39,668 bases of DNA from a virus: IMG/VR virus record IMGVR_UViG_3300037069_001198, positions 1 through 39,668 of that record. One strand, given 5' to 3'. The notes beneath the pieces are model-generated. The model saw only the letters and a list, made by a program, of their open reading frames with translations, made no database searches and had not been told where the DNA came from. This document shows, in pieces, positions 1 through 39,668 of the stretch. The stretch's first letter is position 1. Every line of letters begins with the position of its first letter. A program made the translations under genes and the position numbers.

Positions 1-72
1 AACACCTTCCGATTGATTTGCGGATTCCGGGATATGGGAATCGGTGCCCCCGACCAGTCCGGTTGGAACGCT

Positions 73-204
73 CTATAGGCCGTTGACGTCGGCCAGCCCC
101 ATGGCGCGGGCAAGATCGGTCCGATTGTGAATCCCGTTGCTGGCGAATGCTTTCGGCACTAGGTGCTGAATCCAACGTAGTTGATACCCACAGCGCGATC
201 CCAT
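73..204 (-). pseudogene. Possible remnant of a LuxR-type DNA-binding domain
   Basis: A 43-codon reading frame runs from an ATG at 202-204 to a TAG at 73-75. Its second half (IHNRTDLARAMGLADVNG) resembles the last helix and tail of LuxR/NarL-type helix-turn-helix domains, where a ...NRT-(E/D/Q)-L-A... segment is typical. Upstream of the ATG I see no continuation, so only a C-terminal scrap of such a domain would remain. It has no clear ribosome binding site. It may be a decayed gene from the host or an earlier element next to the lysogeny region. The similarity is short, so a chance match is possible. Confidence 0.3.
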
Positions 205-247
205 GGCACGCTAACATACAGTTGCACATGTGTATATGTCTAGCTTT

Positions 248-300
248 TCGGAGAACTTTCCGACAAGCAGGAATATATCGACATTCTATGAATCGGAAAG
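248..300. promoter_or_regulatory. Inverted repeats upstream of the HTH regulator
   Basis: TCGGA (248-252) and TCCGA (259-263) form a palindrome with a 6-base spacer. The overlapping CTTTCCGA (256-263) is repeated inverted as TCGGAAAG at 293-300. These lie about 75 to 130 bases before the likely start of the regulator, in a locally AT-rich stretch, as expected for an autoregulatory operator. No clear -35/-10 pair could be assigned. Binding by the regulator is inference. Confidence 0.35.
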
Positions 301-375
301 GTGCAGGTTAAAGGCATATTTAAGTACCCGAGTCTGCTCGCTCAACACTTGACTCTTCCCAGTTGTGGGAATAAC

Positions 376-783
376 GTGCCACCCATGCAACCAGATGACA
401 GCGGAAAGGATCCCGACCTGGTCCTCTCCTACCTGCTCGGTCGAAGGCTGCGGGCCGAAGAACTGCTCGAAGCTTTCGAACTCACCAAATCCACCTACTA
501 CGAGAGACTGCAATCCGGAAAGCTGATCACCGCAGACAGCCTGATCACCGCCGCCCGCAACCTGGGACTCAACCCCATGGACCTCCTCGTCCGATACGGA
601 CTACTCACCTCCCACGAAGTAATCGACGCCGCAGCAGAAGCCGTATCCTCCGCTGAGGAGGTTGCCCCCCTCATGGGAAAATCATTGACCACGGCAGAGA
701 GGAGGGCGGTGACCAGGGTGGCGAAAAAACTGATCAAAACTAATCCAGAGTTTTCCCCACGCCTCGACAGACCACCGCTATAG
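376..783 (+). CDS. Helix-turn-helix regulator, candidate immunity or lysogeny repressor
   Basis: A small DNA-binding protein of about 135 residues. The segment LRAEELLEAFELTKSTYYERLQSG followed by ITADSLITAARNLGLNP has the layout of Cro/CI (XRE) or EspR-like domains of actinobacteria: a helix, a turn, a recognition helix with STYYERL, then a helix with NPMDLL. The rest is helical and ends in a basic tail. The frame is open from GTG 301; I prefer GTG 376, which has GTGGGAAT just upstream, or ATG 385. It stands first in a short plus-strand set that includes a membrane protein. Its place at the edge of the late block and the inverted repeats upstream fit a lysogeny regulator, but it could also be a partner of the membrane protein. 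Which one cannot be decided here. Confidence 0.7.
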   Translation: MPPMQPDDSGKDPDLVLSYLLGRRLRAEELLEAFELTKSTYYERLQSGKLITADSLITAARNLGLNPMDLLVRYGLLTSHEVIDAAAEAVSSAEEVAPLMGKSLTTAERRAVTRVAKKLIKTNPEFSPRLDRPPL

Positions 784-824
784 AATCATCCTTCCCGGGA
801 GGGCACCGCCAACCATCCCCCACG

Positions 825-842
825 AAAGGGGTTTAACCCTTT
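825..842 (+). promoter_or_regulatory. Hairpin at the membrane protein start
   Basis: AAAGGG (825-830), GTTTAA, CCCTTT (837-842) is a perfect inverted repeat that ends 8 bases before the ATG at 851. It is followed by three copies of ATGATTCC (843, 851, 860) in two frames, so three possible start codons are packed together; the one at 843 opens a three-codon frame that stops at once. In mRNA the hairpin would cover the usual ribosome binding position, which suggests translational control. No T-run follows, so it is unlikely to be a terminator. Confidence 0.4.
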
Positions 843-850
843 ATGATTCC

Positions 851-1630
851 ATGATTCCTATGATTCCAGCCTTCCTGATCGCACCCGCCCTAGGCTGCTG
901 CGGATGGGCCATCTGGTCAAGACGTAAAACCTGGCGCATCCGATGGGACCGCGCACTGACGCTGTCAGTCCTCCTGCAAGCCTTCGCCTTCGCCCTATGC
1001 GCCCCAATAACATCCAGCGGACCGGGACACCTACTGTTCGTAGTCACCGGAACCGCCCACCTGGACGACTACTTCGGGCACCTCTCCTTCATCGCCGCCG
1101 CAGCCTGCGTCATCTACGCCTGCGCCGGCCGCGTCGCCCCAGACGACGAACTAGAACCCCTCATGCGCAAAGTGGAATTCCCCGGCACCGCCGCCGCCGC
1201 CCTCATGCTCATAGCCCGCACCCTCAGCAACAAACTATCCGCCGAAACCCAACCCGACTTCCTCAATCTAACCTGCGACACCTGGCTCGCCATCTACTGG
1301 CTCATCTATGGCGCCATCGTCATCTACCTACTGGGGATCCTCATCAAACTGCTCCTAGTGCTACGCCAAGACCCCCGCTCCCAAACCACCGCCAACCTGT
1401 TCATCATCTCCACCACATTCGGCATCGCATCCATCACCGCCCTCATCGGCCGCGTCATCATCCCCGGCATACTCTCCGGCTGGTGGGTGTGGGTGCCGCT
1501 CTGCGTCTCCGGATACCTCGCCGCAGCCGCAGCTGCACTCTCTTGGAGACGCCGCACACTCCCCTTCACCCAAAACTGCAAATGCGGAGGCGGCTGCCTA
1601 CTCCTAAGCATGAAACTCCCACCCGAATGA
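851..1630 (+). CDS. Polytopic membrane protein (MAB_1171c-like N-terminal type)
   Basis: A 259-residue integral membrane protein with about seven hydrophobic segments, near residues 1-21, 36-54, 75-93, 113-127, 147-175, 183-205 and 212-232. It ends with a short Cys-rich tail (NCKCGGGCLL). The pattern and the neighbouring helix-turn-helix gene resemble the mycobacterial MAB_1171c putative transporter family. Members of that family as I recall them are longer and carry a C-terminal cytosolic domain, which is absent here. ATG 851 is used; ATG 860 is an in-frame alternative. A hairpin lies directly upstream and there is no good Shine-Dalgarno site. The gene follows the regulator by 67 bases and may share its transcript. 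Possible roles are superinfection exclusion or transport; neither is shown by the sequence. Confidence 0.65.
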   Translation: MIPMIPAFLIAPALGCCGWAIWSRRKTWRIRWDRALTLSVLLQAFAFALCAPITSSGPGHLLFVVTGTAHLDDYFGHLSFIAAAACVIYACAGRVAPDDELEPLMRKVEFPGTAAAALMLIARTLSNKLSAETQPDFLNLTCDTWLAIYWLIYGAIVIYLLGILIKLLLVLRQDPRSQTTANLFIISTTFGIASITALIGRVIIPGILSGWWVWVPLCVSGYLAAAAAALSWRRRTLPFTQNCKCGGGCLLLSMKLPPE

Positions 1631-1632
1631 TG

Positions 1633-1672
1633 ATTACACTTACCCAAGAAGTCATTACATTTACCCAGAAAC
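1633..1672 (+). repeat. Two-copy tandem repeat, possible operator
   Basis: ATTACACTTACCCAAGAA at 1633 recurs as ATTACATTTACCCAGAAA at 1654, a 21-base period (two helical turns) with three mismatches in 18. It sits just before a candidate promoter. The spacing would place two protein dimers on the same face of the DNA. The binding protein is unknown. Confidence 0.4.
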
Positions 1673-1686
1673 GCAGCGCACCCGGC

Positions 1687-1717
1687 TTGACAGCCCCAAG
1701 AAACGACCTGCTAATCT
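1687..1717 (+). promoter_or_regulatory. Candidate promoter TTGACA / TAATCT
   Basis: A perfect -35 hexamer TTGACA (1687-1692) is followed after 19 bases by TAATCT (1712-1717), which fits the mycobacterial SigA -10 form TANNNT. The spacing is slightly long. Transcription would run toward Lsr2 through about 400 bases of leader with hairpins. The two-copy repeat lies just upstream. Confidence 0.45.
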
Positions 1718-2049
1718 TGCCTAGAAGATAAGAGAGTGCGAAGCACCTCGGCAAGTCATCGAGCGTTAGCGAGATGGAATGCCCCCCTCCCCCCTGGGAG
1801 GGCATCTAACGCAACCAGTCCGGGAAGTGCCACCCCAGTCGAGAACGCGACGGTCACCTTCTCCTCCATGCTTAAAACGCAAGCAAAAACAAAACGCAAC
1901 AGACACTGCGGTTAGTGAGTGAGTCACCAAGTTGTCACCTTGGTCGGGTACGTCACTAGGGGAGAGGCGCGGAAACGGTTTGAGCTGCCCGAATTATTCA
2001 CAAACCCGAATGGAGAAATCCAAATGTTTCACCTATGTAAATCAAATCT

Positions 2050-2080
2050 TTGAAAGCGCGAGTCTCCAGTCAACTATTAA
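2050..2080 (+). promoter_or_regulatory. Candidate promoter in the AT-rich tract before Lsr2
   Basis: TTGAAA (2050-2055) and TATTAA (2075-2080) are separated by 19 bases and end 46 bases before the Lsr2 start. The tract is clearly richer in A and T than its neighbours. Lsr2 proteins prefer AT-rich DNA, so autoregulation is plausible. The hexamers are only moderate matches. Confidence 0.35.
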
Positions 2081-2126
2081 ATCAATTACTGCTAGCATGG
2101 CCCCCAAAGGGTAAAGGAGGCCGGCA

Positions 2127-2507
2127 ATGGCCGAGAAGATAATCCGTGTACTGCTAGATGACATGGAGGGCGGAGACGCTGAGGCCACCGGGACTGTGCG
2201 GTTCGGCCTAGACGGAAAGTCCTACGAGATTGATTTGAGTGAGAAGAACCAGGCCAAACTCCGCGGGTGTCTGCAGCCGTTCATCGACAACGCGCGCCCC
2301 GCAGGCGGGAAAGCCACCAAGCAGCCGGTGCAGCGCAGCGGCGGTCCCTCGGGTTACGGCCGGGAACAGTTAGCGGCGATCCGGGACTGGGCTCGCCGGA
2401 ACGGCTGGCCCGAGCTCTCCGATAAAGGCCGAGTGCCAGCCGAGGTGCTAGCGGCTTTTGAAACCCAACCCACAGGAAACGGTCAGCCGCAGTTCTCTTC
2501 CACCTAG
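2127..2507 (+). CDS. lsr2: Lsr2-like nucleoid-associated protein
   Basis: A 126-residue Lsr2 homologue, close to the usual size of about 112. The N-terminal half shows the dimerisation domain pattern (LLDDMEGGDAEATGTVRFGL, then YEIDLS). After a linker rich in Gly, Lys and Gln, the C-terminal half carries the DNA-binding domain (REQLAAIRDWARRNGWPELS, DKGRVPAEVLAAFE). The usual RGR minor-groove hook reads KGR here. Lsr2 proteins bridge AT-rich DNA and silence foreign genes in actinobacteria, and phages also encode them. The start is fixed by AAAGGAGG at 2113-2120. Likely roles are control of the lysogenic state or modulation of host silencing; which one is inference. Confidence 0.93.
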   Translation: MAEKIIRVLLDDMEGGDAEATGTVRFGLDGKSYEIDLSEKNQAKLRGCLQPFIDNARPAGGKATKQPVQRSGGPSGYGREQLAAIRDWARRNGWPELSDKGRVPAEVLAAFETQPTGNGQPQFSST

Positions 2508-2564
2508 CCGATCGTTAGGTATCCTTTAGGCGGGGTAGGGTCATCTGTCTAGGGGATAAAGGGT

Positions 2565-2813
2565 ATGAGTGCTGTTAGAGAGATCCGGGATCACGCGAAG
2601 ATGTTCGGGTGGTCCTGTCGCCGCGAAGCGATGGGCGACACGTTTGTGCTGGGGGGGAATATGGTGGCTGTCGATTACCGCAAGGATGGGACTGTGGATC
2701 GAGGCTACCGGTACAGGTTCCATGTGGCGACCGGGCCTAAGCTGTGCGAGGCCACGCCTATCCGGAATAAGAAATCTACGGTTGTGTCCTGGTTGGTTAG
2801 CTTAGGGGGCTAG
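2565..2813 (+). CDS. Small protein of unknown function
   Basis: An 82-residue soluble protein whose family I do not recognise. It starts with a helical, basic stretch (VREIRDHAKMFGWSCRREA) and continues with alternating hydrophobic and charged residues suggesting strands. It starts at ATG 2565, about 9 bases after AAAGGG, 57 bases after the Lsr2 stop, and is followed by a strong terminator, so it is probably co-transcribed with lsr2. The distribution of third-position G and C is that of a coding region. A frame offset by one base has a similar span but reads as low-complexity Trp- and Arg-rich protein and is taken as a shadow. Confidence 0.65.
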   Translation: MSAVREIRDHAKMFGWSCRREAMGDTFVLGGNMVAVDYRKDGTVDRGYRYRFHVATGPKLCEATPIRNKKSTVVSWLVSLGG

Positions 2814-2828
2814 CGCACCCAAAGATAC

Positions 2829-2912
2829 TATGATAACCTATGGAAACCTCCGAGAGGATGGTTGGTTGAGGAGCCGGGACCGATATGACCCCCACGGTCC
2901 CGGCTCCTTTTT
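2829..2912 (+). ncRNA. Possible short terminated transcript
   Basis: TATGAT at 2829-2834 is a good -10 element. A transcript starting near 2841 would run only about 72 bases into the strong terminator at 2870-2912. It would contain a small 5' hairpin (CCTC CGA GAGG, 2847-2857) followed by the terminator stem, the usual build of a bacterial small RNA. No clear -35 is seen, and the hexamer could be chance or could serve the glycosyltransferase by read-through. Low certainty. Confidence 0.25.
2870..2912 (+). terminator. Rho-independent terminator
   Basis: A perfect 13-base stem: GGAGCCGGGACCG (2870-2882) pairs with CGGTCCCGGCTCC (2895-2907), with a 12-base loop and then TTTTT (2908-2912). It ends the lsr2 transcription unit and separates it from the glycosyltransferase. 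Confidence 0.9.
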
Positions 2913-2987
2913 AGACGTTAGCAGAGTCGGCATCGGGTTAACCGGGCGAACTTCGGCATGCGGCCCGGGGGAGGGGACGGGATATTT

Positions 2988-4202
2988 GTGAAGATTACGC
3001 TAGCGGCCTGGGGAAGCCGGGGAGAGTTTGAACCACTCGCCGCCATTGGCCGCGAACTACTCAAACGCGAACACGACGTACAGATAGCCGTCGCGCCCGA
3101 ACTACTAGAACTAGCTGAAACGGCCGGCATATCGGCGGTTCCCTACGGGCCGGATTTACAGGATATCCTCAACCTCTACCGTGACTACTGGACCTGCCTC
3201 TTCCGCACCCCCTGGAAGGTCGCCACCCTCAAGAAACTGGGCGACAAGATGGCCCGATCCATCGAACAAGGCCGCAAAACAGTCAACAAAGCGCTCCTAT
3301 CCCTAGCGGACGGGTCCGACCTGCTATTGACCGGCATGAACTACGAAGACGCCGCATCAAACGTCGCCGAATACTACAACATCCCCCTCGCAACACTGCA
3401 CTGGTTCCCCATGAGACCCAACACCCAACTTCTCCCCATCTTCAGCAAACCAGCAATGACAGCATTCTTCTGGGCTCAATGGAAAATGGAGAAAGCCGAA
3501 GACCAACAACGCCTCGAATTGGGCCTACCGAAAGCCACCAAACCCTCCGCGCAAAGGATCGCCGAACGCGCACTAGAAATCCAAGCCTACGATCCGGTGT
3601 GCTTCCCCGGGCTAGCGCAAGAATGGGACCGGCCATTCGTCGGATCTCTCGCAATGGAACTGCCCACCGACGCCGATGATGAAGTTGCCTCTTGGATCGC
3701 CGGGAAGCCCCCGATTTTCTTCGGGTTCGGCAGCATCCCCGTAGAATCCGCGCCCCACACCATCGCCATGATCCAAGAGGTTTGCGAGCAGCTAGGTGAG
3801 CGTGCCTTAGTGTGTGCCGGATTGAGCGACTTCACCGTCTCCGACACCGAAAACCTCAAAGTGGTGGATGCCGTGAACTTCGCCACCGTATTCCCCGCCT
3901 GCAAAGCCATCGTCCACCACGGAGGCGCCGGAACCATGGCCCTCGCGCTAAGGGCCGGCGTACCCCAGGCGATCCTGTCCACCGACATCAACCAAACACT
4001 ATGGGGAGTCCAGATTAAACGGTTGAAGTTGGGCACCTCCCGAAGGTTCTCAGCCGCATCAAAGAAAAACCTAGTCAAGGATCTACACGCCATCCTCGCG
4101 CCCGAATATGTGAGGCGAGCCCAGGAAGTTTCGGCCAAAATGACCCAGCCATCTGAGGGCGTCGCGAAAGCCGCCGACCTAGTGGAAAATTACGCACGTT
4201 AA
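2988..4202 (+). CDS. Family 1 (UGT/MGT-like) glycosyltransferase
   Basis: A 404-residue GT-B-fold glycosyltransferase. The N-terminus KITLAAWGSRGEFEPLAAIG is the acceptor-side start of this family. The C-terminal donor-binding signature HHGGAGT lies at residues 310-316 and is followed by RAGVPQAILSTDINQ. The closest matches from memory are mycobacterial enzymes that glycosylate surface lipids such as glycopeptidolipids and phenolic glycolipids. GTG 2988 is chosen over ATG 2958 because GAGGGG lies 8-13 bases upstream of it and the conserved domain starts there. The gene lies beyond the lsr2 terminator and is convergent with the lysis genes, so it needs its own promoter, which I could not place. 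Surface glycolipids are phage receptors in mycobacteria, so a prophage-expressed copy could change the host envelope. That role is inference. Confidence 0.88.
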   Translation: MKITLAAWGSRGEFEPLAAIGRELLKREHDVQIAVAPELLELAETAGISAVPYGPDLQDILNLYRDYWTCLFRTPWKVATLKKLGDKMARSIEQGRKTVNKALLSLADGSDLLLTGMNYEDAASNVAEYYNIPLATLHWFPMRPNTQLLPIFSKPAMTAFFWAQWKMEKAEDQQRLELGLPKATKPSAQRIAERALEIQAYDPVCFPGLAQEWDRPFVGSLAMELPTDADDEVASWIAGKPPIFFGFGSIPVESAPHTIAMIQEVCEQLGERALVCAGLSDFTVSDTENLKVVDAVNFATVFPACKAIVHHGGAGTMALALRAGVPQAILSTDINQTLWGVQIKRLKLGTSRRFSAASKKNLVKDLHAILAPEYVRRAQEVSAKMTQPSEGVAKAADLVENYAR

Positions 4203-4212
4203 AAACGGAAAG

Positions 4213-4246
4213 AAGCCCGGCACCCCCAAAAGGAGATACCGGGCTT
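4213..4246. terminator. Bidirectional terminator between convergent genes
   Basis: AAGCCCGG (4213-4220) pairs with CCGGGCTT (4239-4246) around an 18-base loop. On the minus strand the stem is followed by T-rich sequence (TCTTTCCGTTTTT), so it should end the late operon after the redoxin gene. On the plus strand no strong T-run follows, so ending of the glycosyltransferase transcript would be weaker. Confidence 0.6.
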
Positions 4247-4315
4247 AATGCCGTCTAATCAGTCCACACAGCGCCGCAACCGCCTCTCGGGCATAACGAC
4301 CCTACCGAAGCCGCT

Positions 4316-4570
4316 TCAGTCGCCTACGGTGGCGCTCAACTCGTCTATCAACTCCGGGCGAAAGCCAGACCAGCTAGTGGTCACACCCTCACCGTAATCA
4401 GCCTCAACCACCGGGGCAGACCCATGCCCCAAACCCCTAACATACTCAAGGGTCTCAAAATCCAGGGCAACCTCCTCGAAAGGAATACCCAACCGGCGGA
4501 ACCGAAGCTTAGTAAGACGACAAGGCTGACACCGAGGGGAAGTGAAAATCCTAACCCTCAAGGGCGCCAC
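4316..4570 (-). CDS. nrdH: NrdH-type glutaredoxin-like protein
   Basis: An 84-residue thioredoxin-fold redoxin. The active site CQPC is at residues 14-17 after the strand VRIFTSP. The cis-proline segment is GSAPVV, and WSGFRPELI is the signature of NrdH redoxins, which reduce class Ib ribonucleotide reductase. Such genes are common in mycobacteriophages. It starts at GTG 4570 and overlaps the upstream membrane protein gene by 13 bases, making it the last gene of the late block. Its position in a late lysis cassette rather than with DNA metabolism genes is odd: no ribonucleotide reductase is in the window, so it would have to serve the host enzyme or one encoded elsewhere. Confidence 0.88.
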   Translation of the reverse strand: MAPLRVRIFTSPRCQPCRLTKLRFRRLGIPFEEVALDFETLEYVRGLGHGSAPVVEADYGEGVTTSWSGFRPELIDELSATVGD

Positions 4571-4950
4571 CCGTCATGCCAACGCCGACAAAACTCCGAA
4601 TACGTGATCCGCAACGGAAGCAGCTTCAACACCGCAGGACAATTCTCCGCGATCAAAATATCCGCCGCATGGTGATACTCCGTGTCAGCCACCATATAAG
4701 CAGTCGCACAGTCCAACTTATCCACCGTCTCATCCAGCAACTTCTCGACGTTCTTCACCCGCTCCAGGGCCTTCTTCGGCGCAGTCGCCTTCTCGTTGAT
4801 CCGCTTACCCAGCCGGCCAAACACAGAAGCCAGCGACTCCGACGCCTTAATCGCCTCGTAGAGGAAGAAGCCGACAATGCCCGCGACGATAATCGGCCAC
4901 AGCCATGCGGGCATGTGAGACCAAAATTGGTCAGGTACGTCCGGGGTCAT
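4558..4950 (-). CDS. Single-pass membrane protein of the lysis cassette, holin-like
   Basis: A 130-residue protein with one N-terminal membrane segment (LWPIIVAGIVGFFLYEAI, near residues 17-34). A long helical region rich in Lys, Glu and Leu follows (about 45-85), then a C-terminal domain with several Cys and His residues. It overlaps the two-segment holin gene by 20 bases and precedes the redoxin gene. In mycobacteriophages a second small membrane protein after the holin is common and may act as a second holin or as a regulator of lysis timing. The specific role is not shown by the sequence. Confidence 0.6.
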   Translation of the reverse strand: MTPDVPDQFWSHMPAWLWPIIVAGIVGFFLYEAIKASESLASVFGRLGKRINEKATAPKKALERVKNVEKLLDETVDKLDCATAYMVADTEYHHAADILIAENCPAVLKLLPLRITYSEFCRRWHDGWRP

Positions 4951-5233
4951 GCTTCACCAGATACTTCAGCTTCGCCCTCCACACCGGCTGACCGGAGACC
5001 CAGTTGACTTCCTCCACCACCCTGTTGTTCGACAAGAACGACGCCACAGCCGTCAAAGCCGCCGTAACCCCCGAGAACAGGGCCAGATGCGCAGCCGACA
5101 CACTCGGGAAAGTCACCTCAAACAGAGCAATGATTGACACGGCCGCGGTAGCAGCCGCCACGATCTCCTTACGGATCTGGGGAAGGTTGCGGACAACGGC
5201 CTTCGCCCCGTCGACAAAACCCTTAAAACTCAT
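4931..5233 (-). CDS. Holin with two membrane segments
   Basis: A 100-residue protein with two hydrophobic segments: EIVAAATAAVSIIALFEVTF near residues 23-42 and a second around 48-67 (AALTAVASFL). A charged C-terminus follows. Size, topology and position directly after lysin B match the holins of mycobacteriophages, which permeabilise the cytoplasmic membrane to release lysin A. ATG 5233 is preferred: AGAGGA lies upstream and the ATG shares one base with the lysin B stop (TGATG). A TTG one codon earlier is a weaker option. Confidence 0.75.
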   Translation of the reverse strand: MSFKGFVDGAKAVVRNLPQIRKEIVAAATAAVSIIALFEVTFPSVSAAHLALFSGVTAALTAVASFLSNNRVVEEVNWVSGQPVWRAKLKYLVKHDPGRT

Positions 5234-6183
5234 CAATATCCTCTCTGATGCGGAAGCGAGTTACCGATCGCCAGAGCGTCAGTAATGCAGGCGATCATCT
5301 GCGGCGTGTACTGCCAATGAGGAGCTCCGGTACCCTCAGCAGCGAAAACCATCCCATTGATGATCTCCTCCACCATCCCCACCGGAACAAACAACGACTC
5401 CGCAATCTTGATGGTGTTCATAAAAGACGGGTTCTGAACCTCATTAAAAATGAGATTCCCCACCTTTCCAGGGCTCGCAATAGCGGTCCAAGGATTAGTC
5501 CCAACAGGAGCACTCGAATATATATCCGCGTAATTCGCGCACGACATCACCACCGGCTTACCATCAGGAGCCGGATAATTCGTCTGCTCCTCAGTCAGAT
5601 CCATAACCCCGCCGATACCGCCGGTAACATCGCCGTCCTGATTCTTCGGCACCGGCATCCCCGCCAAAAAGGTATTCCCATTCGCGATACCCGGGCACCT
5701 GAACGGATCCCCAAAGTTATAGATCCGCCAAATGTAAGGCAACAAGTAATGCAGAGACCCAGTCGGACTCAGAATGTCCAGAACCCACACCTGGTCAGTG
5801 ACCATCGCGCCCTGCGAATACCCAGTAATCAGAATAGCCAAGCCCTCATAGGAGCCGCGCTGCTTCCGATAATTCTCCGCATACCACTCCAAGGTGGCAA
5901 CCGTGTAACTACGACCCAACTGGACCGAAGGCCACATCGGTATAGTCGCCGCGGGATACCCGATACACGCCGACGCCCACAAACCATCCTGGGCGTTCGC
6001 CAAACCACCCACGATGCCCGACGAGAACCCCGCCCACCAGCCCGAGCCGTCATCCAAAATAGGCTGCGGAGGAAACGGAGCCCCAGGATAAGCGGTCCCC
6101 TCGACCGCGACAATCAAGCCGGCGGGACTATAAGCCAGTCCATTTCCTTGGGCGCGAATACTAACGAATTCGCTGCTAGTCAC
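5233..6183 (-). CDS. lysB: Lysin B, mycolylarabinogalactan esterase
   Basis: A 316-residue alpha/beta hydrolase of the cutinase-like lysin B family, which cuts the ester link between mycolic acids and arabinogalactan and so detaches the outer membrane during lysis. The nucleophile elbow GYSQGA places the catalytic serine at residue 123, after the strand LAILIT. The likely catalytic histidine is His289 in GAPHWQY, matching the usual C-terminal H-x-x-Y segment, and the acid is probably the Asp in NYADIYSS. The length is somewhat above the phage norm of about 250-300. The start is a GTG overlapping the stop of the small upstream gene (GTGA). It lies between lysin A plus a small gene and the holin, a standard order. 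Confidence 0.92.
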   Translation of the reverse strand: MTSSEFVSIRAQGNGLAYSPAGLIVAVEGTAYPGAPFPPQPILDDGSGWWAGFSSGIVGGLANAQDGLWASACIGYPAATIPMWPSVQLGRSYTVATLEWYAENYRKQRGSYEGLAILITGYSQGAMVTDQVWVLDILSPTGSLHYLLPYIWRIYNFGDPFRCPGIANGNTFLAGMPVPKNQDGDVTGGIGGVMDLTEEQTNYPAPDGKPVVMSCANYADIYSSAPVGTNPWTAIASPGKVGNLIFNEVQNPSFMNTIKIAESLFVPVGMVEEIINGMVFAAEGTGAPHWQYTPQMIACITDALAIGNSLPHQRGY

Positions 6184-6515
6184 TTAGCAGGAGCCCTGTA
6201 GTTCTTGCTCTGCACCTCATCGTCATTGATGTGCGGGTTCTGCTGCACCACCCACTTAGCGACAGTGAAAACGCAGTCCCACAAGTCGTAGTCGTTACCG
6301 TCTGCGAGCTGCTGCTTACGAGTCAGTAGCTTCGTCAGAGTGGTGAGCTGATCCCACCGCGAAGACGTCGTATTACTAACCTCGGGAAATGCATAGTCCG
6401 CACCCAGCCCGAACATGTGAGCGTCATACAGCATCGCCGCCAGCGCGTAACGCAAAGCCTGGCCGTTCCCATCAATACCATTCGACTCGCTGAACACATC
6501 CTGATCCGCGGTCAT
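6180..6515 (-). CDS. Small protein between lysin A and lysin B, unknown function
   Basis: A 111-residue acidic, soluble protein that I do not recognise. It reads as mainly helical, with no signal peptide or membrane segment. ATG 6515 overlaps the lysin A stop by four bases (ATGA), and its own stop overlaps the lysin B start (GTGA), so the three genes are translationally coupled. This tight spacing suggests a late lysis-related role, for example modulation of the lysins, but nothing in the protein shows this. Confidence 0.75.
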   Translation of the reverse strand: MTADQDVFSESNGIDGNGQALRYALAAMLYDAHMFGLGADYAFPEVSNTTSSRWDQLTTLTKLLTRKQQLADGNDYDLWDCVFTVAKWVVQQNPHINDDEVQSKNYRAPAK

Positions 6516-7786
6516 CTCGCAGCCCCATAACCAGCCAGGCCCAACTTCTCGCCGATCTCAGCCAAAGCATCCACAACAGAACGATTATTTATTTGCGGCC
6601 ATCCATGACGTTCACCGTCAGAACCAATAGGCCCCTCAAGTTGATCTAAAATAAAATCCACATCCACTCCAAATTGTCCGAAATCGTCCGCATGCGCTTC
6701 ATTGATGTCGCACTCCACGCCGCCAACCCACTGGTAACCGGCGTTATTTCTCTGCATGATGCTCACGCGGGAATCGATATTCCCACCCGACCACGCCTCG
6801 GTCTGCCACATGTACTTACACACCCCGGCATCCAAAGCCCGCTGACACACGTAATAAGCACCGTAAATGCCCACATAATCAGGGCCGCCCAAAACCGAGC
6901 CGGCACCAGAGAGATAAGCATCGACAACGCCCTGCTGATCCGGCGACTCATCCCAGTCCGCGCTGAAATAGACCACCGGCCTGTAGTCGGCCGGAACGCC
7001 GGGAAGAGAACGAACGTAATCCAGCGCCCACTGCGCGTCAGCGGCACCGCTGTCCTCAAGCATGAACGTGGCATCGGTCTCGAAATTGAAGACCACCTCA
7101 ATGCCGTTATCAACAAGATCGGCGAACTCACCCGGCAGCAGCTGCTTACCGGGAAGGCCCGAGCCGCCGTCATTCAGATAACGGCACACAAAAGAAACCC
7201 CAGCCGCCTTCAAGGCGGCACCCGAGATCCTGCCGCCCGCATAATCCAATCCCCGCGGATAACTCATCGGCTGCCTCCAAGCGGTATCCTCAGCGATCGG
7301 GCCATCAAAAACCCAAAAGTCATTCCAATAGCTACTGGCGAGCCCGGTGATATCCCCAGGCACGGTGCAAACCCCGGAATCGCCGTTGCTCTCCATATCC
7401 CAGCCATCAATCCAGCAGGCCATATGCGAATACGGACCCCCGCCGCCGTGGTGAATAACCACCTTGAGCGGGTAATCCCCATTCAGCATGTCCTGCCGCG
7501 ACACCTGGCGGAAACCACCCAAAGGCCCCGGGAAAGTTTCCGTAGAGAACACCCGCCCCCAGGTCATATCCTCCGGACCATCAATAGCGGCCCCGAGAAC
7601 AATCCCGCACAACCCCGAACAATCCGCGGAAACACCAAAGTTATACGGGTCAAAGCAGCCAGCGTACTCATACTCATCCCCCGGCCCCTGATCGATATCA
7701 GAATGCTGCAAAGGTTGAGCATCAGTGGTCAGCCGGTCCAGAAAAACCCTCTTCGAGAACTCGACGTTACTTCTTAAAAGCGTCAA
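6512..7786 (-). CDS. lysA: Lysin A endolysin: NlpC/P60-like peptidase plus DUF1906-type hydrolase
   Basis: A 424-residue endolysin that degrades peptidoglycan at the end of infection. The N-terminal part (about 1-170) looks like a cysteine peptidase of NlpC/P60 type: Cys56 in ADCSGLCG and His121 in PYSHMACWIDG form a likely catalytic pair. From about residue 176 a DUF1906 (glycoside hydrolase-like) domain begins with YPRGLDYAGGR and continues through VCRYLND, VVFNFETDA, DYRPVVYFSADWD and VGIYGAY. No separate cell wall binding domain is visible; about 25 residues remain at the end. The start is TTG 7786, overlapping the previous stop (TTGA) with GAGG upstream. Confidence 0.9.
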   Translation of the reverse strand: MTLLRSNVEFSKRVFLDRLTTDAQPLQHSDIDQGPGDEYEYAGCFDPYNFGVSADCSGLCGIVLGAAIDGPEDMTWGRVFSTETFPGPLGGFRQVSRQDMLNGDYPLKVVIHHGGGGPYSHMACWIDGWDMESNGDSGVCTVPGDITGLASSYWNDFWVFDGPIAEDTAWRQPMSYPRGLDYAGGRISGAALKAAGVSFVCRYLNDGGSGLPGKQLLPGEFADLVDNGIEVVFNFETDATFMLEDSGAADAQWALDYVRSLPGVPADYRPVVYFSADWDESPDQQGVVDAYLSGAGSVLGGPDYVGIYGAYYVCQRALDAGVCKYMWQTEAWSGGNIDSRVSIMQRNNAGYQWVGGVECDINEAHADDFGQFGVDVDFILDQLEGPIGSDGERHGWPQINNRSVVDALAEIGEKLGLAGYGAAR

Positions 7787-8682
7787 ACGAGAACCTCACA
7801 CTTACCCGGAGGCTCATATTCAGACTCCTGAGCTATACCCGCCAGATCCGCGATCAACTGCTCAGCATCGAAACCATCAATGTTCTTACCGTTAATCAAC
7901 TTCTCGGAATCGAAATAGACGAACGCCTCATCAGAGAACTGCTCATAACCAGCGGCCGTGAAAAGCTGGGTACGCCCCCAAGTGACCGTGTTGATCATCC
8001 CCCCACGACGACCAAGCCCAAGGATGAAATGGCCGCCCTCAACATGAGGATCCTTAAGCGAATCCCACGCCTGCCCCTTATCAAAGGCGTCCATATACTC
8101 GGCGGGGCAATCGATACCAATCCCCACCCCGTCAAACAGATACAAGGCCTGGAACAACTGCTCCACATTCTTAGGCTCCAGCGCCAGGTAGGTGTCGATC
8201 TTATGCACACGACCCGCAGCATCCGTAAAACCCGTCGTACGCCAATACTCCGCAACATCCAACACATTCGACCCGTTATCAGTCGGGTTAGTGCGAGACC
8301 ACGGGTTATAGGCATCCGGGTCATAACCGGTAACCGCCGAATACGCCTTCAGAACACAGTCGTCGTTGACCTCGATCGGCTTCTTGCCCTCCGCGCACCA
8401 CAACTGCAGCGCATGAAAAGGGCCAGCAATCGCACAGTCACCAACCTTGTCATTGGCCAGCATCCCCCAATCAGGCACCAAACTCTCGTGACCAAAATTC
8501 TCCGGAGGGGCAGGCAACCTATACGGCTTGATATAGTCCCGAAGATGCAACTTAACCCCTTCAGGGCGGGCAGGCGCCTTCCCGAGGCAATACCTCAAAT
8601 CAGATTCCTCCTTGATGGTTCCGAACGACATGAGCCCCGCTATTCCCAAAAGCGCCAGGGCGCTCCTTCGGTTAAAATGCAC
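7783..8682 (-). CDS. Papain/C39-like cysteine peptidase-fold protein
   Basis: About 299 residues from GTG 8682. The segment NDKVGDCAIAGPFHALQLW has a cysteine at the start of a helix, GGHFILGL has a histidine, and INTVTWGRTQLF has an N/T..W motif; together these match the Cys-His-Asn layout of papain-like and C39 peptidases. An N-terminal NRRSALALLGIAGLM resembles a twin-arginine signal peptide. It is only present if the GTG at 8682, which overlaps the previous gene by 11 bases, is used; ATG 8631 would remove it. It lies just upstream of lysin A and downstream of tail genes, overlapping lysin A by four bases. It could be a second wall-degrading enzyme, exported or carried on the tail. The specific substrate is unknown. 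Confidence 0.6.
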   Translation of the reverse strand: MHFNRRSALALLGIAGLMSFGTIKEESDLRYCLGKAPARPEGVKLHLRDYIKPYRLPAPPENFGHESLVPDWGMLANDKVGDCAIAGPFHALQLWCAEGKKPIEVNDDCVLKAYSAVTGYDPDAYNPWSRTNPTDNGSNVLDVAEYWRTTGFTDAAGRVHKIDTYLALEPKNVEQLFQALYLFDGVGIGIDCPAEYMDAFDKGQAWDSLKDPHVEGGHFILGLGRRGGMINTVTWGRTQLFTAAGYEQFSDEAFVYFDSEKLINGKNIDGFDAEQLIADLAGIAQESEYEPPGKCEVLV

Positions 8683-9076
8683 CGCGGGGCAGATATTCCT
8701 GATTGCGGATCGGCTCAATATCCACAAACCCGGCCCGGTCAAACGTGATCGGATGCTCCAGCTTCACTACACCAACAACGTCCTGACTGGGGTGCATAGT
8801 GAAAATAATGTGGGTGTAGCTCGAACCGGGACGGTTCTTCGGGGCGAAGACGCGGCCCCGCCCAAAGATGGAGCCGTCCTTTTGTGTAGCCCAGGCAATT
8901 TGGCCGCGCTGATAATCGAAATCATCTATCGGCTCAAACAGCTGAACCTCGACGCTCCCGTCAAGTTTCGCTGTCGTCCCCGACATTTCGCCCAAACCCA
9001 CATAGGCGGGCCACACCGTCACCTGCAACAGGCCGTGATTAGCCGGGGCCGAACTCGCAAAAGTATCTTGCAGCAC
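8672..9076 (-). CDS. Small protein of the tail-lysis junction, unknown
   Basis: A 134-residue protein, probably rich in beta strands, with alternating hydrophobic residues such as LLQVTVWPAYVGLG and GSVEVQLFEPI. No motif that I recognise. It lies between minor tail genes and the cysteine peptidase gene, so a minor tail or tail-associated role is likely by position only. The GTG 9076 start has no strong ribosome binding site, so the exact start is uncertain. Confidence 0.6.
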   Translation of the reverse strand: MLQDTFASSAPANHGLLQVTVWPAYVGLGEMSGTTAKLDGSVEVQLFEPIDDFDYQRGQIAWATQKDGSIFGRGRVFAPKNRPGSSYTHIIFTMHPSQDVVGVVKLEHPITFDRAGFVDIEPIRNQEYLPRGAF

Positions 9077-9093
9077 AGTTATTGAAAAAGCCT

Positions 9094-9441
9094 TTACGTC
9101 TGTGTATACGTGGGTGTTACAACTACCTGGCCCTGCGCAGACAACGTCACCGACGTGACAGAAACGTTATCGACCATGTTGTTACCACTAGTGCTAGAGC
9201 AGACAATCACGTAAGTGATCGTCGCGGCAGGCGAATCAATAGTGACCGCCGTACCACCCTGCACACCGGTCGACCCAGCCGACCACGTAGTCGTCTGCCG
9301 GGCGTAGGCCGGGGATCCGCCCGTGACCTCATTAGTGGGGGTAGTGCTGGAACCCGGACTGCCGGTAGCCAGCCCGATATGCGTCCCCAAAGCCGCATAC
9401 GAAGCGGCCAGGGAATTAAGGGATGCTGTGCAAGCAACCAT
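9094..9441 (-). CDS. Small minor tail or virion protein
   Basis: A 115-residue Ser/Thr/Gly-rich protein. An N-terminal helix with AASYAALGTHIGLATG is followed by NEVTGGSPAYARQTTTW and then strands to the end. The NEVxGxxYARQ-type segment is common in small structural proteins of actinobacteriophage tails. The ATG at 9441 is preceded by AAGGAA. Its position after the large repeat-containing tail protein supports a virion role. No enzymatic motif is visible. Confidence 0.65.
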   Translation of the reverse strand: MVACTASLNSLAASYAALGTHIGLATGSPGSSTTPTNEVTGGSPAYARQTTTWSAGSTGVQGGTAVTIDSPAATITYVIVCSSTSGNNMVDNVSVTSVTLSAQGQVVVTPTYTQT

Positions 9442-9470
9442 ATTTAATTTTCCTTATCTCAACTATATGT

Positions 9471-9773
9471 CTACGCTGGTGGTGTCGTTGTGTAGTTTTG
9501 TGTGGCAACAGTATTGTTAAATGCAGATGCTATTGTGCCGTTTTTGACTATAACCCAATCCCCTAACTTGGCATTCCACGACGCATTCTGGTTTGAACTT
9601 TGAAACCACAACTGCCACTGATTAGGGGCATCTGCGCTAATGTTGCCGGTGTAGCCCCCACCGTTCAGACCCAACAGATAGGACAAAACGTCAGCCATGT
9701 CCGTATAGGTGTTCAATTGCTGCGCAACATAAGTCGCCTGCACTGGAAAGACGGTGACCGGGCTTAGCGCCAT
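9471..9773 (-). CDS. Small virion-region protein, unknown
   Basis: A 100-residue protein with an N-terminal helix (ATYVAQQLNTYTDMADVLSY) and a C-terminal half rich in Trp, Asn and Thr (WQLWFQSSN, WVIVKNGTIASAF), suggesting strands. ATG 9773 has AGAAGGGAA upstream. No family is recognised. It is placed between two tail-type genes, and by position it is probably a tail accessory protein. Confidence 0.6.
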   Translation of the reverse strand: MALSPVTVFPVQATYVAQQLNTYTDMADVLSYLLGLNGGGYTGNISADAPNQWQLWFQSSNQNASWNAKLGDWVIVKNGTIASAFNNTVATQNYTTTPPA

Positions 9774-9785
9774 TTCGTTCCCTTC

Positions 9786-12116
9786 TTAGACTTTCAGAAT
9801 CTCAATGTTGTGGATGCAGCCCCACACGCCGCCCGAGTTGCCGGTCGTTTGGGTGGCCGCACCATCAGATGTGCTGGAATTCTTGGTGTTCAAACATATT
9901 CCGCGGCTGGACGCGACCGCACTGTTTACCAGCGTGTATCCGGCCGGCGCGGAACCCCACGTGCTGGTGAAGTTGTTGATGCTGTCGCCGCCAGCGAACA
10001 GGTTCAGAATCAGCGACGCGCCGCTGGTGTCACTCATTGTTATCGAGGTGGTGGCCATGTTTTGGCCGCCCGCGTTATCGGTGACCGAATGGCCGCCGAC
10101 AGGTGTTGTCGCGTTGGCGCCGCTGATAACAATGGCCATCATCGTGCTGGCGTTAGTCCAGGTGCCAGATGTGTGGTTCGTGGCTGTGGCAATGGTCCGC
10201 GACACCCGCGACGAGTTAATACCGGTGGTCGACGTGTCCACACTGGTCCACGTCGGAACCGTGCCGCCCGCGCTGGGCTGAGACGGTGCGGTGCTAGACC
10301 GGCTGCCGCGGTAAGCGAAAATAATGATCAAGTCACCAACCGCATGGGTCGGTATCGTCACCGTGGTCGCCTGCGCGATGTTGACGGTGCCCTTAATCGA
10401 CGGGTTGGTGACGACCTTGGTGGCGGTCGCCGACAACACACCCGCACCAGACAAAGCTGCCGCGCTCGCGAACTTGGGATACCTTGCCGCCGACAACACA
10501 CCAGCACCAGCAAGGGCCGCCGACCGCAAGTAATGCTCTACCCCAGTAGCCGACAGCACACCATGCCCAGCCAACGCCGCACTACTCAAGAACCTCTGAA
10601 TCGCTGTAGCTGACAGCACACCAGCCCCGGCAAATGGGCTGGCAATGTTGCCGAACCCATGCGCCACAGCCGACAAGGCTCCGCTACCGGAGAAGGCCGC
10701 AGCGACAACCGGAGCCGCACTTGCCGACAAAGCACCGATCCCACCGAATGCCGCAGGATCATGGATCGAATACAGATGAGCGGATGCCGCCAAAGTCCCC
10801 GAACCCGACAAGGGTGCCGCACAACCCTGATGAGCTGCGGCTGCCAGAACACCAGCACCCGATAGTGCCGGCTTGGCGGCAGCCGCTGCACGCGCGGTCA
10901 ATACCCCATGCCCGTGGACGAACGCGCCAACACGGTCGGCCACTATCGCCGACAACGCACCTGCACCAGAGAAGGCCGGGTTGCTGTGAGCGATCTTCAC
11001 CAAAATAGCCGACAGCACACCATGCCCAGCCAGTGCCGGATTAATGAAGCCTTGTGCCACCAGTGCGGATAAGGCGCCGTGCCCACTGAACGGTGCAACT
11101 GGTTTGCCGCCAACGAGGACATTGCTGATCGTTACCCAGTCGATTGGCCCCGATGCGAGCCCGTTGGTGGCGGTAAAGGTTGTGGTGCCAAGCGCTTCGT
11201 TGACAACCATCGAGGAGTTGTTATTAGAAACGTTATAGCGGTTGGTTCCCCCCGTTGACGTGAGGCCCACATTGCCGAAACTACTAACCCCGCCGATCAC
11301 ATCGACCGCCAGCGTCGTATGCGGGCAGGTAACAGTATCGGAGTGAACGGTGGCGCTGCCCGAAGGCGTGAAAGATGTTGATGCCGACTGGATAGCGCCA
11401 ACATTGAGATAGGTTTCGCACGATCCGGCGACGAACGGACCAGCGCCGCCGCTCCACGACGCCACCACATTCTTGGTGCCGTTAGGTATGTTCGCGATGG
11501 TGTAGCGTTCCATTGTCGGGCCGCTCGACCACGCCGAAGCCAGCTTCTGCATAGGCTTGCTGTCATAGGTGACGCCGGTTAATCCGATGGCCTGATCCGA
11601 ACCGATATCAACAATGGCGTAAGCACCGGCCTTGCCGGTATGCGACAGCGTGAGACTTGTCGAACCGAAACCAGCCACGTTAGACGACTCCGCGTCAAAC
11701 ACAGGAATCATCGTCAACAATGCCGACAACACACCAGCACCAGCCAACGCGGGAGTTGAGGGTATCTTCACCGACGCGGTCGCCGTCAACACACCGTTAC
11801 CCGACAATGCTGTCGGGACAGATAAAGCGGCGTGCGCCGACGCGGTTAAGGCACCAGAGCCTCCGAAATCCACGCCGAAATGGGGGGCGCCCGCTGCGTC
11901 CCAAGCATTAACCCGCAGCCGGCCACGGCCAGCTAGATCGACGTCTACGAGCATCCGAACAGTCAGAACAGCTGAGGCGGTGCCGCTACCGTGCAAAACG
12001 GTCGGAATCGGAGTTGCGTGCTTTTCCGCAACCGCCGTTAAGGAGCCGCTGCCAGACAGGCTGACGCCGTCTAGGAAAATTGGGGCTCGCCAAGCGATCC
12101 CGCCGATTTGGGTCAC
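9786..12116 (-). CDS. Minor tail protein with GxGxLxA repeats
   Basis: A 776-residue tail protein. A repeated motif of the form (L/F)-(S/A)-G-x-G-x-L-(S/T)-A occurs about 18 times: six copies in residues 1-140 and twelve in about 350-565, roughly every 20 residues. Between them (about 140-345) and at the C-terminus (about 570-776) are two beta-rich domains. The C-terminal one begins with TTVTIPTHAVGDLIIIFAYR, as in many actinophage tail fibre proteins. The repeats probably form a rod or shaft between binding domains. GTG 12116 overlaps the stop of the esterase-containing tail gene (GTGA). A receptor-binding role is likely from position and build but is not shown. Confidence 0.8.
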   Translation of the reverse strand: MTQIGGIAWRAPIFLDGVSLSGSGSLTAVAEKHATPIPTVLHGSGTASAVLTVRMLVDVDLAGRGRLRVNAWDAAGAPHFGVDFGGSGALTASAHAALSVPTALSGNGVLTATASVKIPSTPALAGAGVLSALLTMIPVFDAESSNVAGFGSTSLTLSHTGKAGAYAIVDIGSDQAIGLTGVTYDSKPMQKLASAWSSGPTMERYTIANIPNGTKNVVASWSGGAGPFVAGSCETYLNVGAIQSASTSFTPSGSATVHSDTVTCPHTTLAVDVIGGVSSFGNVGLTSTGGTNRYNVSNNNSSMVVNEALGTTTFTATNGLASGPIDWVTISNVLVGGKPVAPFSGHGALSALVAQGFINPALAGHGVLSAILVKIAHSNPAFSGAGALSAIVADRVGAFVHGHGVLTARAAAAAKPALSGAGVLAAAAHQGCAAPLSGSGTLAASAHLYSIHDPAAFGGIGALSASAAPVVAAAFSGSGALSAVAHGFGNIASPFAGAGVLSATAIQRFLSSAALAGHGVLSATGVEHYLRSAALAGAGVLSAARYPKFASAAALSGAGVLSATATKVVTNPSIKGTVNIAQATTVTIPTHAVGDLIIIFAYRGSRSSTAPSQPSAGGTVPTWTSVDTSTTGINSSRVSRTIATATNHTSGTWTNASTMMAIVISGANATTPVGGHSVTDNAGGQNMATTSITMSDTSGASLILNLFAGGDSINNFTSTWGSAPAGYTLVNSAVASSRGICLNTKNSSTSDGAATQTTGNSGGVWGCIHNIEILKV
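10420..11070 (-). repeat. About 60-base coding repeat array in the tail gene
   Basis: The larger block of GxGxLxA repeats. On the plus strand GCCGACAACACACC or close variants recur at an exact 60-base step near 10428, 10488, 10548 and 10608, and in looser form on to about 11070. A second, more diverged block of six copies lies at 11712-12089. Neighbouring units match best in the four steps 10428-10620, which suggests recent tandem duplication there. Confidence 0.8.
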
Positions 12117-14929
12117 GGCTTCCGCACCCTGACCAGCACATAGCCATCAGATCCAGGCCCGGAAGCGTCAAACGAGAAAGCACGAACGCCGCCCGCTCCG
12201 CCGCCTGGTATCGAGCCCGACTGACCGGCAACGACGTCATGACCACCGAAATAGGGTGCCCCGTTAAAGATCATAGTTCCAGGCCCCCCACCGGTTACGT
12301 CTCTACTATTGCCCGACTGGCCGCCCCCTTGGCCACCCGCCGCCATGACATCCGCCATTCCCGTCGCCGAAACAGACGAGGCCCCACCGTTACCCCCGGG
12401 ACCACCAGCGGTGCCGAATCCACCGGCCGCACCAGCAACCCCACCAACGCCCACCGTGATGTTCAGGGCTGTCGCCGACCCGGAAATGTCGGTACCGAAC
12501 ACCTTGGTTGTCGCCACCCACGTTCCAGGCATTCCGCCCTGAGAGTCGAAGATCGGCTGCGAACCCTCCGAGCCGGCGCCCGCACCGAGCGCAATAATGT
12601 CTACCAAGTCGCCGGATGCGATCCACGACGGCAGCGTGAAAGTATAAGTGCCGCTTGTCAGCCAGCTGTCGCCAACCGGCCCCTGATACGAGGTAGCGAG
12701 GCTTGTGGCCAGCGCTAAGGCGGCCTGGGCGTCCTGCGCGGTCTGCGACAACATGGTGGCCACCTGCGAAAGTTGAACACCAGTCAAATTCTGTTGGGAT
12801 GCAGCCGATCCCAGGCTATCCAACAAATTCTGATAACTGGTCAGCATGTCGGCCTGCCCCTGCGCCCCTTGCACACTCGAATGGGGCAGTGACGGAATGG
12901 CTTCAATGTTTTTCAGCAAGCTAGCGTCGAGGAACCCGGTCGGTTCAAGCATCCCCGCGTCGAACCAGACTGTGCCCGTTGTCATAATATCTGGCGATAT
13001 GACGAGCGCTATAGCTGCGGTAGCCGAACCCTCGGGGGTGACGAAATCGGCAGACAGAGTGTTCCAACCCGCCGAATCACCCACCGGGGCAATGATAGTG
13101 GCGCCCGGTGTAACATCCGAGCCGCCGATGAACGCGATAAAGTTGCCGGACGCGTCATAACAGTTGATGCCCAACTGGATTTGGTCGCCCGTCGTTGCGG
13201 GTGCGTTAGTCCATTCGACTTTGCCGCTGACCGAGACAACTTCCAGCGGCTGAACCGGGAACTGCACCCCCTCAATCTGTTTGCGAACCCCGACCGTGTC
13301 GGGGTAGCCATCCAGGATGGTGTTGATGTGGTCCCAGATGATCTGCCAACAGGTCCGGTGGTCCCCGTCTGCGAGATTCGGTTGCACTTCCCAGCAGGCC
13401 GTGTTGTGCGCGGACGTGGCCGACAAAACGGCCTGGATCTCCTGCCCCGTAGGGGACAACAACATCTTGGCCATACCGCCCACAAAATCCAAGGCGTTGA
13501 ACGACTTTGCGTCTATCGAAAATTTCAGCATCGACCGGATGGTGTACGGCGACGCGGGGGCACTGAGCAGCGTGATGTCGTTGGGGTCAAGAGGCCGATC
13601 AGAGGCCGGCAGGCTGGATATTTCGTCGCCCGGCGCGTAAGTGACGCCAGTCAGACTGTCGTTAGCCGGGTAGGTTCCGGCCTGAAACGATATCTCCCAC
13701 CACTTGTCAGTTGGTGTATCTTTCAATGTGGGCGTGACACACCCGAACCCGGTCCCCGCATAGTTGGTGGTGCCGGTGCCGAATGCCGGTGTGTTGACCT
13801 GGCGGCGCATGTTGCCGACGGCGCACCCGAAAAGCAGGTCGTTGTAACGATCCTGGAGCACACCATGTCTCAGCTCATCGAGCGCACCGCTGATCACAGC
13901 CCCCCCTTGGCTGTGGCCCATGAGGATGAACGGCCCCGGGCGGGACCGGATCGCCTTCACCAGGTTCGCTGTCCCCTGCGCGAGGCTTTCACCCATCGGG
14001 TACACGGCAGCCTCGTACGGCACAACATAGAATTCGGCCTTGGACCAGTTCAAAAGACTTGTGTCACCGGGCACTTGGCCATCCGTGTTGACCGTGATGT
14101 TTGACGTTTGTTGCGTCAGACGCACTCTTGGATCCCCCAGGTTGGGGCCAGCGGCCTGCGACAGCCCCGGCGTCAGCTCCCAGGTGCCGTCACACCAATA
14201 TATGGTGACTGGTGCTCTACGCAGAGTGCGGATGCAGCCCGCATCACCCCACGTACCGCCCTCAGATCCCGGCCAGTCCCAAATCCACTCACTGTGACCG
14301 AGAAGACTAGCCGCGCTGGCGAACTCGCTATCAGGCTGCACATTGGCCGCAGCGCCAGGGGTTAACGCCTGCAGCGTGTGCGCGGGAACCGGCGTGCCGC
14401 TAGTCATAGCCCCCGCGCCAATCAGACTGGTCAACAACTGATTTATCGCCGGATCCGTCACAAGGGTGGTAACCCCAGTTACGGTGCCCCCACCCGAACC
14501 GCTAGTATCACCCGTGGTCGTCTGCGTGCCAGTCCCCAGCCCACCGCCGCCACTACCGCCCCCGAGGCCCCCAAGACCGAGACCGAGAGAATTCAGCAAG
14601 TCCTGGAAAGCGTTGCCCAAAAACGCCAAAGGGTCGGCAGGGCTGCTGCCGCTAGGGTTAGTGTTGAACGGATCGGTAAGAGCGTTAATGAAATCCGTAA
14701 ACGCCTGCTGAAGGCCGCCCAGCAGATCGTTAATCGGACCCGCAAGGCCACCCAAGCCCAAACCGTTCAGGATCGCATTAACAACATCCTGGATGATTGT
14801 GAGCGGCAACTGGGCGAACATCTGCACCAAAGACTGCAGACCATTCGGAATCCCGGCCCCGCCGCCAGTACCGGCAGTAGGGTCGGTGTGAATACTCGGA
14901 TCCGGCGTTGAGGCAGCCGGAAAAGTCAC
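12113..14929 (-). CDS. Minor tail protein with esterase (cutinase/lysin B-like) domain and glycine-rich tip
   Basis: A 938-residue virion protein in three parts. Residues 1-170 are rich in Gly, Leu and Asn with hydrophobic helices. About 220-530 form an alpha/beta hydrolase: FILMGHSQGGAV is a clear nucleophile elbow with Ser340, preceded by VPYEAAVYPMGES, and the likely histidine lies in WDHINTILDG. This is the layout of cutinase-like and PE-PPE/lysin B-type esterases. About 540-690 look like a carbohydrate-binding-type beta domain (EWTNAPATTGDQI, WFDAGMLEP). The end (about 750-938) is a glycine-rich domain ending in SDGYVLVRVRKP, typical of phage tail tips. A mycolate- or lipid-cleaving activity on the tail would help entry through the outer membrane. 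That function is inference. Confidence 0.82.
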   Translation of the reverse strand: MTFPAASTPDPSIHTDPTAGTGGGAGIPNGLQSLVQMFAQLPLTIIQDVVNAILNGLGLGGLAGPINDLLGGLQQAFTDFINALTDPFNTNPSGSSPADPLAFLGNAFQDLLNSLGLGLGGLGGGSGGGGLGTGTQTTTGDTSGSGGGTVTGVTTLVTDPAINQLLTSLIGAGAMTSGTPVPAHTLQALTPGAAANVQPDSEFASAASLLGHSEWIWDWPGSEGGTWGDAGCIRTLRRAPVTIYWCDGTWELTPGLSQAAGPNLGDPRVRLTQQTSNITVNTDGQVPGDTSLLNWSKAEFYVVPYEAAVYPMGESLAQGTANLVKAIRSRPGPFILMGHSQGGAVISGALDELRHGVLQDRYNDLLFGCAVGNMRRQVNTPAFGTGTTNYAGTGFGCVTPTLKDTPTDKWWEISFQAGTYPANDSLTGVTYAPGDEISSLPASDRPLDPNDITLLSAPASPYTIRSMLKFSIDAKSFNALDFVGGMAKMLLSPTGQEIQAVLSATSAHNTACWEVQPNLADGDHRTCWQIIWDHINTILDGYPDTVGVRKQIEGVQFPVQPLEVVSVSGKVEWTNAPATTGDQIQLGINCYDASGNFIAFIGGSDVTPGATIIAPVGDSAGWNTLSADFVTPEGSATAAIALVISPDIMTTGTVWFDAGMLEPTGFLDASLLKNIEAIPSLPHSSVQGAQGQADMLTSYQNLLDSLGSAASQQNLTGVQLSQVATMLSQTAQDAQAALALATSLATSYQGPVGDSWLTSGTYTFTLPSWIASGDLVDIIALGAGAGSEGSQPIFDSQGGMPGTWVATTKVFGTDISGSATALNITVGVGGVAGAAGGFGTAGGPGGNGGASSVSATGMADVMAAGGQGGGQSGNSRDVTGGGPGTMIFNGAPYFGGHDVVAGQSGSIPGGGAGGVRAFSFDASGPGSDGYVLVRVRKP

Positions 14930-15759
14930 GACGCCACCGGGAAGGCGACAACCGTGAACTTAGAATTACTGGTCGACCACGAATCAGTCGTATTAGCCGT
15001 CCCCTGCGCCACCAGATACATCACCGCGGCACTTCCCGAGGAAACCTTCCCGTAGCTGCCCGTCAACAACGCGCCAAACGACGGAATCATCGTCAACGTC
15101 TGAGACGCCGCACCCGTGACACCATTGCGGTCGCCCAAAACATTCCCCGTGGAAGCGTCGTTCAACAACGCCTTTAAATCCACCGCCGTATTAACGGTCC
15201 CACTAATAGTCGACTGAGCGAAGCAAATCGGATAGTAGTCATACGACAAAGGCGGCACACTAATAGACGTCAACGTCCCACTCGCGGTGCCCGTCTTAGA
15301 CACATTAGAAATGGACTGCGCCGAATACACTTTCCCCCACGGAAACGGCATGTACTCAAACGCCGTAGGGCCAGTCGAAGACACGACGACTGTGTCACCG
15401 GCCGCCGCTGTACCGGAAAGATCCGACGCATCAGCCAAAGGCCCCGAAGACCCATTCGCGCCCGCTTCGCCCTGCGGAATCCCGAAATCCAGCGTGTAGG
15501 CCGAAGACACCCCGGAACTACCCGCCGAAGTCTGGTTCACATCCACCGTCGCCGACGCACCAGACGCCAGCGTGGTCACAGTCCCCAGGCTGAACAGGGC
15601 CGGCGGACCCGGCTCCCCAGCCACCAAAGCCGGCAGGCTGCCAACCCCACCAGACGGGGTAAGAATCAGCGTGCAAACACCCGTAGTAGGATCAGTCACG
15701 TTAGTTACAGTGACGGTTCCCGTGAATACGAGCGAATTGCCATCTATCGTGATAGCCAA
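14926..15759 (-). CDS. Minor tail protein with collagen-like and beta domains
   Basis: A 277-residue protein. The N-terminal strands (SLVFTGTVTVTNVTDPT) are followed by a short segment with GEPGPPALF and GIPQGEAGANGSSGPL, a minimal collagen-like pattern found in tail fibres. A C-terminal domain (about 130-277) with VYSAQSISNVSKTGTASGTL and WSTSNSKFTVVAFP is beta-rich. The start is TTG 15759 with AGAGGA six bases upstream. Its stop overlaps the next gene start. It is placed among minor tail genes; a tail fibre or spike part is likely. Confidence 0.7.
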   Translation of the reverse strand: MAITIDGNSLVFTGTVTVTNVTDPTTGVCTLILTPSGGVGSLPALVAGEPGPPALFSLGTVTTLASGASATVDVNQTSAGSSGVSSAYTLDFGIPQGEAGANGSSGPLADASDLSGTAAAGDTVVVSSTGPTAFEYMPFPWGKVYSAQSISNVSKTGTASGTLTSISVPPLSYDYYPICFAQSTISGTVNTAVDLKALLNDASTGNVLGDRNGVTGAASQTLTMIPSFGALLTGSYGKVSSGSAAVMYLVAQGTANTTDSWSTSNSKFTVVAFPVAS

Positions 15760-15777
15760 TGGATATCCTCTATTGAA

Positions 15778-17508
15778 TTAGGTAGACATGGAGATGACGT
15801 TAATAAACTCTTCCAAGCCCGTGATCATCTTGACCACACGCAGAATGGGGTTCACTTCACGTTTACCGTCGCCGACAATGATCTCCACCTGGGCTCGGGT
15901 CTTACGGTTGTCCTGCAACTTCACGCTGTAGATGTAATCCGTGTACAACTTGCCCGCCAGCACAAACGACACCAGCGAACCAACGAAAATGTCCTTACCC
16001 ACCGTGTAAGGGAAACCGTTCTCCCACGACAACTGGATACAGTTATAGCCCTCCGTGTCGAACATGGCCTGCATAAGCGCAAACCACTCATCCAACGTGT
16101 AGGCAGAAGCACCAGTCTTTGTGAAATACTCCGGGAAACCATACGGACCCAACTGCACCCGGCGGCTAAAATTCTCCTGCTGCTGAAACGCCAAGAGAAT
16201 ATCGTCAAACGTGCCATTCAGCAGCGAATCGGGAATGCCGGTGAAACCGACCGCGATCTCAATCGCGTCGATAACGAACTCCAGAGTAGCGTTGATAAGA
16301 TCGTCAAGCCACTGAGGTGATTTACCGCCGCCGATAACCGTATAGGCGATAGGGTGATAGCCCGTCAACTTATACGTCAACAGACCGTTGAGCTCATAAT
16401 TCTCGTCGCCGTTAAACAGCACCCACGGCGGCACAAAATTAATACCCAAAGCCGGCGCGATCACATCACCCAAATTAGCCGGAAAATACTGGTTATTCGG
16501 GTTCAGGAACGGAGACAACGTATCACCCAAAAGGCTGTGCTGAAGGTCAACAACGTCCTTCAACAAACCATCCAAGAACGTGCCCGTAGGCCCCACAATC
16601 CCGGATCGGTCGACGCAATTCACCAGAATGGTCGGAGCCGTCAACGGAACCGGAAACGGGATGAACGAGAAACCCATGCTCTGCGTAGCCGGCTGAGGAT
16701 CCCCCGGCAGCCACACACTGGCCGTCAACACCAAACCGTAATTCATCAACGTGTCTTTAACCAGGTCATAGATTTTGTCCATGCGGCCCGTGATCGCAAT
16801 CCACGGAGACGTGTCGAAAAGAGGATCCACGAACTGCACCATCATCGGAGTCATCAACATGTCCAACAAGTTCCCGTCAGACATCAACAAAGTCCCGAAC
16901 CACGACTCCCAATCCAGATCCAAAGAACCAAGATTGTCGACCAACTCCCAAATACCCGACTGCAACCTGAACGTCTGCTCGGCAATCATCGTCAGAACAC
17001 AAGTAATAGCCGGCCCAACATAGATCGCATTCTTCGGGAACTGCACCTCAATAGGCAGCAGAAAGTTCGGCCACACCAGGATCCTGGAAAACCAGGCGAA
17101 ATCGTCAATACACTCAACAGTGAGTGTCGGCTGCCTATCATTCAAAGCGTAAGCATAAGAATTGACGCGGCCCGACCACCGCATATCACCCAACTGAATG
17201 GTGACCGGAACCACCGTCGTAGTGGCTTCCATAATGTAAGGAACCAGCGGATCCGTAGACTTGAGGACAATCGTCGTCGTCCCCATATCGTTACGCTTCC
17301 ACTCCACCTCCAACGAGATGTAGTCGAAACATTCCCCGATCGGCTTATAGGTCTTCCCATAAAAAGTGACCACAGCCTGCGTGGGCGGCTGCTGCGCAGC
17401 CTTAGCAGCCTGCCAAGCCGCCGCCGACGCCATCTCCGGATAAGACTGGAGCGCCGGAAGCAGATTCTGAGGATCGGAGAAATCTTTGGTGTACTCTAAA
17501 GCGGCCAT
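15778..17508 (-). CDS. Minor tail protein (Gp37-like, baseplate or tail hub type)
   Basis: A 576-residue protein with the character of the second minor tail protein after the tape measure in mycobacteriophages, often annotated as ReqiPepy6 Gp37-like. Hallmarks are a beta-rich N-terminal half (YISLEVEWKRNDMGTTTIVL, RWSGRVNSYAYALNDRQPTL) and a conserved central region rich in Trp and Pro. A C-terminal part reads LGPYGFPEYFTKTGASAYTL. It overlaps the upstream tail gene by 13 bases. It probably forms part of the tail hub that holds fibres at the tip. Confidence 0.78.
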   Translation of the reverse strand: MAALEYTKDFSDPQNLLPALQSYPEMASAAAWQAAKAAQQPPTQAVVTFYGKTYKPIGECFDYISLEVEWKRNDMGTTTIVLKSTDPLVPYIMEATTTVVPVTIQLGDMRWSGRVNSYAYALNDRQPTLTVECIDDFAWFSRILVWPNFLLPIEVQFPKNAIYVGPAITCVLTMIAEQTFRLQSGIWELVDNLGSLDLDWESWFGTLLMSDGNLLDMLMTPMMVQFVDPLFDTSPWIAITGRMDKIYDLVKDTLMNYGLVLTASVWLPGDPQPATQSMGFSFIPFPVPLTAPTILVNCVDRSGIVGPTGTFLDGLLKDVVDLQHSLLGDTLSPFLNPNNQYFPANLGDVIAPALGINFVPPWVLFNGDENYELNGLLTYKLTGYHPIAYTVIGGGKSPQWLDDLINATLEFVIDAIEIAVGFTGIPDSLLNGTFDDILLAFQQQENFSRRVQLGPYGFPEYFTKTGASAYTLDEWFALMQAMFDTEGYNCIQLSWENGFPYTVGKDIFVGSLVSFVLAGKLYTDYIYSVKLQDNRKTRAQVEIIVGDGKREVNPILRVVKMITGLEEFINVISMST

Positions 17509-19199
17509 CGCCGCCGGGGAGTGATAGCCGCAACAACCTTACTAAACGGGCTACCATCAGTAATAGACACAGCTATCTTCTGAGTCTGGGGTGCCACACC
17601 GTAATCCGAACCCGGAACAGGATTAGTGAACCGGCCCGTCAACAACGAATACAAGTTCCCCTGCGGCGGCCGTATACCAAACGCCGATTCAAACTGCTGC
17701 AAAAACGGGGGCACGTTATTGTTCGTCGCAAACGAGATGAGAGCCTCCAAAAACGACTGAAACTGGCTCAGCTGCTGCTGCGGAGGCTGATTCGGGGTTA
17801 AGTCCACAACCGACCGCAACCTGGGCTCCGTGGTAACCAAAACCACCTGCCCGTCCAACAAAGGCCCCAACGTGATCATGTCCGCAGAACTGGGGCCATT
17901 GCCGAAACCAAACGTTCCCGGCCCATAGCACAAATAGCGCGGCCACGCCTCGACGTCGCCGATATTCGTCAAAGACACAAGACCCGACTGGGTGGCCTGC
18001 AGGTTATCCCCACCCGACCAGAACGAAATCGACGGCGGAGCCACCAACTTGCTCGAATGAACACCCGTCCCAGCGCCGAAACCAAAATGGCGGTAAGACG
18101 AACCCTTCAACGACGCGCCGGCAGTGTCCGTGATATTCAACACCGTGAACCCATTACGCAGCACCCGGATATTGCCCGGACCCGTCTCCGTGCCCACCAC
18201 CAAAGTGAACGTCTCACCCCAGTTCGGCGGCCCAGAAGTCTGAGTGGTCCAATCCGTCTGAACACCCGCATTGAAATGCGAAAGCGTCAACGTTGTGGCC
18301 GTGAAAAGGCCGAAAAAGCCCACCGTCCCCCCCAGCCGCAACCGGATACCAGACGTTCCGTCGCTGCTGGCCCGAGCCCAAATGTCCACATACGAATCCG
18401 GGGTGATGTTGTCCACCCACTCAAAAGCGTGAGCAGCACCCGCAAACGTGATCGAAACAACCTGGTTATCGGTAGTCGAAACAGCGCTGTAAAGGTTGAC
18501 CACATTCACCGTCTCCGCAGTGGTCCCCACCACCGTCGCGGCACCGTTCTGGATCCCGTACGTATTCACATGAGAGGCGTCATAAAACTGAGTCCAACTG
18601 CCGCCAAGAGTGGACGCATCCGACTGAGTGGTGAAATCCTCGCTCGCCGAAGCGTAAGTGATCCCAAAAGGATCGCTCGTAGAATCCACCGAATTCCAAT
18701 AAGCATCATAGTTCTTGCAGTTCCACACAAACGGCTGCCGGCCCGAATACGTGTAATCCTTATCGAACTGGTCAGAAACATCCTTACCCAGACGAACATT
18801 GGCCCACCACTCGCCCATATCGGGAGTGAACACCGAAAGAACACCAGCCCTCTTCGGATCCCAAGCACTAATCCACTGGCGGATAACGTCACGAATCTCC
18901 TGCGGAGAAAGCCCCGACGCCTCGACACCGAGAGTGATATCCCCCACGTCATACACGGCATCAGTCCAAGTAGCGCCGTCCTGCCGGGCGCCCCTAAGCT
19001 CAAGGTTCTCAAACGGAGACATCAGACCCATGAACTTCTTAAGCACGACACCGTTCTGTGCGCCAGCAACCGGGGCTAACGGACCCGCAAGATAGAAGAT
19101 GGATCCATCAACGCCCTTATAGGAGATCCAGGTGTCCTGATGACCAAGAGCCTGCTTAATACCCCACGCCGATATAGTGCCGGATGGATAGGTAGTCAA
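17496..19199 (-). CDS. First minor tail protein after the tape measure (distal tail type)
   Basis: A 567-residue protein. The N-terminus (WGIKQALGHQDTWISYKG, then FENLELRGARQDGATW) resembles distal tail proteins that follow the tape measure in siphoviruses of actinobacteria. The middle (about 190-390) is a lectin-like jelly-roll (SSDGTSGIRLRLGGTVGFFG), and the C-terminal part contains VEAWPRYLCYGPGTF and NQPPQQQLSQFQSFLEALI. The start is TTG 19199 with AGGAAC 8 bases before it. The plus-strand DUF732 gene lies between it and the tape measure gene, so its transcript must cross that insertion. Confidence 0.8.
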   Translation of the reverse strand: MTTYPSGTISAWGIKQALGHQDTWISYKGVDGSIFYLAGPLAPVAGAQNGVVLKKFMGLMSPFENLELRGARQDGATWTDAVYDVGDITLGVEASGLSPQEIRDVIRQWISAWDPKRAGVLSVFTPDMGEWWANVRLGKDVSDQFDKDYTYSGRQPFVWNCKNYDAYWNSVDSTSDPFGITYASASEDFTTQSDASTLGGSWTQFYDASHVNTYGIQNGAATVVGTTAETVNVVNLYSAVSTTDNQVVSITFAGAAHAFEWVDNITPDSYVDIWARASSDGTSGIRLRLGGTVGFFGLFTATTLTLSHFNAGVQTDWTTQTSGPPNWGETFTLVVGTETGPGNIRVLRNGFTVLNITDTAGASLKGSSYRHFGFGAGTGVHSSKLVAPPSISFWSGGDNLQATQSGLVSLTNIGDVEAWPRYLCYGPGTFGFGNGPSSADMITLGPLLDGQVVLVTTEPRLRSVVDLTPNQPPQQQLSQFQSFLEALISFATNNNVPPFLQQFESAFGIRPPQGNLYSLLTGRFTNPVPGSDYGVAPQTQKIAVSITDGSPFSKVVAAITPRRRWPL

Positions 19200-19221
19200 A
19201 TAGCGTTCCTAACGGTATGCT
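19193..19221 (+). promoter_or_regulatory. Leaderless promoter for the DUF732 gene
   Basis: TAGTCA (19193-19198, four of six to TTGACA) and TATGCT (19216-19221) are 17 bases apart. Only six bases separate the -10 element from the ATG at 19228, so the transcript should begin at or next to the start codon. There is no ribosome binding site upstream, as in the leaderless mRNAs common in mycobacteria. The -35 overlaps the first codons of the divergent tail gene. Confidence 0.55.
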
Positions 19222-19227
19222 TATGGC

Positions 19228-20205
19228 ATGCAAGAACAGCCGCCGACAGAAGTGATTAGTGATGCCCCAACACAGATGGCCCCGCCCCGAGCATGGTCCG
19301 AAGAAAATGGGGCCATCGAGTGGGAGGAAATGCCAGACCCGCGGCGCCCCATCATTAAGTACGCGGTCGCCTCACTACTGACCGGTGCCGCAGCAGCGTT
19401 CATGCTCACCGGGGGAATCCACCCAAACAATGCGCCCCCGCCGGCCCCAACGCCCCCCACCAGCAGCACCATCGCCGCCCCCACGCCCAAGCCCCCGCCG
19501 ACGCAAGACGACAGATACATCCAAGTGCTAGAGACAACATTCGGCAGCCCAACACGAGACCGAGACGCGGCAATCAAAGAAGGCCACTGGGTCTGCGACT
19601 ACCTCGGCGACGGCCACACCCGGCAAGACGTCATCAAAGCGCTCAACGACGCCAACACCGGAATCGATGAATACACCAGAGACCGCACCAACGAAGCCGG
19701 CGCCCACGCCGCAATAACCGTCTACTGCCCCCAATACCAGGAACCGAAAACAGACGACGGCTTCATCACCGCCCTATACGCAACCAACGCAGGCCCAGAC
19801 AACGACACAGCCGCCATCAAAGACGCCCACCTAGCCTGCCAAGAACTCAACAACGGAGCACCCAGAAGCCAAATCGTTAACGAAGCTCTAGCGAACATCA
19901 GCGGCTACACCAAAGACAACGCAAACGCCTTCGCCAGCCTGGCCGCACACTTCTACTGCCCCCAACAAATGGACAACACGTTCATGCAGCGATTCAAAGA
20001 CGCGGGCTGGAAAATAACCGATCAGGCCGCGGCAATCAATTCCGCACACCAAACCTGCGACCTACTAGAACGGGGAGACAACCCCGACCAGGTCATCAAA
20101 GACTGGAGCCCCAACGACAGGGGAGCGGCCTGGACCAAAGACGATGACATGTTCTTCATCAACGACTCGATCCAGGTCTACTGCCCCCAATACGCCAAAA
20201 GCTAG
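19228..20205 (+). CDS. Membrane-anchored protein with three DUF732 domains (moron)
   Basis: A 325-residue protein on the strand opposite to all its neighbours. A cytoplasmic N-terminus of about 40 residues is followed by one membrane segment (43-63), a Pro/Ala/Thr-rich linker (66-92) and three tandem DUF732-type domains (about 94-170, 176-247, 250-322). Each domain has one conserved cysteine pair (123/167, 204/244, 277/319) and ends in YCPQ, so three disulfides outside the membrane are likely. DUF732 proteins are small secreted mycobacterial proteins of unknown role, usually with a single domain. The gene fills exactly the gap between the tape measure stop, which it overlaps by four bases, and the next tail gene. 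It has its own apparent leaderless promoter. These are the marks of a moron expressed from a prophage; the function is unknown. Confidence 0.85.
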   Translation: MQEQPPTEVISDAPTQMAPPRAWSEENGAIEWEEMPDPRRPIIKYAVASLLTGAAAAFMLTGGIHPNNAPPPAPTPPTSSTIAAPTPKPPPTQDDRYIQVLETTFGSPTRDRDAAIKEGHWVCDYLGDGHTRQDVIKALNDANTGIDEYTRDRTNEAGAHAAITVYCPQYQEPKTDDGFITALYATNAGPDNDTAAIKDAHLACQELNNGAPRSQIVNEALANISGYTKDNANAFASLAAHFYCPQQMDNTFMQRFKDAGWKITDQAAAINSAHQTCDLLERGDNPDQVIKDWSPNDRGAAWTKDDDMFFINDSIQVYCPQYAKS

Positions 20206-23200
20206 GCGCCGGGCGAAGGCGCCATCGCCAACGCCTTATTGACCACACTGCCCAAGCCGTCCCACTGCTGATCTTTATGGTTATGGATCGTCGGATGATC
20301 CAAATGAACCATCGGCACAACCTGCTTCGCCTGAGCCGCCCCAGCATCCAAGTCGTCCTTGGGCTTCAACGGCGACGTCGACTTCATCCCCGCCATATTC
20401 TGCGGGCTCGGATGCGCGCCAGCAATACCCAACGCCACCTTCCCAAACAGGTTCTTAGTCGGATCACCCAACGCCGAATCATTAGGCAATAAAGTCTCCA
20501 AAAGACCCTCACCCAAAATACCCAGCAGCTGACCGCCATACCCGATAGCGCGGTTAGCCAACGCGAACGCCATCTGAGCGCCCTGCCCCGATCCCGGCGC
20601 GAAAGCATTCGCCGCCATAGAAGCCGCGCCCTCAGCGGCGCCGAGAATACCGCCACCGACACCGAAACCCTTAGACTTGTTGTCCTCACCGCCCTGACGG
20701 GACGGGTTCTTGAAGATGTTCCTGTCGCCGCCCGGTGTGGAGAAATTACCTGGCTCATCCCCCTTAGGGGTATATGCCGGGAAGGGGTGATCGCCCGGCT
20801 GCACACCGGGAGCGGCGGGCTTAGCGGTATGCGGTTTGGCGCCCGGCCCGAAGACGGGATTTGGTCCGCTAACCACCTGGGCACCGCGCTGCGGCGCCCC
20901 GGCTTTCACCGGGCCAACGGGATCAGGATGATCCGTTGGGGCTATCCCCGCCCCCTTCGCCTGGCTCTCGATACCCGGGGGAAGCGGCCCATGATCCGGG
21001 CCGATCTTCCCGTACTTCTGCTGCCACTGCTGAACGCCCACATACTGGCCCGGAACAATAGGACCGGGAGCTGGCGGTGTCTCAACCGGGTTAACCGGCA
21101 CTACACCACCAGGATCAAACCCGACAACACCGCCACCAGAAAACCCGAACATCTCAGACAACAACAACCGAGACCCAGCCCCAGACTTCTGCAGATCCTG
21201 CAACAACTTGCTCGTATTAGCGCCCTTAGCGCCACGAGGACTATTGAAGAACGACTCCCATGAATCCCCTCCAGCCGAGCCGCCAATCGAACCCCAATAA
21301 TGACCATTCGCGTCCAACAAATTCGACTGCGGGCCAGAATCCGTCATCACCGTAGGACCGCGCCTAACAGCCACCGACCCGGGAGTGATCCCCGTGCCAG
21401 GAATAAAACCGCCCCTACCATCCGGGATACCCGCAAACCCCCTCGCCCCAGGCGAAGGCGGGGGAGGGGTGACACCACCGGGAGCAAACCCGATAACGCC
21501 GCCCGTGCCGTAGCCGACAACACCGCCCTTCGACCACCAAGTCTTAGGCCCGAAGCCGCCCACGATACTGTTGACGTAAGCCTGCCGGGGAGGTTGAGCG
21601 TTGCCCTGCCAGTCACTTGCTACACCGTTCTGGCCCACAACGGTGGCCATCCAAGACGCTTGCTCTTGCGGTGAGCCGTTAGCCGGAAATGGCCCCGCTA
21701 CCGATTGACGCGCCCGGATTTGCGCCGCCAAGGCTCGTGCATGTTCATCGAGCCCGCTGCCCGCCTGGGAGTCAGTGAAGCCCAGCGTAGGAACACCAGA
21801 AGGGTTATTCCCCTCCGTTCTTGCAAACCCCTGAAGCAGGGGATACATCGCGGGGTCAATACCAGCTCCCCGGAGGGCCGAAATCAGACCCCCGCCGGAA
21901 CTGCCGGTACCCATCCCAGGAAAACCGGGAAAACCACCCCCACCGCCACGGGAAAGATACCCGCCACCGGGCATCTGCAAGCCGCCCCGCTTACCAACAG
22001 TAAGACCCAACGCCTGCGGGCTGTAACCCTGAGCAAGCAACTGCTCAAGATATTGCCGCTCCATAGACCTCTCCGAAGGATGACGCCCCCGCCCAGGCCC
22101 CTCATGGATCTTCGTCGTACTATCAAACTCCTGCGCCAAAGAATCCAAAGTCTGAGACGACGCCACCAAATACTTACCCCACGGCGAATACTTAGCAACA
22201 CCCTTAGAAAACGAACCATAAAAAGTCGTAGCAACCTTCCACGGATCCGACCAAGGATTATTCAAAGCATCAATCCCCGCCTTGCCGCCAACCTTCGCAA
22301 CAGCCTCCGGAGTAAGAATCCCCTCACCGCCACGCAAACCAACCGGCATACCACCCGGAAGCATCCCCAAAAGAGAATCCCGCTTCATATCAGGCTGGTG
22401 CAATAAAGGCTGCGAGAACGGGTCAGCAACCTTATCGGTACCCGACCCATAGCCGATCAGGCCGCCGCGGGCATGCCCCTCAAGCTGCTGCTGAGCCTTC
22501 TTAATACGCGGATCGTCAGGGTTGAACTTTCCGCCCATAGTGTTGTGATCCGGATGCGACTGCTCATACCTGCGCCACTCCTCGCCGGCCTGATACGCCA
22601 TAAACGCCTCAGCGAGCGGCCCCAAACCCGGAACCACCGAACCGCCGCCGCCCTTGCCCTTCGGATCACGATCACCGCCCCCACCACCGGGAACCGGTAT
22701 CGGCATGCCCGATCGCATCTCCGCAGCAGCCGCACCACCAGCAGCAGTAATAGCGCCGCCCATCTCCTCGGCGGCCTTAGCCCCCGCAGAAGTGATAGCG
22801 GCCCCCATCGTCTCGCCCGCCTTCGTAGCACCAGCCACCTCAGCCGAAGTGAACGCCTCAGCAGCCTTAGTTGTGCCCCCCACAATGGCGGCACCCAGCT
22901 CCTCAGCGGCCTTAGCGCCCGACCCGGTGATGGATGCGCCCATCTCCCCGGCAGCCTTCGTGCCAGCGCCCGTCACCGCGGCACCCATCTCCTCCGCGGC
23001 CTTAGTTCCCGCAGAAGTCACCGCACCAGCGTCTTCAGTCGCAGCCCCACCGCCACCAAGAGACTGAGTGGGAAGCCGCTGACTCAGCAAATTACCTAAA
23101 CCCGACGCCCCACTCTTCAGCAAATCGAACGCCGGAGCGAGATCAGAAAACATGTTAACGATCTTCGACGCACCCCACGCCGCCGCAATCGTACCCACAA

Positions 23201-25040
23201 CACCCACAAGGGCATCCATCGCAACCTTATTGCGATCCAAGAAATCAACGAAACCATTCAAATCATCAACAACGCGACCAAGAATCGGCAGCATATGCTC
23301 GCCCATCTTCCCGGCCAACGCCTCAAGAGACGAACCCAGCTTCTTCCACTTCATGGTGTCGCTCTGCATCGCCTGATTAAACGAATCCAGGAAAGCACTC
23401 GGGGTGCCCTGCTTGCCGAGCGCAGCCTCACGGCCCTTAAACTGATCCAGCATCTGCGGACTACCCGCCAGCATCATCAGCATCCGGCCAGCATCCTTAC
23501 CGCCAGCCACCCCCTGAAACGCCCCCAACATGTTCTGAACATCCGGAGAATCGCTCCGAATATTCGAGTTAGGGCCGTGCAACTCCTGCTGCTTCTTCAG
23601 ATAGTCCAGCATGATCGGAACGTCCGTATCGGACAGATCCACCCCAGACTTACCAAACACCTCTTTAAGCTTCTTAGGGTTCGTCAAAAGGCTACGAACC
23701 TGAAACCCCCCCAGCTCCGACTTCTGAAATACCGGAGACTGAACAAGCGCCGCAGCATCCGGCGACAACTTGCTTAAATCCTGCTCCTGATACTGCTGCG
23801 CCAACTGATTCTGATAAGCATAACCAAGATGAACCAGACCATCAGGCCCCTGCTTCTTCAGTACATCATCCAGAATGACCTGCAGAGTGCCAGCCAAACC
23901 CCTCTGGGACAGATTAGAGGAGATGTCTTCCGGATTAATGCCCATCTGGCCCATCCGCTTCGACTGAGCCGCGCCAGGGGCGGCCAGGTTCTTCAACAGA
24001 TTAGCGAGGTTAGGTGCAGACTGCTGCGAAGTTTGACCCGTCTGCGACGCCTGCTGCAACGCAGCAATAATCTCACCCGGGCCGATCCCCGCCAACTGAG
24101 CCGCAGGCTCAATCGAGTGCAAAGAATTAGCGAAATCATCCATAGTGCCCTTGACGCTGGCCGAACCAGCCGCCAACAACGCCGTCGCATCCTGAATCTT
24201 AATCCGATAGTCATGCGACGTCGTCGTGATCGCCTGAATAGACTCTTCAAGACTCGTATGAGTGACCCGGGAAAACTGCAACGCATTCTGCATCACATCC
24301 ACGGCATCCTGCCCGCGATACCCCGAACCCGTCACATAGTTAGTGGCCCGCTCCACCTGGCCATAACCCCCGGCAATCTCCTTCGGAGAATAACCGGTAC
24401 GCTGCGCCAACTGATACACACTGTCAGTCAACAGTTTAATATTCGCCGACGTGTCATGCTGCTGAGCCTGAACCTGATTCAAACTGTTCTGCACACCCGC
24501 AGCGATCCGGGTACTCTCAACAGCGCCACCGACCACGCCGATAGCAGCGCCCGCACCAGCGATATTCGCCCCACGAGGAAGAATAATGGGCGCACTTCTA
24601 CGCCCCTCCGACCCCCCGCGAGGAGTCACAACCGGAGCAGGCTCCCTACCCCCACGAGAAGCCATAACGGCGGCATTAGCCCCGCGAGAATCACCGATCA
24701 ACTTGTTCGTATTGGCGATCGCCGCATCAACCTCACGCTGCGCAGCAATCATCGTCTCAGACGTGCGCTTAAAGTTCTGCGCCCGCAAACTATTGATCTG
24801 AGCCTCAGCCCGCTGCAACTCCGCGAGACCAACCCTCATGTCCCGATAAGCCGCATCCGCCGCGAAACTCAACTCCTTGAACTGCGCCGCGGCACCATCA
24901 AGCTGGAAACTCTCAGAGAAAGCCCGGCTACTCGACCGGCCCCCTTCGGCCATCGCCGTCTTGGCGTCCTTCAGGACACGCTCAACAGAGGCTAGATTCA
25001 ACCTAGCCAGAATGTCCAAAAAGATGCCGCCCTCGGCCAC
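20202..25040 (-). CDS. Tape measure protein
   Basis: A 1612-residue tail tape measure protein that sets tail length and is ejected during infection. It is by far the longest gene, lies between the chaperone pair and the minor tail genes, and starts with a helical region (LDILARLNLASVERVLKDAK) rich in Ala, Gln and Glu. A central hydrophobic stretch (ALVGVVGTIAAAWGASKIV) lies near residue 610. A seven-copy Ala-rich repeat lies near 665-775. A segment with GFARTEGNNPSGVPTLGFTD near residue 1055 may be a lysozyme- or transglycosylase-like wall-degrading motif, with low certainty. The C-terminal third is rich in Gly and Pro (GYGSGTDKV, VGFDPGGVV). The start is GTG 25040 with GGGGGAAG before it. 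Its last four bases overlap the convergent DUF732 gene. Confidence 0.93.
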   Translation of the reverse strand: MAEGGIFLDILARLNLASVERVLKDAKTAMAEGGRSSSRAFSESFQLDGAAAQFKELSFAADAAYRDMRVGLAELQRAEAQINSLRAQNFKRTSETMIAAQREVDAAIANTNKLIGDSRGANAAVMASRGGREPAPVVTPRGGSEGRRSAPIILPRGANIAGAGAAIGVVGGAVESTRIAAGVQNSLNQVQAQQHDTSANIKLLTDSVYQLAQRTGYSPKEIAGGYGQVERATNYVTGSGYRGQDAVDVMQNALQFSRVTHTSLEESIQAITTTSHDYRIKIQDATALLAAGSASVKGTMDDFANSLHSIEPAAQLAGIGPGEIIAALQQASQTGQTSQQSAPNLANLLKNLAAPGAAQSKRMGQMGINPEDISSNLSQRGLAGTLQVILDDVLKKQGPDGLVHLGYAYQNQLAQQYQEQDLSKLSPDAAALVQSPVFQKSELGGFQVRSLLTNPKKLKEVFGKSGVDLSDTDVPIMLDYLKKQQELHGPNSNIRSDSPDVQNMLGAFQGVAGGKDAGRMLMMLAGSPQMLDQFKGREAALGKQGTPSAFLDSFNQAMQSDTMKWKKLGSSLEALAGKMGEHMLPILGRVVDDLNGFVDFLDRNKVAMDALVGVVGTIAAAWGASKIVNMFSDLAPAFDLLKSGASGLGNLLSQRLPTQSLGGGGAATEDAGAVTSAGTKAAEEMGAAVTGAGTKAAGEMGASITGSGAKAAEELGAAIVGGTTKAAEAFTSAEVAGATKAGETMGAAITSAGAKAAEEMGGAITAAGGAAAAEMRSGMPIPVPGGGGGDRDPKGKGGGGSVVPGLGPLAEAFMAYQAGEEWRRYEQSHPDHNTMGGKFNPDDPRIKKAQQQLEGHARGGLIGYGSGTDKVADPFSQPLLHQPDMKRDSLLGMLPGGMPVGLRGGEGILTPEAVAKVGGKAGIDALNNPWSDPWKVATTFYGSFSKGVAKYSPWGKYLVASSQTLDSLAQEFDSTTKIHEGPGRGRHPSERSMERQYLEQLLAQGYSPQALGLTVGKRGGLQMPGGGYLSRGGGGGFPGFPGMGTGSSGGGLISALRGAGIDPAMYPLLQGFARTEGNNPSGVPTLGFTDSQAGSGLDEHARALAAQIRARQSVAGPFPANGSPQEQASWMATVVGQNGVASDWQGNAQPPRQAYVNSIVGGFGPKTWWSKGGVVGYGTGGVIGFAPGGVTPPPPSPGARGFAGIPDGRGGFIPGTGITPGSVAVRRGPTVMTDSGPQSNLLDANGHYWGSIGGSAGGDSWESFFNSPRGAKGANTSKLLQDLQKSGAGSRLLLSEMFGFSGGGVVGFDPGGVVPVNPVETPPAPGPIVPGQYVGVQQWQQKYGKIGPDHGPLPPGIESQAKGAGIAPTDHPDPVGPVKAGAPQRGAQVVSGPNPVFGPGAKPHTAKPAAPGVQPGDHPFPAYTPKGDEPGNFSTPGGDRNIFKNPSRQGGEDNKSKGFGVGGGILGAAEGAASMAANAFAPGSGQGAQMAFALANRAIGYGGQLLGILGEGLLETLLPNDSALGDPTKNLFGKVALGIAGAHPSPQNMAGMKSTSPLKPKDDLDAGAAQAKQVVPMVHLDHPTIHNHKDQQWDGLGSVVNKALAMAPSPGA
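22715..23035 (-). repeat. Ala-rich tandem repeat within the tape measure gene
   Basis: About seven units of roughly 15-17 residues with the consensus AGxKAAEEMGAAITG. They probably form a helical tract. Variation in copy number would change protein length and so could change tail length. Confidence 0.7.
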
Positions 25041-25051
25041 GCTTCCCCCTA

Positions 25052-25857
25052 TTAAGTTTTCTTCCCAGCCAACTGAGACATGATGTGCTCACGCGCCGCA
25101 CGCTGACGTTCAGACAAATCCTCAGTCGACCGCAACTGGGTCGGCGACTCCACCATATTCAGATCCATCTTATGCCCGGCATGAATAGCTGCGGAATCCG
25201 CCCGCAAAAGACGCAACTCATTCACCAACGTAGCATTAATATATTCCTGCTCCGACCAGTCACCGTCACGCCGCTCACGAGACAACATGGAATCGGGGTC
25301 AGACTCCAAAGCCTGAATCAAAACCAGCAGACGCCTACTAGACATCCGCCCCTGGTGCCAGTCATGAATGTCGATACCCCGGACAAGCAGATCAGCTTCG
25401 ATCTCCACCGGGAACTGCCGCATATAGACGACAGCATCAACTATTTTGGGTCCGCGTCCGCAACTTCCTTGTGCTCCCGCACAAGCATCTGCCAAGCCAA
25501 CGTGATGTCATTGGAATGGCCGCCGGCCGCGACAAACCTCTTGTGATCCTCATCCCCCAACAAGGCGCGGGCCGTACGGATAGCCAACGGCTCTGGAGCC
25601 TGACCGCCGATCCGCAGCGGCTCAACAAGATTACCGGCCTCGTCCTTGTCGTAGTCCTGCCCGGACTGCACAACCTCCAGACGCTTCTGCGCCTCATCGG
25701 AAATCAGCATCGGATGCGGGATCTCGTACTCTTCCCCATTAGGCATTTCCAGGAAGATCGAGGAGAGCTGGGATTGAGCTTCGATAACCTGCTGCCGAAA
25801 ATCACTCAGAGCAAGTTTGCGGCGTTGGGCGAAAGATTGACGAGGCCGAGCGGCCAT
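25052..25857 (-). CDS. Tail assembly chaperone, frameshifted long form
   Basis: The long (GT-type) form of the tail assembly chaperone, about 268 residues. It is made by a -1 ribosomal slip at CCCAAAA (25444-25450) near the end of the short frame. After the slip the protein reads ...DADPK-IVDAVVYMRQFPVEIEAD and continues to the TAA at 25052. The downstream frame, taken alone, has no well placed start near the junction, and its first in-frame codons overlap the short gene as low-complexity protein. Both forms together are thought to coat the tape measure protein before tail tube polymerisation; gene order directly before the tape measure gene supports this. Confidence 0.88.
25441..25857 (-). 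CDS. Tail assembly chaperone, short form
   Basis: A 138-residue protein in the classic place between the major tail and tape measure genes. It is basic at the N-terminus (ARPRQSFAQRRKLALSDFRQ) and has a strand with EMPNGEEYEIPHPML, then a helical domain (ALLGDEDHKRFVAAGGHSND, WQMLVREHKEV). This matches the lambda gpG-like chaperone of mycobacteriophages. ATG 25857 has AGGAGA upstream. The in-frame stop TAG (25441-25443) directly follows the slippery heptamer; most ribosomes end here and a fraction shift to the long form. Confidence 0.9.
   Translation of the reverse strand: MAARPRQSFAQRRKLALSDFRQQVIEAQSQLSSIFLEMPNGEEYEIPHPMLISDEAQKRLEVVQSGQDYDKDEAGNLVEPLRIGGQAPEPLAIRTARALLGDEDHKRFVAAGGHSNDITLAWQMLVREHKEVADADPK
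25444..25450 (-). other. Programmed -1 frameshift site
   Basis: The heptamer C CCA AAA, in the zero frame GAC CCA AAA TAG, has the X-XXY-YYZ form. A -1 slip gives CCC AAA ATA GTT and joins the short chaperone frame to the downstream one without a gap. The stop codon directly after the heptamer is typical of such sites. Confidence 0.9.
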
Positions 25858-25886
25858 AAAACATGTCTCCTAAATAGGTTGAAGGG

Positions 25887-25911
25887 AAAACCCCCGGCCC
25901 AATGCCGGGGG
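25887..25911 (-). terminator. Rho-independent terminator after the major tail gene
   Basis: On the minus strand CCCCCGGC, a 5-base loop and GCCGGGGG (plus-strand 25891-25911) are followed by TTTT. It lies between the major tail protein and the chaperones and would lower expression of the downstream tail genes relative to the head and tail tube genes. Confidence 0.8.
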
Positions 25912-25934
25912 CTTCCCGAACCGCTTACGCGGAA

Positions 25935-26936
25935 TTAACTAGCAGTGATGTTATTCGACACCGTGTACACCGCGGTCTGGTTATTCGCCGCCGTCGCAGT
26001 CACCGTGAAGGTGTAAACGTCGGTTGCAGTCAAACCAGAAAGGGTCAACGTCACCACGCCACTCGCCACCGCAGTGGACGCGACAGCCGCCGCCGCCACC
26101 GTCGAAGTAGTGGTGTTATCCCCAGAAACCGTGTAAGTGAACGGCTGATTCGGGGAAGTGGGCTCGTTGAACACCAGCGTCGCCTGCCCAGCAGTAGTGG
26201 CCGTAGCAGTCACCGTGTGAACAGTCGGCAGAACAACCGGGCCACCCAAAGCGAGCCACGCAGGACCGCCGTAAAGGGCACGCTTCGCGAACCCGGAAGC
26301 CGGATCCACATACACGCCGAACGAAATACCGAAGTCATCCGGCTTCTTCGCGTTGAACTGACGCTTATTCAGCTTAGTGATCGACACCCGCGGCCGAATC
26401 TCAGCCACATAAATCGGGTTCGTCAACTCGCCATCAACACCGATCACCATCACCTGGCGGTAAATGATCTGCGGAGTAACCGAGTAATCCACCTTAAACC
26501 CAGACGCACCAACCGACTGCAAAACAGAAGTCGCATTCGTGCCCGGAACATCCACCAACGGCAGGTTGTTGAACAACTGCAGCATAACGGGGTTGGACTC
26601 CGAACCCACAACGTCGATATCCTCACCATCGGAATCAACGTCAGTACGCTGCGGCAACCGAGACTGCCAAATGTCAGTATCGTTCGTCTTATAGCGAGGG
26701 TTGAAATCCACACCATTAGCGTCAACAGCGCCCAGATCGAACCAACGACCGCCCGGGTTGTCAGTGTCGAACAGAGTAGTCGACAGGCTGCCGTCAGACT
26801 CAAACGGAGAAAAAGCCGAAAGGTCAGTCGTGCCGGCAGGATCCCAGTCGCGGACCAGCACGGAGCCATAAAGCCACTTCCGAATGTTATTGGAATTGAC
26901 CTGCTCTAATGCTGTCCACAATTCACCTGTGGTCAT
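25935..26936 (-). CDS. Major tail protein with C-terminal Ig-like domain
   Basis: A 333-residue tail tube subunit. The N-terminal part (about 1-235) contains the tube domain with IYRQVMVIGVDGELTNPIYV, IRPRVSITKLNKRQFNAKK and DDFGISFGVYVDPASG. The C-terminal about 95 residues, from VHTVTATATTAGQATLVF to the end, form an Ig/fibronectin-like domain with TFTVTATA-type strands, a common decoration of actinophage tail tubes. ATG 26936 has AAGGAA upstream. A strong terminator follows. The position between the tail terminator and chaperones is canonical. Confidence 0.9.
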   Translation of the reverse strand: MTTGELWTALEQVNSNNIRKWLYGSVLVRDWDPAGTTDLSAFSPFESDGSLSTTLFDTDNPGGRWFDLGAVDANGVDFNPRYKTNDTDIWQSRLPQRTDVDSDGEDIDVVGSESNPVMLQLFNNLPLVDVPGTNATSVLQSVGASGFKVDYSVTPQIIYRQVMVIGVDGELTNPIYVAEIRPRVSITKLNKRQFNAKKPDDFGISFGVYVDPASGFAKRALYGGPAWLALGGPVVLPTVHTVTATATTAGQATLVFNEPTSPNQPFTYTVSGDNTTTSTVAAAAVASTAVASGVVTLTLSGLTATDVYTFTVTATAANNQTAVYTVSNNITAS

Positions 26937-26962
26937 ATTAAGTTGTTTTCCTTCTTAAGTTT

Positions 26963-27358
26963 TTAAGAGGATTGATTCATCCTCAGTTCAATGCGGTAAC
27001 GACCGCAATACCTCTTCAGGTTCGGATCTTCATAGTTACGCCAAGCCGGCGTCTCCACCGTACAAATCCGGTCAATAAACGCCCGACCGCTATTCAGGTC
27101 GAAACCCTGCTTCGCCGTCAACGCCCACGGATTCATCTTCAAATGGAGAGCCCTAGCCGCATCACTCGCCGCAGTCATATCCGCAGCGAAAGCATGCACA
27201 GACACCGTCGCACAATCCGTGATCATGTCATCAGCGCCCGCCAGCCTCGTCACCAAATAAAACGGGAGCGGCGGCCTCGACGGCATATCCACAGACACAT
27301 TCGAGAAGAACTGGCTCAAATACGTGACAACCAGCTCCTCAACATCGGCAGCGATCAT
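26963..27358 (-). CDS. Tail terminator protein
   Basis: A 131-residue protein with alternating helix and strand (IAADVEELVVTYLSQFF, PFYLVTRLAG, TVSVHAFAADMTAASDAARA, RYCGRYRIELRMN). This is the pattern of tail terminators that cap the tail tube and dock it to the head. The start overlaps the previous stop by four bases (ATGA). It lies between the connector genes and the major tail gene, as expected. Confidence 0.75.
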   Translation of the reverse strand: MIAADVEELVVTYLSQFFSNVSVDMPSRPPLPFYLVTRLAGADDMITDCATVSVHAFAADMTAASDAARALHLKMNPWALTAKQGFDLNSGRAFIDRICTVETPAWRNYEDPNLKRYCGRYRIELRMNQSS

Positions 27359-27816
27359 CCGATGAACAACCGATCCGACACACGCTCAGCCGAATCAACA
27401 GCACCGCCCCCGAAATGGGCAAGGACACGAGCCCCATAGCCGTGCTCCGGGTTGTGGATACTGCCGTACTCCAGCCAGCCCGCCAACGGCATCAGATCCG
27501 TGCCCACCGCCACCGTGCCATCCTGCTCGGTGAGCTTGACGGAGTTTCGGTAATCCTCAGCGACGTTGGTGCCGTAAGCAGTGGGCTCCTTGCTCTCGTG
27601 CGTAGGCTTATCGCCGCGCACCGGAGCAATCGACTTCCAATAAGCCTCGACCTCCTTGGCCTTAGCCAACTTAGCCGCGTACACCACCGCCGAACCAGCT
27701 ATCCAGCCCTCCATGTCCGCGGCATACAGGCCGGCCTTCTCAATCTCAGCCAAAGCCGAAGCCGACTTGCCCGACATGAACCGGCCACGAGAATCCCGGA
27801 AAAAACGATCCGCCAT
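27355..27816 (-). CDS. Head-tail connector (HK97 gp10-like)
   Basis: A 153-residue protein. It starts MADRFFRDSRGRFMSGKSAS, continues with a helical segment containing many Ala, Lys and Glu residues, and ends with GWLEYGSIHNPEHGYGARVL, the WxEYGT..-type segment of HK97 gp10-like tail completion proteins. ATG 27816 is chosen because it shares one base with the upstream stop (TGATG); an open extension of 17 codons further upstream would overlap the stopper gene more deeply. Confidence 0.75.
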   Translation of the reverse strand: MADRFFRDSRGRFMSGKSASALAEIEKAGLYAADMEGWIAGSAVVYAAKLAKAKEVEAYWKSIAPVRGDKPTHESKEPTAYGTNVAEDYRNSVKLTEQDGTVAVGTDLMPLAGWLEYGSIHNPEHGYGARVLAHFGGGAVDSAERVSDRLFIG

Positions 27817-28154
27817 CAGCCAAACTCCTTCTTGAGAATGAACTTGATGTAAAAGATCCGCGCCCACGCATCCCGAATCTGTTCAGAACCAATCACCCGA
27901 TACCTATCACCGCCGAAATGAACAAACCACTCAGCCTCAACCGAACTAGTATTATTATTAAACAAGGTGATAGCTATATGGGTGGCCTCAGAATAGGCGG
28001 TATCGTTGACATCGTCCTTCACCGACTTACACTGAATAGTCGACCCGGGCTGATCAAACGAAGACTCGGCTACTGCTGGGGCTTTATGTAAACGGTCCAC
28101 AACCACACCAGGGTTCTCGAACGTCAGCGTGACATTACCCGGATTCAGAGGCAT
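27816..28154 (-). CDS. Head-tail stopper
   Basis: A 112-residue, beta-rich protein (VTLTFENPGVVVDRL, ATHIAITLFNNNTSSVEAEW, DRYRVIGSEQIRDAW). By size, composition and position, as the second connector gene after the capsid genes, it matches the head completion or stopper proteins of siphoviruses. It overlaps the small Cys/His protein gene by 20 bases upstream. Confidence 0.7.
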   Translation of the reverse strand: MPLNPGNVTLTFENPGVVVDRLHKAPAVAESSFDQPGSTIQCKSVKDDVNDTAYSEATHIAITLFNNNTSSVEAEWFVHFGGDRYRVIGSEQIRDAWARIFYIKFILKKEFG

Positions 28155-28290
28155 CTTTACGACTCCTCCAATAAGCTAAAGCCCGCTCCGGAGACAACGA
28201 CCTGAACACGCGATGATCATGAGGTTCCTTCACCCAGTGAATACCGCAAACCTCACAAACCCCACCACTAGGCGATGCTAATGAGGACAT
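28135..28290 (-). CDS. Small Cys/His (zinc-finger-like) protein
   Basis: A 51-residue protein from ATG 28290 to TAA 28135. Residues 12-26 read CEVCGIHWVKEPHDH, giving Cys12, Cys15, His18, His24 and His26, enough to bind one zinc ion. The rest is basic and helical (RVFRSLSPERALAYWRSRK). It overlaps the adaptor gene by 23 bases and the stopper gene by 20 bases, the kind of nested spacing used throughout this operon, and its third positions are GC-rich. It fills what would otherwise be a 113-base gap in the connector block. The role is unknown; a virion or assembly protein is possible. Confidence 0.7.
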   Translation of the reverse strand: MSSLASPSGGVCEVCGIHWVKEPHDHRVFRSLSPERALAYWRSRKDASESG

Positions 28291-28870
28291 AGCGGTCCAT
28301 GATCTTCTCATCGAAAGCGTTGATCACAATCCCGACGCCGCCAGTGTTACCGGCATAACGTTCGTTGAATGCACCCACATCCCGCTGCAACAACAGCGCC
28401 GGGTTCTCCAGATACTGCTGAGCGAAACGACAAGCCGCATTCACCAGCTCCTGCGGAACCGTGTCAAAGCCGTGGTCATAAGTGACCTGCAACCCGCCAG
28501 GCACCCACGGCCAGGAGGGGCCGAACGACGACGACGTACCGGGTTCACCAGTCGTGTCATAAATCAGCCCGGTCTCACTGACAAAACGGTAATTGGTGAG
28601 GGATGTCCACACCAACCCCTGCCCGGATGTCTGACTAGGAAGCAAGCCCTGAACCAACGAAACCGCCCCAACGGGAACGTTGGGAAGCAGCGCCTTGCGG
28701 TAAGGCTGCGGGTCGATGAAAGCGACATCCCCGGTGACCTTGTCGAAAGTCCGGTTGCAGTAGCTCTCAACGAAGGACTGAGCCCAACTCAACGCCTGCG
28801 TGACACTCGGGCTATCGTAAACAGCCGATATCGGAGTGAAAGTGGATTCGAGTTGGGACTGGAAAGTCAC
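28268..28870 (-). CDS. Head-tail adaptor
   Basis: A 200-residue protein that begins with a helix pair (SPSVTQALSWAQSFVESYCN) and contains a strand-rich insert. It ends with the helix VPQELVNAACRFAQQYLENP and GIVINAFDEKIMDRYVL. This is the gp6/gp15-like adaptor pattern, which bridges portal and stopper. The GTG 28870 start overlaps the upstream stop (GTGA). It is the first of the connector genes after the head genes. Confidence 0.78.
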   Translation of the reverse strand: MTFQSQLESTFTPISAVYDSPSVTQALSWAQSFVESYCNRTFDKVTGDVAFIDPQPYRKALLPNVPVGAVSLVQGLLPSQTSGQGLVWTSLTNYRFVSETGLIYDTTGEPGTSSSFGPSWPWVPGGLQVTYDHGFDTVPQELVNAACRFAQQYLENPALLLQRDVGAFNERYAGNTGGVGIVINAFDEKIMDRYVLISIA

Positions 28871-29118
28871 TTCGTCTCCGCGGCCTCAGTAGCCTTCGCC
28901 GGCCTACGACCGCGGCGCTTAACCACCTTGGTCTCAGCGTCATCCAAAGACTTCTCATCCTCGCAACCAACAGTCTGGAAAACCGTCTCAGGCTCAGACT
29001 TCGGAACGATAGGATAAATATGGCCAACACTCACAACAGGACGTTGCGGAGGCGGGGTATCCTTCACCACCACACGAGTAACGTGATAACTCAAATTAAT
29101 TCCCTCCAGGGAAGACAT
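28867..29118 (-). CDS. Small head-region protein with basic tail
   Basis: An 83-residue protein. The N-terminal half has strands (YHVTRVVVKDTP, VVSVGHIYPIV); the C-terminal half is acidic and then basic with VVKRRGRRPAKATEAAE, an AT-hook-like RGRRPAK stretch. It overlaps the upstream gene by 23 bases and the adaptor by four. No family is recognised. The basic tail could contact DNA inside the head, which is only a guess. Confidence 0.65.
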   Translation of the reverse strand: MSSLEGINLSYHVTRVVVKDTPPPQRPVVSVGHIYPIVPKSEPETVFQTVGCEDEKSLDDAETKVVKRRGRRPAKATEAAETK

Positions 29119-29374
29119 AACTCACAGAAGCGGTACCGCTAGCAGTGATGCCATACAGGTCATGCGGAGGTCCATCGCTGGGCAGAATCAACCCCGCGCC
29201 AGACCCCAGAGTGGCACCCTGAGTCGCACCAGTCGCCGTAACAGTCGACCCCCCCAAAATCACCGAAGCGGACCCATTATTGAACAGGTAAATGCCGCCA
29301 GGCCCCGGGGACGCAATCAACGTCGCGGTAGTACCAACCGATACAGTGCCTTGAACGTAGGGCTGATTAGCCAT
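29096..29374 (-). CDS. Small head protein, possible decoration protein
   Basis: A 92-residue Gly/Ser/Thr-rich protein of alternating strands (GTVSVGTTATLIASPGPGGI, YLFNNGSASVILGG). No charged enzymatic motif. It lies two genes after the major capsid gene and starts on the last base of the previous stop (TAATG). Small beta-rich proteins at this place are often head decoration or similar structural proteins. Confidence 0.6.
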   Translation of the reverse strand: MANQPYVQGTVSVGTTATLIASPGPGGIYLFNNGSASVILGGSTVTATGATQGATLGSGAGLILPSDGPPHDLYGITASGTASVSYVFPGGN

Positions 29375-29721
29375 TAAGCGCCGCCAATAACCGCGTAGTT
29401 CACCTTGACAGTGCCCGAAGGCGCGGAGTGAGCCGAGATGGTCAGAGTCGTCGTAGTGGCAGCACCAGAAGCGCCCATACCAGCGTTATCGCTCACAATA
29501 ACCGCATCCGGCGCGATAGTGTAAGGCTTAGCGAAAGTCACCGTGAACAAGGTGCCCGTAGTGGGGCTCGACCCAGCAGTGATACTAACCGTGCCGAACT
29601 CATCCCTACCAGTGTTGCTAAGGCCGCTGGGACTAGTCCCAGCAGCCGCACCAGCCGCGACGCCCGGCTTTAGAGCCGAAGCCTCCGAGAACGCATCCGA
29701 CCGAAGACGGAGGATACTCAA
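29374..29721 (-). CDS. Small head protein following the major capsid gene
   Basis: A 115-residue beta-rich protein with an Ala/Gly-rich N-terminus and strands such as FGTVSITAGSSP, TLFTVTFAKPYTIAPDAVIV and TVKVNYAVIGG. The start is TTG 29721 with AAAGGA 9 bases before it. It is the first gene after the major capsid gene, where decoration or fibre proteins of the head occur. The PYTIAPDAVIV segment is seen in several small phage structural proteins. Confidence 0.6.
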   Translation of the reverse strand: MSILRLRSDAFSEASALKPGVAAGAAAGTSPSGLSNTGRDEFGTVSITAGSSPTTGTLFTVTFAKPYTIAPDAVIVSDNAGMGASGAATTTTLTISAHSAPSGTVKVNYAVIGGA

Positions 29722-29755
29722 TTCAATTAATCCTTTCTAGGGAAAGAGGTGCCCA

Positions 29756-29779
29756 GTGTTCGGCCAATCGACCGAACAC
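29756..29779 (-). other. RNA hairpin after the major capsid gene
   Basis: GTGTTCGG (29756-29763) and CCGAACAC (29772-29779) form an 8-base stem with an 8-base loop, extended by partial pairing on both sides. No T-run follows on the minus strand, so it is not a classical terminator. It could stabilise or help process the capsid mRNA. Confidence 0.5.
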
Positions 29780-29804
29780 CGGACAACCCCAAACCAATTC
29801 GGTC

Positions 29805-31310
29805 TTAGCCAGCAACCAGATGGGTCAGCTCGAAAGCAGTCGGACGGTAGCAAAGCAGACCAAGACGCTCGTCAGCACGAACAGTGATCTTGCCCTCGAT
29901 GAAGTCAGACTCATTTGAATTCGTCATCTGCATTTGCACACCCTGACGGCGAGCAATCTGAACCGTCTGCGGGTCAAACCACCCAGTCAGGATCGTGCCG
30001 ACCGGCATCAACGGAGTCGTGCAAACCGGAACGCCCCACAGAGACTTAACCGGGCCACGAGAAACGCCATACACATTCCCGAACATCGAAGTGTTCATGA
30101 ACTGCTGGTTAGCGTCCTGCGCAGTCTCCAGACGCTGCCAATCACGCGGATGCATGATGTGAGCAGTCGGGGACTGGAACACCGCCAACTCGATGTCCAC
30201 AGCGGCGTCCTTCAGGTTCAACGAAACCGACAGCGGATCCGGGTAAGAAGTACCCGCACCAGTCACAACGCGGCCATAATGCAGCGAAGAAATGGTCTGC
30301 GACGCAACACCAGCACCATTAGTGCCAGCCGGCGGGAACGCGATGCTCGAACCGGTACCCGAAGTGGCACCATAAATCGAACCAGACGAAGAAGCGGCGA
30401 AGCTGCTCGCGAAGCTCAGCAGACCAGACACACCCGGGTAGCCGCTGGCCGCCAGGATCTGAACCTCTTCCTGACGCTGCAGCGACATCAGCAGACGACC
30501 CTGAACAAAGTTGAACAGAGTCGGCGCGTCCGCAACCGCCTCATCCGAGATCGTCAGAGCGTTCGCGATCTTGCCGACCTGGGCGTAAACACGCGCCAAT
30601 TCGATGCTTGAGAACGGGAACGTCCCCGCCTCAGCGACCTGATTGGCCTGCAGGTTGACCGACGACTCAGTCAGGTACGAAATGTTCGGCGAAGTCGTCG
30701 CGAAAGAACTGATCAGGTCATTGATCGTCAACTGGTAGAACAGTTGCTCCACGATGCCCGGACGGAAATCCGGCAGAATGCCGGGACCGAAAGTACCAGC
30801 CAAGAACGGATTCTGGCCCACGCCGGAAGCCGAAACGGAGTTGAAGCCATCCAGGCCCTCACCGATCACGTTGCCAGCCTCGGTCGCGTCCTTCAGGCCC
30901 AGACCCTCCAGGCCCAAGTCGATCTTCTTGCGTCCAGTACCGGAGTGCTCATTCGCGGCGAAAAGCTGCGCGGCGACGCTATCGCCGAACTTGTCCTTCG
31001 CCTCCAGCACCTGCGCGGCGATCGCCCTACGCGAAGCCTGAGTGAACGGGTGCGAAACCTCGAACTTGGTGACCGACTCGCCAGTCTTAGCGTCCTTGAT
31101 GTTGCCGCCGGTAGCGAGCTTCGCCATCATCTCCGAAGCGCCCTCAGAACGCGAACGGGCAGAATGCCACTCTTCAAACTCGCCCTGAAGAGTCTTGTAA
31201 GCGGTCTCTTTCTCGTCTTCGGTAATCGCCTCGTTCTGCTCGAAGTCCTTCGCGAAGTCCGCGAGGCGCTGAGTAAGTTCGCGACCCCGCTCGTCCAATT
31301 TAACGGACAT
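29805..31310 (-). CDS. Major capsid protein (HK97 fold)
   Basis: A 501-residue HK97-type capsid protein. The N-terminal about 130 residues are strongly helical and charged (DFEQNEAITEDEKETAYKTL), acting as a scaffolding-like delta domain. The conserved shell follows with SFATTSPNISYLTESSVNLQ, AGTFPFSSIELARVYAQVGK, ALTISDEAVAD, FVQGRLLMSLQRQEEVQIL, and near the end HPRDWQRLETAQD and GVPVCTTPLMPVG. ATG 31310 has AGGAG upstream. It directly follows the protease gene. Cleavage of the N-terminal helices by the protease is expected from the family. Confidence 0.95.
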   Translation of the reverse strand: MSVKLDERGRELTQRLADFAKDFEQNEAITEDEKETAYKTLQGEFEEWHSARSRSEGASEMMAKLATGGNIKDAKTGESVTKFEVSHPFTQASRRAIAAQVLEAKDKFGDSVAAQLFAANEHSGTGRKKIDLGLEGLGLKDATEAGNVIGEGLDGFNSVSASGVGQNPFLAGTFGPGILPDFRPGIVEQLFYQLTINDLISSFATTSPNISYLTESSVNLQANQVAEAGTFPFSSIELARVYAQVGKIANALTISDEAVADAPTLFNFVQGRLLMSLQRQEEVQILAASGYPGVSGLLSFASSFAASSSGSIYGATSGTGSSIAFPPAGTNGAGVASQTISSLHYGRVVTGAGTSYPDPLSVSLNLKDAAVDIELAVFQSPTAHIMHPRDWQRLETAQDANQQFMNTSMFGNVYGVSRGPVKSLWGVPVCTTPLMPVGTILTGWFDPQTVQIARRQGVQMQMTNSNESDFIEGKITVRADERLGLLCYRPTAFELTHLVAG

Positions 31311-31333
31311 ATTTAGTTATTTCTCCTGTGTAA

Positions 31334-32644
31334 TTAGGACTTGGGTAATTGCGCACGCATTTGCATCAACTGCAGAGCGCGTGCCCTCTTCGCCTTCTCA
31401 TCAGCGGCCTCAACGGCGGGTGCGGGTACCTCATCGGTAGCGGCAGCGGCCTCAGCGGGTGAATCATCGGCTAAAACTTCATCCAGAGCCTTCTCAAAAG
31501 CCTCCAGGTTCGACGGCTCATCTTCAACCGTCTGTGTCACCTCAACCAGAGATTCATCCCTAGCCTCGGCGGAATCGATCGAGTCGAGCATGTCCTTAAA
31601 GAACTCGCGCGCCTCATCGTGAGAATCGAACGCAATAGACGCGCCCGCTTTACTCATAAAAGTGACCCGGTCCTCGTCAACCGACTTATTGGCGCCAGAA
31701 CTGGCCCCCGTGTGAGGATCGGGTTCGGTCTCGATAATCGGGCAAGCCGCACCCAAATGGCTAGACGCATCATGGATGGCCTGAACCAGGGCAGCATCGC
31801 CGCCCCGACCACTAGCCGTAGCAGCCGCCTTCAACGCATCCGCGTCAACCGACTTCGAGCCATCGGGGGAGTAGTCGATACCGAACTTCTCCGCCGCCGC
31901 ATGAATCCGGCCAGTAATGTGCTCACGCTGCTCCGGGGTGTACTCAGCCCGATTCGACGCCTTACCCCAATAAGACAAGGCAGCCCGGACATGCTCCTCC
32001 GTATCAATCGGATACCGAGCCTGCCCATCCTCCTGATAGCCGGGATCCGCATAAGCAACATCGCCGTAAGGCTTCTTATCGGCCTTAACCACCTCAGCAT
32101 CCCCAGACTTGGGGCTGAGAGCCTCCAGGACGGCCTCTTTAACCTCCTCGGGCACATCACCCTCGGTGGCATCCGATAGGGCATCCTTAAGGGCGCTAGC
32201 GGCCTTAGATGCCAAGATAACGGCATCCCGGTTAGAAGGAGTCGCCACAATGCCCGCGTTAAGCAACTCACGGCGCGGCTCGCTGTCCTTCTTCGACTTA
32301 TCAGTCATAAAAGCAACCGACACATTGCGGATATGCCCCTCAGTAACAAGAGTCCGCACCTCCTGCGCCTTCGGCGTAGAAGCGAAATAAGCGTCCATCA
32401 TCAACTGATCGCCATCGAAATACGGGTGGAAAGACCCAACCGTGTCAGCGACACTCATCCCGTGGTCAATATCCAGCGGGTAGCGCTCTTCGAGCGGCTC
32501 AAGCCACTCATCACGGTGAAGGCGATCACCATCGCGGTCAAGCGACGGAGTCGACAAAACAGCAGTAAACCCACCGTTCTCGCCGAACTTATCGCCGTCC
32601 GTCGCCTCAATAGCGGCAATGGACTTGCCATAAACAGTATTCAT
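31334..32644 (-). CDS. Prohead protease with DUF6582-like and scaffold-like regions
   Basis: A 436-residue protein. Residues 1-150 are an HK97-family capsid maturation serine protease: LSTPSLDRDGDRLH, His61 in DIDHGMSV and Ser109 in IRNVSVAFM are the likely catalytic residues. A small middle domain (about 190-255, KPYGDVAYADPGYQEDGQAR, then AALSYWGKASNRAEYTPEQR) is often fused to such proteases. The C-terminal part (about 320-436) is acidic and helical, as in scaffolding regions. One gene thus supplies protease and probably scaffold, since no separate scaffold gene is present. Confidence 0.9.
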   Translation of the reverse strand: MNTVYGKSIAAIEATDGDKFGENGGFTAVLSTPSLDRDGDRLHRDEWLEPLEERYPLDIDHGMSVADTVGSFHPYFDGDQLMMDAYFASTPKAQEVRTLVTEGHIRNVSVAFMTDKSKKDSEPRRELLNAGIVATPSNRDAVILASKAASALKDALSDATEGDVPEEVKEAVLEALSPKSGDAEVVKADKKPYGDVAYADPGYQEDGQARYPIDTEEHVRAALSYWGKASNRAEYTPEQREHITGRIHAAAEKFGIDYSPDGSKSVDADALKAAATASGRGGDAALVQAIHDASSHLGAACPIIETEPDPHTGASSGANKSVDEDRVTFMSKAGASIAFDSHDEAREFFKDMLDSIDSAEARDESLVEVTQTVEDEPSNLEAFEKALDEVLADDSPAEAAAATDEVPAPAVEAADEKAKRARALQLMQMRAQLPKS

Positions 32645-32656
32645 TTGTTCCTTGCG

Positions 32657-34270
32657 TTAAGCAGCTTTATCGCGCTCGGCGATCGCCAACTGCACGGATG
32701 TCAAGATATCTTCAAGTTCCTCGGGATACTTCTGCGCCATCTGAAGGGCAAAAGCCTTCAACTCCGCCAAAGTCTTACCCCTCCCAACCTGGGCCTTAAT
32801 CTCACGGAAATGCTTAGGCCTCGCCGACGAGGAAGGGTTCTGATTACCCGGCTGCGGGCCGCCGCTGGACGAAACCGGCGACGGCGGCTTAGCAGGAATC
32901 GAATGCGGCCTACCCTGATCCAACGAAGCAACCGGAGTGGACACCGGACCAGGATCCAAATGAATCCCATCCGGAGTCGTCCCCGACGCCGCAACATTCA
33001 TCCGGATCACCTCACCCGGAGTACCCAACTCCTGAATCGCCGAATTGCAATACAACTTATCGGCCTTAGGATCGTCATACCTGTTGAGCCCCAACAACTC
33101 CCGGGCCTCATTCGGGGTGATCGCCGCAACAGACACACCCTTATGGGCCGCATCCATCCGCATCTCATAATCCCCGCGCATCACCTCATCCGTCGCGAAC
33201 CGCATAATGTTCTTCCGCGACCAAAACGAACCCACATACGTGTCCATCACCGACTGCAACATCTCGATCACCGGAGCCATCGTGTCCCGATAAAACGCAC
33301 GCATCTGCTCAGTGATATTCGAGAACGTGGCATGCTCAAGGATCCCGATCAACGTCGGCGCAACATCATAAACCGCGGCGATCTCCTCGCGATTCATCTT
33401 CCGACACTCAATCAACTCAAGATCAACAGCCGTCATCTGGAACGGCTTCGCCGTCACCCCATCCTCAAGGACCAGCGTCTGACCAGCATTAGACGACCCC
33501 GCATGAGCCTGGCTAAACGCCTCCTTCAACCGCTTCGCCCCAGCCGGGTTCAAACGATTCGGCGTCTCCAACACCAAATTAGGGCGCCCGGCGTTCTTCC
33601 ACATAGAAGACACCGCATTACGCGACGAATCCTCCGCGAAAATCGTGGACCGCAAAGCCTCCATCGGAGACAAACCACGCTCCAAGTGAATCGGATTGAA
33701 TAGCCGGAACGGAACAACGTCCTCCTGCTCAAAACGCACCAACTCGGTGTTAATACCCGAACCAGCCTCAAAGAAATAAGTGTAACGGCCAGTCTTCGGC
33801 TCACGCTTAATCGCAACCCTCGACGGATGCATCGGCATAAAACCGAACGGAGCCCCAGTATCATCCCGGGCCACCGCCAAATACGTCTCACCATAAATAT
33901 CGATAGTGGTCTGCACCCAATGCCAAAACCGGAACGGATCAAGATAATCATTCAGACACGGGCTAGCGATCAGACGCGCATACGCAGAACGGGTATCCAG
34001 CGTCCGCGTCTCCCCGTCAACATCCCACACATTCACCGGAAGACGAGCGACCGCCTTAGCCCGCTTATCGATAACCGTACGAACCCAAGGATTACGCTGC
34101 CAAATCTCCCCATACATCGCATAGCGATACTCCAGATCCATCCCAAGATAATCTGGATAATAGTAAGACTGCGGAATGATCGGCTGAAGCTCAGCAAGAG
34201 CCTCAGGGGCCAGATCAAGGCCCGAACTGCTGATCTTGACAGGAAGATTCTTACCCTTGGCGAGACGCAT
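32657..34270 (-). CDS. Portal protein
   Basis: A 537-residue portal protein, the dodecameric ring through which DNA enters and leaves the head. Typical segments are YPDYLGMDLEYRYAMYGEIW, NPWVRTVIDKRAKAVARLPV, DIYGETYLAVARDD, GLSPMEALRSTIFAEDSSRN, LECRKMNREEIAA-type LIECRKMNREEIAAVYDVAP and ITPNEARELLGLNRY, which are hallmarks of the HK97-type portal family. The last 100 residues are Pro/Ser-rich with a helical end. The ATG overlaps the preceding small gene by 20 bases. It is followed by the protease and capsid genes. Confidence 0.95.
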   Translation of the reverse strand: MRLAKGKNLPVKISSSGLDLAPEALAELQPIIPQSYYYPDYLGMDLEYRYAMYGEIWQRNPWVRTVIDKRAKAVARLPVNVWDVDGETRTLDTRSAYARLIASPCLNDYLDPFRFWHWVQTTIDIYGETYLAVARDDTGAPFGFMPMHPSRVAIKREPKTGRYTYFFEAGSGINTELVRFEQEDVVPFRLFNPIHLERGLSPMEALRSTIFAEDSSRNAVSSMWKNAGRPNLVLETPNRLNPAGAKRLKEAFSQAHAGSSNAGQTLVLEDGVTAKPFQMTAVDLELIECRKMNREEIAAVYDVAPTLIGILEHATFSNITEQMRAFYRDTMAPVIEMLQSVMDTYVGSFWSRKNIMRFATDEVMRGDYEMRMDAAHKGVSVAAITPNEARELLGLNRYDDPKADKLYCNSAIQELGTPGEVIRMNVAASGTTPDGIHLDPGPVSTPVASLDQGRPHSIPAKPPSPVSSSGGPQPGNQNPSSSARPKHFREIKAQVGRGKTLAELKAFALQMAQKYPEELEDILTSVQLAIAERDKAA

Positions 34271-34484
34271 CAGTCAGCCTCTGCACATACGCCACATTGT
34301 CGTGGCGGATATAAATCTCCCCCTCAACCTTCTCAGGAACATCATTATCGGGGTAAGCCACCACACTGGCGAAAACCGCGTAAGTTCGGTCCTCGGCGAT
34401 CAGCACCCCCGAAAACTGGGTTCCCACCCTAGGGGTGACATGGAAGCGCTCACGCAACTTCCTCTGTATTAAGTTTTTACTCAT
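34251..34484 (-). CDS. Small protein between terminase and portal
   Basis: A 77-residue protein with a basic helical start (NLIQRKLRERFHVTPR) followed by strands (GVLIAEDRTYAVFASVVAYP, GEIYIRHDNVAYVQRL). It starts 12 bases after the terminase stop and overlaps the portal gene by 20 bases. Small proteins of this kind occur at this position in several mycobacteriophages. No known domain; it may be a small beta-barrel protein acting in packaging or head assembly, which is inferred from position only. Confidence 0.75.
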   Translation of the reverse strand: MSKNLIQRKLRERFHVTPRVGTQFSGVLIAEDRTYAVFASVVAYPDNDVPEKVEGEIYIRHDNVAYVQRLTDASRQG

Positions 34485-34495
34485 TCACATCCTTG

Positions 34496-37222
34496 TCACA
34501 GGACCAGGACGTCCCGTTCGCAATAGACCGACATTGTGGCCTGATCCCGCGTCCAATAAGCGTTCACCGCCATGATCGCGGCCGGCACAGCGTCAATACG
34601 CTTAGAAGACCTAACACGGTGCGGCTTCTCAGGCATAATCAGATCAGGATCGGAAGTCTTATACTTCGCCTCGCAGGCATCGAAACAAAACCGGGCCAGC
34701 GGATTAGCATGATGACGGAAAATACCCTCAGTCACCATGTCAAAGACACGGTGCATCCCATCCGACATGGTGTTGAACTGGTTATCGTAAGCGTAAATGT
34801 CCTCCACGCCGATCCCCGTCTCCAAACGGATCCGCTGAATCACCGGCTCAGACATATGCTTATCCACATCCCCGCCCAAAATGACGAAACGATGCGAATC
34901 AGCCTTAATATCGGCGTACAACTGCTCAAAATCCAGCACATCGCCGGGGGTGACAGTCAACCAGCCGCCGCGAACAAACTCCGTCGTAAACCGGCCATTA
35001 TTCAACCGATCCAACTTCTCCACCGCCGCCTCAGGCATCCAATGACGCCACACCACATCAACCCCATAAGAAGGATCAGCAGCCGGAAACAAATAACAGA
35101 TCGAACACAAATCCTGCTTAGCCGCCAAGTCCAGCCCAAACCAGCACTCACAACCCTCAAACGACCTCAACAGCGCATCATTGCTGTCATAGACAGTGCT
35201 GCGGTTGGACTTCTTATCCCACAGGAACATGTTCATCCACCGCACCGTCGAAGACTGCCACTGATTCAGCCGGTACTGGCGAAACGCCATCTCCGCGATC
35301 GGATTAGCCTTCGCCTCCAACGCCTGCTTACGCAACGCCTCCAAACTCAGAAAATCCCCCAGCGCCGGGTTAGGATGCCACCAATTATTCTCATCCCACG
35401 GATCCGCATCCTTCGGCGTGTTACGCATAAACACGAAGATGTGATGATGCTCGGGGGCATCGGGGGTCTCCAAAACCCGCTCCATCTGCTTATGCATCTG
35501 GCCGGCGAAACCCTCAGTATCGTTCCCCGCCGTCGTGCTAGCGATCATCAAAGGCTGTAAACGAGCCCCCGACCCCATACCCGTGCGCAGTGAATCCCAG
35601 AGATCGCCACCGTCCCACGCAAGAAGTTCATCGGCACCGACACCAGATGGGTTGCTGCCAAGAGCAGACTTAGCGTCAGCAGAAATGACCTCATAAAACG
35701 AGTGGGTTTTCTCATGGTAAATCCGCTTCTTATAATCACTGACCTTCAAATGCTTACTCAACACGGGCGAAAACTTCACCATCTGAGCCGCGACATCAAA
35801 AGCGAGCTTCGCCTGCTTAATATCACGGGCCACGCCATAAACCTCGGCCGATTCCTCGCCATCTGCGATCAGGAGGTAAAGCATGACCCCGGCAAGCATC
35901 TCCGTTTTCCCGGACTGACCGGTGGGCATGAGATCACTGCCGGCAAGAAAGAATCCCGACCGGATACCAATACACTTGGTCTGTTTGACACCCACGGGCT
36001 CGATAGAGACGATCGAATCCAACTGGTTCTTACTGGTGGACCTGCGTTCCTTTAGGGCCTTGCGGGGCATCCTGTGAGGATTGGGCAGCCCATCCGCCGC
36101 CGTGAAGCAGACTTCGTGGTACTCGCCATAGCCCTTAACGCGCTTGACGGCTCGGCGAGTGTTGTAGCCGACAGAACGGGCCAGGAACTCAACCGAATCA
36201 GCAATCTGCGCACTTTTCTGGCAGAAGCCATAGGTGAGCGTAGTGGCCTTTTCGGACGCCCAGCCATCGGTGTCCATCAGACCGCGCAGCAGGTCCAGGC
36301 GATCCGCCTCCGACGCCAACAGATACCCCTCGGGCACATGCTTGTTGTGGAGCACCCCCAGCGCCCGCAACTGCGTCATGAGTTTCTGGACGTAGAAGAC
36401 CTGCGACAAGTTAGTCGGGCGCGTCTCATAGCCGGCCGCCTCAAACTGCTCCCGCATGAACGGCTGATCATCCTCGTGCGCGGTGATAGCCCCGGACTTC
36501 GCCGTCCCATCGCCCAACCACGCCCCAAGGCAATACGGGTCTACGGGAAGCTTTCCCGAATCAATCTTGAGAGAGCCGATAGCGGGTAGGGCGTTCAGAT
36601 AGACGCCACGACCATCCTTCAGCGGGCGTTCCAACATGTCGCCCGTCGTCACAACGTACTTGGCGTATTCGGCCTTCAGTCGCGTCCCACCCGGCTGCCG
36701 AACCGCCCCCCGCGGCTTCGTGCGGTCTTGAATAAGCCAATCGTGGTCGACGCCCACCTCAAGAGACTTCTTGAAGCGGCTGGTGACACGGTAAGCCATC
36801 TCCGTGTAAACATCCGAAACGAACTCAACCGCCTCGGGCTGGCCCTCCAGATTGAACACTTGATCCCCGGGCCGAATATCCGCGACGGTTGTCCAGCCAC
36901 GATTAGCCGTGAGAACAGGGGTATCAGCGACAATGGCCTTGCGGGCAACCTCGATCCATGCGATCTCATACCTACGCTTGTAGCTTTGATACTCATCCGA
37001 CCACACCGCTTTCCCGAATAGCGGTCGAATGATGCCGTCCCTTTGCCACTCAGCCAGGAGGAACTTCTTCCTCGCATAACGGCCCTTAGTGTGCTGCAGG
37101 ATCTCCTCGAAGAACGCCTGAGCCTTATCCGCCCGCGGAGCACAAAAGTGCTCGCCCCGGCCCTGGCACTCAACATCATCGAAGGTGTAGCCGCACACCG
37201 GCACCTTAGGCTTTCTGGGCAC
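34496..37222 (-). CDS. terL: Terminase large subunit interrupted by an intein
   Basis: A 908-residue precursor; removal of residues 96-436 leaves a 567-residue terminase, a normal length. The terminase packages DNA into the head (ATPase) and cuts concatemers (nuclease). The P-loop is split: ...EVARK (to residue 95) and SGKTEMLAG (from 437) join to ARKSGKTE. Walker B with the catalytic Glu is GVGADELLAWD (Asp531, Glu532). The RNase H-like nuclease part contains WFGLDLAAKQD, VILGGDVDKHM and, near the C-terminus, KRIDAVPAAIMAVNAYW. The small subunit gene is 1.7 kb away, beyond a block of plus-strand genes, instead of adjacent. Confidence 0.95.
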   Translation of the reverse strand: MPRKPKVPVCGYTFDDVECQGRGEHFCAPRADKAQAFFEEILQHTKGRYARKKFLLAEWQRDGIIRPLFGKAVWSDEYQSYKRRYEIAWIEVARKAIVADTPVLTANRGWTTVADIRPGDQVFNLEGQPEAVEFVSDVYTEMAYRVTSRFKKSLEVGVDHDWLIQDRTKPRGAVRQPGGTRLKAEYAKYVVTTGDMLERPLKDGRGVYLNALPAIGSLKIDSGKLPVDPYCLGAWLGDGTAKSGAITAHEDDQPFMREQFEAAGYETRPTNLSQVFYVQKLMTQLRALGVLHNKHVPEGYLLASEADRLDLLRGLMDTDGWASEKATTLTYGFCQKSAQIADSVEFLARSVGYNTRRAVKRVKGYGEYHEVCFTAADGLPNPHRMPRKALKERRSTSKNQLDSIVSIEPVGVKQTKCIGIRSGFFLAGSDLMPTGQSGKTEMLAGVMLYLLIADGEESAEVYGVARDIKQAKLAFDVAAQMVKFSPVLSKHLKVSDYKKRIYHEKTHSFYEVISADAKSALGSNPSGVGADELLAWDGGDLWDSLRTGMGSGARLQPLMIASTTAGNDTEGFAGQMHKQMERVLETPDAPEHHHIFVFMRNTPKDADPWDENNWWHPNPALGDFLSLEALRKQALEAKANPIAEMAFRQYRLNQWQSSTVRWMNMFLWDKKSNRSTVYDSNDALLRSFEGCECWFGLDLAAKQDLCSICYLFPAADPSYGVDVVWRHWMPEAAVEKLDRLNNGRFTTEFVRGGWLTVTPGDVLDFEQLYADIKADSHRFVILGGDVDKHMSEPVIQRIRLETGIGVEDIYAYDNQFNTMSDGMHRVFDMVTEGIFRHHANPLARFCFDACEAKYKTSDPDLIMPEKPHRVRSSKRIDAVPAAIMAVNAYWTRDQATMSVYCERDVLVL
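35915..36937 (-). mobile_element. Intein with LAGLIDADG endonuclease, class 3 type
   Basis: Residues Ala96 to Gln436 of the terminase precursor (341 residues). Block A is DTPVLTANRGWTTVADIRPG, but the first residue is Ala, not Cys or Ser. Block B reads GVDHDWLI (His160, Trp162). Block F has Cys417 in TKCIGI, and block G is LMPTGQ followed by Ser437, with Thr434. Trp, Cys and Thr at these places are the WCT set of class 3 inteins, which use the block F cysteine as first nucleophile. The last residue is Gln instead of Asn. The two endonuclease motifs LGAWLGDGT (232-240) and LRGLMDTDGWA (312-322) show a homing endonuclease that looks intact. Confidence 0.88.
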
Positions 37223-37240
37223 GGCTACACCCCCTAACAG

Positions 37241-37414
37241 TTATTCCCCGGCTTCAGCGCCGAACAGTGACCGCTCCAACGCCTCAACCGCCCCCCGGAA
37301 CGCCGGGCCTTTACCCTTATGGGCCTCCAACCTGCCGCGGTGCTTGTCGAACAGCCGCTTCAAATGCCGCTCGACAATCACCCGAGAATGATCAGAGCTT
37401 GTGGACAAAGTCAC
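37241..37414 (-). CDS. Small basic protein before the terminase gene
   Basis: A 57-residue frame from GTG 37414 to TAA 37241, just before the large terminase gene. It is helical and basic (RVIVERHLKRLFDKHRGRLE, then AFRGAVEALERSLFGAE). It overlaps the upstream small gene by 23 bases, with no clear ribosome binding site, so translational coupling is likely; a GTG at 37381 is an alternative. Third positions are GC-rich as in the neighbours. Unknown function. Small basic helical proteins next to terminase genes may act in packaging, which is only positional inference. Confidence 0.6.
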   Translation of the reverse strand: MTLSTSSDHSRVIVERHLKRLFDKHRGRLEAHKGKGPAFRGAVEALERSLFGAEAGE

Positions 37415-37583
37415 TGACAGTGGTCAGCACAGACTCCAGCTCAGTCAGCGGAGTGCGGTACTGCGCAGGCAGAAACACCGCGAACTTGTCAACCAAAGCC
37501 AAAGCCTTGGTGATACCGTCCAGCGCGGCCTCGACCTCTTTCAACAGGTCGCCGACGTTCAAACTCTGGATAGGACTAGTCAT
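37392..37583 (-). CDS. Small helical protein, unknown
   Basis: A 63-residue protein that reads as one or two amphipathic helices (VGDLLKEVEAALDGITKALA, then TPLTELESVLTTVSDFVHKL) with no Cys. ATG 37583 has GAAAGG upstream. It is the first gene of the minus-strand block that runs into the large terminase gene, and it diverges from a plus-strand gene with a 29-base gap. Holin-like proteins can be this size, but it has no true membrane segment. Function unknown. Confidence 0.65.
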   Translation of the reverse strand: MTSPIQSLNVGDLLKEVEAALDGITKALALVDKFAVFLPAQYRTPLTELESVLTTVSDFVHKL

Positions 37584-37606
37584 AAGGTTTACCTTTCAGG
37601 TACAGT
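37577..37606 (+). promoter_or_regulatory. Leaderless promoter for the plus-strand gene block
   Basis: TAGTCA (37577-37582) and TACAGT (37601-37606) are separated by 18 bases, and six bases separate the -10 from ATG 37613. This is the same -35 hexamer and the same -10 to ATG distance as at the DUF732 gene. The -35 overlaps the first codons of the divergent minus-strand gene. The 8-mer GGTACAGT (37599-37606) recurs at 39391-39398. Confidence 0.5.
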
Positions 37607-37612
37607 GTTAGT

Positions 37613-37777
37613 ATGTATAGGTTGGTTAATCTGCTGGTGTACGGGACACCCACACCCGGCCCCCTAGACAAGCGGGCCTTCTGGTGGGGGATCACCCACC
37701 CCTTCGGGCCGCCGCGACCATGGTGGAACCGCGAACGACGCCGCGAATGGTTCAGATACAACGAGGTGCCCTGGTGA
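37613..37777 (+). CDS. Small Trp/Arg-rich protein
   Basis: A 54-residue protein from ATG 37613 to TGA 37777. It is rich in Trp, Arg and Pro (RAFWWGITHPFGPPRPWWNR, then ERRREWFRYNEVPW). It has no ribosome binding site and probably is translated from a leaderless mRNA. Its stop overlaps the GTG of the next gene (GTGA), a coupling that supports both starts. No family is recognised. It is first of five co-directional small genes inserted between the terminase genes. Confidence 0.65.
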   Translation: MYRLVNLLVYGTPTPGPLDKRAFWWGITHPFGPPRPWWNRERRREWFRYNEVPW

Positions 37778-38076
37778 TCTTCAAAACCAAATACGTCCGC
37801 GCAACCCCCGCCAAAATCCGCCGCGGCCACTACCACGACGGATCCATCGCCCTCTGGGTCGAAGGCCGCGGCGGCGCCATGCTCATGCGCCCCACCGTCT
37901 GCCTCAGCGAACACGGCCACAAACCCGCAGACGGGCACTGCTTCATCAAAGACTACGGCGAAAACGCCGGGGTTTTACAGGCGCTACAGCAGGCCGGCGT
38001 CATCGGCCCGATCGCGCGCACCGTACCAGTGGGATTCACCGCAGTACATGAAGTGCCGCTATGCGAGGTGGCATGA
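37774..38076 (+). CDS. Small protein with Cys and His residues, unknown
   Basis: A 100-residue protein from GTG 37774, chosen because it overlaps the previous stop by four bases. A longer frame from ATG 37684 would overlap the previous gene throughout. It contains YHDGSIALWVEGRGGAMLMR and TVCLSEHGHKPADGHCFIKD, then VPVGFTAVHEVPLCEVA. The Cys/His content could bind metal but no clear motif is present. Its stop overlaps the next start (ATGA). Unknown function. Confidence 0.65.
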   Translation: MIFKTKYVRATPAKIRRGHYHDGSIALWVEGRGGAMLMRPTVCLSEHGHKPADGHCFIKDYGENAGVLQALQQAGVIGPIARTVPVGFTAVHEVPLCEVA

Positions 38077-38249
38077 GCGATGTTGAGTGCGACGGAAAAT
38101 GCGCCCGCGAATTCCAACCGTGCGACAAGACCGCCGTTGCCGTCACAATCGACGGCGAAGACGGACACTGGTGGCCGGTATGCCCCCACCATTCACGGGG
38201 GCGGCGGCGCATGGTCCCGCTGGCCGATTTACTCGCACTAAACCTGTAA
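38073..38249 (+). CDS. Small Cys-rich (zinc-ribbon-like) protein
   Basis: A 58-residue protein from ATG 38073, overlapping the previous stop by four bases (ATGA). Four cysteines and a histidine pair are spread as CDGKCAREFQPCD and WWPVCPHHSRG, a pattern that could hold one zinc ion. The C-terminus RRRMVPLADLLAL is basic then hydrophobic. No defined family is recognised. A regulatory or nucleic-acid-binding role is possible. Confidence 0.65.
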   Translation: MSDVECDGKCAREFQPCDKTAVAVTIDGEDGHWWPVCPHHSRGRRRMVPLADLLALNL

Positions 38250-38283
38250 CCGCTCGCGCCTTTATCAGGAAAGTGAGCAAACG

Positions 38284-38538
38284 ATGACGGAGCATCGACT
38301 GAAAACGTGGCCCAAGCACTTCAACGACATCTTGTGCGGGCTCAAGACGTTCGAGGTTCGCCGCGATGATCGTGGGTTTCAGGTCGGCGACACACTGATT
38401 CTTGAAGAGTATGACCGCACTCGAAAGTACTCAGGCCGCTACCTCACTCGGAAGGTGACACACCTTCTGCGCGGCGGCGAGTTCGGCATTGAAGAGGGCC
38501 ACGTCGTTATGTCCATCACGCATCCATCGGCTACGTAG
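38284..38538 (+). CDS. DUF3850 (ASCH/PUA-like) protein
   Basis: An 84-residue protein that matches the DUF3850 pattern along its full length: HRLKTWPKHFNDILCGLKTF, EVRRDDRGFQVGDTLILEEY, a central Y-SGRYLTRKV strand and GIEEGHVVMSI near the end. DUF3850 is related to ASCH/PUA-like domains, which are thought to bind RNA or modified nucleic acid, and is common in phages and plasmids as a stand-alone protein. AGGAAAG lies upstream of ATG 38284. It is the fourth gene of the plus-strand block. The substrate is unknown. Confidence 0.88.
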   Translation: MTEHRLKTWPKHFNDILCGLKTFEVRRDDRGFQVGDTLILEEYDRTRKYSGRYLTRKVTHLLRGGEFGIEEGHVVMSITHPSAT

Positions 38539-38563
38539 CGCAACGTTATCGGTAAGGAGTCAC

Positions 38564-38752
38564 ATGCCCAGGAAATACTTTCCGCAGCTAGACGGTACTT
38601 GGCGTTTTGTCGAACGTGACGTGCCGCAGGGTATCGACGCCGCAGTTGACGGGCAGGATTGCTACGTGTTCCAACGCGCTGGCGGTGACCGCCCAACGGA
38701 TAAGTTCTCGACGTACGTTATGCCCGTTGCGAGGTTCTGGAACCTTCCATAA
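38564..38752 (+). CDS. Small protein, unknown
   Basis: A 62-residue protein from ATG 38564, set by AAGGAG 6-11 bases upstream. It reads as beta-rich with many aromatic residues (KYFPQLDGTWRFVERDVPQG, then DCYVFQRAGGDRPTDKFSTY, ending ARFWNLP). No family is recognised. It is the last gene of the plus-strand block and is convergent with the minus-strand gene that follows the small terminase gene, 8 bases away. Confidence 0.65.
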   Translation: MPRKYFPQLDGTWRFVERDVPQGIDAAVDGQDCYVFQRAGGDRPTDKFSTYVMPVARFWNLP

Positions 38753-38760
38753 AGGCTTAG

Positions 38761-38904
38761 TTATCGGCCGGTGAACGCCCCCACCAGACGCTCCAACTCC
38801 CCAGCACAAAACTCCCGAGCAAAATCCGCCTCAGACTCCGCACCACAATTATCCATCGACATCGCCCGCCACTTCGCCGCCAAATCCAACAAAGCGCCAA
38901 TCAA
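38761..38904 (-). CDS. Small protein coupled to the terminase small subunit
   Basis: A 47-residue frame from TTG 38904 to TAA 38761. The TTG overlaps the stop of the small terminase gene (TTGA). The protein is acidic and helical with two Cys residues (LIGALLDLAAKWRAMSMDNC, then ESEADFAREFCAGELERLVG). ATG 38862 is a possible later start. Its third positions are GC-rich. Function unknown; a helper of the terminase is possible from position. Confidence 0.5.
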   Translation of the reverse strand: MIGALLDLAAKWRAMSMDNCGAESEADFAREFCAGELERLVGAFTGR

Positions 38905-39380
38905 CCCAAAATCCGCTCAGCCCCAGACGCAGGACCAGAATCCCTCGACTCAATCGTCAAATTCGCCCGATCCCCCGGAGTAAACCCAAACCGCGAACCA
39001 ATCTTCGCCATCGTCTCCACACAATCCCGCATCATCTGATGATACGGAGACTTGATCACACCCCCCGCAGCGCCGCGATCCACATACTTGCCGTACGAAG
39101 TCTCACGTTGCAGCAGAGTGCGGCACTCCCGGTACTGGGCCACAGCCTCACAAAACGCCTCAAACGCATACACATCCCACGGCGTCAACATGCCCTTATC
39201 CCCAAGGTCATCGGCGAGCTCGTCCCAAATCTTCCGGGCATCCACCGTCATCCCAGCCGGCGCAACCGCCCTACCCTCGCTAGGCAGCGGCTCATCCCGA
39301 TTAATATGACACTCCTTCTCACCACGCAACACCTTCAAATGCGTCGGCCGCGGCTTAGGACCACGAGCACCCATAGACAC
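38901..39380 (-). CDS. terS: Terminase small subunit (P27-like)
   Basis: A 159-residue protein of the P27-type small terminase family. It begins MSMGARGPKPRPTHLKVLRG, then has the helical core VDARKIWDELADDLGDKGML, TPWDVYAFEAFCEAVAQYRE, and ends with SPYHQMMRDCVETMAKIGSR and FGFTPGDRANL, all hallmarks of the family. It recognises the packaging start on phage DNA and guides the large subunit. The start is GTG 39380 (an ATG lies two codons later), with GGGGG just before it. In most phages it directly precedes terL; here a plus-strand block of about 1.1 kb lies between them. Confidence 0.93.
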   Translation of the reverse strand: MSMGARGPKPRPTHLKVLRGEKECHINRDEPLPSEGRAVAPAGMTVDARKIWDELADDLGDKGMLTPWDVYAFEAFCEAVAQYRECRTLLQRETSYGKYVDRGAAGGVIKSPYHQMMRDCVETMAKIGSRFGFTPGDRANLTIESRDSGPASGAERILG

Positions 39381-39386
39381 CCCCCG

Positions 39387-39399
39387 TACTGGTACAGTA
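39387..39399. promoter_or_regulatory. Palindrome between terS and the rightward operon
   Basis: TACTG GTA CAGTA is a perfect inverted repeat with a 3-base centre, located 7 bases before the terS start. Both strands show a TANNNT hexamer here (TACAGT on plus, TACTGT on minus), so it may overlap a promoter, an operator or both. It shares the 8-mer GGTACAGT with 37599-37606. Confidence 0.4.
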
Positions 39400-39457
39400 T
39401 GGTTTAAACACGATTCAGGCCGGTTTAGGCCAAGTTTTCAAAGGAAAGAGCAGGAAA

Positions 39458-39580
39458 ATGGGCGACATCGGCACCGAACCGCGCAGGATCGAAGTCATAC
39501 CAGCAACAAAACCCGTACGACAACCCCTGCCCGAACCCCAAACACCGAAAACCCCCGAGAAAGTGCCAGCCGGTGTCTGA
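39458..39580 (+). CDS. Small Pro-rich protein at the start of the rightward operon
   Basis: A 40-residue protein from ATG 39458 to TGA 39580, rich in Pro, Arg and Lys (EPRRIEVIPATKPVRQPLPE, then PQTPKTPEKVPAG), probably disordered. AAGGAAAG and CAGGAAA lie just upstream. Its end overlaps the next start by eight bases. Very small genes of this type open the gene set at the end of mycobacteriophage genomes. Function unknown. Confidence 0.6.
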   Translation: MGDIGTEPRRIEVIPATKPVRQPLPEPQTPKTPEKVPAGV

Positions 39581-39668
39581 CCTCGAAGTAGCACGCTACG
39601 CACTACGCACCTTCCGGCCCGTCGCCAACGAAGAAGAACGCGACAACGGAGGCTGGTCGTTCTTCAAA
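39573..39668 (+). CDS. Partial gene running off the window
   Basis: Only the first 32 residues are present, from GTG 39573: SDLEVARYALRTFRPVANEE, then ERDNGGWSFFK. The frame is open to the window end. The overlap with the preceding small gene suggests coupled translation. No family can be assigned from this fragment. Confidence 0.55.
   Translation, partial: MSDLEVARYALRTFRPVANEEERDNGGWSFFK

Follow-up and report, generated by a model that had tools for sequence, protein, structure and literature searches.

The window (the whole stretch of DNA that was analysed, a complete 39.7-kb virus record that is a single contig and possibly a fragment) contains portal, capsid, tail, lysis, terminase small subunit and Lsr2-like genes, together with a large terminase gene (terL) which begins at a GTG start codon and encodes an intein-containing precursor of 908 amino acids (Table 1). 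It was assigned as TerL by PHROG (phrog_9, E=1e-121) and by the Pfam TerL_ATPase and TerL_nuclease families; the ATPase match begins at residue 437, the nuclease domain covers residues 595-888 and a LAGLIDADG_3 match at residues 311-371 lies slightly below the Pfam cut-off. The best matches for both TerL and the head protease were from cluster E mycobacteriophages (Kostyavirus) and, because of these matches and the gene set, we infer that the window belongs to a phage, cluster-E-like and Kostyavirus-related, that infects Actinobacteria akin to mycobacterial hosts.

Elsewhere in the window, the Lsr2-like nucleoid protein is encoded at 2127-2507 (+) and a glycosyltransferase family 28-like / EryCIII-like protein at 2958-4202 (+). 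A minor tail protein of 938 amino acids (12113-14929 (-)) has an internal domain that resembles PHROG family 102 (“endolysin”) and bears a weak similarity to PE-PPE; family 102 has a separate member at 5233-6183, and a further endolysin is encoded at 6512-7786.

Table 1. Features of the intein-containing terL gene, with window positions
Feature	Position	Strand	Basis
terL precursor	34496..37222	-	PHROG and Pfam
N-extein, residues 1-95, ending ...WIEVARK	36938..37222	-	Alignment with TerL from phage NoSleep and IMG/VR relatives that lack the intein
Class 3 intein, Ala96-Gln436, 341 aa, in-frame (assigned almost with certainty)	35915..36937	-	Translation, alignments, model
HINT splicing domain, N-terminal part, blocks A and B	36632..36937	-	Profile match to MchDnaB1 6RIX residues 1-80; model; end approximate
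His160 (intein His65, B:10), aligned to catalytic His65 of MchDnaB1	36743..36745	-	Invariant 50/50
Trp162 (intein Trp67, B:12), W of WCT triplet	36737..36739	-	Invariant 50/50
LAGLIDADG (DOD) homing endonuclease domain, motifs LGAWLGDG and LRGLMDTDG	36053..36550	-	I-DmoI and PI-SceI fold matches; limits approximate
Asp238 (intein Asp143), catalytic Asp position, first LAGLIDADG motif	36509..36511	-	Asp in 49/50
Asp319 (intein Asp224), catalytic Asp position, second LAGLIDADG motif	36266..36268	-	Asp in 50/50
HINT domain, C-terminal part, blocks F and G	35915..36019	-	Match to MchDnaB1 residues 111-145; model
Cys417 (intein Cys322, F:4), putative initiating nucleophile and site of the first branch	35972..35974	-	Invariant 50/50; aligned to MchDnaB1 block F Cys; role from PMC7664689
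Thr434 (intein Thr339, G:5), T of WCT triplet	35921..35923	-	150/150 distinct homologs
Gly435-Gln436, atypical penultimate and last intein residues	35915..35920	-	Gln-ended in 2/150 distinct homologs
Ser437, +1 nucleophile, start of the C-extein; most relatives without the intein have Asn	35912..35914	-	Alignment
C-extein SGKTEML...: remaining Walker A, ATPase and nuclease domains	34496..35914	-	Pfam, PHROG, alignment

Assignment of the terL insert to class 3

The original prediction was of a class 3 intein occupying 35915-36937, and translation of the gene bears out these limits and each of the residues that were named (Ala96, Trp162, Cys417, Thr434, Gly435, Gln436 and Ser437). Judged by the defining features of the class (PMC3196547, PMC7664689), the assignment holds up well, with Ala at position 1, the WCT triplet, the His at B:10, a +1 nucleophile and a predicted HINT fold all present. 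Position 1, as set by intein-free alleles and by alignment, is Ala96, with no Cys, Ser or Thr there.

MchDnaB1 and other class 3 inteins were used as references for comparison, and both ends of the terL intein, including the block F Cys, aligned with MchDnaB1 (6RIX, E=3e-13). In intein numbering, Ala1, His65, Trp67, Cys322 and Thr339 are collinear with MchDnaB1, the numbers of His65 and Trp67 being identical in the two proteins, and all of these except Ala1 are recorded as invariant across an alignment of 50 homologs. The splicing domain of MchDnaB1 (PDB 6RIX/6RIY) is thus the same as that in the window, collinear and with identical catalytic residues, but MchDnaB1 is a mini-intein without an endonuclease, has DnaB as its host protein and ends in His-Asn. 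An AlphaFold model of the terL intein (pLDDT 93.4, pTM 0.91) matched PI-SceI, itself an intein with a LAGLIDADG endonuclease, over the whole intein in a Foldseek search (E=1e-20) and MchDnaB1 with a TM-score of up to 0.80 by target length, while the solved structures nearest to its splicing domain include class 3 DnaB inteins, among others.

Chance resemblance was ruled out by 722 tblastn matches of the intein to phage records (at E<=1e-5), by the 6RIX match at 3e-13, by the 50-homolog alignment and by the existence of relatives with an empty ARK-x-GKTE site, and membership of class 1 or class 2 was ruled out by the Ala at position 1 together with the F:4 Cys and the WCT triplet. On its sequence features, then, the insert is almost certainly a class 3 intein. 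The description of this class as rare does not stand, however, as 1701 class 3 inteins were counted in nr in 2020, 82.5% of them with LAGLIDADG (PMC7891396).

Insertion site and the +1 residue

The intein had been predicted to fall exactly between the ARK and the SGKTE of Walker A, and its intein-free relatives, which read ARK-x-GKTE, fix both junctions there. One related contig (L008) is identical to the window, L009-L011 have this intein too (81% identical, in exteins that are 78% identical), and L012-L020 are intein-free, reading ARK[N/Q/C]GKTE with no residue extra or missing. An alternative end to the intein was rejected, as no other plausible terminus lies nearby and Gln436 is set as the last residue by the empty-site alleles.

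The +1 residue is Ser437 in the window and Cys in L009-L011. Across 70 TerL loci, the x of ARK-x-GKTE was nearly always Asn in those intein-free alleles in which the motif could be located; two had Gln, and one allele, present on two contigs, had Cys. The two intein alleles, those of the window and L009, had Ser and Cys. Because of this difference, the +1 nucleophile appears to go with the intein, Ser or Cys taking the place of the Asn that is usual in the P-loop, and this change would be an example of an intein leaving its mark on the mature enzyme. The +1 Cys, the state seen in L009, was called unique to a single class 3 intein in 2016 (PMC5222942).

The TerL of L012/L013 (also listed as L213/L214) reads ARKCGKTE and so is intein-free with a Cys where its relatives have Asn, which may mark a pre-adapted target or a scar of intein loss; with regard to the latter, divergence of its flanks from L014 is only slightly raised (17/90 just upstream).

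Probable mobility of the intein and selection upon it

It had been suggested that an apparently intact endonuclease points to recent or active homing. The catalytic Asp residues, purifying selection and a recombination boundary do support mobility in the lineage, but not a recent arrival of the window's own copy. Because the divergence between the window and L009 is about the same in the intein as in the exteins, the window intein appears to belong to an old lineage. Values of dN/dS between these two alleles (81% amino acid identity) were 0.053 for the intein, 0.046 for the endonuclease, 0.034 for blocks F-G and 0.098 for the exteins, all of which are rough as dS (1.8-2.3) is near saturation. 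The endonuclease is probably active in the window lineage.

The recombination boundary comes from comparison of L009, which has the intein, with L016, which does not. Between +420 and +1420 nt downstream of the site the two share 99.9% identity, against 91% over the 0-420 nt beside the insertion and ~73% upstream of it; for the whole 2.6 kb that follow the site, identity is 98.6%. Because of this pattern, a recent recombination event appears to have ended just downstream of the intein and to have taken in both the intein and the Cys codon, as homing predicts: the endonuclease would cut an intein-free terL at the empty site and repair would copy the intein with flanking DNA, including the +1 nucleophile codon, so that the usual P-loop Asn would be swapped for Ser or Cys. 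With near-identical downstream DNA, L009 (plus) and L016 (minus) make a convenient pair on which homing into a terminase gene could be tested.

The same boundary might instead reflect ordinary mosaic recombination which happened to fall in terL, the intein itself being inherited vertically without homing. In keeping with this, no second boundary was found upstream, where divergence between L009 and L016 continues through the neighbouring genes as far as the comparison reached. However, the stepwise climb in identity outward from the insertion (73%, 91%, 99.9%) and the selection on the endonuclease argue for homing, as does a second, weaker case, in which divergence between the window and L014 is 31% up to +360 and 20% beyond, unlike that of the intein-free pair L012/L014 (10.5% vs 10.4%), although the split point was picked after seeing the data. 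We consider inheritance without homing to be rather unlikely, if deserving of some weight.

The Gly-Gln ending and probable competence for splicing

The window intein has neither the terminal Asn nor the penultimate His that are typical of most inteins, although these are not class-defining. Among 150 distinct homologous inteins from phage, viral and genomic contigs, the last residue was Asn in 148 and Gln in 2, both Gln inteins being of the window lineage, and the penultimate residue, which is Gly in the window, was His in 141. The block F His is also absent, with a two-residue gap in its place that is common to a few others in the alignment of 50. A scan of IMG/VR for the pattern TGQxGKTE gave 27 matches, in which the only terminases were the 4 contigs of the window lineage, and no class 3 intein ending in Gln, tested or reported, was found in the literature examined. 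Inteins with a C-terminal Gln can splice, and in some of those in class 1 this residue slows the cyclisation step (PMC4031507); the inteins of Pab Pol II and the Chilo iridescent virus (CIV) RNR share this residue and are treated under the class 1 mechanism (PMC4031507).

In our reading, the locus very probably holds a class 3 intein that is able to splice and has a LAGLIDADG homing endonuclease nested inside it, set in the TerL P-loop of a cluster-E-like actinophage. The junctions, class 3 residues, domain anatomy, conservation, empty-site alleles and recombination boundary were read from sequence, and the chemistry was inferred, following the published mechanism of Cys F:4 attack, +1 transfer, last-residue cyclisation and acyl shift (PMC3196547, PMC7664689). 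Cys417, set up by His160 and Thr434, would attack the Lys95-Ala96 bond and take over the N-extein, which would then move from Cys417 to Ser437; cyclisation of Gln436 would free the intein, and an O-to-N shift would join ...IEVARK to SGKTEML..., completing Walker A. The empty-site alleles and the selection make it highly likely that the intein is competent for splicing, while the absence of His both at the penultimate position and in block F, together with that of the terminal Asn, counts against this. As a naturally occurring class 3 active site that has replaced all three of the residues presumed to help in the last step, it would allow the requirements of that step to be tested on a wild-type protein.

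Alternatively, the intein could be a slow or conditional splicer, in which the class 3 steps would run as far as the branched intermediate, Gly-Gln would slow release, the motor would become active late in infection and the residues would be kept for timing. This would fit the retention of Gly-Gln in both the window and L009 despite a 19% difference in intein residues, and also the Bethlehem RDF intein, in which a penultimate Gly is functional and its change to His altered precursor accumulation, so that the residue can tune splicing (PMC5050341). Against it, splicing of the CIV RNR intein is more efficient when Gln rather than Asn is present (PMC4031507), and AceL NrdHF, a class 3 intein which resembles that of the window in its penultimate Gly and in lacking the block F His, splices within minutes (PMC7891396). 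AceL NrdHF differs from the window intein in being split, in having MCT rather than WCT, in ending with Asn and in having a compensating Arg at B:11; such compensation was ruled out in the window intein, which has Asp there (intein residue 66). On balance, slow or conditional splicing seems unlikely. More doubtful still is a fuller version in which cyclisation of Gln without either assisting His would be tuned to delay P-loop assembly until late infection, and the need for a +1 nucleophile would have permanently changed the P-loop Asn to Ser or Cys.

That the intein is decaying, with poor splicing or cleavage only, in a defective or recombinant genome is very improbable for, although the two accessory His residues are lost along with the terminal Asn and class 3 Arth_1007 is a known dead case (PMC3196547), the frame and catalytic residues are intact, purifying selection is strong on both the splicing and endonuclease domains, several contigs carry the same intein, and this terL, with conserved exteins, is the sole large terminase seen in the window.

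Relation to other terminase inteins

The prediction of a class 3 intein in the TerL P-loop was correct, but the kind is not new, as such inteins occur in Eureka and other cluster E phages and class 3 inteins were already known in phage terminases, as mycobacteriophage TerL1-c/-e (Kelley et al. 2016, PMC5050341). Eureka gp8 and its cluster E relatives share with the window the class 3 residues, a LAGLIDADG endonuclease, the terminase family and the location in the P-loop; the Eureka precursor is 54% identical to that of the window, with exteins at ~62% and the intein at only 37%. The Eureka intein lies between ARKNGK and TE, three residues downstream of the window site, and ends in Thr-His-Asn, unlike that of the window; the intein of JuicyJay (Omegavirus) is one residue further than the cluster E site. 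The cluster E and JuicyJay positions agree with sites a and b as set out in the text of Kelley et al. 2016 (PMC5050341), whereas the window site, between K and xGK, fits neither TerL1-a (between Lys and Thr), nor b (one residue from a), nor c-e in that text.

At the equivalent P-loop position (between QK and S/T-GK), TerL class 3 inteins without a penultimate His were found in L023, L058, L104 (an Actinoallomurus contig) and L110 (a Piscicoccus contig), but these end in Cys-Asn or Gly-Asn, unlike the Gly-Gln of the window; a fifth such terminase, L079, keeps His-Asn. For comparison with the site in these four, the native x is Ser in the intein-free Streptomyces phage Dubu. In both ML trees the window lineage stood alone on a long branch, apart from the same four, but the AU test did not reject a common clade with them (p 0.19), nor a single clade of the window lineage with the cluster E inteins (p 0.21); the first tree had placed the window lineage with L022, which is long-branched, and carried a program warning. 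What appears to be new here is the Gly-Gln ending and the shifted P-loop site, in an otherwise known kind of class 3 terminase intein.

In the TerL of Mycobacterium phage mushipu (L208, OR464710), the cluster E intein has LMDTNG as its second motif and an internal deletion, so its endonuclease is probably dead in an otherwise intact intein. Class 3 inteins were also seen in L048 and L154, before the TGK of a DYK-TGK motif which is more like a RecB/Cas4-like nuclease motif than a P-loop.
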